Origin: Lentilactobacillus hilgardii DSM 20176 = ATCC 8290
GTDB lineage: Bacteria > Bacillota > Bacilli > Lactobacillales > Lactobacillaceae
Assembly: GCF_000159315.1 (NCBI RefSeq)
Contig: NZ_GG669999.1
Location: forward strand, 1-64,000
Length of the DNA stretch: 64,000 nucleotides
Direction of reading: 5' to 3'
The translations under genes were made by a program, and so were the position numbers. Every line of letters starts with the position of its first letter. The stretch's first letter is position 1. The notes under the pieces are model-generated. The model made no database searches. It saw nothing but the letters and a program-made list of their open reading frames with translations, and was not told where the DNA came from. Below are positions 1-64,000 of the stretch, piece after piece.

Positions 1-58
1 CTGGGAGAGCATCTGCCTTACAAGCAGGAGGTCACAGGTTCGATCCCTGTATCCTCCA
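1..58 (+). tRNA. tRNA-Val(TAC), 5' truncated by window edge
   Basis: The visible part runs from the D-loop to discriminator A58. The anticodon loop reads CTTACAA with TAC at 19-21, the T arm ACAGG/CCTGT is intact, and the 3' acceptor strand is ATCCTCC. CCA is not encoded, as in all tRNA genes here. Val is often the first tRNA after 5S rRNA in lactobacilli, so an rrn operon probably lies just upstream (inference). Confidence 0.93.
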
Positions 59-62
59 TGTT

Positions 63-135
63 GAGCCGTTAGCTCAGTTGGTAGAGCATCTGACTTTTAA
101 TCAGAGGGTCGGCAGTTCGAGACTGCCACGGCTCA
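63..135 (+). tRNA. tRNA-Lys(TTT)
   Basis: The acceptor GAGCCGT pairs with ACGGCTC, the discriminator is A, and the anticodon loop CTTTTAA gives TTT. It is 73 nt with all four arms intact and lies 4 nt after tRNA-Val, so it is surely co-transcribed. Confidence 0.96.
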
Positions 136-173
136 TTACAATTGAATATTATTTAGCGCATAATATATTGTAT

Positions 174-246
174 GCCGACTTAGCTCAGCTGGCAGAGCAC
201 CTGTCTTGTAAACAGGGGGTCGGAAGTTCGAATCTTCTAGTCGGCA
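174..246 (+). tRNA. tRNA-Thr(TGT)
   Basis: The acceptor GCCGACT pairs with AGTCGGC, the anticodon loop is CTTGTAA (TGT), and the gene is 73 nt with discriminator A. The 38-nt AT-rich spacer before it holds no obvious signal. Confidence 0.96.
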
Positions 247-250
247 TTTT

Positions 251-322
251 GCGGAAGTAGTTCAGTGGTAGAACATCACCTTGCCATGGTGGGGGTCGCG
301 GGTTCGAATCCCGTCTTCCGCT
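251..322 (+). tRNA. tRNA-Gly(GCC)
   Basis: The acceptor GCGGAAG pairs with CTTCCGC, the discriminator is T, and the anticodon is GCC in a TTGCCAT loop. It is 72 nt long. Confidence 0.96.
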
Positions 323-328
323 TGTTAT

Positions 329-414
329 GCCGGGGTGGCGGAATTGGCAGACGCACAGGACTTAAAATCCTGCGGTCAGTGATGACCGTACCGGTTCGAT
401 CCCGGTCCTCGGCA
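329..414 (+). tRNA. tRNA-Leu(TAA)
   Basis: This is an 86-nt class II tRNA with a long variable arm. The acceptor GCCGGGG pairs with CCTCGGC (one G-T), and the anticodon loop CTTAAAA gives TAA. Confidence 0.95.
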
Positions 415-420
415 TATTAT

Positions 421-494
421 GCACCCATAGCGCAACTGGATAGAGTGTCTGACTACGAATCAGAAGGTTGTAGGTTCGACTCCTACTGGGTGCA
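421..494 (+). tRNA. tRNA-Arg(ACG)
   Basis: The acceptor GCACCCA pairs with TGGGTGC. The anticodon is ACG, whose A34 is normally deaminated to inosine by TadA. It is 74 nt. Confidence 0.96.
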
Positions 495-503
495 TTGTTT
501 TAG

Positions 504-577
504 CGGGAAGTAGCTCAGCTTGGTAGAGCACCTGGTTTGGGACCAGGGGGTCGCAGGTTCGAATCCTGTCTTCCCGA
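504..577 (+). tRNA. tRNA-Pro(TGG)
   Basis: The acceptor CGGGAAG pairs with CTTCCCG, the anticodon is TGG, and the gene is 74 nt with discriminator A. Confidence 0.96.
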
Positions 578-609
578 TTGATAGGTTTGCTATCAAAAGT
601 ATCACACAT

Positions 610-683
610 CGCGGTGTAGCTCAGCTGGCTAGAGCGTCCGGTTCATACCCGGGAGGTCGAGGGTTCGATCCCCCCTGCCGCGA
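610..683 (+). tRNA. tRNA-Met(CAT), elongator
   Basis: The acceptor CGCGGTG pairs with TGCCGCG, and the CAT anticodon sits in a TTCATAC loop, as in the elongator Met tRNA of Gram-positives. The T stem GAGGG/CCCCC holds one A-C mismatch. A D arm with GCTC, unlike the initiator, argues for the elongator. Confidence 0.9.
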
Positions 684-704
684 TTTAGGGTCTTGGACCT
701 TCTT

Positions 705-778
705 GGACCTTTAGCTCAGTTGGTTAGAGCAGACGGCTCATAACCGTCCGGTCGTAGGTTCGAGTCCTACAAGGTCCA
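705..778 (+). tRNA. tRNA-Ile2(CAT), expected to carry lysidine
   Basis: The acceptor GGACCTT pairs with AAGGTCC, with CAT in a CTCATAA loop. The body closely resembles known bacterial tRNA-Ile2 species, in which TilS converts C34 to lysidine so that AUA is read. It is neither the fMet body nor the elongator body found elsewhere in this array. Assignment as Ile2 is by resemblance. A 10-bp tandem duplication (TCTTGGACCT twice, 691-710) covers its 5' end. Confidence 0.85.
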
Positions 779-816
779 TTTGACTCAATATTATATGTTT
801 TTTTATAGTTACTTAT

Positions 817-904
817 GGAGGATTACCCAAGTGGCTGAAGGGGGCGGTCTTGAAAACCGCTAGGTGGGTCAAACCACGCGAGAGTTCGAATCTCTCATCC
901 TCCT
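817..904 (+). tRNA. tRNA-Ser(TGA)
   Basis: This is an 88-nt class II tRNA. The acceptor GGAGGAT pairs with ATCCTCC, the anticodon loop CTTGAAA gives TGA, and there is a long variable arm. The discriminator is T rather than the G usual for serine tRNAs. Confidence 0.93.
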
Positions 905-913
905 TTTAATTAT

Positions 914-987
<74 letters not shown>

Positions 988-991
988 TTTT

Positions 992-1065
992 GGTTCGTTG
1001 GTCTAGTTGGTTAGGACGCCTGCCTGTCACGCAGGAGATCACGGGTTCGAGTCTCGTACGGACCG
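992..1065 (+). tRNA. tRNA-Asp(GTC), copy 1
   Basis: The acceptor GGTTCGT pairs with ACGGACC, the discriminator is G, and the anticodon is GTC. The T stem ACGGG/CTCGT has a G-T pair that the second copy replaces with A-T. Confidence 0.95.
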
Positions 1066-1070
1066 TTTTT

Positions 1071-1143
1071 GGCTCGGTAGCTCAGTCGGTAGAGCAATGG
1101 ATTGAAGCTCCATGTGTCGGCAGTTCGATTCTGTCCCGCGCCA
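1071..1143 (+). tRNA. tRNA-Phe(GAA) with acceptor-stem mismatch
   Basis: The anticodon loop is TTGAAGC (GAA). The acceptor GGCTCGG faces CCGCGCC, so the fourth pair is T-C instead of T-A; the other six pairs are Watson-Crick. The D, anticodon and T arms are intact. It may be functional with a weakened stem, or reflect a base error. Confidence 0.9.
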
Positions 1144-1161
1144 CTATGATTAATTGAATAT

Positions 1162-1232
1162 GCGGGTGTAGTTTAGTGGTAAAACCACAGCCTTCCAAGC
1201 TGTTGTCGCGAGTCCGATTCTCGTCACCCGCT
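1162..1232 (+). tRNA. tRNA-Gly(TCC)
   Basis: The acceptor GCGGGTG pairs with CACCCGC, the discriminator is T, the anticodon is TCC, and the gene is 71 nt with a short D loop. It is a second glycine isoacceptor beside GCC at 251. Confidence 0.95.
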
Positions 1233-1249
1233 TTTTCTTATGTTATAAT

Positions 1250-1323
<74 letters not shown>

Positions 1324-1327
1324 TATT

Positions 1328-1415
1328 GGAGAAATACTCAAGTGGCTGAAGAGGCGCCCCTGCTAAGGGTGTAGGTCGCGTAAGCGGCGCGAGAGTTCGA
1401 ATCTCTCTTTCTCCG
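1328..1415 (+). tRNA. tRNA-Ser(GCT)
   Basis: This is an 88-nt class II tRNA. The acceptor GGAGAAA pairs with TTTCTCC, the discriminator is G, the anticodon is GCT, and there is a long variable arm. Confidence 0.95.
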
Positions 1416-1421
1416 TTAAAT

Positions 1422-1493
1422 GACCCGTTGGTCAAGTGGGTAAGACACCGCCCTTTCACGGCGGTAACATGGGTTCAAATCCCGTACGGGTCA
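1422..1493 (+). tRNA. tRNA-Glu(TTC)
   Basis: The acceptor GACCCGT pairs with ACGGGTC, the discriminator is A, and the anticodon is TTC in a CTTTCAC loop. It is 72 nt. Its wobble U34 would be a substrate for the MnmA thiolase encoded at 56858. Confidence 0.94.
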
Positions 1494-1523
1494 TTCAATG
1501 CATAGTTTATTATTTTATATTAT

Positions 1524-1597
<74 letters not shown>

Positions 1598-1601
1598 TTT
1601 T

Positions 1602-1675
1602 GGTTCGTTGGTCTAGTTGGTTAGGACGCCTGCCTGTCACGCAGGAGATCACGAGTTCGAGTCTCGTACGGACCG
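1602..1675 (+). tRNA. tRNA-Asp(GTC), copy 2
   Basis: Identical to the copy at 992-1065 except for A at 1654, which gives a fully Watson-Crick T stem (ACGAG/CTCGT). Last gene of the cluster before the terminator. Confidence 0.95.
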
Positions 1676-1704
1676 TCACTTAAACGAATGTCTCCAAAGA
1701 TTTG

Positions 1705-1740
1705 AGAGTTAACAGTGTTAATACTGTTAACTCTTTTTTG
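1705..1740 (+). terminator. Rho-independent terminator of the tRNA operon
   Basis: A 12-bp perfect stem (AGAGTTAACAGT/ACTGTTAACTCT) with a 6-nt loop runs into six T residues. Confidence 0.93.
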
Positions 1741-1870
1741 TTTGTTAAAAAAATTGAATTATATCGACCGCTAAGGGGCAATCACTCGAGCAGCATTATC
1801 GGCCAGTTACTAATTGGTGATTTATCCCTTTCATATAACAGGCAGTTTTAAACAAACTAATCATGAAGTT

Positions 1871-1914
1871 TACAATTGTAGTTGCATATTTCGACTACTT
1901 CGTCTACAATCGTA
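1871..1914 (+). promoter_or_regulatory. copB promoter with two CopY-type cop boxes
   Basis: TACAATTGTA (1871-1880) matches the CopY operator TACANNTGTA exactly. TACAATCGTA (1905-1914) is one base off. Between and over them lies a promoter: TTGCAT (1882-1887), a 17-nt spacer, and TACAAT (1905-1910) embedded in the second box. A repressor bound to either box would block the -35 or -10. No other gene or clear signal was seen in 1741-1870. Confidence 0.75.
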
Positions 1915-2007
1915 GATGTAAGAAAAAGAAGTTGGGTTGAAAGGAAGCATAATAGGGCCAACTCATTAATATGATGAAGCGATAGTAAAATAAGAGGGGG
2001 AAATAGA

Positions 2008-4185
2008 ATGTCTAAACAAGAAAACAAGCATATGAAAAAAATGGTAATGAACTTGGATCAAGAAAATCATCAAGACAAGAACATGCAAATGGGTGAACAT
2101 CAAGACCATCAGTCAATGTCTCACATGAAAATGACTCATCATAATATGGAGATGAACCATGACGACATGGAACATATGGATCACGAGATGTCCGGCATGA
2201 ATATGGGGCATGGCATGAGTGGCCACCATATGAACATGGATATGGGAGATTTAAACCGACGTTTCTGGATATCCTTAATATTAACGATTCCGGTTATTTT
2301 GCTTTCTCCAATGGCGGGAATGGGTGGATTTGGATTTCATTTTTCATGGTCTCCGCTATTGTTAACGATCATTGGGTCTATCCTGTACTTTTATGGTGGT
2401 AAACCATTCTTTTCAGGCGCGAAAATGGAAATGAAGGGTAAACAACCGGGAATGATGTCATTGATTACTTTAGGTATAACGGTCGCTTACTTCTACAGTA
2501 TCTATTCAGTAGTTGCCAACAATGTTTTTCACGTGACACCAACCGTTGATGAATTTTTCTGGGAGTTATCAACGCTAATTGATATTATGCTTTTAGGGCA
2601 TATTATTGAAATGAAGTCGATTGTTAGTGCCGGTTCTGCAGTTGACGCATTGTCCAAGCTATTACCATCGACTGCCAAGGTTGTCAGAAATGGACAAGTG
2701 GTTAACGTTAATGTTGCTGACTTGAAAATTAACGATGTTGTTCAGGTGCAGGCCGGTGAGAAAATTCCTGCTGATGGCGCAATCGTAAAGGGAACAACGA
2801 CAGTTAATGAATCATTAGTAACCGGAGAATCGAAACTGGTTTCAAAGTCAATTAATGATGATGTCATTGGTGGCTCCATTAATAATGATGGCACTTTTGA
2901 GTTTAAAGTTGATAAAGCACAAAATGACAGCTTCTTGAATAAAGTCATGCAGCTTGTGATGAACGCATCAAATAAAAAGTCACACGCTCAAACAATTGCT
3001 AACAAAGTTGCCGGATATTTATTTTATGCAGCATTAACAGTTGCAATTATAGCTTTTATTTCCTGGATGTTTGTGAGCGGTGCAACCATTGCGTTACCAA
3101 TTGCAGTGACCGTATTAATCATTGCTTGTCCCCACGCACTTGGGGTGGCTATTCCCCTGGTAGTGTCCCGGTCAACAGCTTTAGCCGCTCAAAAGGGGCT
3201 GTTAATTCGTGATTCCTCGGCTTTGGAGCAGTCCAACAAGGTTCAATACGTTTTAATGGATAAAACCGGTACTTTAACGGAAGGAAATTTTAAACTTAAC
3301 TTTTATCAGACGTTTAATTCCCATTATTCTAAAGATCAAATTTTAGCATTAGCCGGAGCACTTGAAAAAACATCCAGTCATCCATTAGCTAAGGGCGTTA
3401 TGGATGAGGTTGCAGAAAAGAAACTGCAGCTTGATGAAGCGGAAGATGTTCAGCAAATTCCCGGGTTTGGTCTTACCGGAATAGTTAATGGAAAAAAGTA
3501 TCAGTTGGTTTCGAGTAATTATTTTGAAAAAGAGTCAGTTGAGTATAATCAGGAAACTGTTAATAAACTGTTAGCCGATAAAAATAATTCCATCAGTTTT
3601 CTAATTGAAAACAATCAGGTTATCGGTGTGATTGGCGAAGGCGATGAAATTAAAGCCGGTTCAAAACCAATGATTGATTATCTTAAACGGCACCATATTC
3701 AACCGGTCATGCTAACAGGGGATAATGAAGCAATTGCTGCCAGCGTTGCTTCGTCACTTGGAATTGATGATTATCGCGCAAAATTGTTACCGGAAGATAA
3801 GCAAAAAATAGTGGCAGAGTATCAAAAAAAGGGGACAACCATGTTTATTGGCGACGGTGTTAACGATGCACCCAGCCTAAGTGGTGCAGATGTTGGTGTT
3901 GCCATTGGAGCTGGTACCGATGTTGCAATTGATTCGGCTGATATCGTTTTAGTTAGAAGTGATCCAAAGGATGTCGTTGATCTCTTCAAACTTGCCAAAC
4001 GAACAGCGGATAAAATGAAACAGAATCTTTGGTGGGGTGCCGGATACAACATTATTGCATTACCATTGGCAGCTGGCGTCCTCGCATTTGCGGGTATTTT
4101 GTTAAGCCCGATGGTTGGTGCTATATTGATGTCGTTGAGTACCGTGGTTGTCTCGGTAAATGCCTTGACACTTCGCATTGGATAG
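2008..4185 (+). CDS. copB: CopB-type copper-exporting P1B-type ATPase
   Basis: This 725-aa membrane pump uses ATP to export copper or silver. The first ~85 residues form a His/Met-rich soluble metal-binding tail instead of a CxxC domain. The CPH motif at 374-376 marks the P1B-3 (CopB) class. Also present are TGES, the phosphorylation loop DKTGTLT at 418, the SHP motif, and the hinge MLTGDNEA...GDGVNDAP. Membrane segments flank CPH and a pair lies at the C-terminus. The start has GAGGGGG 8-9 nt upstream. Length is close to Enterococcus hirae CopB (about 745 aa). It appears monocistronic between its own operator-promoter and a terminator, with no copY, copA or copZ beside it. Copper rather than zinc or cadmium specificity is inferred from CPH and the cop boxes. 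Confidence 0.93.
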   Translation: MSKQENKHMKKMVMNLDQENHQDKNMQMGEHQDHQSMSHMKMTHHNMEMNHDDMEHMDHEMSGMNMGHGMSGHHMNMDMGDLNRRFWISLILTIPVILLSPMAGMGGFGFHFSWSPLLLTIIGSILYFYGGKPFFSGAKMEMKGKQPGMMSLITLGITVAYFYSIYSVVANNVFHVTPTVDEFFWELSTLIDIMLLGHIIEMKSIVSAGSAVDALSKLLPSTAKVVRNGQVVNVNVADLKINDVVQVQAGEKIPADGAIVKGTTTVNESLVTGESKLVSKSINDDVIGGSINNDGTFEFKVDKAQNDSFLNKVMQLVMNASNKKSHAQTIANKVAGYLFYAALTVAIIAFISWMFVSGATIALPIAVTVLIIACPHALGVAIPLVVSRSTALAAQKGLLIRDSSALEQSNKVQYVLMDKTGTLTEGNFKLNFYQTFNSHYSKDQILALAGALEKTSSHPLAKGVMDEVAEKKLQLDEAEDVQQIPGFGLTGIVNGKKYQLVSSNYFEKESVEYNQETVNKLLADKNNSISFLIENNQVIGVIGEGDEIKAGSKPMIDYLKRHHIQPVMLTGDNEAIAASVASSLGIDDYRAKLLPEDKQKIVAEYQKKGTTMFIGDGVNDAPSLSGADVGVAIGAGTDVAIDSADIVLVRSDPKDVVDLFKLAKRTADKMKQNLWWGAGYNIIALPLAAGVLAFAGILLSPMVGAILMSLSTVVVSVNALTLRIG

Positions 4186-4195
4186 GTTGTTAATT

Positions 4196-4252
4196 AAAAA
4201 GCACCAAATTATCTGAAAGAAATTAACCTTTCAAAATAATCTGGTGCTTTTT
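4196..4252 (+). terminator. Bidirectional terminator between convergent genes
   Basis: AAAAAGCACCA pairs with TGGTGCTTTTT with further pairing inside (ATTAT, GAAAG/CTTTC). A-rich and T-rich flanks let it serve both copB and the opposing gene at 4271. Confidence 0.85.
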
Positions 4253-4270
4253 CGTAGTTAATATATAGTG

Positions 4271-4774
4271 CTAATGAATTTCCTTTTTTTCAACGGGGGT
4301 ATAATAAGCCTCATGTGAATAAAAGCTGGGAGAATCTCGGTATTCTTTTGGAATAAATTCATGAGTACTGTTTTTCCAAAGCTCGAAGTCACGATAAGAC
4401 TGCCAGGTTCCTAGAATGACACGTTGGCTAATATCCTTATGATAGTTCAAGGAATAAATTGAATGCATGCCCTGTGGAAGTCCATTGCTGATTAAACGAT
4501 TAATTCTGGCATCAAAGACTTTTTGCTGATCGAAGTTTAGATCCAACGCGGAAAAACTAATGAAACTGTTCCAATTGTCTGTGCCACCGTGACCTAAAAC
4601 ATCGTAAAGAACTGGTGAATGAAAAATTGAATTTTCTCCTGAATAATCCAGCATCATTTGTTTACCGGTTTGATTCAAAGCTTTGTAAGTAACAAGTTCA
4701 CGATCCGGATGTTCTTCTTTAATCTGTTTCATTATCCTATTATCACCAAAGGTAATTGCAATCTGCTTTTTCAC
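4271..4774 (-). CDS. TRAP/HmoB-like protein with ABM-type domain
   Basis: This 167-aa protein has an N-terminal half followed by an ABM (antibiotic biosynthesis monooxygenase-like) ferredoxin fold. The signature near residues 115-130 (ILGTWQSYRDFELWKNS) matches the ABM helix of Bacillus HmoB and staphylococcal TRAP, which have the same length and layout. HmoB degrades heme, so heme oxygenase or heme-binding activity is possible but not shown. I place the start at GTG 4774 because AGGAGGTGG lies 6 nt upstream; an ATG 54 nt earlier has no ribosome site. It is convergent with copB and divergent from the next gene. Family membership rests on pattern memory. Confidence 0.65.
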   Translation of the reverse strand: MKKQIAITFGDNRIMKQIKEEHPDRELVTYKALNQTGKQMMLDYSGENSIFHSPVLYDVLGHGGTDNWNSFISFSALDLNFDQQKVFDARINRLISNGLPQGMHSIYSLNYHKDISQRVILGTWQSYRDFELWKNSTHEFIPKEYRDSPSFYSHEAYYTPVEKKEIH

Positions 4775-4886
4775 AATACCCACCTCCTGTTTCAAATTCA
4801 TTATACTTTTTTTGAGATGCTTATCCAAACATTTACTTTTAACCGATGCTAACCTATACTGAATTCAAAAAGTGGGAGGTATTTTC

Positions 4887-5627
4887 TTGAAATTAACAGT
4901 CTTGGGATTCTTAGGTGGCTATCCAGCCAATGGTAATGGGACTAGCAGTTATTTGCTGGAATCTGGTAATTTTCATTTCTTAATTGATTGTGGTAGCGCA
5001 GCACTTTTAAGCCTTGAAGAAATCCTTGATCCATTAAAACTGGATGCTTTGATTCTAACGCATTATCATCATGATCATACAGCTGATGTTGGTGTTTTAC
5101 AGTATTACTGGCAGCTCCATGAAAAACGATATGATCAAAAGTGCTTACCAATCTATGGTCACACATTAGATAAAATTAATTTTGATGGTTTAAGTTGGCC
5201 TGACTCAACTAAAGGAGTCGCTTATGACCCGGAAAAACAACTTAATGTTGGTCCGTTTTCCATTACATTTTTCAAAATGCACCATCCGGTTCCGGCTTTT
5301 GGCTTAAGAATAACAGAGAAAGCAACCGGTAAAGTCTTGGTTTTTACAGCTGATACAGCCTATTTTCCGGAAATAGCATATTTTGCGAGAAATGCTGATT
5401 TATTAATGACCGATACCAATTTCTACGCTGATAAAACCGGAACAAAATGGCATATGACATCTACTGAGTCTGGTCAGCTTGCAAAGGATGCCGAAGCTAA
5501 ACGCCTTTTGTTAACTCATTTACCGGCATATGGGGATCCAAACCAATTAAAGCAGGAAGCTGAAACTACAGCCGGAAGTGACATTCCAATCGATGTTGCC
5601 AGTCGGCACTTAACGATTCAGATATAA
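4887..5627 (+). CDS. MBL-fold metallohydrolase, YhfI-like
   Basis: This 246-aa cytoplasmic metallo-beta-lactamase-fold enzyme has the zinc motif THYHHDHTAD at residues 58-67 and later metal ligands in FTADTAY and LLLTHLPAY. The fold and length match B. subtilis YhfI and RNase Z-like hydrolases; the substrate is unknown. Start is TTG 4887, with GGGAGG 7 nt before it, giving MKLTVLGFLGGYPANGNGTS, the usual N-terminus of the family. A GTG at 4872 overlaps the ribosome site and is less likely. Single gene, divergent from the TRAP-like gene. Confidence 0.85.
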   Translation: MKLTVLGFLGGYPANGNGTSSYLLESGNFHFLIDCGSAALLSLEEILDPLKLDALILTHYHHDHTADVGVLQYYWQLHEKRYDQKCLPIYGHTLDKINFDGLSWPDSTKGVAYDPEKQLNVGPFSITFFKMHHPVPAFGLRITEKATGKVLVFTADTAYFPEIAYFARNADLLMTDTNFYADKTGTKWHMTSTESGQLAKDAEAKRLLLTHLPAYGDPNQLKQEAETTAGSDIPIDVASRHLTIQI

Positions 5628-5745
5628 AAATTTAATTTGTGATGAAAATTTAGTGTTTGTTAGACTATTCTGTGAAACTTATGATTTTTATAACTTTATC
5701 CTTTATAATCAAGATATAGAAAAGATTATTAGGAGATGAGTTATA

Positions 5746-6144
5746 ATGACAGTAAAATTTTTAATGACACCAAGCTGTACATCTTGTCGTAAAGCAAAGA
5801 AATGGTTGACTGAAAATAATGTGGAATTTAAAGAAAGAAATATCTTTGCGAACCCACTCACTAAAAACGAATTAAAACAGATTTTAATGCTTTCCGAAAC
5901 TGGTACTGAAGGGTTGATTTCAACCCGGTCTTACGTTTATGATCAATTTAAGGATAAAATCAATGCACTGACGATTGGTGAATTGCTAGAGCTTCTTGAA
6001 ACACATCCGGAAATGATTCGACGGCCAATTATGATTGATGAGAAACGTCTTCAAATTGGCTTTAATGATGATGAAATTCGACGGTTCTTGCCGCGCGACA
6101 TTCGTAAAAGTGATCTTGAGCGAATGATTAAAAATGCCCAGTAA
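5746..6144 (+). CDS. spx: Thiol-stress transcriptional regulator Spx
   Basis: This 132-aa ArsC-like protein binds the RNA polymerase alpha C-terminal domain and switches on thiol-stress genes. The redox CxxC switch is at C11-C14 (PSCTSCRKAKKWL), and the RRPIMID segment near 90 is typical. AGGAGATGAG lies just upstream of ATG. A TATAAT at 5704-5709 is a likely -10. In Bacilli, Spx is degraded by ClpXP with the YjbH adaptor, whose homologue lies at 17923. The spx-mecA adjacency is conserved. Confidence 0.95.
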   Translation: MTVKFLMTPSCTSCRKAKKWLTENNVEFKERNIFANPLTKNELKQILMLSETGTEGLISTRSYVYDQFKDKINALTIGELLELLETHPEMIRRPIMIDEKRLQIGFNDDEIRRFLPRDIRKSDLERMIKNAQ

Positions 6145-6195
6145 GTAAAAGGAATGATTTACTTGTCACTCACCATTTTTAGCCGTATCATTTAC

Positions 6196-6226
6196 TTGGA
6201 CAATAATTGTGTTACAATGATATAAT
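6196..6226 (+). promoter_or_regulatory. Likely mecA promoter
   Basis: TATAAT (6221-6226) is preceded by TTGGAC (6196-6201, 19-nt spacing) or TGGACA (6197-6202, 18-nt spacing). The -10 is perfect and the -35 moderate. It lies 35 nt upstream of mecA. Confidence 0.6.
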
Positions 6227-6260
6227 AATTACCCTCAGAGATTGAAAGGGGTGGCTAACT

Positions 6261-6929
6261 ATGGAAATGGAACGGATCAACGAGAATACAATTCGAGTTT
6301 TGATCGGAAATGATGACCTTGATAAACGTGGGATTACCGTTTTAGATTTACTCGGAAATCATAAACAAATTGAAAGTTTCTTTTATAGCATTCTCGAGGA
6401 AGTCGACAAGGATCATCAATTTCAAAATAATGATGCCGTCACTTTCCAAGTTCTTCCAAATCAGAATGGTCTTGAACTCTTTATTAGTAAGGATGTTGAC
6501 ATGTCTGATGAAGATGAACCGCTGCTTGGTTCCAGCGATGGGCACGAAAAGCACGACCAAGTTTCAAAATATATTGATGAACATGGCGTGGACAACAAGC
6601 CTCAGAGTGACAAGAAGACCAATGATGAATTTGGCCATCAAAAGAGAACTGTTATTCTTGAATTTGATGATTTGAATGATTTTATTGAACTTTCAAAGGC
6701 ATTGCGTTTGGAAAATGGGACTTCGGATTTGTATTTATATGAAGGTAAGTACTTTCTAAAGCTTCAGTTGTTCAGTAATGATCCTGTTGATATGATTGTC
6801 AGTGACGAGGTTGCAATTGCCAATGAGTATGGCAAGAAAACGACGGTTACTGAGGACGTTTTAAATGAATATGGTCAACAAATTATGGAAAATAGTGCGC
6901 TTGAACTAAGCAGATACTACTTTAAATAA
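6261..6929 (+). CDS. mecA: ClpC adaptor protein MecA
   Basis: This 222-aa adaptor delivers substrates to the ClpCP protease. The N-terminal substrate-binding domain (about 1-85, MEMERINENTIRVLIGNDDL) is joined by an acidic polar linker (about 86-130) to a C-terminal ClpC-binding domain (VILEFDDLNDFIELSKAL). AAAGGGGTGG precedes ATG. It is followed by a strong terminator, so spx-mecA form a compact unit. Confidence 0.94.
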   Translation: MEMERINENTIRVLIGNDDLDKRGITVLDLLGNHKQIESFFYSILEEVDKDHQFQNNDAVTFQVLPNQNGLELFISKDVDMSDEDEPLLGSSDGHEKHDQVSKYIDEHGVDNKPQSDKKTNDEFGHQKRTVILEFDDLNDFIELSKALRLENGTSDLYLYEGKYFLKLQLFSNDPVDMIVSDEVAIANEYGKKTTVTEDVLNEYGQQIMENSALELSRYYFK

Positions 6930-6954
6930 TATTGAACGATAATGAGTTTTAACC

Positions 6955-7010
6955 AAAAGCTGTCACCCACAAATGTCATTTAACACTTGTGGGTGACAGC
7001 TTTTGTTATT
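6955..7010 (+). terminator. Terminator after mecA, bidirectional
   Basis: AAAAGCTGTCACCCACAA pairs with TTGTGGGTGACAGCTTTT (18 bp), one of the strongest hairpins in the window. It also serves the opposing glycosyltransferase operon ending at 7059. Confidence 0.93.
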
Positions 7011-7058
7011 TTAGAAACGATTCATACATCAATACGAGATCTTTACTTCAGTAAATTT

Positions 7059-8072
7059 TTATTCAAATACTTGGTTTTTACTTGGCCTGGCATAGTACAT
7101 GGTCGTTTTATGACCATGTTTTGAAGCATCATGAACTTCCTGTGTTGCCGATTGAAACCCGCTTGTTTTAGCAACGATATAAAGTGGACGCTTTCTGGAA
7201 GCTTCAAAGATACGATACAGATATGATCCAACCAGTCCTAAAGACAGGAAGACAAGCCCAACTAACAAGAAAAGAGAAAAGACGGCAAATTGGAGCGTTT
7301 TAAATCCGGTGAAAAGTGTGATAATCAAGTAACCGATACTGAAAATGATTGAAAGAGTTCCCAGCCAATTTGCGAGTTGTAATGGAAAGGCTGAAAACGA
7401 GGTGACACCGTCCATCGCAAGTCGGATCATTTTAGAGAGTGGATATTTGGATTCACCGGCAATCCTTTCCTGGCGTTCATATTCGACTGAAGCCTGATTG
7501 AATCCAACCCAACTGACCATTCCTCTCACGTAAGGATCCGTTTCGTTCATCTTTGAAAGCTCATGGACTACTTTACGATCCATCAATCGAAAGTCGCCTG
7601 TATCTAGAGGAATATTTATACTGGTGATCTTTCTAAGTGTGCGATAAAAGATTGCGGCTGTTATTTTTTTGAAAAAGGTTTCGCCATCTCGGGAAACACG
7701 TTTACCGTAAACAACCTCAGCACCTTCCTTCCATTTTTTGATCATTTCAACAATTACCGAGGGTGGATCCTGCAAATCGGCGTCCATGACAACGACTGCA
7801 TCACCACTGGTATATCTGATGCCAGCTGTGATTGCCAACTGATGCCCAAAATTTCTTGAAAATTGCACAACTTTTATATTACGATGTAAATTTTGTGCTT
7901 CATTGATGAGTGCGACACTTTTATCTTTTGATCCATCGTCAACGAAAATTAATTCAAATTTCTGAGGTTGATTACTGATAAAGGCTTCTAAAGTATCAAT
8001 TGTTCTTTCAATCACTTGTTCTTCATTAAAAACCGGAAGGACAACCGAAATTAAATCTGTGCTTTTTTCCAT
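7059..8072 (-). CDS. ykcC: GT2 polyprenyl-phosphate glycosyltransferase, GtrB/CsbB/YkcC type
   Basis: This 337-aa membrane-anchored enzyme should load a sugar from a nucleotide donor onto undecaprenyl phosphate. The N-terminal GT-A domain shows VVLPVFNEE, FVDDGS near 45 and the metal motif DADLQDP near 97-103. Two hydrophobic segments lie near 235-255 and 265-290, as in GtrB/DPM1. AAGGAGG lies 8 nt before ATG. Third gene of a three-gene operon with the GT-C enzyme and the GtrA-like protein. The sugar is unknown. Confidence 0.88.
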   Translation of the reverse strand: MEKSTDLISVVLPVFNEEQVIERTIDTLEAFISNQPQKFELIFVDDGSKDKSVALINEAQNLHRNIKVVQFSRNFGHQLAITAGIRYTSGDAVVVMDADLQDPPSVIVEMIKKWKEGAEVVYGKRVSRDGETFFKKITAAIFYRTLRKITSINIPLDTGDFRLMDRKVVHELSKMNETDPYVRGMVSWVGFNQASVEYERQERIAGESKYPLSKMIRLAMDGVTSFSAFPLQLANWLGTLSIIFSIGYLIITLFTGFKTLQFAVFSLFLLVGLVFLSLGLVGSYLYRIFEASRKRPLYIVAKTSGFQSATQEVHDASKHGHKTTMYYARPSKNQVFE

Positions 8073-8089
8073 TCAAAGACCTCCTTGCG

Positions 8090-10351
8090 TTATTTATAAA
8101 TTGTGGACAAATCATATAGTGTTCCTGATGATCCCATACCGCCCATACCAGTTGGCATTGCGGTTTGTGATTTCTTGGTAGATTGTTTATTGCCGGTCTT
8201 AGCAGCGGACTTGGATGAGGTTGACTGTTTTATCTTGCTAGGAACGCCTTTGCCTGGCATGTTTTTGCCATTTCCCATACCTTTTGGTACATTTGGTGTT
8301 GTGGCTGATTTTTTCGAGTATTCTGGCTTATTAGTCGATCCTTTGGATGTTGAAGTACCAAAACCGCCAAATTGTTGCTTGCTGTTTGAGTCTTGATACA
8401 AACTACTTTTGACTTTAGTAGCATGTTTTTTGATCCAATTAATAATCTTGGTATTTCCGGAACGGCCGGAGTAATAGAAATACTTTAGATCACCATTTTT
8501 AACGAGTTTTTTAAATTGGGGAAGTGTAATTGCCGGATCGGTTCCATTGAAACCACCCATTGCCATAACCGCTTTTCCGGTTTTAATAATATATGGAGCA
8601 GCGGTAGTTGAATCACTGGTTGCAAAAAGATATTTTGCGTTTCCTTGATGTTTTTCCAAGTAATTCAATAGTTTTGTATTCACCTTGGAACTGCTCATAC
8701 CACCACCAGGTCCTGAGCTGCTGGTGGACAGAAGGGACGGTCCAGCGGTGGGAATCATAGCCGATTCTGCTGAAAGAGTCGGTGTAAGTGACCACCATCC
8801 GGGAGCGATAAGAATAGTGATTGTCGCCACAACCATGCTGATCTTACTTGCGTTATTCTTAGGAAAAATGAATAAAAGAAGTGATGCAATGATCGTGATT
8901 CCCAAGATTAACCATGTCAGCCATGGATAATAACTGTAAACATACCCAGCCTGTAGTGCCGCTGTGGCTAAAATGGCAATCGGGAAGAGATAGAATTTCC
9001 AGCTTGTTCTGGTATTATCTTTAAATAATCTGGTTAATGAAACGGTACCGATTCCGAAAAGCGCTGCAATTGGTGGTGCCAGCATAATTGTATAATAAGG
9101 ATGAAAGAAACTGGCGACCGAGAAGAAACCATATACGGGGACCAACCATCCTGTCCAAAGTACCAATTGCTTTTGCTCATGGGAAAGAGAATACCATCGC
9201 TTTTTTCGATCATGGTAATAGGTGAAACTGCCAATTAAACCAGTAATGGCAAATGGAAGCAACCAGCTAATTTGTGGTCCTAATGATGACTGGAACAATC
9301 TGAATGGTCCAATTGTACCGATATCAAAGGCACCACCGGCACCCATATTTTGCCGTCCTTTTTGACCGCCAGGAGTGCCTGTTGGCATTGTTGCCTTACC
9401 ATTTCCCCCCTTTTTTATGGCATTCTTGGTACCAGTTGGTATTTTACCATTGCTGGGCATGCCCGTACTCTTTGACTGACTCTTAGAAGTCATACCGGCT
9501 CCAAAGGTTCCGCCGGTTCCCGTTGTTTGTCCAAGCAGACGCTCGGTGCCATTGTATCCAAATGCCAATTCTAGTTCCGAATTGGTTTCAGAACCGCCAA
9601 CATAAGGACGCTGACTTGCCGGGGTCAAATCGACCGAGACGGGATAGGCGAGGGTGAAAACAGCTAGTCCTACCGTTGCCAAAATGAGTTTTTTAACCTT
9701 TTGTTTCCAGTTTTCATTAGCTGCCAACCAGTAGAATAAGTACATGGCTGGTAAAATCATAAAAGCCTGTAACATTTTAACGTTAAAAGCAATACCAATT
9801 AGAGAAAAGCTGACAATAGGTGCCCAGACTTTTTTCTGCACAATCGCCTTTTCAAGGAACCAAAGCGCTAGGAGTAAGAAAAAGACTAAAGTGGCATCCA
9901 TATTATTTGTTCGTGAATCAGCTACCACGATTGGCGTGATCGTCATTGCTAAAGCAGCAAGTCGGCCAGCATTTTTGCCGAAATATGGTGCAACCAATCG
10001 GTGCATCAAATAGATGGAACCAACTCCAAATAGGACAGATGGCAGTACGATACTCCAACCATGCAACCCAAATATTTTTGCACTAATAGCCATAAACCAA
10101 AGGGCCACAGGTGGCTTATCAACCGTAATGTACCCGGCCGGATCAAAACTACCGTACCAAAAGTTGCTGAAGCTTTCGGTCATGCTTTTGATCGCGGCAG
10201 TATAAAATGCGTTGGCAGAACCTGCTTTCCATATTTGCCAACCGTATAAAAACAATGCCAGCAGTAGAATAACTGTTAATATCCAATCAAATCGAAATTT
10301 CTTTCTTGATTGACTTTGGATATTGCGTGACGAATAATTATTGATTTCCAA
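8090..10351 (-). CDS. ykcB: GT-C membrane glycosyltransferase, YkcB/PMT-like
   Basis: This 753-aa polytopic enzyme of the PMT/ArnT superfamily has many membrane helices. DKPP near residue 76 and SRTNNMDATL near 145-155 match catalytic-loop patterns of this superfamily. It should transfer a lipid-linked sugar to an outer-surface acceptor, perhaps a teichoic acid or a protein. Two low-complexity Gly/Met/Ser/Thr/Lys-rich stretches (about 270-344 and 655-745) interrupt or extend the extracytoplasmic parts. Start is TTG with GGGAGG about 11 nt upstream. It overlaps the GtrA-like gene by 14 nt, suggesting coupled translation. Confidence 0.85.
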   Translation of the reverse strand: MEINNYSSRNIQSQSRKKFRFDWILTVILLLALFLYGWQIWKAGSANAFYTAAIKSMTESFSNFWYGSFDPAGYITVDKPPVALWFMAISAKIFGLHGWSIVLPSVLFGVGSIYLMHRLVAPYFGKNAGRLAALAMTITPIVVADSRTNNMDATLVFFLLLALWFLEKAIVQKKVWAPIVSFSLIGIAFNVKMLQAFMILPAMYLFYWLAANENWKQKVKKLILATVGLAVFTLAYPVSVDLTPASQRPYVGGSETNSELELAFGYNGTERLLGQTTGTGGTFGAGMTSKSQSKSTGMPSNGKIPTGTKNAIKKGGNGKATMPTGTPGGQKGRQNMGAGGAFDIGTIGPFRLFQSSLGPQISWLLPFAITGLIGSFTYYHDRKKRWYSLSHEQKQLVLWTGWLVPVYGFFSVASFFHPYYTIMLAPPIAALFGIGTVSLTRLFKDNTRTSWKFYLFPIAILATAALQAGYVYSYYPWLTWLILGITIIASLLLFIFPKNNASKISMVVATITILIAPGWWSLTPTLSAESAMIPTAGPSLLSTSSSGPGGGMSSSKVNTKLLNYLEKHQGNAKYLFATSDSTTAAPYIIKTGKAVMAMGGFNGTDPAITLPQFKKLVKNGDLKYFYYSGRSGNTKIINWIKKHATKVKSSLYQDSNSKQQFGGFGTSTSKGSTNKPEYSKKSATTPNVPKGMGNGKNMPGKGVPSKIKQSTSSKSAAKTGNKQSTKKSQTAMPTGMGGMGSSGTLYDLSTIYK

Positions 10352-10745
10352 AGTGTTGAGCCTCCCTCATTGATGAATTTTTGAATACCCAAAATTTTGA
10401 TAGTAGGAAATTAGTGGGTACAGTGATCACAAGACTAAAAATCGGAATTAGATGGTCATTGACCCCTGTGAAATGACTTAAAATATCGGCAATTGCTGTA
10501 CTGAGAAGCCAAGTAGATAGATAAGTGGCATAATACTTAATTACAACCGACTTGAAATAAGCGTGCGTTTTGAATACCCAATGATTATTTAATGTCAAGC
10601 TGATCAATGATGTACCCCCATAACCGATCGCCATTGCAATTGTTGCATTTGTAGGGGATAGCAACAATAAATAAATAGCGTAGGTCAAAAACGTATTTGC
10701 GAATCCGATGACTCCAAACTTTAATAATTGCTTGAATCCAGAAAT
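10338..10745 (-). CDS. GtrA-like small membrane protein with apparent ATT start
   Basis: This 135-aa protein with four membrane segments belongs to the GtrA/GtcA family, proposed to flip polyprenyl-phosphate sugars across the membrane. Conserved features include KFGVIGFANTFLTYAIYLLL at the N-terminus and the NNHWVFK and SKFWVFKN blocks. The only standard start in frame (TTG 10688) would delete half of the first helix. A near-perfect AAGGAGGG sits 7 nt before ATT at 10745, giving the full-length family N-terminus. The frame is closed by TAA seven codons upstream of that ATT, with no ATG, GTG or TTG between. First gene of the glycosylation operon. Confidence 0.8.
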   Translation of the reverse strand: MSGFKQLLKFGVIGFANTFLTYAIYLLLLSPTNATIAMAIGYGGTSLISLTLNNHWVFKTHAYFKSVVIKYYATYLSTWLLSTAIADILSHFTGVNDHLIPIFSLVITVPTNFLLSKFWVFKNSSMREAQHFGNQ

Positions 10746-10910
10746 GGTTGGTCCCTCCTTCTCTTAGAATGAAAACTATTTTATCCAAATAACCATAAAT
10801 TAAGCTTAAAAATTTTCGTTTCAATTAATTTCAAATTGAACAGTTGACGAATGAGAAGAAAACGGATAGTTTATGAGAAGGTTATAATTGGTGAAAAGGA
10901 GAAAATGTAA

Positions 10911-11603
10911 ATGAAAGAACTGCATATCTTAATAATTGAAGATGATGAATCATTAGCCCAAAGCTTACAATTGTTTCTTGGAGAAATTGCCCAAACCACC
11001 GTTTCCCATGATGGTTTTGAAGGACAGATGCTGGGTGAAGAGGGCATTTATGACTTAGTAGTTCTGGATTTGATGCTTCCCCAGGTCAATGGCTACGATA
11101 TCTTGAAACATTGGCGAACAGAGTCTCATTTATCGATGCCGGTGTTGATTTTAACCGCAAAAGATACGCTTGATGATAAAGTACACGGCTTTGAACTTGG
11201 AGCCGACGATTATCTAACAAAGCCGTTTCACCGTGAGGAACTATTAATGCGAGTGAAAGCATTACTTAAACGTAGTGGTCACTTGGGAAACGATAATCAA
11301 ATGGTTGTTGAACCATTTACGGTTGACTTAAGTAATCGAACAGTGACTGTTAGGGATCAGCAGTTAGAACTAAATGGTAAGGAATTCGATTTATTAGTCT
11401 ATTTTCTACAGAACCCCGATACGATTATCACGAAAGAACAGATTTTTGATCGTTTATGGGGATTCGAATCTGAGACGGCCATCTCGGTTGTTGAAGTATA
11501 TATGAGTAATTTGCGAAAAAAAATAAAAACGGCAACTGACTTAAAACCGATTAAGACGCTGAGAAATGTGGGGTACATGTTCGAAACGAAGGAACTTGAT
11601 TGA
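10911..11603 (+). CDS. Response regulator, OmpR/PhoB family
   Basis: This 230-aa protein has a receiver domain (about 1-120) with the acidic pocket EDD near 9-11, phospho-acceptor D53 (VVLDLMLP) and K in LTKPF near 104. A winged-helix DNA-binding domain follows (about 130-225: ELNGKEFDLLVYFLQNP...NLRKKI). AAAGGAG lies about 10 nt before ATG. It is divergent from the glycosylation operon across a ~165-bp gap, so it may regulate those genes (inference). It overlaps the kinase gene by 4 nt. Confidence 0.92.
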   Translation: MKELHILIIEDDESLAQSLQLFLGEIAQTTVSHDGFEGQMLGEEGIYDLVVLDLMLPQVNGYDILKHWRTESHLSMPVLILTAKDTLDDKVHGFELGADDYLTKPFHREELLMRVKALLKRSGHLGNDNQMVVEPFTVDLSNRTVTVRDQQLELNGKEFDLLVYFLQNPDTIITKEQIFDRLWGFESETAISVVEVYMSNLRKKIKTATDLKPIKTLRNVGYMFETKELD

Positions 11604-12913
11604 TTAAAGGGGATCCACAAAAGAAACAGCAACTATCATTGTTTGCTAAGGAATTAATTGGATTTGCGCTTTTATTTGCAATTCTAGGATTAGTTGTCAA
11701 TTTCTTTTTTCAACAATCAATTTATGAAAATATCGATCGTGGTTTGAATTGGCAAAGAATAGGAATACTGACCAATCGACGGCAGCCGACATTCAGAACG
11801 GGTCAGTCAAATCCATCACAAGGGCAGGTCCTGCCTGCTAGGAATACGCCCTTTAGGACCAATGTGTTGGTCTTTAACAGTAAGGGAAAAATAATGAACA
11901 ATCAGATGTTGGGCAATCGACTTTATAATGTTTTTGTTAATACGCGCCTTGATGTTTCAAAAGTTAATAAAATTCGGGAAATGACATTAATGTCATCCGA
12001 CAACTCATGGCATTATTTTCGAACACTGCTTATTAAAGTACCGAAAACTAATAAAAGCCCTATGTATGCCGGACGATATGTGTTGATACTGGAAAATATT
12101 GATTCGGATTTACTTGCGATTCGTGGCTTTCGACAATCCTTATTAATAACATTACTGGTATTTTGGTTCTTAGCGATTGCAGTGGCTTACTTTTTGTCGA
12201 AATCCAGCATGAAGCCGATCCTGGAGTCATGGAATCGCCAAAAACAGTTTAGTGCGAATGCAGCTCATGAATTGCGAACGCCGCTGACAGTCATCCAAAA
12301 CCAAATGGAATATATGCTGACCAAGCCCAAAGCAACAATCATCGATCAGGCAGAACCAATTTCAACAACACTTGATGAGGTGAGACATTTGCAGACACTG
12401 ACAAATCGACTCTTAATGCTTGCCCGTTCAGATGCCGATATTATTCAAATTAATCGTCAAAATGTTTCATTGCAATCTTGGTTTGATCAGGTCATTAAAC
12501 CCTATATTGATATTGCAAATAGCCAGACAAAAGCGATGGAAACTTATATTCGTGTTTCAGGTGAAGGAAAGATTGATGAAGATTTAATTCGCCAGCTCAT
12601 AATTATCTTATTGGATAATGCGATTAAGTATACGCCTGAGGATGGCACGGTCACTTTCACCGCTGAGAAAATTCGTGATGGTCGGCTTAAAATCGAGGTT
12701 AAAGACACCGGACCAGGCATTTCAGACAATGATAAAAAACACGTTTTCGAGAGATTTTATCGCTCTGATAAATCCCGTAATGCTAAGACGGGTGGAAATG
12801 GGTTGGGATTGGCGATTGCAAAATGGATAGTCGATGAACATAAGGGCACCATTTCAGTCAAAGATAATCATCCAAACGGTACTATTTTTATGGTTGTTGT
12901 CCCAATTAAATAA
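11600..12913 (+). CDS. Sensor histidine kinase
   Basis: This 437-aa membrane kinase has helices near 15-38 and 178-198 bracketing a ~140-residue extracytoplasmic sensor region. The HisKA box holds the phospho-acceptor H223 (AAHELRTPLT). The ATPase domain has DNAIKYTPEDG, DTGPGIS and GGNGLGLAIAK. Start TTG overlaps the regulator stop (TTGA). The signal is unknown. The short loop between TM2 and HisKA means a HAMP domain is absent or very degenerate. Confidence 0.92.
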   Translation: MIKGDPQKKQQLSLFAKELIGFALLFAILGLVVNFFFQQSIYENIDRGLNWQRIGILTNRRQPTFRTGQSNPSQGQVLPARNTPFRTNVLVFNSKGKIMNNQMLGNRLYNVFVNTRLDVSKVNKIREMTLMSSDNSWHYFRTLLIKVPKTNKSPMYAGRYVLILENIDSDLLAIRGFRQSLLITLLVFWFLAIAVAYFLSKSSMKPILESWNRQKQFSANAAHELRTPLTVIQNQMEYMLTKPKATIIDQAEPISTTLDEVRHLQTLTNRLLMLARSDADIIQINRQNVSLQSWFDQVIKPYIDIANSQTKAMETYIRVSGEGKIDEDLIRQLIIILLDNAIKYTPEDGTVTFTAEKIRDGRLKIEVKDTGPGISDNDKKHVFERFYRSDKSRNAKTGGNGLGLAIAKWIVDEHKGTISVKDNHPNGTIFMVVVPIK

Positions 12914-12956
12914 AATAAATGTCATCTGCAATAAGATTGTTGAGTCATTTAAAAAC

Positions 12957-13004
12957 AAAAAGCATCTGAGGCAAATTAAGTTTTGCTGTCTCAGATGCTT
13001 TTAG
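12957..13004 (+). terminator. Bidirectional terminator, kinase / gshA
   Basis: AAAAAGCATCTGAG pairs with CTCAGATGCTTTT around a loop at 12971-12989. A and T runs on both sides fit convergent genes. Confidence 0.88.
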
Positions 13005-13040
13005 TCTTAACATAAGTCAGTTTTTTAGGTTGAAGTGAAA

Positions 13041-14567
13041 CTACCAATTCTTTTTGGCAGCCTTCTCAATAGTTGGGAATAATTCGTATAGGTATTGCAG
13101 TGGGCGGTCGTTTACTTTGTTTGAATAAACAACCTGCGTAATATTATCATATGTCAGCATTAGCAATTCTTCACCATGCTCGTCGCGAACGACATAGTAG
13201 CGAATTCCAAGCGCAATTGCATGAAAAATCAATCTTTGGGCATTGGGTGTTAAATGGGACATAGCCGGCAATAGGTACTGTGAATTGACTCGCTTGTTTT
13301 TCCATTTCTTGGCAGTTTGGATGCCAAAGGCTTTCAAACTATTGTTGTTGATCTTCGGTAATAACATTGCTGATGCCGTTAATTCAGGATGGCTCATGAC
13401 TTCACTGAAATCATCCAGGGCTTGAAGTTGTTCCGAATGTGCATGAAGTTGCTTCGCCATTTCAATAAGGTTTCTAAAAATTTTTAAGCCCTCAGCTTCT
13501 TTAAAGGTTGGCTGGTCAGGAGATTCCAAAGCCACACGGTTATTATCATCAAATGACTGTTTTAATTTATCGTGGATACGCGTTTCATCGACAGGCTGAA
13601 CCAAGAGGTACATTAAGAAAAATTTCAAAAAATACAAGGCATGGCGACTAATCCCGTTTGGCGTAAATGGTGTGTTGTCCATGACTCTGAATTCCAAATA
13701 GGAAATACCTTTGGTGCGATAGTCTTTTAGTGCGCCTTGTCCGCGTAAACGAACCGGACCGTAGAATTCTGCCGGGGAAAACAAACGGTGCTGGTCAATT
13801 GCATTTGAGATACGGTCAATATAGTTTCCTAAACTGGAGTAAAGTGTCACATTAACCTGATCCTCAGGTTTATTGACGTAACCATAAATGCTGTTTCGAA
13901 TACTCCTTACCGGATGAGTGAGTGGTGCCGGCGTTTCACCTGAGAAAAAGCCCTTTTCAGCGATGGGACTGGCACCGAATAAGTAAGTTAACAGCCAACG
14001 ATGAAGCACAAAATTTTGAGCGATTTGGAAGTAAAGGGCATTTTTAAATTCTACCAAAGATTTAAACTGACCCTCATAGTGTGTATATAAACGGTTAACG
14101 ACCGGTTCAGGAATACTAAAATTGACGTGTAATCCAGTGACAATTTTCAACGGTACCTTGTATTTCTTGGTTAAATAATCACGGTATTCTTGAAAGGGAG
14201 GTCGAGCAAAGTGATTTTCAACAAAATGGATATCATCGTCTGAAAGTGCGGGCGGCATGCTTAACGGCCAGATATATTCGTCATCTTTCATTGAATGATA
14301 GAGAACGGTTTGAATGGTATCAAGCTGATCTAAAACGCCACCGATATTCGGGTTGGGATCTGTAATTAATTCGTTCATTGACTCGGAAAAATCTGATTGA
14401 AGATAGGGATGGTACTTTCGCGATCCCAGGTTTTCAGGATAGGGATGCTGACTTAACTGGCCATCCCCCTCAATTCGATGTTCTTCGATTTCAATACCAA
14501 TTAAGCTGTGATAGAGCTGTTCTGCAACGTCTTCCTGTTTGATGTATGCTAATAGATTTTCAAGCAT
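13041..14567 (-). CDS. gshA: Glutamate-cysteine ligase
   Basis: This 508-aa ATP-dependent ligase joins glutamate and cysteine to gamma-glutamylcysteine, the first step of glutathione synthesis. Family markers include GIEIEEHRI near 24-32, PENLGSRKYHPYLQSDFSES near 45-64, LHVNFSI near 145, and LRGQGALKDYRTKGISYLEFRVMD near 275-298. It ends after the ligase part and lacks the ATP-grasp GshB domain of bifunctional GshAB. AGGAG lies 7-8 nt before ATG. Single gene between a terminator and divergent coiA. Without gshB nearby it may make only gamma-glutamylcysteine. Confidence 0.88.
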   Translation of the reverse strand: MLENLLAYIKQEDVAEQLYHSLIGIEIEEHRIEGDGQLSQHPYPENLGSRKYHPYLQSDFSESMNELITDPNPNIGGVLDQLDTIQTVLYHSMKDDEYIWPLSMPPALSDDDIHFVENHFARPPFQEYRDYLTKKYKVPLKIVTGLHVNFSIPEPVVNRLYTHYEGQFKSLVEFKNALYFQIAQNFVLHRWLLTYLFGASPIAEKGFFSGETPAPLTHPVRSIRNSIYGYVNKPEDQVNVTLYSSLGNYIDRISNAIDQHRLFSPAEFYGPVRLRGQGALKDYRTKGISYLEFRVMDNTPFTPNGISRHALYFLKFFLMYLLVQPVDETRIHDKLKQSFDDNNRVALESPDQPTFKEAEGLKIFRNLIEMAKQLHAHSEQLQALDDFSEVMSHPELTASAMLLPKINNNSLKAFGIQTAKKWKNKRVNSQYLLPAMSHLTPNAQRLIFHAIALGIRYYVVRDEHGEELLMLTYDNITQVVYSNKVNDRPLQYLYELFPTIEKAAKKNW

Positions 14568-14724
14568 TGGTAGTCTCCTGATGGATAGATTTACAAATAA
14601 TTATAAACAATTTTGACATGATTGATAGCATATTATCTCTATTTTGCAAAATCTTTGTTGAAAATAAAAGAATGTGTCATATAACGGTGTAATTAATAGT
14701 AAATACATAAAAAGGAGAAAAGAC

Positions 14725-15873
14725 ATGTTGGTTGCCCAATTCAATGGCCAGTTGATTCAAGCAAATGAAATTAGGCTTGAAAGAAAGGATAAACATGAAA
14801 AAAGACGTTATGTTTGGCCCCAATGTCAAGAACCGGTTATGTTCAAGCATGGTCATTCAAGAATCGCTCACTTCAGTCATTTTTCAGTCAGCAAGTGCCC
14901 ATTTAACGAAAATGAAAGTCAGGTCCATTTAGAAGGGAAAATTAGGTTTAAGAAAGAATTTTTATCAATGGGGCATGAGGCAGTACTAGAGCATTCATTT
15001 ACTCAGATCGGACAAAGAGCCGATGTCTATATTCCAGATTCTCAAACCGTAGTCGAATATCAATGCAGTCCAATTTCATTTTCAGAAATCAAACGGCGAA
15101 CACGGGGATACCTTAGTGTTGCAAAACGTGTATTTTGGATCCTGGGAGCACGTTATAATACCGGTATTTACCATCGGGATACGGTTGCCAGATTTAGCAG
15201 ATACCATCAACAGCTTGGCTTTTACTTTGTTTGTTATTCAGATAAGGATCAGTATTTTCGACTTCATTATCAATTAAAAGAGGTTGCCGGAAAAATAATT
15301 GGTGAAACCCAGAACTTTCTTAATTTGAAGACCTTGCTTCGATTTGTAAGAACCAGCCAATATTCTTCGAAAAAGTATCAGGTTGGTCAAAATGCTACCC
15401 GCCGGCTATTATTGCATCAGCTGAAAATGATTCAGCAAAGCAATTTAAACCGTAACCGGACATATCTAGAAAGTGTGACCGATTGTTACTCATTTCGTAA
15501 ACTGTTTATTGGCTGCCCGATGATTTGTCATGGTAATAGGGGTAGTGGTCTGCCGATTTTTAACAAATCCGTGCTTTGTTGGCGAATCTGGGTCATTTTA
15601 CGGCTATTTGATAGCAATCGGGCCTTACTGTCAGATGAATTTTTAAAGGGTATATTTAATATCAGTTATGAGCAGTTTGGTTTGGCTTTTGCGCAAATTG
15701 TCGATAACGAGCCATTTTTTAAGGCAGAATGGCGTCGACTGATTATTCAGCTACATGACCAAGGTTATATTCGTCATACTGTATCCGGTATTCAAATTTT
15801 AAAACAGCCGGTTTGGTTTTCCAACTATGATGAAAAGCGGTGGCATATTATGACGACGACACAATTCTTGTGA
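14725..15873 (+). CDS. coiA: CoiA-family competence protein
   Basis: This 382-aa protein is related to CoiA/YjbF, needed for DNA processing during transformation. The N-terminal module normally has CPxC...HFSH; here it reads WPQC near 33-36 followed by HGHSRIAHFSH, so the first Cys is Trp. A nuclease-like core follows (RADVYIPDSQTVVEYQCSPIS, near 103-123). Start ATG 14725 has AAAGGAG 8-9 nt upstream; a longer frame from 14674 has no ribosome site. The gene sits upstream of pepF as in B. subtilis. Confidence 0.85.
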   Translation: MLVAQFNGQLIQANEIRLERKDKHEKRRYVWPQCQEPVMFKHGHSRIAHFSHFSVSKCPFNENESQVHLEGKIRFKKEFLSMGHEAVLEHSFTQIGQRADVYIPDSQTVVEYQCSPISFSEIKRRTRGYLSVAKRVFWILGARYNTGIYHRDTVARFSRYHQQLGFYFVCYSDKDQYFRLHYQLKEVAGKIIGETQNFLNLKTLLRFVRTSQYSSKKYQVGQNATRRLLLHQLKMIQQSNLNRNRTYLESVTDCYSFRKLFIGCPMICHGNRGSGLPIFNKSVLCWRIWVILRLFDSNRALLSDEFLKGIFNISYEQFGLAFAQIVDNEPFFKAEWRRLIIQLHDQGYIRHTVSGIQILKQPVWFSNYDEKRWHIMTTTQFL

Positions 15874-15913
15874 TAATCTAGTGTTAATGACGAATAAGAA
15901 GGGATGTAATGAA

Positions 15914-17719
15914 ATGTCAGAGACACAGAAATTACCATTACGAAAGGATGTTCCAGCTGACTTAACCTGGGATTTAACAACCATTTATCAAAGCGACGAT
16001 CAATTTGAAAAAGATTTTGTAAGTGTTGAAAAGACGTTGCCAAGTCTTAAAAAATTATCAGGGACACTGACTCAGAGTGCAGCAGCCCTGTTAACGGCAA
16101 CAGAAACGATGCTGACTGCTGCCAGGAAACTTGAAAAGGTTTATGTATACGCTCAGTTGAAAAACGATCAGGACACCAGTGAGGACAGTTATCAGGCCAT
16201 GTACGCCAAAGCACAGGCTCTAGCAGCCCAGTTTGGGGCCGCAACCGCATGGTTTGATCCCGAACTGTTGAAACTCAATGATAAACAGATGACTTCTTAC
16301 TATGAGGCACAACCCAAGTTACGGGATTATAAACGGTTATATGATCAAACCTTTGCAAAGCGCACACATATTTTGAGCAATGAGGTTGAGGAGGTTTTAG
16401 CCGGAGCCGATGATATTTTTTCATCCGGTGAAAAGACATTTGGCGTGTTGGATAACACAGACCTCTCATTTCCAACGGTTACTGATGAGAATGGTCATCA
16501 GGTTCAACTATCCCAAGGTGTGTACGGTATTTTGCTTGAGTCAACGAATCGGGACGTCAGAAGACAGGCGTTTCAAAAACTTTATGAGGTTTATAGTCAA
16601 TTTCAGCACACATTGGCTGCAACACTGACAACAAATGTTAAAAATCATAATTTTAAAGCAAACGTACGTCAATATCATTCAGCATTGGAAGCAGCCTTGT
16701 CCTCAACCGAAATTCCGGTAAAGGTATATGATAATTTAATTTCCGAGGTTAACAAGCATTTGGATCTTTTACATCGATATGTTGCGCTTCGAAAACGCAT
16801 TCTGGGCGTAGACGAGTTGCATATGTATGATTTATATACACCATTAATCGGGGGGAAATCGCCTAAATACACGTTTGATGAATCTAAGAAGGTGGCCTTG
16901 GATGCATTACAGGTGATGGGGCCCCAATATGTGAACCACGTTAAAGAAGAATTTAATAATCGATGGATTGACGTTGTTGAGAATCGTTATAAACGAAGTG
17001 GTGGCTATTCTTCAGGAACGTATGATACCAATCCGTTTATTCTATTAAACTGGAAGGACAATTTGGATAATTTATATACTTTGATCCATGAAACAGGTCA
17101 TAGTATGCACAGCTATTATGCGTCACATAATCAGCCATACCAATATGGTGACTACTCGATTTTTGTTGCCGAAATTGCTTCAACAACCAACGAAAATATT
17201 TTGACGGATTATTTATTGGATAAATTTAAAGATGACGATAAGATGAAACGGTATATTTTGAACTATTACCTTGATGGATTTAAGGGCACTGTCTTTCGCC
17301 AGACACAATTTGCAGAATTTGAGCAGTATATTCACGAGCAGGACGCAAAGGGACAGCCGTTGACGGCCAACTTCCTTGATAACTATTACCGTCAGTTAAA
17401 TCAAAAATATTACGGTGAAAGTGTTATTTCGGATAAAGAGATTGGTTTGGAGTGGTCACGAATTCCACATTTTTACTACAACTTCTATGTTTATCAATAT
17501 GCAACAGGATTTGCGGCGGCTTCGACACTTGCAGACAATATTGTCAATGGTGATGCCGAACATGTTGAAAAGTATCTTAATTATTTGAAGTCCGGGAGTT
17601 CGGACACACCGATTAATGTCATGAAAAAGGCTGGTGTCGATATGACGCAGCCGGAATATTTGGAGAAGGCTTTCAGAATCTTTGAAGAGCGATTGGATGA
17701 ATTCGAAAAATTGTTTTAG
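15914..17719 (+). CDS. pepF: Oligoendopeptidase F
   Basis: This 601-aa cytoplasmic zinc peptidase of family M3 cleaves short peptides. The zinc site HETGH starts at H392, with a downstream Glu in FVAEIASTTNE. I chose ATG 15914 (MSETQKLPLRKDVPADLTWD), the usual family N-terminus, with AAGAAGGG about 10 nt upstream; an in-frame GTG at 15881 lacks one. It lies 40 nt after coiA and ends at a strong terminator. Confidence 0.94.
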   Translation: MSETQKLPLRKDVPADLTWDLTTIYQSDDQFEKDFVSVEKTLPSLKKLSGTLTQSAAALLTATETMLTAARKLEKVYVYAQLKNDQDTSEDSYQAMYAKAQALAAQFGAATAWFDPELLKLNDKQMTSYYEAQPKLRDYKRLYDQTFAKRTHILSNEVEEVLAGADDIFSSGEKTFGVLDNTDLSFPTVTDENGHQVQLSQGVYGILLESTNRDVRRQAFQKLYEVYSQFQHTLAATLTTNVKNHNFKANVRQYHSALEAALSSTEIPVKVYDNLISEVNKHLDLLHRYVALRKRILGVDELHMYDLYTPLIGGKSPKYTFDESKKVALDALQVMGPQYVNHVKEEFNNRWIDVVENRYKRSGGYSSGTYDTNPFILLNWKDNLDNLYTLIHETGHSMHSYYASHNQPYQYGDYSIFVAEIASTTNENILTDYLLDKFKDDDKMKRYILNYYLDGFKGTVFRQTQFAEFEQYIHEQDAKGQPLTANFLDNYYRQLNQKYYGESVISDKEIGLEWSRIPHFYYNFYVYQYATGFAAASTLADNIVNGDAEHVEKYLNYLKSGSSDTPINVMKKAGVDMTQPEYLEKAFRIFEERLDEFEKLF

Positions 17720-17814
17720 ATGAGTCACATCACGAAAAATAATTGAAGCGAGTATACGTGAATTTATTAGTGGCACTGTTCATTTCACGTTTCACTTGTT
17801 AATAATAGTGACCA

Positions 17815-17862
17815 CAAAAAAGGAAGCTGGGCAAAATGATTTTTGTCCCAACTTCCTTTAGT
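17815..17862 (+). terminator. Bidirectional terminator, pepF / yjbH
   Basis: AAAGGAAGCTGGGCAAAA pairs with TTTTGTCCCAACTTCCTTT with two non-canonical positions. It lies between convergent genes. Confidence 0.85.
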
Positions 17863-17922
17863 TACTAATAAAAGTCAATGATAAACTCGGAGATTTTTCG
17901 ATTCTGATATCATGACTGAATT

Positions 17923-18549
17923 TCAGAAGAAATTTGATTGTGGATACAAGATAGTCGCACCCTGATTATTTTGATGCTGTTTAATCAATTCTTCGAAATG
18001 GTGAACAGATTTAATGCTTTGTGCACAGAATTTGAACATTGAGTTATAATCGAAGTCATTGATTAACACGCCGTTATTATCAACTGCCGAGTTAAACAAC
18101 ACTGCAGTTGCCGGTTCATCTACCGACATTTCATGAACCATCCGTTGATCACATTTAAACATGTTTTCCGCTAGGCTGGATCGTCGGTCTTCTTCAAACA
18201 TACGACAATCCAAACCGTTATTTTCCGCCAAACCGTAAACCAATTCATCATTATAATTGCGATCATTAAGTAATAATTCTCGCTGCAAGTCCATCAAGAA
18301 ATGGCGCCCTAACTTTTTACCTTGGAAGGATGCCGCTTTTGAATCAAGAACAATGTTATACGGAAGCTTGCGATCAAACTGGTCGCCTGCTTTCGCTGCC
18401 ATTTGATTGAGAATCTTGATATTTAACATGGAAATGAATCGAACAGAAACCTTGGTATTTAATTTGCGGGAAATGTTATCAATCGTTTTTTCAGCGTCGT
18501 AACAATGTCGATTTAACGGATCAATGAATAAATAAATTTCGAGAACCAT
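17923..18549 (-). CDS. yjbH: YjbH/SpxH-type DsbA-family adaptor
   Basis: This 208-aa thioredoxin-fold protein resembles YjbH (SpxH), the adaptor that presents Spx to ClpXP. The N-terminal strand and active-site loop read LEIYLFIDPLNRHCYDAEK: only one Cys, with Asn at the first position of the usual motif, so it is unlikely to be a redox enzyme. Start ATG 18549 follows GGAGGGG by 5 nt; an earlier in-frame start has no ribosome site. It is divergent from relQ, as in B. subtilis (yjbH ... yjbM-yjbN-yjbO). Confidence 0.85.
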   Translation of the reverse strand: MVLEIYLFIDPLNRHCYDAEKTIDNISRKLNTKVSVRFISMLNIKILNQMAAKAGDQFDRKLPYNIVLDSKAASFQGKKLGRHFLMDLQRELLLNDRNYNDELVYGLAENNGLDCRMFEEDRRSSLAENMFKCDQRMVHEMSVDEPATAVLFNSAVDNNGVLINDFDYNSMFKFCAQSIKSVHHFEELIKQHQNNQGATILYPQSNFF

Positions 18550-18983
18550 AATGCCCCTCCAATTTTTAATCGACAAATAAAAGTAATATACCAATTATTT
18601 ACTTATATAAGAATACCAAATTTTGAACTAAAAACAATATATTTGCTCATAAAGTGCGTAAAGTAATGTTGGCAATCGGTGAAACAAAAGGCGTTCATTA
18701 GTAAAAAACGTTTTTACTTTTTACTAATAATCTTTGCGTTCGAAAGACTATTAGTACAACGAGCCAAGCTGATGGATGCACTTTATTAAAAAACACTGAC
18801 GTTCATAAATGCTGATTCCGTTTTGGGGAATCCTCATTTATTATGTTAAAATATAGTCTGATTGTAAAATTTAAAAACTGAGTCATTAAAAGAGTAGATT
18901 AAATAGTCGTTAGTCGGCTTAATTCATGATATTAATGAAAGACAATCAGATCTCTACTCATCAAAAAGATTGGAAGTGATAGC
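18550..18983. other. yjbH-relQ divergent intergenic region with hairpins
   Basis: There is no gene here. Two inverted repeats stand out: ATTAGTAAAAA (18697-18707) with TTTTTACTAAT (18718-18728), a perfect 11-bp stem; and a larger imperfect hairpin at 18806-18840 (AAATG and GATTCC arms with a 2-nt internal loop). TTGGGG (18823-18828) and TAAAAT (18847-18852), 18 nt apart, could be a relQ promoter but are weak. The rest is AT-rich with no signal I can name. Confidence 0.55.
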
Positions 18984-19634
18984 TTGGTTGAGGATTGGGA
19001 TAACTTTTTAATTCCATACAAACAAGCTGTTGATGAATTAAAAGTTAAATTACGGGGGATTCGGGCCCAATTTTTAAAATTGGATGGCCGAAGCCCAATT
19101 GAATTCGTAACAGGACGGGTTAAGCCTGTTGATAGCATTAAAGAAAAGATGGTTCGTCGACATATTTCCGAAGACCGACTCGAAGAAGATATGGAAGATA
19201 TTGCCGGTCTCAGAATCATGTGTCAATTTGTTGAGGATATTTATCAGGTGGTTGATTTATTGAGAAAACGCACTGACATCAATATCCTTGAAGAACGGGA
19301 TTATGTTCATAACAAGAAGCCCAGTGGATATCGTTCGTATCATATCATCTTCGAATATCCCGTGCAGATGTTAAATGGCGAAAAAGTGATTTTGGCTGAA
19401 ATTCAAGTCCGAACGCTTGCGATGAATTTTTGGGCCACGGTAGAGCATTCCCTGAACTATAAATATAAGGGTGAATTTCCGGATGACTTGAAGGTGCGAC
19501 TTGAAAGATCTGCAGAGGCTGCATTTAAGTTAGACGAAGAGATGTCTGAAATCCGAGGAGAACTTCAGGAAACTAAAGGAGATTCTTCAAGCAATGATGT
19601 GAGGAAGTCGTCAGATGAGAATAGCGATATATAG
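18984..19634 (+). CDS. relQ: Small alarmone synthetase RelQ (YjbM/SAS1)
   Basis: This 216-aa synthetase transfers pyrophosphate from ATP to GTP or GDP to make (p)ppGpp. The RelA/SpoT synthetase core includes GRVKPVDSIKEKM near 48-60, DIAGLRIMCQFVEDIY near 72-87, GYRSYHIIF near 115-123 and EIQVRTLAMNFWATVEH near 139-155. There is no hydrolase domain, as expected for SAS1. Start TTG 18984 has GGAAG 7 nt upstream. It overlaps nadK by 20 nt. Confidence 0.93.
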   Translation: MVEDWDNFLIPYKQAVDELKVKLRGIRAQFLKLDGRSPIEFVTGRVKPVDSIKEKMVRRHISEDRLEEDMEDIAGLRIMCQFVEDIYQVVDLLRKRTDINILEERDYVHNKKPSGYRSYHIIFEYPVQMLNGEKVILAEIQVRTLAMNFWATVEHSLNYKYKGEFPDDLKVRLERSAEAAFKLDEEMSEIRGELQETKGDSSSNDVRKSSDENSDI

Positions 19635-20427
19635 TAATTTGGGAGAAGCTTCAAATATTGTCGCAACTTCCTTAAAGAATCAAATTGAAAAGTCGTCCGA
19701 TTTAGTCATTGATGGGCTTAATCCTGAAATTGTTATTTCAGTTGGCGGAGATGGCACACTTCTTTCCGCCTTTCATCACTATCAAGATATTAATAATAAA
19801 GTCCGATTCATTGGTATTCACACCGGTCACTTGGGCTTTTATACAGATTGGCGGGACTATGAAGTCAATGATTTAATTGCCAGTCTGGAAAATGATAATG
19901 GTCAAAGTGTGACTTATCCTTTACTGGATATTAAGGTCAACTATCCCGGTGGTGGTTCGGCAGATATTGGATTAGCACTAAATGAATCTACTTTAAAGCA
20001 GATTAGTGGATCGATGGTTGCGGACGTTTATATTAAGAATCAATTGTTCGAAAGTTTCCGGGGAGACGGCTTATGTGTTTCAACACCAAGTGGTTCTACT
20101 GCTTATAATAAATCTGTCGGCGGTGCGATTATCAATCCCAGACTGAATGCCATTCAAATGGCTGAAATCTCATCGATTAACAACCGGGTTTTTCGAACAT
20201 TGGGATCCCCTTTAATTATTGCGCCTGATGAATGGATTAAAATTGTGCCAAAATCAACTCATCGAACTATCCTAACATGTGATCATCAAGTTATCACAAC
20301 ACGTAAAGTAGCATCAGTTGAGTTCCGGATTTCTCAAAAACGAATTGCTTTTGCCCAATACCGGCATACGCAATTTTGGCGACGGGTCAGCAACTCATTT
20401 ATCGGTGAGGTTAATTTGGATGACTAA
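19615..20427 (+). CDS. nadK: NAD kinase
   Basis: This 270-aa cytoplasmic kinase phosphorylates NAD to NADP. The signature GGDGT is at 44-48 (SVGGDGTLLSAF), followed by GIHTGHLGFYTDW and the NAD-binding SGSTAYNKSVGGAI. ATG lies inside the end of relQ with GAGGAAG upstream. The next gene overlaps its last 8 nt, so relQ-nadK-rluD are translationally coupled. Confidence 0.95.
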   Translation: MRIAIYSNLGEASNIVATSLKNQIEKSSDLVIDGLNPEIVISVGGDGTLLSAFHHYQDINNKVRFIGIHTGHLGFYTDWRDYEVNDLIASLENDNGQSVTYPLLDIKVNYPGGGSADIGLALNESTLKQISGSMVADVYIKNQLFESFRGDGLCVSTPSGSTAYNKSVGGAIINPRLNAIQMAEISSINNRVFRTLGSPLIIAPDEWIKIVPKSTHRTILTCDHQVITTRKVASVEFRISQKRIAFAQYRHTQFWRRVSNSFIGEVNLDD

Positions 20428-21313
20428 GTTTACCTGGGAGTATAAAGGAAGCTCACCTATTAAAGTTCGAACTTTTATTATGGGTTACGGGATTACCCGA
20501 ACGTTGCTCAAAAAGATCAAGTATCATGGTGGTCAGACATTGGTCAACGGCGAACCGTCATTGGTTAACCGTAAACTGATAACCAATGATGTTGTTACCG
20601 TTGTTTTACCGCCGGAACCCGAAAACGACAACGTACCAGCTTCCGACTTACCGATTCAAATTGTGTTTGAGGATGAACATTTTCTGGTGGTCAATAAACT
20701 CTCTGGAATTGCTTCTGTACCGGCTCATAATCGAGCTAATGACTCTTTGGTTAACCGGGTAAAAGGTTACTATCAGCGTAACCATTATGCCAATCAGAAA
20801 ATTCACATTGTCACGAGGCTGGATAAGGATACCAGTGGATTAGTTATTTTTGCCAAACATCACTTTGCCCATTCGGTTTTGGATAAACAGTTGAAAGATC
20901 ATCAGATTAAGAAGACATATTTGGCGATTGTAGAGGGCACTTTTTCAACAACTCATTTTGAGATCTACTTACCGATTAAGCGTGCAGATGGCTCACTTGT
21001 TAAACGCCAAGTTGGGTTTCCGGGGAAAATGTCGATTACTGAAGCATGGACCAAGCAACGATTGCGGCAACACACACTTTTAAAGCTTCAAATCCATACG
21101 GGAAGAACGCATCAAATTAGAGTTCATATGACGGCGATTGGTCACCCATTGGTTGGTGACTGGCTTTATAATCCTGAAGATAAGTCGTTTCCCCGACAGG
21201 CACTTCATTGTGCAGGATTAAGGTTTTTTAATCCATTTGCCGGGCATTTTGTTGACTGCCGGGCACCGCTTCCCGATGACATGAAAACCTATTTAGCTAG
21301 TCACGAAAGGTAG
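20420..21313 (+). CDS. RluA/RluD-family pseudouridine synthase
   Basis: This 297-aa RNA pseudouridine synthase carries the catalytic motif as TRLDKDTSGLV (near 134-144, Asp nucleophile), plus the later block LQIHTGRTHQIRVHM. It corresponds in position to B. subtilis yjbO. The exact rRNA or tRNA target cannot be read from sequence. ATG 20420 overlaps the nadK stop, with GGTGAGG about 10 nt upstream. Confidence 0.9.
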   Translation: MTKFTWEYKGSSPIKVRTFIMGYGITRTLLKKIKYHGGQTLVNGEPSLVNRKLITNDVVTVVLPPEPENDNVPASDLPIQIVFEDEHFLVVNKLSGIASVPAHNRANDSLVNRVKGYYQRNHYANQKIHIVTRLDKDTSGLVIFAKHHFAHSVLDKQLKDHQIKKTYLAIVEGTFSTTHFEIYLPIKRADGSLVKRQVGFPGKMSITEAWTKQRLRQHTLLKLQIHTGRTHQIRVHMTAIGHPLVGDWLYNPEDKSFPRQALHCAGLRFFNPFAGHFVDCRAPLPDDMKTYLASHER

Positions 21314-21325
21314 GCATCGTAATTT

Positions 21326-22195
21326 TTGAAAAAGATTGAAAAAGCAACTGCTTTTGTGAATGAAAATCGGGACTTGTTTCGTTGCCCGGTATGCGAGCGT
21401 CCTTTTGAGCGAGTTGCCGGATTCAGCTTGGTTTGTCCAAATAATCATTCATTTGATATATCGAAAAAAGGTACGCTGTATTTCTTGACCAAGTCAGCTA
21501 ACAATGAATATGATAAGCAAATGTTGGCTTCCCGTCAGCGTATTTTACAGGCCGGCCTGTTTGATGGTCTTATCCAAAAGATCAGTACATTTTTAAAGGC
21601 TGCTCCGGAAACAATATTGGATGTTGGGTGTGGAGAAGGGACACCTTTGGCGCGGTTGTTGAGAAAAAGGGCCAATGCAGATACTGCTATTGGCTTTGAT
21701 ATCTCAAAGGACGGTATTAACTTAGCAACCCAGCATGAAACAAGGGCGTTTTTTTGTGTTGCGGATCTCGCTCGCTTACCTTTTAACACTTCTGTTTTTT
21801 CAACAGTAATTGATTTATTTTCTCCTTCTTCGTATAGTGAGTTTAACCGGGTCATTAAACCAGGGGGACAATTGATCAAAATTATTCCGAATAGCGGTTA
21901 CTTGCAAGAATTACGACAGTTGCTTTATGGAACCGATCAAGCAAACAGTTCGTATTCTAATCAAAAAGTATTAGATTTATTTACAACTCATTATCCACAC
22001 AGTAGTATCTATCCATTAAGATATCAATTTCAAATTCCTGCCGGGCTACAGCGTGACATGATGATCATGACACCCCTTCATTGGGGTCGCGGGCAAAGCT
22101 CGCACAGCTCAGTACAACTTGAGACGTTGACAAAGATTACTGTGGATGTATCAATTTTAATTAATCATTTTAATGATGGAGGAAAAAATGGCTAA
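21326..22195 (+). CDS. rlmA: rRNA (guanine-N1)-methyltransferase, RlmA family
   Basis: This 289-aa SAM-dependent methyltransferase has an N-terminal zinc knuckle (RCPVCERPF...LVCPNNHSF) typical of RlmA/TlrB, followed by the Rossmann glycine motif ILDVGCGEGTPL near 96-107. Known members methylate 23S rRNA G745 or G748. Start TTG has only a weak ribosome site (AAAGG about 15 nt upstream), so coupling to the preceding gene is likely. Its end overlaps trmL by 8 nt. Confidence 0.88.
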   Translation: MKKIEKATAFVNENRDLFRCPVCERPFERVAGFSLVCPNNHSFDISKKGTLYFLTKSANNEYDKQMLASRQRILQAGLFDGLIQKISTFLKAAPETILDVGCGEGTPLARLLRKRANADTAIGFDISKDGINLATQHETRAFFCVADLARLPFNTSVFSTVIDLFSPSSYSEFNRVIKPGGQLIKIIPNSGYLQELRQLLYGTDQANSSYSNQKVLDLFTTHYPHSSIYPLRYQFQIPAGLQRDMMIMTPLHWGRGQSSHSSVQLETLTKITVDVSILINHFNDGGKNG

Positions 22196-22700
22196 TCATA
22201 TTGTTTTATTTGAACCGTTAATGCCGGCCAATACCGGAAACATTGCCAGGACATGTGCCGGCACCGATACGATTTTAGATTTAATTGAACCTCTGGGCTT
22301 TAAGTTGGATAATAAGCATTTAAAGCGAGCAGGGCTTGACTATTGGAACAAGGTTCAAATAAATTATCATCAAAATTTACCCGAATTTTTGAAAACGGTT
22401 GAAAACCCAAAAAATCTTTTTTTAGTTTCCAAGTTTGCCAACCAAGACTATACTGATCCGGATTATTCAGATCCTAAACAGGACTATTATTTATTGTTTG
22501 GCAAGGAAACAACAGGGTTACCCGAACCCTTTATGCGAAAGAATCCGGAAAAGGCCATTCGAATTCCTCAAGACGATGATCATATTCGAGCATTGAATTT
22601 ATCAAACAGTTGCGCAATTGTGATTTATGAAGTTTTAAGACAGCAAAGCTTTAATCATTTGGAGCGGACACATAAATATCCACATGATAAATTGAAATAG
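22188..22700 (+). CDS. trmL: tRNA (cytidine/uridine-34 2'-O)-methyltransferase
   Basis: This 170-aa SPOUT enzyme methylates the wobble ribose of certain Leu tRNAs. The motifs NTGNIARTCAGTD near 16-28, LLFGKETTGLPEPF near 101-114 and RIPQDDDHIRALNLSNSCAI near 124-143 form the trefoil-knot SAM site. ATG 22188 has GGAGG 5 nt upstream. Last gene of the relQ-nadK-rluD-rlmA run. Confidence 0.93.
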   Translation: MANHIVLFEPLMPANTGNIARTCAGTDTILDLIEPLGFKLDNKHLKRAGLDYWNKVQINYHQNLPEFLKTVENPKNLFLVSKFANQDYTDPDYSDPKQDYYLLFGKETTGLPEPFMRKNPEKAIRIPQDDDHIRALNLSNSCAIVIYEVLRQQSFNHLERTHKYPHDKLK

Positions 22701-22841
22701 GAAAGTGGTTTATTTTGCATCAGCTAGGAGAAAGTTTCGTTCACACCCGATTTTTTTGCTTTATTAATGTGAAAAGGGGTGTAATGATCGTTTTCATGAT
22801 GATTATTCTTTGTGAACAATTTAATTATTGAGGAGAAAAAA

Positions 22842-25154
22842 ATGGCGACAAAGAGGACTCGTAAACGTACAACTAAAAAACGAGGTCGCCCAACCAAGGC
22901 CAAAAAGCCTGAAACCTTTTTCTCAAAATATGCAGTTAATATTTTGGGAGCGGTGGTGGCCGTTTGGGCATTGTTAGGCCTCTTTCATGCTGGTATTGTT
23001 GGAATATTAATGATTAATATTCTGCGCATTTTTGTTGGCATATTATACCCACTAGGGCTGCTGACTTTAATAGTTGGCGGGCTGTGGCTTGCCGGATTTT
23101 CTCGTTTGCCCAAGATCAAGGGAAGATATTTTTTGGGAATCGTCATGGTTGTGATCGGCGTTTTAACCTTTATTAGTCTGGTTGAATATGTTCAAACTGC
23201 CCAACCGGTTGAGTTTGTAGCCGTAAACTGGGGTAAGTTAACCGATGATATGATTTCCTCGAATACAAATTCCAACATTGGTGGTGGCATTTTATCGGCA
23301 ATTTGTTTCTATCTTTTACATATGTTGGTTGGAAAAATCGGTGCTGGTATTATCAGTGGCTTATTGGTTGTTGCTGGTGGTTTTGTATTGTTTAATATTT
23401 CGTTTGGCAACGTCTTTTTGGCCATTCACAAGACAATCGCATTTATCGGCCATGCTTTTGGGGAAATCCAACAAAAAATACGTTTATTAAGAGTGAAAAA
23501 AGAGACAGTTCAACCGGATCATCAAGCAAAACAGCAACCCCTAAAAGAGCAAACTGATGCGCCAAAGGAAGAAAAGGATGTTAAACCCAAGTTTTCGACA
23601 TCATCTATTACAATTTCTGGAATGCCAGTGTCGGATGAACCAAAAGATGATGTGAAACAGCCCCCAAAAGAGTCTGTCACGGAATCAAAGCCAGAGCAGG
23701 ACAAGTCAAATGATGTTGATTTGGTAAACGTTCAGGAAGACGATTCCTATAAATTACCAACATCTGATTTATTAACCCAGATGTCGCAGGATGATCAATC
23801 CGGTGAATTGAAATCGATTGACCATAACGCAAAGGTGCTTCAAGAAACGCTCGACAGTTTTGGGGTCAAGGCTGAAATTAAGCATGTCAGTCTGGGCCCT
23901 TCAGTGACAAAATATGAAATTCATCCTGATATCGGAGTTAAAGTTAGTCGAATTGTTAATTTAACTGATGATATCGCACTTGCACTGGCAGCAAAGGATA
24001 TTCGAATTGAAGCACCAATTCCGGGAAAATCGTTGGTCGGGATTGAAGTTCCTAACAAAAAGATTGCGACAGTTTCATTTAGAGATGTTGTTGAACATCA
24101 ACCGGATAATCATGGTCATTTATTGCAGGTCCCGCTTGGAAAAGATGTGAATGGAAATGTGATTGCAGCTGATTTAACAAAGATGCCGCATTTACTGATT
24201 GCCGGTTCCACGGGTAGTGGTAAATCAGTCGCAATCAACAGTATCATTACCAGTATTTTATTAAATGCCAAACCAAGTCAAGTTAAATTAATGTTGATTG
24301 ATCCCAAAAAAGTTGAACTTGGCGTTTATAATGGCATTCCACATTTGCTTAGTCCGGTTGTTTCTGAACCCAAAAAGGCGGCTCGCGCACTTCAGAAAGT
24401 TGTTTCCGAAATGGAAAATCGATATGAACTGTTTGCTAAATACGGGCAACGTAAAATTAGTACGTTTAATGAATTTGCGGCGAAAAATAATAAAGAGAAT
24501 GATGTTAAAATTCAACCAATGCCATATATCGTTGTTATTGTCGATGAATTAGCTGACTTAATGATGACTGTTTCAAATGATGTTGAAGCAGCGATCATTC
24601 GATTAGCTCAAATGGGGCGTGCTGCGGGGATCCATATGATTTTAGCAACTCAGCGGCCCTCCGTTGATGTTATTACAGGATTAATTAAAGCGAATGTACC
24701 TTCTCGAATTGCATTTGCCGTTTCTAGCGGAATTGATTCCAGAACCATTATTGATACTAATGGTGCTGAAAAATTGTTGGGACGCGGCGATATGCTCTTC
24801 TTGCCAATTGACTCAAATACGCCTATTCGAGTCCAGGGTGCTTTTATTCCAGACAAAGACGTTTCCCGAGTTGTTAAGTTCATCACAGATCAGCAATCGG
24901 CTGATTACGACGAGTCAATGATGGTTAGTGATGAAGAAATCAAGCAGGAAGATCAGCAGGAATCAGAGGACGATTTATTTGATGATGCACTGGAATTTGT
25001 GATTAATGAACAGAAAGCCAGTACGTCGTTACTTCAAAGACATTTTAGAATTGGGTATAATCGTGCGGCCAGATTGATTGACGACTTGCAAAATCGTGGT
25101 TATATCGGTCCTCAAAATGGCAGTAAGCCACGAGAGGTTTTCAAAAAGCCTTAG
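22842..25154 (+). CDS. ftsK: DNA translocase FtsK/SpoIIIE
   Basis: This 770-aa septal DNA pump clears chromosomal DNA from the closing septum. A Lys/Arg-rich start is followed by about four membrane helices (about 28-195), an acidic Pro/Lys-rich linker (about 215-310), the alpha-beta motor with Walker A GSTGSGKS at 455-462 and Walker [12 protein letters not shown], and a C-terminal gamma winged helix that reads KOPS-type sites. ATG 22842 has GAGGAG 5-6 nt upstream. It precedes the dcw cluster. Confidence 0.95.
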
Positions 25155-25170
25155 GAGGACGAAAACATTT

Positions 25171-25260
25171 ATGATTTTATCCTGGTTTAAAAATCATCCA
25201 ACAGCTGATGTGTTGGGATATATGACTGATGGCACAAAAAAAGACCAGCATCGTTTTTGA
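25171..25260 (+). CDS. Possible 29-aa ORF after ftsK
   Basis: A short frame begins at ATG 25171, 12 nt after AGGAGG at the ftsK stop, and ends at TGA 25260. It has no membrane segment or motif that I recognise. The good ribosome site suggests translation, but the spacing is long and it may only be a remnant. Confidence 0.3.
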   Translation: MILSWFKNHPTADVLGYMTDGTKKDQHRF

Positions 25261-25293
25261 TGTCCAGCCTTTTCCATTGCTTGATCGTTTTGG

Positions 25294-25416
25294 CTATTGC
25301 TGCTCCATAATCGTGATTACAGCTGAAGCTAATAATGAACCAACCGTTGCAATAATCATGATCCATACGAAAGTCAAAGTTATTTTTTGAAATGTTGTTC
25401 TCTTTTTACGCGCCAA
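25294..25416 (-). CDS. Small single-pass membrane protein, DUF4044-like
   Basis: This 40-aa protein starts MARKKRTTFQKITLTFVWIM and continues as one hydrophobic helix to about residue 36. The basic N-terminus with FQKIT..FVWIMII matches the DUF4044 family of small lactobacillal membrane proteins of unknown function. I prefer TTG 25416, after AAGTGGTG by 6 nt; GTG 25425 is an in-frame alternative. It lies on the minus strand in the ftsK-DUF3397 gap. Confidence 0.65.
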   Translation of the reverse strand: MARKKRTTFQKITLTFVWIMIIATVGSLLASAVITIMEQQ

Positions 25417-25510
25417 TATTTGCACCACTTTCTGATTATATTCAATAATTAGTCTAACTATCATTATCATTCATTGCAATACGTTTTGTCAAAATTAGGA
25501 GGGACGAGCG

Positions 25511-25894
25511 ATGCAATTTCCTTCATGGGCGACCATGATAGCAGTGTTTTTCATGCAATTAGCTGTTCTTTTATTTATTGCCACTGTCATGATCTTAATT
25601 CGCAAAAAAATTATGCCCCACAAAAGGGTTAAAGTTGTACCGGTTGACCTGTGGCCGCCATTTATATTATTTTTTATTCACCAATTAAGTGCTTCTGCCG
25701 CATCAGGATCGATTATCCCACAAATTGTGATTATTTGGATGACAATTAGCCTGGTCGCGTTGCTTTGGCAAATTTTGACAGATGAAAAAATGACTTTTCG
25801 TCGATTCTTTGTTTTATTTTGGCGTTTAAGTGACCTAGTATTGCTTGTTTGCTGGATTTGCACGTTTGTTTATATGATCATTCAAGCAGGTTAG
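25511..25894 (+). CDS. DUF3397-family membrane protein
   Basis: This 127-aa protein has four hydrophobic segments (about 8-29, 47-62, 72-88, 104-124) and no catalytic motif. Its size and place just upstream of mraZ match the DUF3397 family in lactobacilli, whose role is unknown. AGGAGGGACG precedes ATG. It ends at a terminator, so it is not part of the mraZ transcript. Confidence 0.8.
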   Translation: MQFPSWATMIAVFFMQLAVLLFIATVMILIRKKIMPHKRVKVVPVDLWPPFILFFIHQLSASAASGSIIPQIVIIWMTISLVALLWQILTDEKMTFRRFFVLFWRLSDLVLLVCWICTFVYMIIQAG

Positions 25895-25954
25895 CATGTG
25901 TACGAATAGTTGACTATTAATAATATTGCATATATAAACTTATTTAAAATTTGG

Positions 25955-25999
25955 AATACTGAAAGTTTGAGGAGAAATCTTCATTTTCAGTATTTTTTT
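25955..25999 (+). terminator. Terminator after the DUF3397 gene
   Basis: AATACTGAAA pairs with TTTCAGTATT across a ~20-nt loop, followed by seven T residues. It isolates the dcw promoter from upstream reading. Confidence 0.85.
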
Positions 26000-26116
26000 A
26001 TATCATTCCCCACCAATTCTCCACAACTGATAATGCCTATTTTAATAGTCATTATGAGGGGCTGTACCCTTTTATGAAATCGTTTGTGACATTCTTTTTA
26101 CAAAAATAGGGGCAGT

Positions 26117-26146
26117 GTGGTTGGTAGTGGGGAATTGTGGTAAAAT
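26117..26146 (+). promoter_or_regulatory. dcw promoter with three MraZ-type repeats
   Basis: GTGG occurs at 26117, 26127 and 26137, exactly 10 bp apart, in the pattern of known MraZ operators (short TGGG-like repeats, one per helical turn). The last repeat runs into an extended -10, TGG-TAAAAT (26138-26146). A bound MraZ ring would cover the promoter. No good -35 is present, as often with extended -10 promoters. Confidence 0.72.
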
Positions 26147-26180
26147 GTGATTGCAAGTTGAAATAAAAGGGGATGTAGGG

Positions 26181-26606
26181 ATGCTGCTTGGTGAATTTCA
26201 GCACAATATCGATGCCAAGGGGCGTATCATCATTCCCGCTAAATTTCGTCAAGATCTTGGTAACAAGTTCGTTATTACACGAGGGATGGATGGCTGCTTA
26301 TTTGGTTATCCAATGAGCGAATGGAAAAAAGTTGAAGATAAGATCGATTCTCTTTCGATCAACAAAAGAGATGTTCGAGCTTTCACTCGTTTTTTCTTTT
26401 CAGCTGCCGTTGAGTGTGAATTTGATAAACAAGGTCGAGTAAATATTCCTAGTATTTTAAGAAATTTCGCAAAAATCGAAAAAAAGTGTGTCGTTGTCGG
26501 CGTTTCTAACCGAATTGAGGTATGGAGCGAGCCTGCTTGGCACGCCTTTACAAGTGATGCCGCAGCTCATTTTGATGAAATTGCTGAAAACATCATAGAT
26601 CTTTAG
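26181..26606 (+). CDS. mraZ: Transcriptional regulator MraZ
   Basis: This 141-aa protein has two SpoVT/AbrB-like half-domains, each with the DxKGRI / DxQGRV pattern ([15 protein letters not shown] near 9-23; [15 protein letters not shown] near 80-94). Family members bind repeats in their own promoter and repress the division cluster, fitting the operator at 26117-26146. ATG 26181 follows AAAGGGG; an upstream in-frame TTG would start within the leader. Confidence 0.95.
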
Positions 26607-26647
26607 TCGTTATGACAAAAAATAGCTAACTGAAAAGTGGTGATTGT

Positions 26648-27595
26648 ATGTCTGGCTTTAAGCATGTGACCGTTTTATTGCATGAGGCAGTGGACGGTTT
26701 GGACGTTGATCCCAACGGTACATACGTCGATGCAACGCTGGGTGGTGGGGGACACACCACAGAAATTTTAAAAAGAATAGATAAGGGTCACCTTTATTCA
26801 TTTGACCAAGACGAGGAAGCAATTTCATATAATCAACAGCATCTTCGCCAGTACGTTGAAAATGATAAGTTGACCCTGATTCATGATAATTTTAGAAACA
26901 TTAAGGTCGCATTGGCTGATCAGGGGATTTCCAAAATTGATGGGATTGTCTATGATCTCGGCGTGTCATCACCACAGTTTGATGAGGCGGGCAGAGGGTT
27001 TAGCTATCGTTTTGAAGCCCATCTGGACATGAGAATGGACCAGGATAATCCAGTGGATGCCTGGAAAGTGATTAATGAATGGCCGTATGAGAAATTGGTT
27101 CGAATTTTTTATCGATATGGTGAAGAAAAGTTTTCAAAGCAGATTGCCAGGAGAATTGAGCGAACTCGTGAAGATCACCCGATCAATACGACAACTGACT
27201 TAGTAACTTTGATTAAAGAAGCGATTCCTGCCGCAGCAAGACGGCATGGCGGTCATCCGGCCAAAAAGGTTTTTCAAGCAGTTAGAATTGCGGTTAATGA
27301 TGAACTTTCAGCTTTAGAGGATTCATTGGAACAATCACTTGAACTTTTAGCAGTCGGTGGTCGAATCAGCGTCATTACGTTTCAATCGCTTGAAGATCGG
27401 CTTGTTAAAACCATGTTTAAAGAAAAGGCATCATTACCAGAATTACCACCTAACTTGCCGGTTATTCCAAAGGAACTTCAACCCAAATATAAGCTTATTA
27501 CTCGAAAACCAATCATTCCAAATGAAGATGAATTAGCAGACAATCATCGTGCTCATAGTGCAAAATTACGAATCATTGAACGAACAAAAATCTAG
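26648..27595 (+). CDS. rsmH: 16S rRNA m4C1402 methyltransferase RsmH
   Basis: This 315-aa SAM-dependent enzyme N4-methylates C1402 of 16S rRNA. The N-terminal [13 protein letters not shown], the SAM motif [11 protein letters not shown] near 27-37 and [16 protein letters not shown] near 103-118 are typical, as is the C-terminal KPI.P...E...[17 protein letters not shown] lies before ATG. Second gene of the dcw operon. Confidence 0.96.
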
Positions 27596-27616
27596 TAGAA
27601 AGAAGAATACATAAGT

Positions 27617-27994
27617 ATGGCACAAAATAATTTAGCTCGTAACCTTGCCCAAGAGGAACCGCAAACCTACATTTCAACACCAAAACGGGTTCAAACACCT
27701 GAAATAGGTGCAAACCAACGTCTGGGATTGAATGCTTTTGAAAAAACGCTGATTGCTTGTGGAAGTGTCATGTTAACTGTGCTAATGTTAGTAGTTGTTT
27801 CGTCTAAAATTTCGCTGTCCGATTCGCAGCATCAGCTTCAGCATCTGGATACCCGGATTACGAACATCCACAATAATAATACAAACCTGCAGCAGCAAAT
27901 TGGGGAGTTACAGAGTAGCAGTCGGCTTCAGAAAATTGCTAAAGAAAACGGCATGTCTCTTTCCAATGGAAATATAAGGAATGTTACTAAATGA
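27617..27994 (+). CDS. ftsL: Cell division protein FtsL
   Basis: This 125-aa bitopic protein has a cytoplasmic tail (1-48), one helix (about 49-70) and an extracellular coiled coil (about 75-115) rich in Gln, Leu and His. It is part of the FtsL-DivIC-DivIB complex that activates septal PBP2B. Its stop overlaps the pbp2B start (ATGA), which should give coupled translation. Confidence 0.9.
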   Translation: MAQNNLARNLAQEEPQTYISTPKRVQTPEIGANQRLGLNAFEKTLIACGSVMLTVLMLVVVSSKISLSDSQHQLQHLDTRITNIHNNNTNLQQQIGELQSSSRLQKIAKENGMSLSNGNIRNVTK

Positions 27995-30150
27995 AAGACC
28001 CATCTAATCGCTCTAAAGAAAATTTAAAAGCCCGAAAAAATCGAAAGCTCGTTGGAATCTCACTGCTTTTGATTTTTTTCATTGTCTTTTTTGTCCTTTC
28101 TCTACGTCTGGTCGTGATTGCAGTCGGCAAAAACGTGAAACACGTTAATCTGAACGAAAGAGCAGAGAAATTATACAATCAAACACAGACTTTAAAGGCC
28201 AAGCGCGGCACAATTTATGATGCAAACGGGGATCCGATTGCTGAAGATACCAGTACATATTCGCTTTATGCGGTTCTTGATAAGAACCAACGCGGCCTGA
28301 ATGATAAACCGCTGTATGTCGTTAATAAGGCCAAAACGGCTCGTGTTTTATCGAAGTATTTACCAATTACTCAAAAAAAGGCCCTGAAGATACTATCACC
28401 AAAGGACGGTCATCCATTTCAAGTTGAATTTGGCAGCGCCGGTACTAACATTTCTCTCATTACGAAGAAAAAAATTGATGCTAAACATCTCGCAGGGATT
28501 AACTTTGTCCAACAACAAGCACGTCTTTACCCTAATGGTGTCTTTTCGTCTAATTTGATTGGGGTAGCCACCTCACAAAATAATAAAAAGACCGGTATGT
28601 CTGATTTGGTAGGACAAATGGGAATCGAACAGGCTTTTAATAAACAGTTAGCCGGAACTAACGGGTTTAGGAATGCCGACTATGACGTTTATGGTTACAA
28701 ACTACCTGGTAAAAAACAGAAGGAACGTAAGGTTAAAAACGGCGACAACATTTATACAACAATTGATTCCCGAATTCAAACGTTATTGGAAAGTGAAATG
28801 AATTCGGTTCAATCCCAGGTTCACCCGGCATCTTTGAATGCGATTTTGATGGATGCCAAGACTGGAAAAATTGTAGCCGAGTCTCAACGACCAAGCTTTA
28901 ACGCTGCTACTTTATCCGGTATTGGCAAGGCTTGGACAAATACATTTACATCCGATACATTTGAACCTGGTTCTACAATGAAAATTTTTACGTTATCCGC
29001 TTCAATCGATTCCGGCCATTTTCACGGAAATGATACTTATGAATCCGGTCGTTATTCAATAGACGGCAAGATTGTACCCGATTGGGACACGGCCGGTTGG
29101 GGATATATCACTTACAATAAAGGGTTTGCCCTTTCAAGTAACGTTGCTATGGCACATTTGGAACAACAAATGGGGCCCAAGACATGGAAAAAATATATTC
29201 AAAAATTCGGCTTTTTAAAATCAACCGACTCCGGGTTGCCAAATGAGTTGACGGGGAAAATTCAGTTCAATTATCCTATTGAGCAAGCCGATACGGCATT
29301 TGGTCAAGGAATTGAAATTACGCCGATTCAAATGATGCAGGCTTTAACTGCGGTATCAAATAATGGTAAGATGATGAAGCCGTACTTTATTTCTAAGGTA
29401 ACGGATCCCAATACGGGTAAAACGGTTAAAAAGTATGGTCCTAAAGAAATCGGAACACCGATTCGATCATCAACCGCAAAAAAAGTCCGTGATCACATGC
29501 AGGATGTTGTTTATAAATCTTATGGTATTGGGCAGGATTATAAGATTAAAGGCTATCGAGTTGCGGCTAAAACTGGCACGGCACAGGTAAGCAACGGTAA
29601 CGGTGGTTATGCTTCCGGCGATGACAGCTATCTTTATTCGGTAGCAGGGATGGTTCCTGCTAATAATCCACGTTATGTGATGTACATTACGATGAAGCAG
29701 CCCAAACTAACCGGTACCAAAACAGCTACCCAGTTGATGGCGGAAATTTTTAAACCGGTTATCGTTCGGGCTTTGCAAAATTCTAATACCAAGCAGACGG
29801 TGGTTAAGAAGCAAGTACCTTCTGTGACCTATCAAACAACAACGGAAGCTAAAAAAGTATTGAACGAGAAAAACTTTGAAGTTGTATCGATTGGTAACGG
29901 TGGAACAGTTATCAAGCAATCGCCAACAGCGAACACAACACTGGCTGAACGAAAGCGAGTCTTTATTCTGACGAACGGGACGTGGAAAATGCCTCGAATT
30001 ATTGGCTGGAATAAAAAAGATGTTGCTGAATTTTGTCAATTAACCGGATTGAAACTAGAATCTACGGGTTCTGGATATGCAGATAGTCAAAGTATTAACT
30101 TTTCGCAAACAATAAAAAAGGGCCAGACACTAAAGGCCAATTTTGAATAA
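27991..30150 (+). CDS. pbpB: Septal transpeptidase PBP2B (FtsI) with PASTA domains
   Basis: This 719-aa membrane-anchored class B penicillin-binding protein crosslinks septal peptidoglycan. One N-terminal helix (about 23-45) leads to a dimerisation domain and then the transpeptidase with S328-x-x-K331 (EPGSTMKIF), SSN (SSNVAMAHLE) and K527-T-G (AAKTGTAQ). Two C-terminal PASTA repeats (about 605-719) suggest recognition of peptidoglycan. The gene overlaps ftsL by 4 nt. Confidence 0.95.
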   Translation: MKDPSNRSKENLKARKNRKLVGISLLLIFFIVFFVLSLRLVVIAVGKNVKHVNLNERAEKLYNQTQTLKAKRGTIYDANGDPIAEDTSTYSLYAVLDKNQRGLNDKPLYVVNKAKTARVLSKYLPITQKKALKILSPKDGHPFQVEFGSAGTNISLITKKKIDAKHLAGINFVQQQARLYPNGVFSSNLIGVATSQNNKKTGMSDLVGQMGIEQAFNKQLAGTNGFRNADYDVYGYKLPGKKQKERKVKNGDNIYTTIDSRIQTLLESEMNSVQSQVHPASLNAILMDAKTGKIVAESQRPSFNAATLSGIGKAWTNTFTSDTFEPGSTMKIFTLSASIDSGHFHGNDTYESGRYSIDGKIVPDWDTAGWGYITYNKGFALSSNVAMAHLEQQMGPKTWKKYIQKFGFLKSTDSGLPNELTGKIQFNYPIEQADTAFGQGIEITPIQMMQALTAVSNNGKMMKPYFISKVTDPNTGKTVKKYGPKEIGTPIRSSTAKKVRDHMQDVVYKSYGIGQDYKIKGYRVAAKTGTAQVSNGNGGYASGDDSYLYSVAGMVPANNPRYVMYITMKQPKLTGTKTATQLMAEIFKPVIVRALQNSNTKQTVVKKQVPSVTYQTTTEAKKVLNEKNFEVVSIGNGGTVIKQSPTANTTLAERKRVFILTNGTWKMPRIIGWNKKDVAEFCQLTGLKLESTGSGYADSQSINFSQTIKKGQTLKANFE

Positions 30151-30199
30151 AACAAAGAAGTTGTTTTAATATTATGGTTAAGGATGGGATTGAAAGAAA

Positions 30200-31159
30200 A
30201 TGGGGAATTGGTTAGTCTCATCAATCGGGGCATTTGTCATAACAGCACTTTTTATGCCCAGTTTGATTAAGTATTTTAGAAGTAAACATGAAGGCCAGAT
30301 GATTCGTGAAGAAGGTCCAAGATGGCATGAAAAGAAGTCTGGGACACCAACCATGGGTGGTATTCTATTCATTATTGCAATTGTGATTGCCGATTTAGCG
30401 GTTGCAGGATTTCAGGGTGGGTTAACACCGACGTTATCAATTCTGCTGTTTGTTTTGATCGCTTATGGATTGATTGGTATGTGGGATGACTCTATTAAGC
30501 TATTCCGTCGCCAAAACGAGGGGTTGAAGGCATGGCAAAAACTGCTGGGACAGATTATTGCTGCAATTGTTTTTTCAATTGTCTATAGCCATGAGGGCTT
30601 TCCAATGGCTATCAAAATACCATTTGCTTCAGATTGGCGAATTGGATACTGGTATATCCTATTCATTGTATTCTGGTTGGTCGGCTTTTCTAATGCGGTC
30701 AATTTGACCGATGGTCTTGATGGGTTGGTTTCCGGACTCGGAACCATTTCCTTTGCGGCTTACGGTATTATTGCGGCTGTTCAACATCAAAACGATGTTG
30801 CAATGTTCTGTTTTACCGTTGTCGGCGGACTATTGGCTTTCTTCATTTTCAACCACAAACCTGCTAAGATTTTCATGGGTGATATGGGATCTCTGGCCTT
30901 AGGTGGCGTGCTTGCGTGTGTTTCAATACTGGTTCATCATGAGTTTTCACTCTTGGTTATCGGTATTATTTATGTTCTTGAAACGGCAAGCGTTATGATT
31001 CAGGTTGCTTCATTCAAACTAACCGGAAAGCGTGTTTTCAAAATGACACCCATTCATCATCATTTTGAAATGTGTGGTTGGTCTGAATGGAAAATTGATA
31101 TTGTTTTCTGGAGTATTGGATTGATTGCAGCGGTAATCAGTATGATAACGATTGTTTAA
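30200..31159 (+). CDS. mraY: Phospho-MurNAc-pentapeptide transferase MraY
   Basis: This 319-aa polytopic enzyme makes lipid I by joining UDP-MurNAc-pentapeptide to undecaprenyl phosphate. It shows about ten helices, the catalytic DDSIK near 97-101, NLTDGLDGL near 168-176, [11 protein letters not shown] and the HHHFE block near 288-292. ATG follows an A/G-rich ribosome site. Confidence 0.96.
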
Positions 31160-31301
31160 GGGTTGGGGTAAGACTGAGGTTTTACTACCGACCTCTTTGA
31201 GTATCTATTTTTAAATCTAAAAAATAAAATATGTTAATAGCTGAGATAAATAAGTTAATTGATGTTTTAACTTCTTAGGAACAAAAGGGGATAAATTCAG
31301 G

Positions 31302-32684
31302 ATGAAAATGATTGATGATTATAAAGGCAAGAGAATTCTAGTTTTAGGAGCTGGAAAAAGTGGCACACATGCAGCCGAGTTATTACAGCAATTAGGTGCA
31401 ACAGTTGTTTTAAATGATGCCAAGCCAAGTGATCAGCTTCCGGAAGTAGTCGAGTTGGAAGACCGGGGTATTAAGACGATTACGGGAAAGCAGACTGCTG
31501 ATATTTTGGATAATCATTTTGACCTGATGGTTAAGAACCCGGGAATTCCTTATGATAATGAGGTTGTTGCCAGAGCTGTCAGTGAAAAAATGCCCATTAT
31601 TACCGAGGTTGAATTAGCGGCTCAAATGACCGATGCCGAAATTATCGGTGTTACCGGTAGTAATGGAAAAACAACAACAGTTACAATGATTACTAAAATT
31701 TTAAACGAAGAACGTAAAAAGGGACATGCCTATGCAGCAGGAAATATCGGGGTCTCTGCCACTGAAACGGCTTTAAAATCAACAGCAGATGATACGATAG
31801 TCATGGAATTATCCAGCTTCATGCTTCTTGGAATTAAAAAATTGCATCCTCACGTTGCTGTTTTAACGAATATTTTTTCGAATCACTTGGACTATCATAA
31901 AACTCGAAAAAACTATGTTAATGCTAAAATGCGTATCACAATGAACCAAACACCGGATGACTTTTTTGTTGTTAACTTTGACTCTGATGAGTGGCGACAG
32001 TTAAGCAAACGATCCAGAGCTCAGGTTGTCCCGTTTGCCCGTACGTCTGAAATTGATCGGGGCGCCTACGAAAAAAACGGCAAATTATATTATAACGATG
32101 AATTTATTATGAATGCTGACGATATTAAAGTCCCAGGTCAGCAAAATGTCGAAAACGCGCTTGCTGCAATTGCGACCGCAAAGATTTTGGGGAAATCTAA
32201 TCTGGCAATTACAAATGTTTTGGAGACGTTTACGGGTGTGCGTCATCGAGTTCAGTTTGTATTGGAAGCTGATGGCCGCAAATTCTATAATGACTCCAAA
32301 GCTACTGACATTGAGGCGACTCAAATCGCACTTGAGGGATTTGACCATCCCATTGTACTCTTGGCGGGGGGGTTAGATCGTGGCTATACATTTGATAAAA
32401 TGGTGCCACAATTTAAACAGCACGTTAAGGCCGCTGTTTTGTTTGGCCAAACAGCTGACTTGCTGGAAGAATCGTTACAAAAAGCCAGCGTTAAGAATAT
32501 TACCAAGGTAGATAATTTAGACGAAGCAGTGCCAGCTGCTTATCATTATAGTGATTCTGGAGACATCATTTTACTGTCGCCTGCCAATGCCAGTTGGGAC
32601 CAGTTCAAGACATTTGAACAACGTGGCGATGAATTCATTAAGGATGTTGAGAAATTGACGCATAAGCAGGAGGAAAAACAATGA
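31302..32684 (+). CDS. murD: UDP-MurNAc-L-alanine:D-glutamate ligase
   Basis: This 460-aa cytoplasmic ATP-dependent ligase adds D-Glu to UDP-MurNAc-L-Ala. Domains: N-terminal Rossmann (RILVLGAGKSG), central ATPase with P-loop GVTGSNGKTTT near 112-122, and C-terminal ligase domain (NDSKATD, LLAGGLDRG). AAAGGGG lies about 11 nt upstream; an in-frame ATG two codons later is an equal choice. The stop overlaps murG by 4 nt. Confidence 0.95.
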   Translation: MKMIDDYKGKRILVLGAGKSGTHAAELLQQLGATVVLNDAKPSDQLPEVVELEDRGIKTITGKQTADILDNHFDLMVKNPGIPYDNEVVARAVSEKMPIITEVELAAQMTDAEIIGVTGSNGKTTTVTMITKILNEERKKGHAYAAGNIGVSATETALKSTADDTIVMELSSFMLLGIKKLHPHVAVLTNIFSNHLDYHKTRKNYVNAKMRITMNQTPDDFFVVNFDSDEWRQLSKRSRAQVVPFARTSEIDRGAYEKNGKLYYNDEFIMNADDIKVPGQQNVENALAAIATAKILGKSNLAITNVLETFTGVRHRVQFVLEADGRKFYNDSKATDIEATQIALEGFDHPIVLLAGGLDRGYTFDKMVPQFKQHVKAAVLFGQTADLLEESLQKASVKNITKVDNLDEAVPAAYHYSDSGDIILLSPANASWDQFKTFEQRGDEFIKDVEKLTHKQEEKQ

Positions 32685-33772
32685 GATTAATTATTTCCGG
32701 TGGTGGTACTGGCGGTCATATTTATCCTGCTCTTGCGATTATTGAAGATTTGATGAAACAGGAGCCTGATTCAGAGGTGCTATACGTTGGTTCTGAACGT
32801 GGCTTGGAAAGCGCCATTGTACCGAATCAGGGGATTAAATTTGTCGCTTTACGGATTCAGGGATTTAAGCGGTCATTGTCTTTGGAAAACTTAAAAACGG
32901 TCGCGTTGTTCCTAAAAAGTGTCCATGAATCAAAAAAAATGATTAAAGATTTTAAGCCGGACGTCGTCATTGGAACAGGAGGCTACGTTTCAGGAGCAGT
33001 TGTTTACGCAGCTGCTAAAGCACATGTTCCTACAATTATTCATGAGCAAAATAGCGCCGTTGGTTTGACAAATCGTTTTCTGAGCCGATACGTTGATAAA
33101 ATTGCAATTGGTTTTCATGAAGCAAAGGCCCAGTTCCCGAAAGAAAAAGTTGTTTTTACGGGAAATCCGCGTGCACAGCAGGTCGCTCATATGCAAAGCA
33201 ATTTCAAATGGTCGTCAATTGGCCTGAAAGATGATGAAGCAACGGTACTGATTTTTGGCGGCAGCCAGGGGGCACCTGCCATCAACAATGCCGTTATTGC
33301 ATCAGTCAATGAATTTAATAAACGTACCTATCAGGTCGTCTTTGTGACAGGTCAAAAGCGCTTTGATGGTGTTATGAAGAAATTGGGCAAGACTAAAATT
33401 AAGGATAACATCAAAATTTTACCGTATATCAACAATATGCCACAGGTACTTCGCAAGGTTGACTTGATTATTGGTCGTTCGGGTGCAACGAGCATTGCGG
33501 AAATTACCGCTTTGGGTATTCCGGCAGTTTTGATTCCCAGCCCGTACGTTACGGCAGATCACCAGACGAAGAACACAATGAGTTTGGTCACAAGGGGAGC
33601 TGCATTAATGATTAAAGAAGCCGATCTTAATCCTAAAAATTTATTAAAGGCGATTGACCAATTAATGCATGACTCGGATGAACGTGAGAAAATGTCAGAA
33701 AACTCAAAGAAACTGGGCGTTGTCAATTCAGCTGACCAAATTTTGGATATTGCACGTGGATTGATAAGATAA
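32681..33772 (+). CDS. murG: Lipid II synthase MurG
   Basis: This 363-aa GT28 peripheral membrane enzyme adds GlcNAc to lipid I. It shows the N-terminal glycine loop SGGGTGGHIYPALA near 5-18, the second-domain loop IFGGSQGA near 192-199 and the UDP-GlcNAc site GRSGATSIAE near 267-276. ATG overlaps the murD stop, with CAGGAGG upstream. Confidence 0.96.
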   Translation: MRLIISGGGTGGHIYPALAIIEDLMKQEPDSEVLYVGSERGLESAIVPNQGIKFVALRIQGFKRSLSLENLKTVALFLKSVHESKKMIKDFKPDVVIGTGGYVSGAVVYAAAKAHVPTIIHEQNSAVGLTNRFLSRYVDKIAIGFHEAKAQFPKEKVVFTGNPRAQQVAHMQSNFKWSSIGLKDDEATVLIFGGSQGAPAINNAVIASVNEFNKRTYQVVFVTGQKRFDGVMKKLGKTKIKDNIKILPYINNMPQVLRKVDLIIGRSGATSIAEITALGIPAVLIPSPYVTADHQTKNTMSLVTRGAALMIKEADLNPKNLLKAIDQLMHDSDEREKMSENSKKLGVVNSADQILDIARGLIR

Positions 33773-33893
33773 CCGGACTTAGGGTGAGCAGTGATAAAAT
33801 TAATTTGTTTGACAGAATTAAATTTGTGAGATAAACGGGGAATCCGCGATTAAATCATTTTGATTAAGTCACTTGCTGACAAGGGGGACAACT

Positions 33894-34724
33894 ATGGGCA
33901 GGAAAAACGATCATGATGAGGAGCCGACGCCTTGGCAAAAAGCTTCCGGTCAATCTTCTTTGGGGACTAATTCCCCAAAGAAGAAAATTAAGCGTCGGCT
34001 CGTTAAAGACTATCAAATTCGGAACTTTAGACGAATGTGGCCATTTATTATAATATTTCTGATGATCATTTGTGCCATGGGATTCTTGATCTCTCCAATC
34101 AGTAGAGTTAAAAGTATCAAAATAAGCGGTAACGAAATTGTCAGTATTAAGCAGATTAAGCATTACTCTCCTGTCAAAAAGGGGATGTCCCTTTTTGGTG
34201 TTTGGGGTAAAACGGATAAACTTGCTGGGGAATTAAAAGATCGAAGTCAAAGAATGCAGTCTGTTAAGATTAACCTCGTTAACTTCAATCGAATCCATAT
34301 TAAAGTTGAAGAGTATCCGACAATTGGTTATCTTTATACCGATGGAGGATACCAGCCTATCTTAAAGAGTGGGGTTATTATTAAGAATAAAGTGCTTAAT
34401 CCTCGTGATGGATTTCCGGTTTTGAAAAAGTTTAAGAATCCCAAGACGCTTCGGCGAACGATCAGACAATATCGGCGGATCAATCCCCCGGTTCGAGCTG
34501 CAATTAATACGATCAGTTATTCACCGGTTAAAAGCAACCGGGATCGGGTATACTTACAAATGAATGATGGCAATAAAGTTTTTGCATCAATTTCCAGTTT
34601 TGGTGACAAAATGGATTATTACCCAAGTATTAATGCAAAGCTGAAAGTTAAAAGCATCATCAATTTGGAGGTTGGGGCATATTCTTATCCGTTAACGAAG
34701 CATGAATCAAAAGTTAAGTCGTAA
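33894..34724 (+). CDS. divIB: Divisome protein DivIB/FtsQ
   Basis: This 276-aa bitopic protein has a charged cytoplasmic tail, one helix (about 52-73), a POTRA domain directly after (VKSIKISGNEIVSIKQIKHY), a beta domain and a short basic tail. It partners FtsL and DivIC. ATG 33894 follows AAGGGGG; a TTG seven codons earlier precedes the ribosome site. A TTGACA at 33809 may belong to a local promoter, but its -10 is poor. Confidence 0.92.
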   Translation: MGRKNDHDEEPTPWQKASGQSSLGTNSPKKKIKRRLVKDYQIRNFRRMWPFIIIFLMIICAMGFLISPISRVKSIKISGNEIVSIKQIKHYSPVKKGMSLFGVWGKTDKLAGELKDRSQRMQSVKINLVNFNRIHIKVEEYPTIGYLYTDGGYQPILKSGVIIKNKVLNPRDGFPVLKKFKNPKTLRRTIRQYRRINPPVRAAINTISYSPVKSNRDRVYLQMNDGNKVFASISSFGDKMDYYPSINAKLKVKSIINLEVGAYSYPLTKHESKVKS

Positions 34725-34831
34725 GAATACAGGTGATTATTAGCGTCAATTAGGCTGTTTCCGTCGTTATCATTGTGTTAAACTTATGTTATGTTCAGAA
34801 AATATTCTAGATGTGGAGGTTCCTTACATAT

Positions 34832-36136
34832 ATGGATAATTCGGGTTTATATGTGGGACTTGATATAGGAACTACCTCAATAAAAGTAATTGTTGCAGAA
34901 AAAGTTAAAGGGCAACTGAACGTTATTGGTGTGGGGAATGAGCCTTCTAACGGTCTCAGCCGTGGCGTGATCGTTGATATAGATCAGGCCGCTGAAGCTA
35001 TTAGGAGTGCAGTAAGTCAAGCTCAAGAAAAAGCAAGTATTGAAATTAAAGATGTTATTGTCAGTGTTCCGGCGAACATTTTGCGAATTGAAGATTGTAA
35101 CGGGTTGGTCACTTTGGATGACCAATCTCGTGAAATTACGGCCGAAGATGTTCGAAACGTAGCGGTGTCTGCATTAGGTACCAGTTTGCCTCAAGAACGC
35201 GAAGTTATAGACATTCAACCGGAAGAATTTATTGTTGATGGCTTTGACGATATTAAAGATCCTCGGGGAATGGTCGGTGTCCGCTTAGAAATGCGCGGGA
35301 AACTCATTACAGGATCAAAAGGGATTATGCACAATTTAAAAAAGGCGGTTGAAAAAGCCGGCTTGAACATTATCTCCACGGTTTTGACGCCGTTAGCAGA
35401 AGGCCATGAAATTTTGAATGATGGTGAACAAGATTTTGGTACCATCATTATTGACCTCGGCGGTGGCCAAACAACCGCTTCGGTTATTCATGACCACCAA
35501 TTAAAGTATGCAACTACTGATCCCGAGGGTGGCGAGTACATTACAAAAGATATATCAATTGTTTTAAATACTTCAATGGAAAATGCTGAGAAAATTAAGC
35601 GAGATTACGGATATGCTGATTCACTGCAGGCATCGGCTGATAATCAATTTCCAGTAGACATTGTTGGCCAAGCTGAGCCAACCTACATTGATGAAAGATA
35701 CTTAGCTGAAATTATTGAGGCCCGTCTAAGTCAGATTTTCGATCGAATTAAAAGCCGACTTGATCAAGTTCAAGCACTTGAATTACCAGGTGGAATCGTT
35801 TTAACCGGTGGCGTTGCCGCACTTCCGGGAATTGCTGAGTTGGCGGCTGATCAATTCAATACGAATGTCAGAGTTTATATTCCAGATCAAATGGGGCTGC
35901 GGCATCCGTCGTTTACAGCTGGACTGTCCCTTGTCTCATATTTCTCAGATATCTCGGATGTTGAAATGATTGTTCGTTCAGCCGTTGGTGCTACATCAAC
36001 AAAAGTTCCAAAGCTAACAGACCCGCAAGATGCTCAAGTTCCTGTGTCGAGTAAATCAGACAAGCCGAAACGAAAAACACAGAAGAAAAAACGTGGCGAA
36101 GGAATCAAAAATTTCTTTAGCGATTTCTTTGATTAG
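34832..36136 (+). CDS. ftsA: Cell division protein FtsA
   Basis: This 434-aa actin-like ATPase tethers FtsZ filaments to the membrane. It shows phosphate 1 (GLDIGTTSIKV near 7-17), phosphate 2 (IIDLGGGQTTASV) and the adenosine loop (IVLTGGVAALPGI). The Lys-rich C-terminus ends in an amphipathic anchor (GEGIKNFFSDFFD). ATG 34832 has GGAGG about 12 nt upstream. It directly precedes ftsZ. Confidence 0.95.
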   Translation: MDNSGLYVGLDIGTTSIKVIVAEKVKGQLNVIGVGNEPSNGLSRGVIVDIDQAAEAIRSAVSQAQEKASIEIKDVIVSVPANILRIEDCNGLVTLDDQSREITAEDVRNVAVSALGTSLPQEREVIDIQPEEFIVDGFDDIKDPRGMVGVRLEMRGKLITGSKGIMHNLKKAVEKAGLNIISTVLTPLAEGHEILNDGEQDFGTIIIDLGGGQTTASVIHDHQLKYATTDPEGGEYITKDISIVLNTSMENAEKIKRDYGYADSLQASADNQFPVDIVGQAEPTYIDERYLAEIIEARLSQIFDRIKSRLDQVQALELPGGIVLTGGVAALPGIAELAADQFNTNVRVYIPDQMGLRHPSFTAGLSLVSYFSDISDVEMIVRSAVGATSTKVPKLTDPQDAQVPVSSKSDKPKRKTQKKKRGEGIKNFFSDFFD

Positions 36137-36159
36137 CACTTAAACGGAGGTAAATAATT

Positions 36160-37482
36160 ATGGAATATTCACTTGATTCCACCGAAAATCACGGTGCAGT
36201 AATTAAGGTCATTGGAGTTGGTGGCGGTGGTAGTAATGCTGTTAACACAATGATTAGTTCAGATGTAAAGGGTGTAGAATTTATTGTTGCAAACACGGAT
36301 GTCCAGGCGCTCTCTACATCTAAAGCAGAAACAAAAATTCAACTCGGACCCAAGTTAACAAGGGGATTGGGAGCAGGCTCTAATCCGGAAATAGGTGCAA
36401 AAGCCGCTGAAGAAAGTGAACAGGAATTATCCGAAGCACTTGAAGGCGCAGATATGGTTTTTGTAACTGCCGGAATGGGCGGTGGTACCGGTAATGGTGC
36501 AGCACCGATTGTAGCTAAAATTGCTAAGGATCAGGGTGCATTGACGGTTGGGGTTGTTACTCGTCCGTTTTCTTTTGAAGGTCCTAAACGCAGTAAATAT
36601 GCTGATGAGGGTGTTTCACAGTTAAAGGATAATGTAGATACACTTATTGTCATTGCAAATAATCGCTTATTGGACATGATTGATAAAAAGACACCTATGA
36701 TGGATGCCTTTAAAGAAGCTGATAACGTTCTTCGTCAAGGCGTTCAAGGTATTTCAGATCTAATTACAAGTCCGGGATACGTTAACTTGGACTTTGCTGA
36801 CGTTAAAACAACTATGCAAGATCAAGGTTCGGCATTAATGGGTGTGGGAGCTGCTAATGGTGAGGATCGAACGAAGAAAGCAACTGAAAAAGCAATTTCA
36901 TCACCATTACTTGAAGTTTCCATTGACGGTGCCGAGCAGGTACTGTTGAACATTACGGGTGGACCGGACCTGTCACTATTTGAAGCTCAGGATGCCTCAG
37001 ATATTGTTTCGCAAGCGGCAACCAGTGATGTTAACATTATCTTTGGGACATCAATTGACGAATCACTTGGAGACGAAGTGCGGGTAACTGTTATTGCAAC
37101 AGGTATCGATAAGAAAGCAGCAGAACAGGGGAGATTGGAAACACGTCGTACGCGGACGGCTTCACCTTCTGCTCGACCACAATCCAGTGCACATCCCCGT
37201 CAATTTGATGGTCATCGTAATTCTTCCCAGGAGACTACTAATAGCAATTCAAGTGCTAATGATAGTCATACTGATCCTTTGGGAAACTGGGATATTCGTA
37301 AACAGCCAACTACTGCCCGGCCATCTGTTCCAGAAAATGAAGAGTTTAATGACGTTGAAAAAAAGGATTTTGATCCGTTTCAGCCTGACGTCAATTCAGA
37401 TAAATCGGGCAAAACTGATAATGATAATTCACAGGATGATATTCCACCGTTCTTTAAGCACCGTCGTCGTAACAATAAATAA
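36160..37482 (+). CDS. ftsZ: Cell division GTPase FtsZ
   Basis: This 440-aa tubulin homologue forms the Z ring. The tubulin signature GGGTGNG starts at G107, with NxDxxD synergy-loop residues in [10 protein letters not shown] long Ser/Asn/Asp/Pro-rich linker (about 320-425) leads to the C-terminal peptide [12 protein letters not shown], which binds FtsA and SepF. GGAGGTAAATAATT precedes ATG. Confidence 0.97.
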
Positions 37483-37546
37483 CAAATTTCAGTTAATGTA
37501 AAGACGGCGCTTATTTGAGTATGGTGAAATTCGAAAGGAAACAAAC

Positions 37547-37897
37547 ATGTCAGAAAAGTTTAATTTTGCGAATTTTTTTGGAATGGAATCGGATAAGCCG
37601 AAGAATGAGGATGCGAAACTAGTGGATAATGTTGTGCCTTTAACACGAAAAGATTTAGAAACTAACCGTAATATTGTGGTTTTTGAACCCATCAATTACA
37701 CAGATGTTGACACCATTGCTCAAAGGTTATTGGAAGATAACGCTGTTATCATCAAACTCGGTAAGCTTGATATTAAATCTGCTGAAAGAATGGTTGATTT
37801 CTTAAATGGTGTTTTGTTTGCAATTCATGGTACTATTAATCGTCTTGATAAGAACATTTTTATTTGTTCACCTAAAAATTTTAAGGTCACTAAGTAG
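37547..37897 (+). CDS. sepF: Cell division protein SepF
   Basis: This 116-aa protein has an N-terminal amphipathic helix (MSEKFNFANFFGM) for membrane binding and a compact C-terminal domain (about 40-110: NIVVFEPINYTDVDTIAQRLL) that polymerises into arcs and binds the FtsZ tail. It is shorter than B. subtilis SepF (about 150 aa) because the linker is brief. Confidence 0.94.
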   Translation: MSEKFNFANFFGMESDKPKNEDAKLVDNVVPLTRKDLETNRNIVVFEPINYTDVDTIAQRLLEDNAVIIKLGKLDIKSAERMVDFLNGVLFAIHGTINRLDKNIFICSPKNFKVTK

Positions 37898-37930
37898 CTA
37901 AGTTTTAAACAAGAGATAAGGGGTATTTTA

Positions 37931-38218
37931 TTGGTATCTGTAATCGCGTCTATCGTTTGGTTATTAAATAAGCTTATCAGCATTTATATGCTGGCAATTG
38001 TTATCTATGCATTGATGAGTTGGTTCCCAAATGCTTATGGTACTGCATTTGGTCGCTTTCTTGGCCGAACTGTTGAACCGTTTGAACGATTGTTCAATTT
38101 TGCGTCCGTTGGGATGATCAGTTTTGCGCCTGTTGTAGCACTGGTTGTGTTATCCCTAGTTCAGGGTGGTATCACTTATTTGGGGAATCTCATTATTGGA
38201 TATGGTTATGGGTATTAG
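37931..38218 (+). CDS. YggT/YlmG-family membrane protein
   Basis: This 95-aa protein has two hydrophobic stretches (about 2-26 and 59-85) around the conserved SWFPNAYG...FGRFLGRTVEPFERLF segment. YggT proteins cluster with sepF and ylmH in Firmicutes and are linked to division and osmotic behaviour. Start TTG has AAGGGG 7 nt upstream. Confidence 0.88.
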   Translation: MVSVIASIVWLLNKLISIYMLAIVIYALMSWFPNAYGTAFGRFLGRTVEPFERLFNFASVGMISFAPVVALVVLSLVQGGITYLGNLIIGYGYGY

Positions 38219-38239
38219 TTAGAAGAGGGGTATTTAGTG

Positions 38240-39034
38240 ATGGCTGTTGATGCAAACGTTTCTCAACATTTTCGACCTGATGAAGTGCCGTTTCTTGAGT
38301 CAATTGACCATTTAAGTGGGCAGGTTGAAAATGAATATCGGCCTATTTTGACTGAGTTTTTAAATCCCAGACAACTCTATATTCTTGAATCAATCATTAA
38401 TCGTCATGATGGCATTCATTTCTCAACTTACGGTGGTTATTCAGGTGCTGAGTTGCAACGGGCAATCGTCTATCCTGAGTATTTTACGCCTAAGACGGAT
38501 GATTTCCGCATCACTGCGTTTGAGATTGATTATCCAAGTAAATTTGCGACACTGGCACATGGAAAAATATTGGGATCATTGATGGGTGTCGGTATTGAGC
38601 GAAATGTGGTTGGTGACATTATTACGGACGGTCTTAAATGGCAGTTCATGGTGCAATCCGAAATGGCAGATTATGTCAAAGCTCAAGTTGATCACATTGG
38701 CAAAATTAAAGTCATGCTTGAAGATATCTCACCAGAAGGGGTCATTGCACCCGTTGATGAAAGTGAAACGTTAACAACAACTGTTTCTTCTCTCAGAGTT
38801 GATGCTCTGATTAGTGATGGTTTTCATATTTCTCGCCACCATGCTAAAGAATTAGTCGATACTGGTGATGTTCGGATTAATTGGGTTGATACGACGAGGC
38901 CGGATTTTGAATTATCGACAAAAGACATTATTTCTGTGCGGGGATATGGACGACTTGTCATCAAAGAAATTACCGGAATGACGAAAAAAGATAAAATTAG
39001 GATTATCATAAGTGTGTATAACCGGAATAAATAG
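38240..39034 (+). CDS. ylmH: YlmH-type RNA-binding protein with S4 domain
   Basis: This 264-aa cytoplasmic protein has an N-terminal domain typical of YlmH and a C-terminal S4 RNA-binding domain (about 182-240: LRVDALISDGFHISRHHAKELVDTGDVRINW). YlmH homologues in Firmicutes act in translation quality control. GAGGGG precedes both GTG 38237 and ATG 38240; I chose ATG. Confidence 0.92.
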   Translation: MAVDANVSQHFRPDEVPFLESIDHLSGQVENEYRPILTEFLNPRQLYILESIINRHDGIHFSTYGGYSGAELQRAIVYPEYFTPKTDDFRITAFEIDYPSKFATLAHGKILGSLMGVGIERNVVGDIITDGLKWQFMVQSEMADYVKAQVDHIGKIKVMLEDISPEGVIAPVDESETLTTTVSSLRVDALISDGFHISRHHAKELVDTGDVRINWVDTTRPDFELSTKDIISVRGYGRLVIKEITGMTKKDKIRIIISVYNRNK

Positions 39035-39049
39035 GAGGATTGGTTCATC

Positions 39050-39721
39050 ATGGTATTAAGTCCACAGGATATTCACAATAAAGAATTTTCAACGAAATTG
39101 AGAGGGTACAATATCGACGAGGTCAATGATTTTCTTGACCAGATCATCAAGGATTATCAGATTATTTTGGAAGAAAATAAGGATTTGAGATCTCAATTGA
39201 GTGAATCGAAAGATAAACTCTCGTATTTCAATGACCTGAAGGACTCGTTGAACCAGTCAATTTTAGTTGCCCAAGAAGCTGCTGATAAGGTTAAGAGTAA
39301 TTCGAAAAAGGAAGCCGAGATTACAAATCGTGAAGCCCAAAAGAAGGCTGATGACATTGTTAAAACCGCTGACGAAAAATCGACTCAAATTCTTGAAGAG
39401 GCTTCTAAACGTGCTAAAAAGCTGGCAATTGAAACTGACGATCTCAAGAAAAATACTCGAGTATTCCGTCAACGACTTGAGGTTATGCTTGAAAGCCAAT
39501 TAGCGGTTATTAAGGGCTCTGACTGGGATCACTTAGTCGAAGATGGGCCTACGACAACCTATGAAGATATTGAAAAAGTTGTTGGAGATCTTGACAACCC
39601 TACAAATTCAGATGTAGAATCAGAAAACAAACAGGGTAATAATGCTGACGCAGTTGAAAGTACGCCGACAACCGATGATAAACTGCAAACAGTTGTCATT
39701 TATCCTGACAGTCAAAAATAA
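39050..39721 (+). CDS. divIVA: Pole/septum protein DivIVA
   Basis: This 223-aa protein has the conserved membrane-binding start MVLSPQDIHNKEFSTKLRGY and DEVNDFLDQIIKDY, followed by long coiled coils (about 32-70 and 75-145) and an acidic Asn/Thr-rich tail. It marks negatively curved membrane at septa and poles. AGGAGGATTGG lies upstream of ATG. Confidence 0.95.
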   Translation: MVLSPQDIHNKEFSTKLRGYNIDEVNDFLDQIIKDYQIILEENKDLRSQLSESKDKLSYFNDLKDSLNQSILVAQEAADKVKSNSKKEAEITNREAQKKADDIVKTADEKSTQILEEASKRAKKLAIETDDLKKNTRVFRQRLEVMLESQLAVIKGSDWDHLVEDGPTTTYEDIEKVVGDLDNPTNSDVESENKQGNNADAVESTPTTDDKLQTVVIYPDSQK

Positions 39722-39726
39722 TAATA

Positions 39727-39920
39727 ATTAAATCGATCAGAGACCAGAAATTAATCAACCGAAACATTAGCGAGCTAAAGATGGTGAAAGTTTAGCAGTC
39801 ACCGGTTGTTTAACAGATCAGCTCTATTACATATCGATTGTTATAAAGAGATAGGATTATTAAATCCTAAAATTGGGTGGTACCACGAAGATTTCGTCCC
39901 TTGGGCGGAATCTTTTTTTG
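39727..39920 (+). promoter_or_regulatory. T-box leader of ileS
   Basis: The T-box sequence GGGTGGTACCACG (39875-39887) is followed by a terminator: AAGATTTCGTCC pairs with GGCGGAATCTT and runs into seven T (about 39888-39919). Stem I is closed by AATCGAT with ATCGATT (39833-39839). Two isoleucine codons lie in the candidate specifier region, ATC at 39817-39819 and ATT at 39826-39828; I favour ATC followed by A. Uncharged tRNA-Ile should prevent termination. Confidence 0.92.
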
Positions 39921-40001
39921 TATCGTTTGATCTGTCAGGGTGTACAAATAACGGTAGTTTATTACGCTATTACTTTTAAAATGGAGAAAGGGAGTCAAAT
40001 A

Positions 40002-42809
40002 ATGCGGGTAAAAGACACTTTAAACTTAGGCAAAACGAAGTTCAAAATGCGTGGTAATCTTCCTGTAAAAGAAGTGGAACGTCAAAAGGCATGGGAAGAA
40101 AATCGTGTCTACGAACAACGACAAAAATTAAATGAGGGCAAACCAAGTTTTGTTCTTCATGATGGACCTCCATACGCTAACGGAGATATTCATATGGGAC
40201 ATGCGATGAACAAAATTTCTAAGGATATTATTGTTCGTTACAAATCAATGACCGGATATCGGGCACCTTACGTTCCCGGTTGGGATACACATGGCTTACC
40301 AATTGAACAAAAATTAACCCAAGCCGGTTATGATCGAAAGAAAATGTCGACCAACGACTTCCGAAAGCTTTGTCAAGAATATGCGATGAAGCAGGTTCAA
40401 CGCCAAATGGATGAGTTTAAACGTCTTGGCGTCTCCGGGGATTGGGATCATCCCTATCTCACATTGCAGCATGAGTTCGAAGCTGCCGAGGTTCGTGTCT
40501 TTGGGGCATTTGCCAAACGTGGCTTGATTTACAAGGGTAAAAAGCCTGTTTATTGGTCATGGTCATCCGAATCTGCGCTTGCTGAAGCAGAAGTTGAGTA
40601 TCATGATGTTACATCACCATCTGCTTTCTATGGCGAAAAAGTCACTGACGGTAAGGGTGTTTTGGAAGAGGACAATACATTTATGGTGGTTTGGACAACG
40701 ACGCCTTGGACAATTCCAGCGTCGGAAGGGATCACCGTAGATGCTGATTTTGATTATGCAGTGGTTCAACCTGAAGATGATGAACGAAAATTCGTCATTG
40801 CCAGTGAACTGCTTGAAAAAGATGAGAGCCTATTTGGCTGGAAAAATGTCAAAATTGTTAAGACAGTTAAGGGACGTGATATGGAAGGCATCCTTGCTGA
40901 ACATCCATTTGACCATAGTCGAAAACTATTAACAATGTTAGGTGATTTTGTTACGTTGGATGCCGGTACCGGACTTGTTCATACCGCTCCCGGATATGGT
41001 GAAGATGACTTTAATATTGGTCGGAAGTATGGATTGGATATCTTTGCACCCGTTGATGATCGTGGGTATTTGACTAAAGAATCAGGCGAAGATTTTGCTG
41101 GAGTCTTCTATGAAGATGCTAATAAAATCGCGTTGGATAAGTTAAAAAAGGCTGGTCTGTTATTGGATTACATGCCGTTGAATCATAGTTACCCATTCGA
41201 CTGGCGTACTAAGAAACCGATTATTTTCCGAGCAACGCCACAATGGTTTGCTTCTGTTGATAAAATTAAAGATGATATTTTAAATGCTATCGAAGATGTG
41301 ACCTTTTACCCTGATTGGGGAAAAGTTCGTCTCTCCAATATGATTAAAAATCGTGGCGATTGGGTCATTTCCCGACAACGTGTTTGGGGTGTGCCGCTTC
41401 CGATTTTCTATGGTGAGGATGGCGAAGCAATTATTACTCAGGAAACAATTGACCATGTTGCTGACTTGTTTGCCAAATATGGGTCGGATGTCTGGTTCGA
41501 ACGTGAGCCCAAAGACTTATTACCAGATGGCTTTACCAGTGAACATTCACCAAACGGCAAATTCACTAAAGAAAATGACATCATGGATGTTTGGTTTGAT
41601 TCTGGTTCATCGCACCAAGGGGTCTTGGCAGCTCGTCCAGAGTTGACTTATCCCGCAGATATGTACCTTGAAGGTTCTGACCAGTATCGTGGTTGGTTTA
41701 ATTCAAGTCTGATTACCAGTGTTGCCGTTTCAAATAAAGCACCGTATAAATCAATTGTCTCACAAGGTTTCACGCTTGATGGTAAAGGCCATAAGATGAG
41801 TAAATCTTTAGGTAATACGATTGCACCAATTGATATTATCAAAAAAATGGGCGCTGAAATTGTTCGTCTTTGGGTAACATCTGTTGATACATCAGCCGAT
41901 GTTCGAGTTAGTCAGGAAAACTTTGTTAAGATTTCGGATGCTTATAAGAAGATTCGAAACACAATGCGATTCTTGTTAGCAAACACGTCTGACTTTGATC
42001 CAAAGACAAATGCAGTTGCGTTTGATGAAATGGAAAGTCAAGATCAGTACATGACTGTTTTGCTTAATAAGTTTCTTGGTGAGGCTCGTGATAGTTTTGA
42101 GCAGTATGACTTCTTGACTTTCTATAAGAAATTCCTGAATTTTGTGACAACCGATTTATCGGCTTTCTATCTGGATATGGCAAAGGATATTGTTTATATT
42201 GATAAGAAGGATGGTCATAAACGTCGCTCAATGCAGACAGTTATGTATCATACTGTTACGACATTGACCAAGCTGATGACACCGGTTCTGCCGCATACAG
42301 CCGAAGAAATTTGGGGATTCTTGAAAGAACCTGAAGACTTTGTTCAATTGACTGATATTCCCAAGCAACAGCATTTTGACAATGAGGCTGATATTTTGGA
42401 AGAATGGACCAAGTTTATGACTTATCGGGATGATGTGCTTAAGGTTCTGGAAGAGGCGCGTGATGCCAAAGAGATTGGCAAGGCATCAGAAGCATCGTTG
42501 ACAATTTACGCGACAACCGAAGTGAAAGATCTTTTTGAATCGTTAAATGTAGATCTTGCAACGGTTCTTCTGGTTTCCCAGTTGACAGTTAAGGACTTTA
42601 CTGATGCACCGGATAATGCAACGAAGTTTGATAGTGATGGCTTGGCACTTCTGGTTGAGCCGGCAAAGGGTAAAACATGCGAACGCTGTCGTTTGGTTCG
42701 AACTGACGTTGGTTCCGATAGTGACTATCCTACTTTCTGTCACTCTTGTGCTGAAATTGTTCGTAGTGAATTCCCAGAAACGGTTGCTGAAGGTTTTGAA
42801 GCTAAATAA
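40002..42809 (+). CDS. ileS: Isoleucyl-tRNA synthetase
   Basis: This 935-aa class Ia synthetase charges tRNA-Ile. The HIGH motif is HMGH at 64-67, KMSKS is at 598-602, and the editing domain lies between. The C-terminus holds a zinc finger ([10 protein letters not shown]...FCHSCAEIV). ATG 40002 has AAAGGGAG 8-9 nt upstream; a longer frame reaches back into the T-box and is not real. It follows divIVA as in many lactobacilli. Confidence 0.97.
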
Positions 42810-42869
42810 TCAGAATCATTTAACAATTTGAAAAACTGTTTTAAAACTAAGTGTAAACCAGTACAATTA

Positions 42870-42911
42870 AGAGGTTGAGGCCAGGCAAATGTCTGGACAG
42901 CCTCTTTTTTG
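42870..42911 (+). terminator. Terminator after ileS
   Basis: AGAGGTTG pairs with CAGCCTCT, with an inner CCAG/CTGG stem, followed by six T. Confidence 0.88.
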
Positions 42912-42940
42912 ATTTGAAGATGCTTCAGGAGGAATTTAAA

Positions 42941-43156
42941 ATGCTTTATGGAAAAGTAAAAACGTATAATGCTAAAAACGGTTTTGGATTTATTACACAG
43001 GATCAGGGAGACAATCTGTTCTTTTTTAAGAATGCCTTTCATGGTGAAGACTATTCGCGGATTGTTCCAGGGATTCGTGTGAGCTATGTTGTTGTTGAAG
43101 GCCAAAAGGGGCCACAGGCTGCTAAAGCACAAATTGTGGAAGAAGCGGGTGAATAA
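42941..43156 (+). CDS. Divergent cold-shock-domain protein
   Basis: This 71-aa OB-fold protein resembles CspA. RNP1 reads KNGFGFIT (near 13-20), but RNP2 is LFFFKN rather than the usual VFVH-type, removing an RNA-stacking His. The start has AGGAGG 8 nt upstream. A longer in-frame ORF begins inside the ileS terminator and is unlikely. Monocistronic. Confidence 0.85.
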   Translation: MLYGKVKTYNAKNGFGFITQDQGDNLFFFKNAFHGEDYSRIVPGIRVSYVVVEGQKGPQAAKAQIVEEAGE

Positions 43157-43215
43157 TTGCATTAAGGACTGAATGTTTGTAAAATATATTTATTAATGGA
43201 AAATAGGGTGATCTT

Positions 43216-43761
43216 GTGGATTTTGAAGAACATGTCGTTGATTCTCAAAACATTTATGATGGTGCAATTATCAATGTTGAAAAACAAACAGTCCGGTTGC
43301 CAGATGGTCAAACGGCTTTTCGAGAAATTGTTCATCATTCCGGTGCTATTGGTGTTTTAGCGCTTACCAAAGACAATAAGATTATCCTGGAAAAGCAATG
43401 GCGAGCACCTGTTGAAGCAACAACGATTGAAATCCCCGCAGGAAAAGTGGATAATCGCGATACAGACTTTCATCACGCGGTTATTCGTGAACTAAACGAG
43501 GAAATTCGATATACACCAAAGCACGTTGAAGAGCTTTTTGGGTTTTATTCTTCCGTAGGCTTTTCGGATGAATACATGAAATTGTATCTCGCCACTGATT
43601 TAGAACCTGTTAAAGATAAATTGCCCAGAGACAAGGGGGAATTTTTGCAAATCATCGAAAAGACGTTGGATGAAGCTGTTTCAATGATTACAAATGGTGA
43701 TATTAAAGATGCAAAAACAATTATGGCAATTCAGCACTGGCAATTAATGCAAAGTAGGTGA
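43216..43761 (+). CDS. nudF: ADP-ribose pyrophosphatase, Nudix family
   Basis: This 181-aa hydrolase cleaves ADP-ribose to AMP and ribose 5-phosphate. The Nudix box GKVDNRDTDFHHAVIRELNE continues as EIRYT (about 75-99); the REL.EE core is intact, while the usual Gly after EE is replaced (EEIRY). The N-terminal strand region matches NudF dimers. Start GTG has AGGGTGAT 4 nt upstream. Confidence 0.9.
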   Translation: MDFEEHVVDSQNIYDGAIINVEKQTVRLPDGQTAFREIVHHSGAIGVLALTKDNKIILEKQWRAPVEATTIEIPAGKVDNRDTDFHHAVIRELNEEIRYTPKHVEELFGFYSSVGFSDEYMKLYLATDLEPVKDKLPRDKGEFLQIIEKTLDEAVSMITNGDIKDAKTIMAIQHWQLMQSR

Positions 43762-43769
43762 TTTTTTAA

Positions 43770-44060
43770 GTGGTAACCGATGATAAAAAAGAATCCAAAG
43801 CCCTTACAAGAGAACAATATCGAAAACTCAAGCAGCAAGAGGATGACGATTTTAAACAACGGGACAAAAAAAGAGTTGAAGTAGAGCGAGCTTATGCGAG
43901 GACACATCAACAAAATCCCGGCGATGATGCTGCCATTGCAGATGCCAATCAATTCAAGACGCACAGATGGCATAAAATTAATAGGCGGCTAAATTGGACG
44001 ATTGGCATTCTAGCTGTTTTGATTGTCATTGTTTACTTGGTTCTTTTCTTTGTTAATTAA
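43770..44060 (+). CDS. Small tail-anchored membrane protein, unknown function
   Basis: This 96-aa protein has a highly charged, probably helical N-terminal part (about 1-55, many Lys, Glu, Arg) and one C-terminal helix (about 75-94). I recognise no domain. It lies between nudF and mtnN, 8 nt after nudF, so probably co-transcribed. Start GTG has AGGTGAT 7 nt upstream. Confidence 0.75.
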   Translation: MVTDDKKESKALTREQYRKLKQQEDDDFKQRDKKRVEVERAYARTHQQNPGDDAAIADANQFKTHRWHKINRRLNWTIGILAVLIVIVYLVLFFVN

Positions 44061-44128
44061 ATTTTTAATATGATTTACAAATTATAAAAATACCGACACT
44101 ATACTATTTTAGTTTAAGGAGAATGATC

Positions 44129-44830
44129 ATGACTTACGGCGTTATATGCGCAATGGATGAGGAACTTGCTATTTTAAAAGAGGCATTGGTAAATGAATCT
44201 GCTCAAAACTATGGTCAGATGAATTTCTATACGGGTCAAATTCATGGACAGGATGTTGTACTGGTTAAATCAGGCATTGGTAAAGTTCAGGCTGGCATTA
44301 CAACATCAACGCTGATTAATGAATACCATGTTGACGCGGTCATTAATTCCGGTTCTGCAGGCGGAATTGGCGATGGATTGTCAATTGGCGATATTATTAT
44401 TTCAACAGAAACGGCTTACCACGATGTTGATGTGACTGCATCAAACTATAAGGTGGGCCAATTACCAGGATTTCCGGCCAGGTTTGAAGCATCCAAGGAT
44501 TTGGAGGACGCTATCGCGCAAGCAGCTAAAGAAAGCGGCGTGACTGCGCATTTTGGTTTAATTGTGTCAGGTGATCAATTTATTGCAGATTCCAAACGGA
44601 TTCAACAAATTAAGGACAACTTTCCAGACGCGTTATGTTCGGAAATGGAAGGGGCTGCAGTCGGTCAAGTTGCTTTTCAAAATCATGTCCCGTATGCCGT
44701 GATCCGGGCAATGTCTGATGTTGGGGATGAAAATGCCGAAGTTAGTTTTGATCAATTCATTATTACGGCCGGTAAAAAGTCCGGTCAGATGTTGATTGAT
44801 TTATTTGAGAACGAAGCAGCAAGGAAGTGA
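44129..44830 (+). CDS. mtnN: 5'-methylthioadenosine/S-adenosylhomocysteine nucleosidase
   Basis: This 233-aa enzyme hydrolyses MTA and SAH, feeding methyl-cycle recycling and AI-2 precursor formation. Family blocks are GVICAMDEEL at the start, KSGIGKVQAGI near 49-59, NSGSAGGIG near 74-82, and the purine-site MEGAAVGQV near 171-179. ATG 44129 has AAGGAG 7-8 nt upstream; ATG 44123 is too close to it. The next gene lies 6 nt on. Confidence 0.94.
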   Translation: MTYGVICAMDEELAILKEALVNESAQNYGQMNFYTGQIHGQDVVLVKSGIGKVQAGITTSTLINEYHVDAVINSGSAGGIGDGLSIGDIIISTETAYHDVDVTASNYKVGQLPGFPARFEASKDLEDAIAQAAKESGVTAHFGLIVSGDQFIADSKRIQQIKDNFPDALCSEMEGAAVGQVAFQNHVPYAVIRAMSDVGDENAEVSFDQFIITAGKKSGQMLIDLFENEAARK

Positions 44831-44836
44831 AAAGAC

Positions 44837-46006
44837 TTGGAAGAGATTTATTTAGATAATGCTGCAACGACCAGAGTTTCAGATGAAGTTTATGCAGAAT
44901 TAATGGACAAGTATAAGAATGTTTATGGGAATGCGTCGACGCTTTATGGGCTCGGGCGCCAGTCCAAAGAGGTTATGGAACACGCCAGAGAAGTGATTGC
45001 CAAGTCAATTAACGCGGACCCCGAAGAAATTGTTTTTACAAGCGGTGGTTCCGAGAGTGACAACACCGCAGTGATGCAAACGGCTTTTGCGCGTCAGTCT
45101 TTGGGAAAGCACATTATTACGACTGCAATAGAGCATGAAGCCATTTTAAGGCCCATGCAGGCGTTAGAGAAGCTGGGCTTTCGAATTACCTACTTGCCAG
45201 TTGATCAGTACGGAAACATCTCCTTGGACGACTTTAAGGCGGCGTTGGACGATGATACGATTCTGGTTTCGATCATGACAGGAAATAACGAAGTCGGTTC
45301 CGTTATGCCGATCCATGAAATTGGCGAGATTTTAAAAGATCATCAAGCATGGTTTCATACAGATGCCGTTCAAGCATATGGGTTATTAGATATTGACGTC
45401 CAACGTGATCATATTGATTTATTGTCAACGTCTGCACATAAAATTAACGGCCCAAAAATGATTGGGTTTTTATATCGTCGAACAGGTGTTAACTTCCCAA
45501 GTTTAATTAAAGGTGGCGATCAGGAGACAAAACGCCGTGCAGGTACTGAAAATGTGCCGGCAATTGCTGGCTTCGCCCGTGCTGTTGAGACGATTACCAG
45601 TGAGGAAAAGGCACATCGTCAGGCTAAATATCTAAAATTCAAAAAGTATATTGCCGATAAATTAACAAAAAATGGCATTGACTTTGACATTAACGGTCAA
45701 ATTACCGAGGACAATTTAAACCACGTTTTTAATATTTGGCTAAAGGGAATTTCAACCTATGTGATGCAAACTAATCTGGACTTGGCAGGAATTGCTGTAT
45801 CTGGTGGTTCGGCTTGTACAGCGGGAAGTATTGAACCTTCCCATGTTTTGGTTGCAATGTATGGTAAGGACAGTCCGCGTATCAGTGAATCGATTCGAAT
45901 TAGTTTTGGGCGTTACAACACGTATGAGGATTTGGACAAACTGGTTGCTGCGATTACCCAAACGGTTAAACGTTTAAAAAATAAAAATAGGGAAGTGAAA
46001 CTGTGA
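44837..46006 (+). CDS. Cysteine desulfurase, IscS/NifS family
   Basis: This 389-aa PLP enzyme releases sulfur from cysteine. It shows YLDNAATTRVS at the N-terminus, PLP lysine K202 (STSAHKINGPK) and the persulfide cysteine C327 (GGSACTAGS). It probably supplies sulfur to MnmA, with which it is usually neighboured in lactobacilli, though here about 10 kb intervenes. TTG start with AAGGAAGTG upstream. It overlaps the next gene by 1 nt. Confidence 0.92.
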   Translation: MEEIYLDNAATTRVSDEVYAELMDKYKNVYGNASTLYGLGRQSKEVMEHAREVIAKSINADPEEIVFTSGGSESDNTAVMQTAFARQSLGKHIITTAIEHEAILRPMQALEKLGFRITYLPVDQYGNISLDDFKAALDDDTILVSIMTGNNEVGSVMPIHEIGEILKDHQAWFHTDAVQAYGLLDIDVQRDHIDLLSTSAHKINGPKMIGFLYRRTGVNFPSLIKGGDQETKRRAGTENVPAIAGFARAVETITSEEKAHRQAKYLKFKKYIADKLTKNGIDFDINGQITEDNLNHVFNIWLKGISTYVMQTNLDLAGIAVSGGSACTAGSIEPSHVLVAMYGKDSPRISESIRISFGRYNTYEDLDKLVAAITQTVKRLKNKNREVKL

Positions 46007-46350
46007 TGGCTTTTTCCACAACGGCTAAGGTGAGTGGTGATTCGCATGCTTACGAACTGAATTCTGAAGTGAAGAAATATACGTTAAAAGACTTGGGATT
46101 TACGGAGACCAAGGCTGGTAATTATTCTTTAGAACGTTCATTAGACCCTAATTCTCCTTACGGAACCGGGTATAAATTTAAAATGATGGTTTCTAAAGGA
46201 CTGGACGGTTTTCGAATGTCCATTACAACGGGAAATGGACTGCAAAAAGTTAATATTTTTAAAAATTCTGAAACACAAGAAAGTGTTGATCAATTCAATT
46301 TCTTGATTAATAATTTGGTTGATCGAGAAGTCTTGAAACGAACGGATTAG
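46006..46350 (+). CDS. DUF1831-family protein
   Basis: This 114-aa soluble protein has no signal or membrane segment. Its size, sequence (VSGDSHAYELNSEVKKYTLK) and place after the desulfurase match the lactobacillal DUF1831 family, of unknown function. ATG 46006 overlaps the upstream stop (TGATG); GTG 46003 is the alternative. Confidence 0.82.
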   Translation: MAFSTTAKVSGDSHAYELNSEVKKYTLKDLGFTETKAGNYSLERSLDPNSPYGTGYKFKMMVSKGLDGFRMSITTGNGLQKVNIFKNSETQESVDQFNFLINNLVDREVLKRTD

Positions 46351-46377
46351 GTAAGGATGCTTTGAATTTTTAAATGA

Positions 46378-46427
46378 AACTCAGTTAGGCAACCGGTTAA
46401 TATCGGCTTGCTAGCTGAGCTTTTTTG
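46378..46427 (+). terminator. Terminator after the DUF1831 gene
   Basis: CTCAG-TTAG-GCAA pairs with TTGC-TAG-CTGAG, with a CCG/CGG inner stem, then six T. It ends the nudF-to-DUF1831 run. Confidence 0.85.
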
Positions 46428-46768
46428 ATTTTTGAAGACATAATTCATCTCGTGTTGCACATGTGTTAATGACATTAATTAATCCGTGACAGGGATCCTT
46501 TTTTTGAAAAATGTCTGTCAAAAAGATGATTACTCAGTTGATTTGGTTTGAAGAAAGGATTTTTCATATTGACAGAGCTTTTTAAAAGGGCTAAATTAGA
46601 TATTAATTAAGATACAATGATAAACGCACTAAGGATAATGACTTTTATTATTTCCTATCGGTAAAGCTAGGCTTATTTTTCAACCCAACCACCTTTTAAT
46701 GTCATAGTTGTTATTTTTACTCGATTATTAGAGTAGCTTGATTTCAATTTTAAGGAGGTTTCTTATCA
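46428..46768. other. ilvE1 upstream region
   Basis: About 340 bp without a gene. It holds a TGACAG...CTGTCA inverted repeat (46487-46492, 46515-46520) and the promoter at 46569. The transcript would have a ~165-nt AT-rich leader. I found no T-box sequence and no intrinsic terminator in it. A small TACTC/GAGTA hairpin lies near 46720-46737. Confidence 0.5.
46569..46597 (+). promoter_or_regulatory. Likely ilvE1 promoter
   Basis: TTGACA (46569-46574), a 17-nt spacer and TAAATT (46592-46597). Confidence 0.6.
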
Positions 46769-47797
46769 ATGGCAAAACAAGATGTTAAGGATCTTGATTG
46801 GTCCAATTTGGGATTTACATATAGAGATTTACCATATAGTTACAACGAAGAATTTAAAGATGGTAAATGGCAGAACGGTGGCTTGACTACTGATTCCACA
46901 CTTACATTTTCCGAAGCCGCCGAAGATCTTCACTACGGTCAAGAAGTTTTTGAGGGCATGAAGGCTTATCGGACAAAGGACGGTGGCATCAACCTGTTCC
47001 GTCCTGAAATGAATGCCGAAAGAATGGCCAATTCGGCTAAGCGACTTGTAATGGAACAATATCCAAAGGATAAGTTTGTTGAGGCTGTTAAAGCCGTTGT
47101 TAAGGCAAACCAAGAATTTGTACCACCTTATGGTTCGGGCGGATCATTATACATTCGTCCATTTATGGTGGGAACCGAGCCTGTTGTGGGTGTTTCCCCA
47201 TCGACTGAGTATACGTTCCATATTTATGCGACTCCGGTTGGCGCTTATATTAAGGGATTAAATCCAATGCCTTATACCGTTAGCGACTATGATCGAGCTG
47301 CCGGTGCCGGTACTGGTCAGGCTAAAACTGCCGGTAACTATGCAAGTAGTTTATTACCATCAATTTTAGCCAAAAAAGCCGGCTTTGCGGACTGCCTGTA
47401 CTTGGATCCTCGTGAACACAAGTATATCGATGAATTTGGTGGCGCTAATTTCTATGGTGTCACTAAGGATGGGCAATTTCTGACACCAAAATCAGATTCT
47501 ATCTTGCCATCAATTACCAAGAAGTCCATTTTACAAATTGCAAAGGATCAGGGACTAAATCCTCAGGAAACCCGAATTGCAATTGATGATTTGGATAACC
47601 TTGCAGAAGCTGGCGCAATGGGAACAGCTGCCGTTATTTCACCTGTCGGCTCGTTGACTTATAAGGGCAATAAGCATGTCTTCTATAGTGAAACAGAAGC
47701 TGGCCCTGTTACGCAGAAGTTGTATGATACTTTGTTTGGCATTCAAGAAGGCGATGTTGAAGATAAGCATGGCTGGGTTGAATCCGTCGATCTATAA
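46769..47797 (+). CDS. ilvE: Branched-chain amino acid aminotransferase, copy 1
   Basis: This 342-aa class IV PLP aminotransferase interconverts Leu, Ile and Val with their keto acids. PLP lysine K186 lies in GQAKTAGNYASSLLP; other blocks are YGQEVFEGMKAYR near 52-64, RPFMVGTEP near 131, and EAGAMGTAAVISPVG near 277-291. AAGGAGG lies about 10 nt before ATG. It has its own promoter and terminator, followed by a paralogue. Confidence 0.94.
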   Translation: MAKQDVKDLDWSNLGFTYRDLPYSYNEEFKDGKWQNGGLTTDSTLTFSEAAEDLHYGQEVFEGMKAYRTKDGGINLFRPEMNAERMANSAKRLVMEQYPKDKFVEAVKAVVKANQEFVPPYGSGGSLYIRPFMVGTEPVVGVSPSTEYTFHIYATPVGAYIKGLNPMPYTVSDYDRAAGAGTGQAKTAGNYASSLLPSILAKKAGFADCLYLDPREHKYIDEFGGANFYGVTKDGQFLTPKSDSILPSITKKSILQIAKDQGLNPQETRIAIDDLDNLAEAGAMGTAAVISPVGSLTYKGNKHVFYSETEAGPVTQKLYDTLFGIQEGDVEDKHGWVESVDL

Positions 47798-47838
47798 AAC
47801 GAATAACTGCCTTTAGGCCATTTGGTATTGTCTAAGGT

Positions 47839-47874
47839 AAAAACGTTTCTCCCTTTTGGGCGAAGCGTTTTTTG
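47839..47874 (+). terminator. Terminator after ilvE1
   Basis: AAAAACGTTTCTCCC pairs with GGGCGAAGCGTTTTT with two mismatches, ending in a T run. Confidence 0.87.
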
Positions 47875-47927
47875 ATGTTGTAAAAAGCAATAAATTAAAA
47901 TCTGACAAAATTACAATTTCAATCGGG

Positions 47928-47956
47928 TTGACATTAACCCATTAAAATATTAGACT
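47928..47956 (+). promoter_or_regulatory. Likely ilvE2 promoter
   Basis: TTGACA (47928-47933), a 17-nt spacer and TAGACT (47951-47956), about 60 nt upstream of ilvE2. Confidence 0.6.
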
Positions 47957-48016
47957 ATTAGAAATTGGTTAGACCAAGCCGATTGAATATCATTACATAT
48001 TTTTAGGAGGATTTTT

Positions 48017-49057
48017 ATGGCTAAAGCAAAACCAGCATCAGAGTTAGATTACAACAACTTAGGATTCAACTATATGGATCTGCCTTATCGTTTCCTAGCC
48101 CACTATTCGGATGGCAGATGGGACGCTGGCAAGTTGACTGAAGACAGTACATTACATATTTCAGAAGGGTCAACGTCTCTTCATTACGGTCAGGCGGATT
48201 TTGAAGGCCTGAAAGCTTACCGGACAAAAGACGGCAGTATTAATTTATTCCGACCGGATATGAACGCAAAACGGATGCATAATAGTTGTGAGCGTTTACT
48301 AATGCCGCCATACCCTGAAGATAAGTTTATTGAGGCTGTTAAGCAGGTTGTAGCAGCAAATGCCGATTATGTGCCGCCATATGGTACCGGCGCAACGCTT
48401 TATTTGCGTCCTTTAATGATCGGAATTGGAGGCAATATCGGTGTTCATCCAGCTTCAGAGTACTTGTTCACCATTTTTGCGATGCCTGTTGGTGCCTACT
48501 ATAAAGGTGGGTTAAAGCCAACTAACTTCACGACCTCATATTATGATCGTGCTGCACCTCACGGAACCGGTCAAAGCAAGGTTGGCGGTAACTACGGCGG
48601 GAGTTTACTTCCCGGGGACGAGGCTCATAAAGCAGGTTATTCGGACGTTATCTATCTTGACCCAGCTACTCATACAAAAATCGAAGAAGCCGGTTCTGCC
48701 AACTTCTTTGGCATTACAAAGGATAACGAATTTGTTACACCAAAATCACCATCAATCTTACCAAGTATTACAAAATATTCCGCACTTTACTTGGCTGAGC
48801 ATCGATTGGGACTAAAAGCTGTTCAAGGCGATGTCTTTATTAATGATTTGGATCGCTTTAAAGAGGCTGGCGCAATGGGAACTGCCGCTGTTATTTCACC
48901 AATCGGCGGTATCGAATATAAAGATAAGCTTCATGTATTTTATAGTGAAACTGAAGTTGCACCATTAACACGTAAGCTTTACGATGAATTAACCGGTATT
49001 CAATTTGGCGATGTAGAAGCGCCGGAAGGATGGATTCAAAAAGTACCGCTCAATTGA
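48017..49057 (+). CDS. Branched-chain amino acid aminotransferase, copy 2
   Basis: This 346-aa paralogue of the preceding gene has the same layout: HYGQADFEGLKAYRTKDG near 56-73, PLP lysine K188 in GQSKVGGNYGGSLLP, and EAGAMGTAAVISPIGG near 281-296. By eye the two share roughly half their residues. It has an AGGAGG site 6 nt upstream and separate promoter and terminator, so the pair are independent units. Substrate preference may differ from copy 1. Confidence 0.92.
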   Translation: MAKAKPASELDYNNLGFNYMDLPYRFLAHYSDGRWDAGKLTEDSTLHISEGSTSLHYGQADFEGLKAYRTKDGSINLFRPDMNAKRMHNSCERLLMPPYPEDKFIEAVKQVVAANADYVPPYGTGATLYLRPLMIGIGGNIGVHPASEYLFTIFAMPVGAYYKGGLKPTNFTTSYYDRAAPHGTGQSKVGGNYGGSLLPGDEAHKAGYSDVIYLDPATHTKIEEAGSANFFGITKDNEFVTPKSPSILPSITKYSALYLAEHRLGLKAVQGDVFINDLDRFKEAGAMGTAAVISPIGGIEYKDKLHVFYSETEVAPLTRKLYDELTGIQFGDVEAPEGWIQKVPLN

Positions 49058-49108
49058 ATTATTTAATAACTGAAATACAGAATTGAGTAGCGGCATTTTG
49101 ATCCGAAA

Positions 49109-49165
49109 GATAAATAAACGACCCGACTATTCTGTTTTTAAGACTAGTCGGGTTATTTATTTATC
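49109..49165 (+). terminator. Terminator after ilvE2
   Basis: GATAAATAA and ACGACCCGACTA pair with TAGTCGGGT and TTATTTATC, around a T-rich loop. A long stem with A/T flanks. Confidence 0.85.
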
Positions 49166-49224
49166 TGATTAGAAGGTTGAGACTTAAACATTTAAGATAG
49201 TTTAGAGAAATGGGAGATAACGAT

Positions 49225-50058
49225 ATGCTTAAACGAGAAGGTCATTCTCATACGGAATTTTGCCCACACGGTAGTGGTGATGATGTAGAATTAATGATTC
49301 AAAGGGCCATTCATCTGGGCTTCAAAGAGTATAGTATCACCGAGCATGCGCCACTGCCCCCAGAACTTCAGAACGAGTATGCGGGGCAAAAAACGGGTTT
49401 AACGGAAGCCTCAATGTCAATGTCCGATTTGGATGCTTACTTTAAAAAAATGACATTAATGAAGACTAAATACGCTGATCAAATTCACATTCATATTGGG
49501 TTTGAAGTGGACTACTTGGCAGATTTTGTCTCATGGACGAGAGATTTTCTGGATGAATATGGGCCAAGAACCGATGATAATATTTTATCCGTCCATTTCA
49601 TGAAGGGAAAAGATGACAAATATTGGTGTGTAGACGATACCATGCAAGATTTCGAAATCGGGTTGCTTAGCGAGTCAGAAAATGCTCAAACGTTATTTGC
49701 GACCTATTTTAATTTGGTTGATGAATCCGTTACAGCAAGCTTGGGTCAGTATGCGCCTAATCGAATCGGTCATATGACATTAATTCGAAAGTTTCAGGAT
49801 CGCTTTAATTTGGATTCTCAATATAACGAAACTAATCAAAAATTAATCCAAGAGATCCTTAGAAAAATCTTGGATAGGGGATTGCAGCTTGATTTCAACG
49901 CTGCGGGCCTTTATAAGGCTTATTGTAATCAGCCCTATCCGAACTTTAAAATCGCCATACAAGCGCAACAAATGGGTATTCAGCTGATTTATGGCAGTGA
50001 TGCGCACAGTGTGGCTGAGATCGGTCATGGTTATCACGGATTGGCAGAATTCTTTTAA
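49225..50058 (+). CDS. hisK: Histidinol-phosphatase, PHP family
   Basis: This 277-aa PHP-domain phosphatase removes phosphate from histidinol phosphate. Metal-binding motifs: GHSHTEFCPHG near 6-16, ITEHAPLP near 38-45, GFEVDYL near 92-98, and YGSDAH near 258-263. ATG 49225 has GGGAG 8 nt upstream; an in-frame ATG at 49210 overlaps that site. It lies before the his promoter and T-box, so hisK is outside T-box control unless read-through occurs. Confidence 0.92.
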   Translation: MLKREGHSHTEFCPHGSGDDVELMIQRAIHLGFKEYSITEHAPLPPELQNEYAGQKTGLTEASMSMSDLDAYFKKMTLMKTKYADQIHIHIGFEVDYLADFVSWTRDFLDEYGPRTDDNILSVHFMKGKDDKYWCVDDTMQDFEIGLLSESENAQTLFATYFNLVDESVTASLGQYAPNRIGHMTLIRKFQDRFNLDSQYNETNQKLIQEILRKILDRGLQLDFNAAGLYKAYCNQPYPNFKIAIQAQQMGIQLIYGSDAHSVAEIGHGYHGLAEFF

Positions 50059-50077
50059 CCAAATTCTCAGAAAGAGC

Positions 50078-50105
50078 TTGACTTTTTTATACGCCGTGTT
50101 ATGAT
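50078..50105 (+). promoter_or_regulatory. his operon promoter
   Basis: TTGACT (50078-50083), 16-nt spacer, TATGAT (50100-50105); each hexamer matches five of six bases. It starts the T-box transcript. Confidence 0.75.
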
Positions 50106-50111
50106 TTCTTA

Positions 50112-50426
50112 TAAATTAAAGATTAATAATAAAATAAAGTTTTGATTAGAAGAAGTAATCGGCTCTGAATGTAAAGAGAGTTCCGCTGCTGAGAAGGGAC
50201 CATTCCGACCGGTGAAAACACATCTATGAACTAGTTGATTGAACAGAGTAGATCAATTCGCAAGTTTAGCGTTATCAGGGTTACCGCAACTGTTATCGGG
50301 CATTTGTCTGCTGAGTAGTTGTTGGCAACGTAAGGCAATCTATCGTGAGGTAGGTGCAAATTGGGGTGGAACCGCGATTAAAATTCGTCCTCGAGAACTG
50401 ACTTTCAGTTTTCGAGGACGTTTTTT
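50112..50426 (+). promoter_or_regulatory. T-box leader of the his operon
   Basis: AGTA (50154-50157) lies on the 5' side of stem I and GAAAACACA on the 3' side, giving specifier CAC (histidine) at 50219-50221. The T-box GGGTGGAACCGCG is at 50364-50376. The terminator has a 16-bp stem (arms 50386-50401 and 50405-50420) with a three-base loop and six T. It should read uncharged tRNA-His and release hisZGBHAFIEC when histidine is short. Confidence 0.93.
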
Positions 50427-50523
50427 ATACAGTATGTGATTCAAAGTGATTATCAGAACACACAGATTTTTTTCAAACACAATTATTATCAATCCTCCAA
50501 TAAAATCTAAGGAAGTGGTCGAC

Positions 50524-51681
50524 ATGAAAAATAAAAATTTACCAAATGGCACTCGGGATGAGTTTGGCGTTCAAGCAGAAGTTAAAGAAGCAATTCAGAT
50601 GAAACTCTTAGGCCTCTTTAAAGACCGGGGGTTTCGAAAATTAACAACGCCGGTATTAGAGTATTCTGATGTTTTTGAACCACTCAGCACGGATAATTAT
50701 CGACCATATCAATTCTTGGATGAACAGGGTGAAACGTTGGTGCTTCGACCGGATCTGACATTACCGGTTGCAAGAGTCATGAGTACGACAGGCGTGGATT
50801 TGCCAGTCAAATGGTACTACAGCGGGGATGTCTTTCGAGTTAAAAGGCGGCTTTCGGGAAGCTATAATCAAACCACTCAAGCGGGGATTGAAATTATTGG
50901 TTACAAAGGAATTAAAGCTGACTGGGAATGCCTTCAGGTAGCATTATCTGGATGTCAGCAAATGGGCTTGGAAGATGTCACTGTTGAAATTAGCCAGGCA
51001 AAATTCGTTGATACGGTCATTAATCAACTTGAATTGCCCGAACCTACCAGAAACAGTCTAAAAATGGCATTGTTCGATAAAGATTTAAACCGTTATCAAA
51101 GTCTTTGGTCACCATTGGTACACACAAAGTTTGAAAAATTTTTAGCAGAATGGCCATGGTTGTTTGGGGACTTTGATCAGGTGATTCGAATTGTAGAAAC
51201 ACTGCCCAGATCAACAGAACTGGAAGCGATCATTAAGGATTTGATTGCAACTAAATCGTTTATTAATCAACAATTTCCCAACTTTCAGGTCACACTTGAT
51301 CTAAGTGTTCGGTCACCTCAGTCATATTATACCGGCATGGCTTTTCGAGGCTTTACCGGTAAATCAGCGGATTATTTATTCAGTGGTGGTCGATATGATG
51401 ATCTGTTAACAAACTTTCAGAAAGTAAAAGTCTCCGCTGTTGGTGTGGCGTTTGACGTTGACGCTTTGGTGGAACGAACGGCTTTACCGGCCAATAAACA
51501 GCAAACGCTTATTTATTTTGATGATGATCAATGGCAGCTTGCCGAAAAGAAGCTGCAGGAAATTCCAAATTCAACGCTCTGTCTCACACAATCGGTTCAA
51601 GCAGCTAAGCGGTTGGCTGATAGTGATGGTAACAAGCTTTTGGATTTGACGGAAGGCAGGTCACAAAATGGAACCAATTAA
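50524..51681 (+). CDS. hisZ: ATP phosphoribosyltransferase regulatory subunit
   Basis: This 385-aa HisRS-like protein without tRNA-charging ability activates the short HisG. Class II core motifs: LPNGTRDEFG near 7-16, EYSDVFEPLSTDNYRPYQFLD near 41-61 and GGRYDDLL near 291-298. AAGGAAGTGG precedes ATG 50524. It overlaps hisG by 14 nt. Confidence 0.94.
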   Translation: MKNKNLPNGTRDEFGVQAEVKEAIQMKLLGLFKDRGFRKLTTPVLEYSDVFEPLSTDNYRPYQFLDEQGETLVLRPDLTLPVARVMSTTGVDLPVKWYYSGDVFRVKRRLSGSYNQTTQAGIEIIGYKGIKADWECLQVALSGCQQMGLEDVTVEISQAKFVDTVINQLELPEPTRNSLKMALFDKDLNRYQSLWSPLVHTKFEKFLAEWPWLFGDFDQVIRIVETLPRSTELEAIIKDLIATKSFINQQFPNFQVTLDLSVRSPQSYYTGMAFRGFTGKSADYLFSGGRYDDLLTNFQKVKVSAVGVAFDVDALVERTALPANKQQTLIYFDDDQWQLAEKKLQEIPNSTLCLTQSVQAAKRLADSDGNKLLDLTEGRSQNGTN

Positions 51682-52321
51682 AATTGCCCTGACAAAGGGG
51701 CGAACAGAGCAACAGGTTGTCCCGTTACTGGAGGCGAGTGGTATTAACTGCCAGGGACTAAAAAATAAGGGTCGTAAATTAATTTTTAATGATGATCCAA
51801 GGTATGACTTTATTTTGGTGAAGGGCCCCGATGTTTTGACCTATTTAAATAGCGGTACCGTTCAAATAGGAATTGTTGGCAGCGATGTATTGGATGAACA
51901 GGAAAATTCCCAATATGCCATGTTAAATTTGAGTGTTGGAAAATGCCGATTTGTCTTAGCCTCAACTGCTGATTTCAACCCACAGCAACAGCGGCGAAAG
52001 ATTATTGCAACCAAGTATCCCAACATTACCAAACGTTATTTTGAAGGCATTGGTGAAGATGTTGAGATTATTAAGATTGAAGGCTCGGTTGAACTTGCTC
52101 CGCTGATTGGATTGGCGGATGCAATTGTCGATATTGTGGAAACGGGAAATACCTTACGTGAAAACAACCTTCGGGTATACGCAAAGCTACAGCCGGTTAA
52201 TACCAAATTAGTCGTCAACCGTCTGGCGCTTAGGCAATATCAACCACAGATCAAAACATTGATTTCCAACTTACAGACAGCGGACAGGCAAGCCGTCAAG
52301 TCAAAATTAATCAGGGAGTGA
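51668..52321 (+). CDS. hisG: ATP phosphoribosyltransferase, short form
   Basis: This 217-aa catalytic subunit condenses PRPP with ATP, the first step of histidine synthesis. It shows [12 protein letters not shown] near 6-17, [13 protein letters not shown] near 66-78, and the PRPP site [13 protein letters not shown] near 152-164. It lacks the C-terminal regulatory domain, as expected with HisZ present. Confidence 0.95.
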
Positions 52322-52326
52322 CTAGT

Positions 52327-52911
52327 ATGAGAACGGCAACTATTTCCAGAAATACAAATGAAACGCAAATTGAATTACAGTTAAATCTTGATGATTATTC
52401 AACAATTCAAGTTGATACAGGTATTGGATTTCTTAATCACATGTTAACAGCATTTGCCAAACATGGTCGCTTCGGGTTGATTGTTAATGCCAAAGGTGAT
52501 TTGGATGTTGATCCACATCATACGACCGAAGACGTTGGCATCGCGCTTGGATTAGCATTAAAAGAGGCCTTGGGTGATAAAGCCGGCATCGAACGATTCG
52601 GGTCCGCGCTTATTCCGCTTGATGAAACACTTAGTCGAGTTGTCATTGATTTATCAGGAAGATCCTATCTTGTTTTTAAAGCAGAATTTGCCAATGATCA
52701 CTTGGGAGGATATGACACTGAAGTGACAGAAGATTTCTTTCAAGCTTTTGCATTTAATGCCGAATTAAATTTGCACGCCGAGGTCCTGTATGGACGTAAT
52801 ACACATCATAAAATCGAAACTTTATTTAAAGCTTTAGGAAGGGCATTACGGGCTGCTGTCACGCTGAATCCTGAAATTAAAGGGATTCCATCAACCAAGG
52901 GGGTCATTTAA
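52327..52911 (+). CDS. hisB: Imidazoleglycerol-phosphate dehydratase
   Basis: This 194-aa monofunctional dehydratase carries metal-binding motifs [13 protein letters not shown] near 36-48, [10 protein letters not shown] near 64-73 and [19 protein letters not shown] near 160-178. GGGAGTG lies before ATG 52327. It begins 5 nt after hisG; a hisD gene often placed between the two is absent. Confidence 0.95.
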
Positions 52912-53537
52912 TGATCATTGTGATTGATTACGATACTGGAAATACCAGAAACGTCAAAAAAGCGCTTGATTTTCTTGGTGTTGAAAATAAATTAAGTGCT
53001 GATCCACAGGAAATCACAAATGCGGATGGCGTTATTCTTCCTGGCGTCGGCGCTTTTAAAAAAGCCATCGATGCACTAAATGAACGGCAGTTAATTCCGG
53101 TTATTCAACAGGTTGCCAAACAGGGAACACCGATGTTAGGGATTTGTTTGGGCATGCAATTACTGTTCGATCGAAGTCTTGAATTCGGTGACACAACCGG
53201 ACTTTCACTTATCAAAGGCGATGTTATTCCAATCCCAACTAATTTAGGCGTGAAGGTTCCCCACATGGGGTGGGATTTGAATCAGGTTGCGCATTCTGAT
53301 CCGATTGCAGATATATTTGATCAACAATTCAGTTATTTTGTGCATTCGTTTTATGTCAAAACGTCTGCAGATAAGGTTTTGGTAACGACTGATTATGGTG
53401 TTCAAATACCAAGTATCGTTAGACAAAATAATGTGATCGGGATGCAGTTTCATCCTGAAAAGAGTGGTCAAGTTGGCCTTAATGGGTTAACAAAATTTAA
53501 GGAGATGGTTGAAAATGCAGATTATTCCCGCAATTGA
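52911..53537 (+). CDS. hisH: Imidazole glycerol phosphate synthase, HisH subunit
   Basis: This 208-aa class I glutamine amidotransferase supplies ammonia to HisF. The nucleophile lies in GICLGMQLLF near 77-86, and the His/Glu of the triad are in GMQFHPEKSG near 179-188. ATG overlaps the hisB stop by 1 nt, with AAGGGGG upstream. Confidence 0.95.
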   Translation: MIIVIDYDTGNTRNVKKALDFLGVENKLSADPQEITNADGVILPGVGAFKKAIDALNERQLIPVIQQVAKQGTPMLGICLGMQLLFDRSLEFGDTTGLSLIKGDVIPIPTNLGVKVPHMGWDLNQVAHSDPIADIFDQQFSYFVHSFYVKTSADKVLVTTDYGVQIPSIVRQNNVIGMQFHPEKSGQVGLNGLTKFKEMVENADYSRN

Positions 53538-54243
53538 TTTAAAAAACCAAGAGAGTGTGCGACTGTACCAAGGGGACTTTAACCAGACAACCTTGATTAG
53601 CGAGTCACCTGTTCAGCAGGCACTTGCGATTGAAAAGGCGGGATTAACCAATTTACATTTGGTTGATTTGGACGGTGCGAAATCCGGGCGTCCCGTCAAT
53701 CGGGCAATTATTCAACAAATTTGTGAACAAACCGGACTTGCTGTTGAGGTTGGCGGTGGCATTCGATCCCTTTCCCAAATCAATACCTATCTCACTTCAG
53801 GAGTGACTCGAGTTATTCTTGGTTCGGCAGCGTTGAATGATCCTGAACTGGTCCAAGAAGCAATTAAGCAATTTGGCGCAGATCAAATCGTTGTTGGCAT
53901 TGACGGTAAAGATGGACTGGTGGCAGTTTCAGGATGGCTTGAGCAAAGCACTGTCAAAATGGATGAATTAATGGCGTCAATGGTTGCTTTTGGCGTTAAG
54001 ACGTTTATTGTTACTGATATTTCAAGAGACGGTACAATGAGCGGTCCAAACGGTGACCAGTTGAGCCATTTACAAAAGCAATTTACAGCCGCAACCGTTA
54101 TTGCTTCAGGCGGTATCCGAAACGTCACAGACCTCAATCAGTTGGCTGGTTTGGGGATTCGTGCAGCAATTGTCGGCAAAGCAATGGCCACGGGAGATTT
54201 ACCGTTACAGACTTTGGCGGAGGTGAACCAAAATGTTGGCTAA
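53515..54243 (+). CDS. hisA: ProFAR isomerase
   Basis: This 242-aa TIM barrel opens the ribose ring of ProFAR. Catalytic Asp residues lie in IPAIDLKNQ near 4-12 and [12 protein letters not shown] near 165-176, and phosphate loops are GGGIRS and ASGGIRN. ATG 53515 has AAGGAG 10 nt upstream; a TTG two codons earlier is possible. It overlaps hisH by 23 nt. Confidence 0.95.
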
Positions 54244-54991
54244 ACGAATTATTCCCTGCTTGGATGTTGACCACGGCCGAGTTAAAAAAGGTGTTAATTT
54301 TGTGAACTTGCAGGATGTTGGTGATCCCACCGAAATTGCCGCCGCCTATCAAAAGCAGGGGGCAGATGAACTTGTTTTTTTGGATATTACGGCAACCAAT
54401 GAAAAGAGAAAAGCAATTGTTGAAACAATTGAGCAGGTTGCAAGCCAGGTCTTTATGCCGTTGACCGTTGGTGGTGGCATTCATGACGTTTCGGATATGA
54501 TGAATCTGCTCAGGGCAGGTGCTGATAAAACAGCTGTTAACTCAGCTGCAGTTCGCCATCCTGAATTAATCACCCAAGGAGCTGAAAAGTTTGGAAGTCA
54601 ATGTGTTGTATTAGCAATTGATGCAAAATTTAATCCTCAAACCCAAACCTATCAAGTCTACGTGAATGGTGGCCGCAAAGCGACAAATTTGGATGCAGTA
54701 CAATGGGCAAAGGAAGGTGTCAAAAGAGGTGCAGGTGAGTTACTGGTTACCAGTATGGATAAAGACGGGACTAAAAGTGGTTACGATATTGATCTATACA
54801 GACAGTTAACAAAAGCTGTTTCAGTTCCGGTGATCGCTTCCGGTGGATGTGGAAAGCTGACAGATTTTTCGGATGTTTTCCGGGAGTCAGATGTGGATGG
54901 TGCATTAGCCGCTTCCGTTTTTCATTTTGGCGAACTGACTATTAGTGATGTTAAGCAACAATTAAAAACGGATGGGGTGATCGTACGTTAA
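54233..54991 (+). CDS. hisF: Imidazole glycerol phosphate synthase, HisF subunit
   Basis: This 252-aa TIM-barrel cyclase uses ammonia from HisH. Catalytic Asp residues are in [17 protein letters not shown] near 7-23 and [12 protein letters not shown] near 128-139. GGAGGTG precedes ATG. The final codons CGT-TAA overlap the expected hisI start. Confidence 0.95.
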
Positions 54992-55323
54992 AACCAGACT
55001 TTTCAAAATATCCGGACAATCTGGTTCCGACGATTGTTGTTGATAGTCAAACCAACCAGGTCTTAATGATGGCCTACGTTAACGAAGAAAGCTATCAGCG
55101 AAGTTTAAAAACCAGGCAAACCTGGTTTTGGTCTCGAAGTCGTCAGGAGCTATGGCATAAAGGCGAAACAAGCGGCAACACGCAAAAGATTGTTTCAATG
55201 GCGATTGATTGTGATGAGGATACATTATTAATGCGGGTGATTCCTGCTGGGCCGGCTTGTCATACCGGACACACAAGTTGTTTTTATCGAAATGTTTTAG
55301 AGGAGGAAAAAGATAATGGCTGA
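54988..55323 (+). CDS. hisI: Phosphoribosyl-AMP cyclohydrolase with TTA at the start position
   Basis: The frame encodes a complete His[19 protein letters not shown] leads into [27 protein letters not shown] and the metal cysteines in IDCDED and [11 protein letters not shown]. No ATG, GTG or TTG lies in frame before 55066, and the frame closes at TAA 54952. The family N-terminus and a good ribosome site (GGGGTGAT, 8 nt away) both point to 54988, which reads TTA. Starting at ATG 55066 would remove about 26 residues, including the first strands. The gene may use UUA, depend on coupling to the overlapping hisF stop, or be weakened. The 3' end overlaps hisE. Confidence 0.8.
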
Positions 55324-55642
55324 ACAAAATTTGGATGATTTATATCAATTAATATTAGAAAGAAAAAATAATCCTGAAAAGGGATCTTACACAGACTATT
55401 TATTTACGAAAGGATTGGATAAAATCCTTAAAAAGGTAGGCGAGGAAGCTACCGAAGTGGTTGTTGCCGCTAAGAATGATTCAGATCCTGATTTTATCTT
55501 GGAAGTTGCCGATTTAGCCTATCACGTGGAAGTGTTAATGGCAGAGCGGGGAATTACAACTACCCAGATTAAGGAAGAATTGGCGAGTCGAGAAGGTCGT
55601 CAAAGTAAAATTCAGGATCGAAAAGATATTAAAAATTGGTAG
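55316..55642 (+). CDS. hisE: Phosphoribosyl-ATP pyrophosphatase
   Basis: This 108-aa all-alpha MazG-like enzyme removes pyrophosphate from PR-ATP. The motif [16 protein letters not shown] near 40-55 with following D/E residues binds magnesium. GAGGAGG lies upstream within hisI, and ATG overlaps the hisI stop by 8 nt. It is separate here, unlike fused HisIE proteins. Confidence 0.95.
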
Positions 55643-55669
55643 TTTAGTACCAAGAATTGGGGGACTCCT

Positions 55670-56743
55670 ATGGTAAAAGAATCTGTTAAGCATCTTAATC
55701 CGTACGTTCCCGAAAAGACACTGGATGATCTTAAAAAACAATATGGACTTAAAAAATTAGTTCGACTGTCAGCCAATGAAAATGCGTTTGGCACTTCTCC
55801 CGAGGTTGCGCGAGCTTTAGACAGTTGGCATTTTTCAGATGCAAATTTATATCCTGACAGTAACGCCGAGGTCCTTCGACGGAGTATTGCCACCCGGTTT
55901 AATATCAGTGAAGATCATCTGCTCTTTGGAAATGGCTTGGATGAGGTCATTGAACTATTATGTCGGGTTATTCTTGAACCCGGAGATGAAGTGATCGATC
56001 CTGCCCTGACGTTCTCCGAATACCAGCTTCATTCTCAAATTGAAGGTGCCAAGATCAAACGGGTTGCACTTGATGATGCCGGGTATTTGAACTTAGCAGC
56101 TATTAAACGGCAATTAACGCCTAAAACTAAAATCATATGGATTTGCAATCCTAATAATCCAACTGGGACTTTTTTAGAACCGGCCACCATTAAATCCTTT
56201 TTGGAAGCTATACCGGATAGCGTTACGGTGATTGTAGATGAAGCTTATATTGACTTTGTGAATGAAAAAAATGTTTCGGTTATTCAATTGACCAAGCAAT
56301 TTAATAACTTGGTTGTGTTAAGGACACTTTCAAAAGCTTATGGATTGGCTAATTTTCGAGTTGGTTATGCTGTTTGTAATCCACCTTTAATGGCCTATCT
56401 TCAAGCCGCTCGATTACCTTACAATTTGAGTACTTTTGCCGAGGTGGCTGCTACCGCAGCTTTTAAAGATACAGAATTTGTCAAACGGGTTGTCAACACG
56501 ATTGCTGAAGAGCGTATTAAATGGAACCGCTTTTTAACGAAACAAAAACTACCTTTTTACGAGTCATCTGCCAACTTTATTTTTTTCAAAGCAGGTAATT
56601 CAGATAAACTACATGATTATTTACTTAGAAACGGTTACCTAATCAGAAATGGATTAAAGCCGGGATGGTTGAGAATTACGATAGGAAGGCCTGAGGACAA
56701 TTCAGCAGTTCAGAAATTAATGGCAGCGTATTTCAACGCGTAA
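55670..56743 (+). CDS. hisC: Histidinol-phosphate aminotransferase
   Basis: This 357-aa PLP fold I enzyme has LSANENAFGTSP near 32-43, NPNNPTGTFL near 160-169, DEAYIDF near 190-196, PLP lysine in TLSKAYGLANFRVGY near 221-235 and RITIGRPEDN near 338-347. GGGGG precedes ATG. Last gene of the his operon; no clear terminator follows before mnmA. Confidence 0.95.
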   Translation: MVKESVKHLNPYVPEKTLDDLKKQYGLKKLVRLSANENAFGTSPEVARALDSWHFSDANLYPDSNAEVLRRSIATRFNISEDHLLFGNGLDEVIELLCRVILEPGDEVIDPALTFSEYQLHSQIEGAKIKRVALDDAGYLNLAAIKRQLTPKTKIIWICNPNNPTGTFLEPATIKSFLEAIPDSVTVIVDEAYIDFVNEKNVSVIQLTKQFNNLVVLRTLSKAYGLANFRVGYAVCNPPLMAYLQAARLPYNLSTFAEVAATAAFKDTEFVKRVVNTIAEERIKWNRFLTKQKLPFYESSANFIFFKAGNSDKLHDYLLRNGYLIRNGLKPGWLRITIGRPEDNSAVQKLMAAYFNA

Positions 56744-56842
56744 TTTAACATGTGATCAGTGGCATTTCATCGCAGAATGCGTTAATATAAATTTTACTGG
56801 AAATTACGACCTTCACTCGTGGATTCTCCAGAATCTAATTGA

Positions 56843-57982
<1,140 letters not shown>

Positions 57983-58061
57983 CGATAACGGAACGAGTGT
58001 GCGGATCAAAGCGGTTAGCACCCGGAATATAAGGCATTGATTTAAAATGACTTGTCCAAGT

Positions 58062-58103
58062 CAAAAAGGAAGACCAGACGATTTTGTCTGATCTTCCTTT
58101 TTG
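58062..58103 (+). terminator. Bidirectional terminator, mnmA / AEC transporter
   Basis: AAAAAGGAAGACCAGAC pairs with GTCTGATCTTCCTTTTT (one mismatch) around a short loop, between convergent genes. Confidence 0.92.
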
Positions 58104-58146
58104 CTTTCAGTAACATTGAAATAACAGGGGCAATTATTATTAATGG

Positions 58147-59067
58147 TTATCCGATTAACCACATAAAGATAGGCATTGTGATGAATGAGAAAACGGTGCT
58201 CCAAAATTGAATGGAAGCAATTTCGGATTCATTTATTTTGAATTGGATGGCCAAAGTAGTTGGCATCGTGGCAGTTGGAATGGCCAAGGTCAAAACAACG
58301 ATATTGATGAGGCTGGCTGGTGCATTGACTGCTAACATAATTAGCCAAATGATACATGGAAAAATCACGTTTTTGGCAAAGACGCTAACCCCAATAGATA
58401 AATTAATGGTAATTCTTCTGGTAAAGAGAACAATTCCGATTGAGAATAAGGCAAGTCCACCGGCAACTTTACCAAGAACCATAAACGTATTTTCCAGTTC
58501 CACCGGCATTTGCCAACCTGCCAGGGCAATCACAAAGCCAAGCAGTGCGCTGATGACCAACGGTTTTTTGAATGTGCTGATTAGCCGCTGACCCAGGGAT
58601 GTGACTTCTCCCTCTTTTGCAAGGGAAGCAAAAACAGCTGGTAATAGTAAAATGTTGATAATCAGCGTACAAAGGCCGATGGTAATGGCACTGACCTGAT
58701 TGCCAAATAATAGCGGTAAAATAGCCGAACCGATAAATGGGACCGATGGGTCGGCAACTGATAAGGCACGTAAAGACGAAAGGTCAAGTGGCAATCTAAA
58801 ACCGAACCGATAAGCGATAATCAAAACAATGTAACAGCCAACCATACCAACCAACAGCCAACCGGCTAATGGAATGTCGGCAATGATAATCTTTCTGGGA
58901 GTCCCCCATATACCGGCAAAAACGCTGAACGGAAGTGCATAATTCATGACTAATTTTACAAATTGCTGACTATCGTGATCATCAAAATCATTTCGATAAG
59001 CAGCGAAGTACCCGATTCCGATCGTGACAATAATCGGAATCAAGGCAAACAATAGTGTTTGAAGCAT
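58147..59067 (-). CDS. AEC-family transporter
   Basis: This 306-aa polytopic protein shows about ten hydrophobic segments in two halves, as in the auxin efflux carrier family. Bacterial members often move malate, malonate or other carboxylates; the substrate here is unknown. The conserved N-terminal half (GYFAAYRNDFDDHDSQQFVKLVMNYALP) is present. GGGGG lies about 9 nt before ATG. Single gene between a terminator and a divergent phosphatase. Confidence 0.87.
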   Translation of the reverse strand: MLQTLLFALIPIIVTIGIGYFAAYRNDFDDHDSQQFVKLVMNYALPFSVFAGIWGTPRKIIIADIPLAGWLLVGMVGCYIVLIIAYRFGFRLPLDLSSLRALSVADPSVPFIGSAILPLLFGNQVSAITIGLCTLIINILLLPAVFASLAKEGEVTSLGQRLISTFKKPLVISALLGFVIALAGWQMPVELENTFMVLGKVAGGLALFSIGIVLFTRRITINLSIGVSVFAKNVIFPCIIWLIMLAVNAPASLINIVVLTLAIPTATMPTTLAIQFKINESEIASIQFWSTVFSFITMPIFMWLIG

Positions 59068-59231
59068 CCCAATTTCCCCCTAATGTGCTTTTCAATTCCA
59101 GAGTCATTGACTTAATGAGATCTGTATGAGAAAAAAGCTAATTAAAGTAAGCTTACCACTGAATAATTAAGTTTTGAAGCGTCTAAATGGTGAAATGATA
59201 AATTTTAATAGTCGAGGTGCAAAACACTTTT

Positions 59232-59273
59232 CACAGCACACTGAATTTCTTTGAAATTCAGTAGCAATGCTGT
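59232..59273 (+). promoter_or_regulatory. Long hairpin upstream of the phosphatase gene
   Basis: ACTGAATTTC (59240-59249) and GAAATTCAGT (59253-59262) form a perfect 10-bp stem with a TTT loop, flanked by a second pair ACAGCA/TGCTGT. No T run follows, so it is probably not a terminator. It could be an operator or a leader structure. Confidence 0.45.
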
Positions 59274-59312
59274 CATAATAGATGAGTGATTAACATACGG
59301 GAGGAATGGCTT

Positions 59313-59969
59313 TTGACACGATTATATTTTGTACGACATGGAAAGACTGAATGGAATCTCGAAAGCCGATACCAGGGTGCTGGCGGTGACTCGCCGCTAC
59401 TTTCTGAAAGTTATAAGGAAATGGCATTACTTGCAGCTCATTTTCAAGACATTTCTTTCAATCATATATATGCCAGTCCGATTAAACGGGCTCGCGTTAC
59501 CGCCGAAACAATTGGCAGGCGTCTCAAAAGTCACCCTGCCATTTCTTTATTGTCCAGATTGGAAGAATTTAACCTGGGTAAAATGGAGGGAATGAAATTT
59601 TCTGACGTTGAACAACGTTATCCGCAAGAATTTGAAAATTTCCGAAATCATCCTGATCTTTATGATCCTGCTGAAATTGGCGGTGAGAGTTACTTGGATG
59701 TCATTAATCGAATGACACCCGCCATTATTGAGATAGTCAACAACAATCCCCACAAAAACGTCATGATTGTCAGTCATGGTGCTGCACTGAACGCAGAGAT
59801 AAATCATTTGTTGGGGACACCACTTGCTGATTTACGGAAACGCGGTGGGTTGGCAAATACCAGCACGACTATTATAGAAAGTCATGATGCTGGAAAATCT
59901 TTCTCCCTGATTAAGTGGAATGATACAAGTTATTTAAACAAAAAATTGGATGAAACTGATCTAGTCTAG
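59313..59969 (+). CDS. Histidine phosphatase / phosphoglycerate mutase family
   Basis: This 218-aa enzyme has the phospho-His motif LYFVRHGKTEWN near 4-15, SPIKRARVTAE near 55-65 and a second catalytic His in VSHGAALNAE near 155-164. Substrate unclear: family members range from mutases to broad phosphatases. TTG 59313 has GGGAGG 8 nt upstream; an in-frame GTG at 59286 is less supported. The TPR gene follows within 10 nt. Confidence 0.88.
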   Translation: MTRLYFVRHGKTEWNLESRYQGAGGDSPLLSESYKEMALLAAHFQDISFNHIYASPIKRARVTAETIGRRLKSHPAISLLSRLEEFNLGKMEGMKFSDVEQRYPQEFENFRNHPDLYDPAEIGGESYLDVINRMTPAIIEIVNNNPHKNVMIVSHGAALNAEINHLLGTPLADLRKRGGLANTSTTIIESHDAGKSFSLIKWNDTSYLNKKLDETDLV

Positions 59970-59978
59970 GTGATTGAT

Positions 59979-60743
59979 ATGAAAAAAAATAATTCAGACA
60001 AGATTAAAGAATTGCAAAAGAAGAATCAGGAGAACCAACGTAAATATACTAAGAAACGTGAAGATGAGGAAAAAAAGGCCAATCAACTTGTTCATCAGAT
60101 GGTTTCAAAAATTGATGCCAATCCCCATGATTATCACCATTACTATGATTTGGCAACTTTATTAGTAGAGGGGAAGGATTACGAACAGGCAGAAGAGCTT
60201 TTGATGAAAGCATTGGGGATTTTTGACCAATCCTCTGAGGATATTAAAGATACTTTGAAATTTGGGCTTGGCAATGTTTATTACGCTGCTCAAGAGTACG
60301 ATAGAGCTATCAAAATTTTTCAGGAGATAAATGATGACAAGCTCCAAGCAGAGGCCTACATCATGCTGGCACAAAGTTATATGGCCAAGGGTGACAATAA
60401 GCGGGCAATGGTGTTTGCCTTATCTGCGCAAAGTACCAGGCAAAAGGATCCAGCTGTCAATGAGATGATTGGTGATAATTTGCTAGCACTTGGCAATTTT
60501 TCTCAGGCCGCTGAATTCTATGATTTGGTTTTAACGGCTGAGCCTCAAAATGGTAGGGCCAATTTTAATCGTGGACTGGTTGCGATGGTTGCAGATGAAC
60601 CCTTTGAAAGTTATTTCAAAAGGGCAAATCAATATGATCCGGCATACTTTAATAAGGGCCAAAAAAAATTGAAAGATATTGAAAAATTTATTCAGTTAAA
60701 CGGGACTAAAAAGGCTCATGATCAGCATGGCAAAAAAGACTAA
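59979..60743 (+). CDS. TPR-repeat protein
   Basis: This 254-aa soluble protein has a Lys/Glu/Gln-rich helical start (about 1-40) and then roughly four tetratricopeptide-type helix pairs (about 45-230), e.g. YDLATLLVEGKDYEQAEELLMKAL is the first. It probably mediates protein contacts. A similar gene lies before recD2 in other lactobacilli. AGGTGATTG precedes ATG. Confidence 0.85.
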   Translation: MKKNNSDKIKELQKKNQENQRKYTKKREDEEKKANQLVHQMVSKIDANPHDYHHYYDLATLLVEGKDYEQAEELLMKALGIFDQSSEDIKDTLKFGLGNVYYAAQEYDRAIKIFQEINDDKLQAEAYIMLAQSYMAKGDNKRAMVFALSAQSTRQKDPAVNEMIGDNLLALGNFSQAAEFYDLVLTAEPQNGRANFNRGLVAMVADEPFESYFKRANQYDPAYFNKGQKKLKDIEKFIQLNGTKKAHDQHGKKD

Positions 60744-60798
60744 GTAGGCTTGCTGATTAATCTAGCGAGTCTTGAATCATTTTGTGAGGAGAATTAAA

Positions 60799-63297
60799 GT
60801 GGACCAACCGATGGGATTATTTGAACCCCAAGATAACTTAAATCAAAATATGTACGTTGATGGACGGCTGAAGGCCATTTTCTTTTCTAGCAATGACAGT
60901 TTTTACAAAGTTCTGTTAATTGAAATTACGGATACCAATTTGAACTGGCCGGAAAGTGAAATTGTGGTGACTGGTAACTTTGGCGATGTCGTTGAAGAAA
61001 ACAGCTATCATTTTACCGGAAAGGTTATTGATCACCCAAGGTATGGCAAACAATTTCAAGCCGCCAATTATACGAGTTTAATTGCGACAACCAAGGAGGG
61101 CGTGATTAAATATCTTTCCGGAGATCGGTTTCCCGGTATTGGCAAGCAGACTGCGCAGCGGGTGGTTAAAGTTTTGGGCGATGATGCCATTCAACGAATC
61201 AACGCCGATGGTCGGGTTTTGGATCAGGTGCCGATTACCCAAAAACAACGAGATGCAATTTTGGATAATCTAAGTGTTGATGATGGCTTGGAAAAAGTGA
61301 TTGTGGGGCTTAATTCGTATGGATTTTCTAGTAAAATTGCGTCGGATATTTATGAGAAATACCATGGGGATGCTCTTAAAATTATATCTGAAAATCCTTA
61401 TCAATTGGTGGAGGATATCCGCGGTATTAGTTTTAAACGTGCTGATGCAATTGCATTAAAATTGGGATTAACAGCTGCTTCTACCGAACGGATTAGAGCC
61501 GGTCTGCTGTACGCAATTCAGGAACTTTGCTTTGAAAATGGTGATACTTACACAACAACTTCTGCATTATTGAATATGGCGGGTGACCTGCTGGATACCA
61601 ACACTGAACATCAGGTGAGTGGCCAACAACTCGGCGAATCTCTAATTGAATTAGCTAAGGAACATAAGGTTGTCGGTGAGGGGGACCGAATTTATTTGAG
61701 CTATGTTTATAATGCCGAGGTTCAAATTGCCGAACACTTGAATCGAATTATTAAAAATAAAGACGATAGTGAAGACCATTTTTCTGATGATGCAATTAAA
61801 AACCAAATACGCATGGTTGAAAGTAAGTTTGATATTAATTATGACGATTCACAAAGCCAAGCGATTATAAAAGCTGTGAAATCACCAGCTTTTATTCTGA
61901 CTGGTGGTCCGGGAACCGGTAAGACAACTATTATCAATGGAATTGTCAATACCTATGCCCGACTGCATGAGTATTCATTGGACATCAATGAGTACAAGGA
62001 TAAACCTTTTCCAATTGTGCTGGCTGCACCAACTGGAAGAGCTGCAAAGCATATGTCTGATTCAACCGGACTACCTGCCAGCACGATCCATCGACTGCTT
62101 GGGTTAAATGGACAGGAGTCTGCTGACTATACTTCACCAAAAGATATTGAAGGAAGTTTGCTAATTATTGACGAAATGTCAATGGTTGATACCTTTCTTT
62201 TTAGATTATTGATGCGTGCGGTTCCGAACCATATGCAAATCATCTTTGTCGGCGATCAGGACCAGTTGCCGTCAGTTGGCCCCGGACAAGTGTTTCACGA
62301 TTTACTGACATCCAAGCAGCTTCCTGCCATACATCTTGATAATATTTATCGACAGGAAAAGGGATCTTCAATTGTCCAACTTGCTCATGATATTCATGCG
62401 GGAAAACTTTCTGATAATTTTGACCAAAACCAATCAGATCGTTCGTTTATTGCTTGTAATGAAACGCAACTGCCCTCGGTCATTGAACAGGTTGCCCGTC
62501 GTGCTAAAGACAAAGATTTTGGCTTGATGGATGTACAAGTGCTTGCTCCGATGTATCGGGGAACAGCAGGCATTGATCATTTAAACAACATTTTACAAAA
62601 TGTGTGGCAGGTTAACCCGACTGGTAAATCAGTGACAATTAGAGACCATACGTATCGAATTGGCGACAAAGTCTTACAATTGGTTAACAATCCCGAACAA
62701 AATGTTTTTAATGGGGATTTAGGCATTATTGTAGGAATGGAGGCACCTAAGAACCAAGCGATTCCTACAAAAATAATGATTGACTTTGATGAAACAGAAG
62801 TCACTTATGAGAAGAACGAATGGATTCAATTTACACTAGCCTATTGTACCTCGATTCATAAAGCTCAAGGGAGCGAGTTCCCAATGGTTATTCTGCCGAT
62901 TGTTCGGCAATACTCACGAATGCTGCAGCGGAATTTGCTTTACACAGCTGTTACACGTGCCAGTGACTTCTTAATTATGTTGGGTGAGAAACAGGCTTTT
63001 GAACAATGTGTGCGCAGTATTTCGGTAAATAGAAAAACTAGTTTGGTGCAGCGCCTGGTTGAAGCTATCAGTGAGGAACCGTATCAAGCAGCTAAAAATC
63101 CATCAACAGACAATTTAAATAATTCTGTTAGCATTGGAAGCAATCATGATGAGCAACAGGAAGCGGTGGCATCGAGTGAATCGCGTCATCTCCCCGACCA
63201 CTTAACTGGGGAGATGATTAACGACGAACAAGTTGATCCAATGATTGGAATGGATGGGATAACACCTTATCAATTTGATAAGTCAAATATGTCATAA
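60799..63297 (+). CDS. recD2: RecD2-type DNA helicase
   Basis: This 832-aa SF1B 5'-3' helicase is of the RecBC-independent kind. The long N-terminal region has helix-hairpin-helix elements (GDRFPGIGKQTAQRVVK). The motor has Walker A GGPGTGKT at 369-376, DEMSMVD, GDQDQLPSVGPG, QVLAPMYRGTAG and HKAQGSE. A variable ~80-residue tail follows. Start GTG has GAGGAG 8-9 nt upstream. Such helicases act in repair and fork processing. Confidence 0.94.
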   Translation: MDQPMGLFEPQDNLNQNMYVDGRLKAIFFSSNDSFYKVLLIEITDTNLNWPESEIVVTGNFGDVVEENSYHFTGKVIDHPRYGKQFQAANYTSLIATTKEGVIKYLSGDRFPGIGKQTAQRVVKVLGDDAIQRINADGRVLDQVPITQKQRDAILDNLSVDDGLEKVIVGLNSYGFSSKIASDIYEKYHGDALKIISENPYQLVEDIRGISFKRADAIALKLGLTAASTERIRAGLLYAIQELCFENGDTYTTTSALLNMAGDLLDTNTEHQVSGQQLGESLIELAKEHKVVGEGDRIYLSYVYNAEVQIAEHLNRIIKNKDDSEDHFSDDAIKNQIRMVESKFDINYDDSQSQAIIKAVKSPAFILTGGPGTGKTTIINGIVNTYARLHEYSLDINEYKDKPFPIVLAAPTGRAAKHMSDSTGLPASTIHRLLGLNGQESADYTSPKDIEGSLLIIDEMSMVDTFLFRLLMRAVPNHMQIIFVGDQDQLPSVGPGQVFHDLLTSKQLPAIHLDNIYRQEKGSSIVQLAHDIHAGKLSDNFDQNQSDRSFIACNETQLPSVIEQVARRAKDKDFGLMDVQVLAPMYRGTAGIDHLNNILQNVWQVNPTGKSVTIRDHTYRIGDKVLQLVNNPEQNVFNGDLGIIVGMEAPKNQAIPTKIMIDFDETEVTYEKNEWIQFTLAYCTSIHKAQGSEFPMVILPIVRQYSRMLQRNLLYTAVTRASDFLIMLGEKQAFEQCVRSISVNRKTSLVQRLVEAISEEPYQAAKNPSTDNLNNSVSIGSNHDEQQEAVASSESRHLPDHLTGEMINDEQVDPMIGMDGITPYQFDKSNMS

Positions 63298-63433
63298 TAT
63301 GAACGAATGGCTGAGAAAGGATGATGAAAGCGTTAAACAAACGATTTCTTCTTAACTTTTCACGTTGATTCGCTGTATAGTGGAAGCAAAATTATGGTAG
63401 TATTTAATTAAACAAGAATACTTGGAGGATAAC

Positions 63434-64000
63434 ATGGCTGAATTGAAATCACATCCTAGGATTAAATTATTTTCTTTAAACTCGAATCGTCCACTTGCCG
63501 AAGCGATTAGTCGGGCGGTCGGAGTGCCACTTAGTGATGCAACTGTCGAAAAATTTAGTGATGATGAAATAAAAATAAGTGTGAATGAAAGCATTCGGGG
63601 CGATGAGGTCTATATTATTCAGTCGGTTTCAGATCCTGTTAATTCAAATCTGATGGAATTACTGATTATGGTGGATGCCGTTCGTCGTGCCAGTGCAAAG
63701 TCGATTAATGTCGTCATTCCATATTATGGGTATTCACGGGCAGATCGAAAAGCGCGCTCGCGAGAACCGATTACTGCAAAGCTAGTTGCATCATTCTTGG
63801 AAATGGATGGTGTTGACCGGGTTGTGACGCTTGATTTACATGCGGATCAAATCCAGGGGTTCTTTAACATTCCCGTTGATCATTTAAGAGCAAATACATT
63901 ATTGGCAGATTATTTTGCTAAAAAACACAATGATTCCAACAGTGTTGTTGTTTCACCTGATCATACGGGGGTGTCTCGGGCTCGAAAGTTTGCCGAGCTT
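63434..64000 (+). CDS. prs: Ribose-phosphate pyrophosphokinase, 3' end beyond window
   Basis: The first 189 codons are visible. Prs makes PRPP from ribose 5-phosphate and ATP, the entry substrate for HisG and for purine synthesis. Conserved parts: [13 protein letters not shown] near 13-25, the ATP region [18 protein letters not shown], and [12 protein letters not shown]. The segment normally SPDHGG reads SPDHTG, suggesting a second, divergent Prs. GGAGG lies 7 nt before ATG. Confidence 0.93.

Follow-up and report, generated by a model that had tools for sequence, protein, structure and literature searches.

Few bacterial genes with conserved non-AUG start codons have been characterized (PMC5472188). 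One of them, infC, encodes IF3 itself and is therefore autoregulated. To our knowledge, gene finders allow only ATG, GTG, and TTG, and this is part of the reason why so few such starts have been described. According to the available portions of the papers cited here, infC starts with ATT in Bacillus subtilis (PMC6097659) and with AUA in Staphylococcus aureus (PMC13009471). S. aureus reporter fusions with AUU or AUA and an extended Shine-Dalgarno (SD) sequence gave about 10% of the AUG level, with ccpN reaching up to 30% in rich medium; the non-canonical start of ccpN (AUA) is common to S. aureus and B. subtilis, and that of cvfC1 (AUU) is found among staphylococci (PMC13009471). In Streptomyces, sigR starts with GTC in 32 of 34 species and with GTT in the other two, has an extended ribosome binding site, and is repressed by IF3, which keeps SigR below RsrA (PMC5472188). 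The pncA gene of B. burgdorferi also has a non-canonical start, and its database entries are still truncated (PMC13398362).

Flippases of the Pfam family PF04138 lie beside a GT-A glycosyltransferase and a PMT_2/YkcB_C GT-C glycosyltransferase in the GtcA, CflA, and B. subtilis YkcBC systems, and the available text on these systems mentions no non-canonical start (PMC8035078). In Lactobacillus johnsonii, a gtrA-gtrB pair is required for an exopolysaccharide, as far as the available part of the report goes (PMC7117936). Judged by title and abstract opening, none of the matches listed in the open-licence literature describes a gtrA gene with a non-AUG start, and no non-canonical start in Lentilactobacillus was found in that literature.

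In the present study, we analyzed a window of 64,000 nucleotides from Lentilactobacillus hilgardii DSM 20176 (positions 1 to 64,000 of contig NZ_GG669999.1) and compared the start of its gtrA-like gene with those of orthologues inside and outside the genus. An earlier note, made from the letters of the window, had placed this start at ATT 10745, 7 nt past the ribosome site AAGGAGGG, and had proposed a comparison of start codons among orthologues. We found that AUU, AUC, or AUA (AUH) occupies this codon in every orthologue obtained from 24 genomes of the genus, and that the related operons of other genera have canonical starts (ATG, GTG, or TTG). The features of the locus are listed in Table 1.

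Table 1. Features of the gtrA locus in the window
Feature	Position	Strand	Remarks
GT2, family 2 (GT-A) glycosyltransferase, third operon gene	7059..8072	-	profile match
ArnT/YkcB-like GT-C glycosyltransferase (PMT_2 + YkcB_C)	8090..10351	-	TTG start; overlaps gtrA 3' end by 14 nt
gtrA-like gene, predicted flippase	10338..10745	-	135 codons; start ATT 10745-10743, stop TAA 10340-10338
ATT start codon of gtrA	10743..10745	-	AUH here in all 15 orthologues of the genus
Extended SD AAGGAGGG	10753..10760	-	7 nt before ATT; spacer ACCAACC
In-frame TAA closing the gtrA frame upstream (codon -7)	10764..10766	-	read from the sequence
-10-like TAAAAT	10778..10783	-	TAAAAT/TAAACT/TAGAAT conserved in alignment; putative promoter, leader about 30 nt
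Direct repeat TTTAAGCTTAATTTATGGTT, 11-nt period	10791..10810	-	upstream of gtrA; proposed response-regulator site
Divergent OmpR-type response regulator	10911..11603	+	profile match
Sensor histidine kinase	11600..12913	+	profile match

Translated from the ATT, the frame continues with TCT GGA TTC AAG CAA TTA TTA AAG TTT GGA GTC ATC GGA TTC. The Pfam profile GtrA_DPMS_TM (PF04138) matches residues 9-121 over its full length (profile positions 1-117 of 117, E 1.7e-16, 60.9 bits against a gathering cut-off of 26.1), in agreement with the claim of the earlier note that this translation gives a complete GtrA N-terminus. The first canonical codon in the frame is TTG 10688 (codon +19), and there is indeed no ATG, GTG, or TTG between the upstream TAA and this TTG.

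The neighbors of gtrA, a GT-A and a GT-C gene, make up with it the gene set of a predicted multi-component transmembrane glycosylation system. The GT-C gene has its own SD-like GGGAGG at 10366-10361, and its start overlaps the gtrA end in all 15 genus loci, by 11-17 nt (26 nt in L012); in L005 and L007, an alternative GT-C ATG directly past the gtrA end is possible. A motif of the response regulator lies beside gtrA in 14 of the 15 loci, the exception being L003, where it is divided between two frames, and in 20 loci outside the genus. The 20-nt direct repeat TTTAAGCTTNNTTTATGNTT precedes gtrA in 15 of 15 within one mismatch and occurs in five other places in the 24 genomes; together with the divergent response regulator, it suggests two-component control of gtrA. 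A promoter consensus scan gave three sites against 3.2 expected, none of them at the proposed -10, so the argument for the gtrA promoter is the conservation of that hexamer. No conserved RNA structure was predicted in the gtrA leader over the 15 sequences, and Rfam gave no match in 10000-11200.

A search of 24 Lentilactobacillus genomes gave 17 gtrA matches, from which 15 orthologues were kept, one genome per species: the gene of the window and 14 relatives 59-84% identical to its protein, among them those of L. raoultii, L. farraginis, L. dabitei, L. kefiri, and L. otakiensis. Two matches were judged to be other genes and dropped: L016, which is 38% identical and has an ATG of its own, and L017, with an E value of 1e-4. 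The records L018-L022 are the same DNA as L002, L003, L007, L014, and L010, respectively, and were not counted as extra evidence; L023-L025 belong to other genera and were left out of the genus count. The codon aligned with ATT 10745 was ATT in six, ATC in eight (L. kefiri among them), and ATA in one of the 15 orthologues, and in none was it ATG, GTG, or TTG. The start is thus a trait of the genus, not a curiosity of one strain. At offsets from -18 to +18 nt, no canonical codon was common to more than five of the 15, and no other AUH or canonical codon was present in all of them except an out-of-frame ATT at +17, which lies within the conserved stretch AAGCAATT. From this comparison, we consider it very probable that the AUH codon is the start used by gtrA of Lentilactobacillus.

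The 16S 3' end GGATCACCTCCTTTCTA occurs in this genome, and its duplex with the gtrA site of the window has an energy of -17.5 kcal/mol. We scored the SD as the longest uninterrupted match to the complement of the 16S 3' end within 22 nt upstream of codon 0. The control consisted of 47 ORFs of the window that do not overlap and are no shorter than 150 aa, each taken with its best start. In the 15 genus genes, the match was 7-9 nt (median 9) and ended 6-10 nt before codon 0; in the control ORFs, the median was 5 and the maximum 8. The median duplex energies were -15.8 and -11.4 kcal/mol, respectively (Mann-Whitney p 9e-6, with the 15 genes being related and not independent). In the canonical-start relatives (19 of the 41 outgroup rows described below), the median match was 7 (range 4-12) and the median energy -13.2 kcal/mol (p 0.03). 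Three of these 19 exceed every AUH gene (L052 with 12 nt, L060 and L062 with 10 nt; two TTG starts and one GTG); thus, a long SD is not peculiar to AUH genes.

Of 397 genomes searched across the family, 50 gave a gtrA match with an E value no higher than 1e-10, and the starts were read at 41 loci from other genera. At 20 of these, gtrA is flanked by motifs of both the divergent response regulator and the GT-C gene seen in the window. Each of the 20 has an ATG, GTG, or TTG no more than two codons from the aligned position. These 20 loci come from four genera, and 13 are from one genus and some are near-identical, so that they count as fewer than 20 independent cases. Set against the 15 of 15 in the genus, they mark the AUH start as a Lentilactobacillus trait. 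It probably arose once; we infer this single origin, since the base of the 44-row GtrA protein tree is not resolved.

The arrangement is rare in the genome. AAGGAGG-N5-9-ATH occurs at 58 sites, of which only those of two genes, gtrA and a tetR gene with two such sites, lead a frame of at least 30 codons without a nearby ATG, GTG, or TTG. AAAGGAG-N6-10-ATH occurs at 103 places, and 88 distinct sites were screened; a 51-codon frame was judged unconvincing, and a 75-codon frame that came up at the first pass has an ATG eight codons in. Within the window, gtrA was the only convincing AUH case; the window scan also passed a plus-strand frame of 67 codons at 7963, lying across the glycosyltransferase gene, which was set aside. 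The tetR-family gene (TetR_N, E 7.2e-9) adjoins an MFS transporter gene.

The gtrA gene thus has a conserved non-canonical start, an extended SD at normal spacing, and no shared canonical start nearby, and by these features it appears to be a new member of the class that includes infC, ccpN/cvfC1, and sigR. Like infC, gtrA has a start of the class discriminated against by IF3, conserved between species. For the infC of Lentilactobacillus itself, the apparent start is a conserved ATA, which follows GGAGGTG by 7 nt in 23 of the 24 genomes (infC of G009, L102, being unreadable); because an ATG is also present four codons on, this reading rests on the spacing and on the AUA/AUU starts of infC elsewhere. 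The hint in the earlier note at control like that of infC is supported in part, in that the codon class and the extended ribosome site match known IF3-sensitive genes; infC regulates itself, whereas gtrA, as the gene of a membrane flippase, could act only as an IF3 target. The E. coli pcnB gene also has an AUU start, which reportedly limits its expression. In the available accounts, ccpN and cvfC1 share with gtrA a conserved non-canonical start and an extended SD in a Gram-positive background; they encode a soluble regulator and a small protein, and their starts were established with Ribo-Ret and reporter measurements, where the evidence for gtrA comes from sequence comparison. The sigR gene, as far as it is described there, resembles gtrA in its genus-wide non-canonical start, extensive ribosome binding site, and position as the upstream gene of an operon, and its start sets the stoichiometry with the next gene, as we propose for gtrA. 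It differs in its codon class (GUY), in encoding a sigma factor, and in that the effect of IF3 on sigR was shown experimentally.

We propose the following explanation. The long SD helix would set the AUU, AUC, or AUA codon of gtrA in the ribosomal P site, where the initiator tRNA-fMet (anticodon CAU) would mispair with it at the third base. Most such complexes would be rejected by IF3, so that initiation would still occur, but well below the rate from AUG. No second initiator tRNA for AUU or AUC was recognized among 41 distinct tRNA sequences from the window and 30 genome loci (30 of the 55 genome tRNA matches, plus neighbors within those loci). An initiator-like anticodon stem, recognized by three G-C pairs that we take to be the initiator feature, was present in two of the 41, one tRNA-Met(CAU) and one tRNA-Gln(TTG). 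The canonical start was probably replaced a single time, no later than in the common ancestor of those Lentilactobacillus species that carry gtrA, and AUH may have been kept since then, most likely as the flippase is wanted scarce relative to its GT-C and GT-A partners. By analogy with the S. aureus genes and with Streptomyces sigR, the weak start signal probably keeps gtrA output low, and the AUH start would hold GtrA below its two enzymes. Two points limit this proposal. Other genera use canonical starts in this operon, so a small supply of flippase is no general requirement. In addition, the GT-C gene begins within the end of gtrA, so that weak translation of gtrA might also lower its partner. 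We assign the whole account, an AUH start with selection for low output, a probability of roughly 0.6.

The strongest competing explanation, which we consider the less likely one though a serious contender, accepts AUH as the real start and regards it as a neutral relic: a canonical codon was lost once, a strong SD made the loss tolerable, and low output was not selected. On a tree of the GtrA and GT-C proteins, three third-base changes suffice for the 15 start codons. As a control for drift, we took from gtrA and part of the GT-C gene the 96 fourfold-degenerate columns that all 15 species conserve; no G was present in any species at 12 of them, so that a freely drifting third base would lack G in about one case in eight. 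Drift could accordingly account for the consistent lack of ATG, with a probability of about that size. The tetR gene bears on both sides of the question. Its start is ATA or ATC in three and ATG or TTG in eight of 11 genus orthologues (in G012, one of the three AUH cases, an in-frame GTG is also present three codons upstream). Thus, AUH and canonical starts interchange within the genus and AUH may be tolerated, whereas no such interchange is seen in gtrA. The start of the GT-C gene likewise switches (ATG in nine and TTG in six of the 15 orthologues), and gtrA shows no reversion in 15 species, although the identity of GtrA falls to 59%. The retention of AUH is suggestive of selection, while selection against AUG is not proved.

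Far less probable is a canonical start at some other place, either in a different frame or upstream and followed by a frameshift, with AUH coding for an isoleucine inside the protein. All variants of codon 0 do encode isoleucine, which is what such an internal residue would show and which speaks against our account, and in-frame canonical codons are present upstream in four of the 15 species (L006, L008, L011, and L012). In the other 11, however, the frame holds no canonical start after the upstream stop and ahead of codon 0, and three species have an in-frame stop at codon -2 or -3. The canonical codon most shared near the start (five of 15), a GTG at -11, is out of frame and overlaps the SD, and the SD spacing fits codon 0.

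We regard as highly improbable that only a shorter product is made from TTG 10688. TTG is a legal start, but this one is not conserved; the position of the first canonical codon downstream of codon 0 varies between codons 7 and 37 across the 15 orthologues. The earlier note had called it the only normal start downstream, which does not hold, as TTG also occurs at codons 26 and 27 and ATG at codon 37 (the latter in four of the 15 species). As the note held, this TTG is far from a ribosome site, the best upstream element being GGA, 15 nt away. The shorter product would lose residues 1-19, including 17 of the 27 residues of a predicted helix 3-29 and the start of the Pfam domain. The structure model of GtrA that gives this helix is of modest confidence (mean pLDDT 64.7), and we give it little weight. 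A sequencing error or a lone inactivating mutation in this strain is refuted by the comparison, with AUH in 15 of 15 genomes, one per species, and the frame intact.

Comparison alone has thus revealed a genus-wide non-AUG start in a membrane flippase gene. The automatic annotation of these GtrA proteins may well be truncated, as we presume. A long SD, a conserved AUH codon, and no canonical alternative suggest a cheap genome-wide test for hidden IF3 targets. The 15 AUH genes and the 20 syntenic orthologues with canonical starts form a natural set for testing start-codon attenuation and its bearing on envelope glycosylation. Beyond our preferred reading, in which the AUH start holds GtrA scarce, it is conceivable, though rather doubtful, that gtrA is a member of the IF3 regulon outside translation and stress, so that a scarcity of IF3 relative to ribosomes would give more flippase, on top of the two-component control of the promoter. 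If this is true, the AUH start would tie the envelope glycosylation of the gtrA-bearing Lentilactobacillus species to the state of their translation machinery.

On contig C111 of the genome that holds the window, near position 86450 on the minus strand, a gene for a TetR-family regulator, assigned by its TetR_N domain match, adjoins an MFS transporter gene (locus L190; also L113). The regulator gene at L190 appears to start at ATA, in an ATT-ATA tandem downstream of AAGGAGG. This would be a second ATT, ATC, or ATA start, after that of gtrA (the GtrA-like flippase gene), and the genus is not fixed for such a start there. The start codons in 11 orthologues were ATG (5), TTG (3), ATC (2), and ATA (1); one of the ATC cases (genome G012) has an additional GTG three codons upstream.

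At infC, the gene for IF3, ATA lies 7 nt behind GGAGGTG in 23 of the 24 genus genomes (L090 and L079-L101), followed by GCA/GCT, AAA/AGA, GAT, and ATG; this ATG is four codons beyond ATA.

In seven genomes of another genus, g23 (L073-L078 and L051), a copy of gtrA lacks the response-regulator motif in its vicinity and has a TAA within the matched stretch. In the L003 genome, the divergent response-regulator gene is broken across two frames, either as a pseudogene or by an assembly error.

Coordinates of the features in the window
Feature	Window position	Location
Direct repeat, 11-nt period	10791-10810	Upstream of gtrA
18 tRNA genes, clustered	62-1677	Left end of window

The repeat upstream of gtrA was found at five more sites across the 24 genus genomes, among them the same variant in G005 and G016. 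The response regulator may perhaps have another target there.
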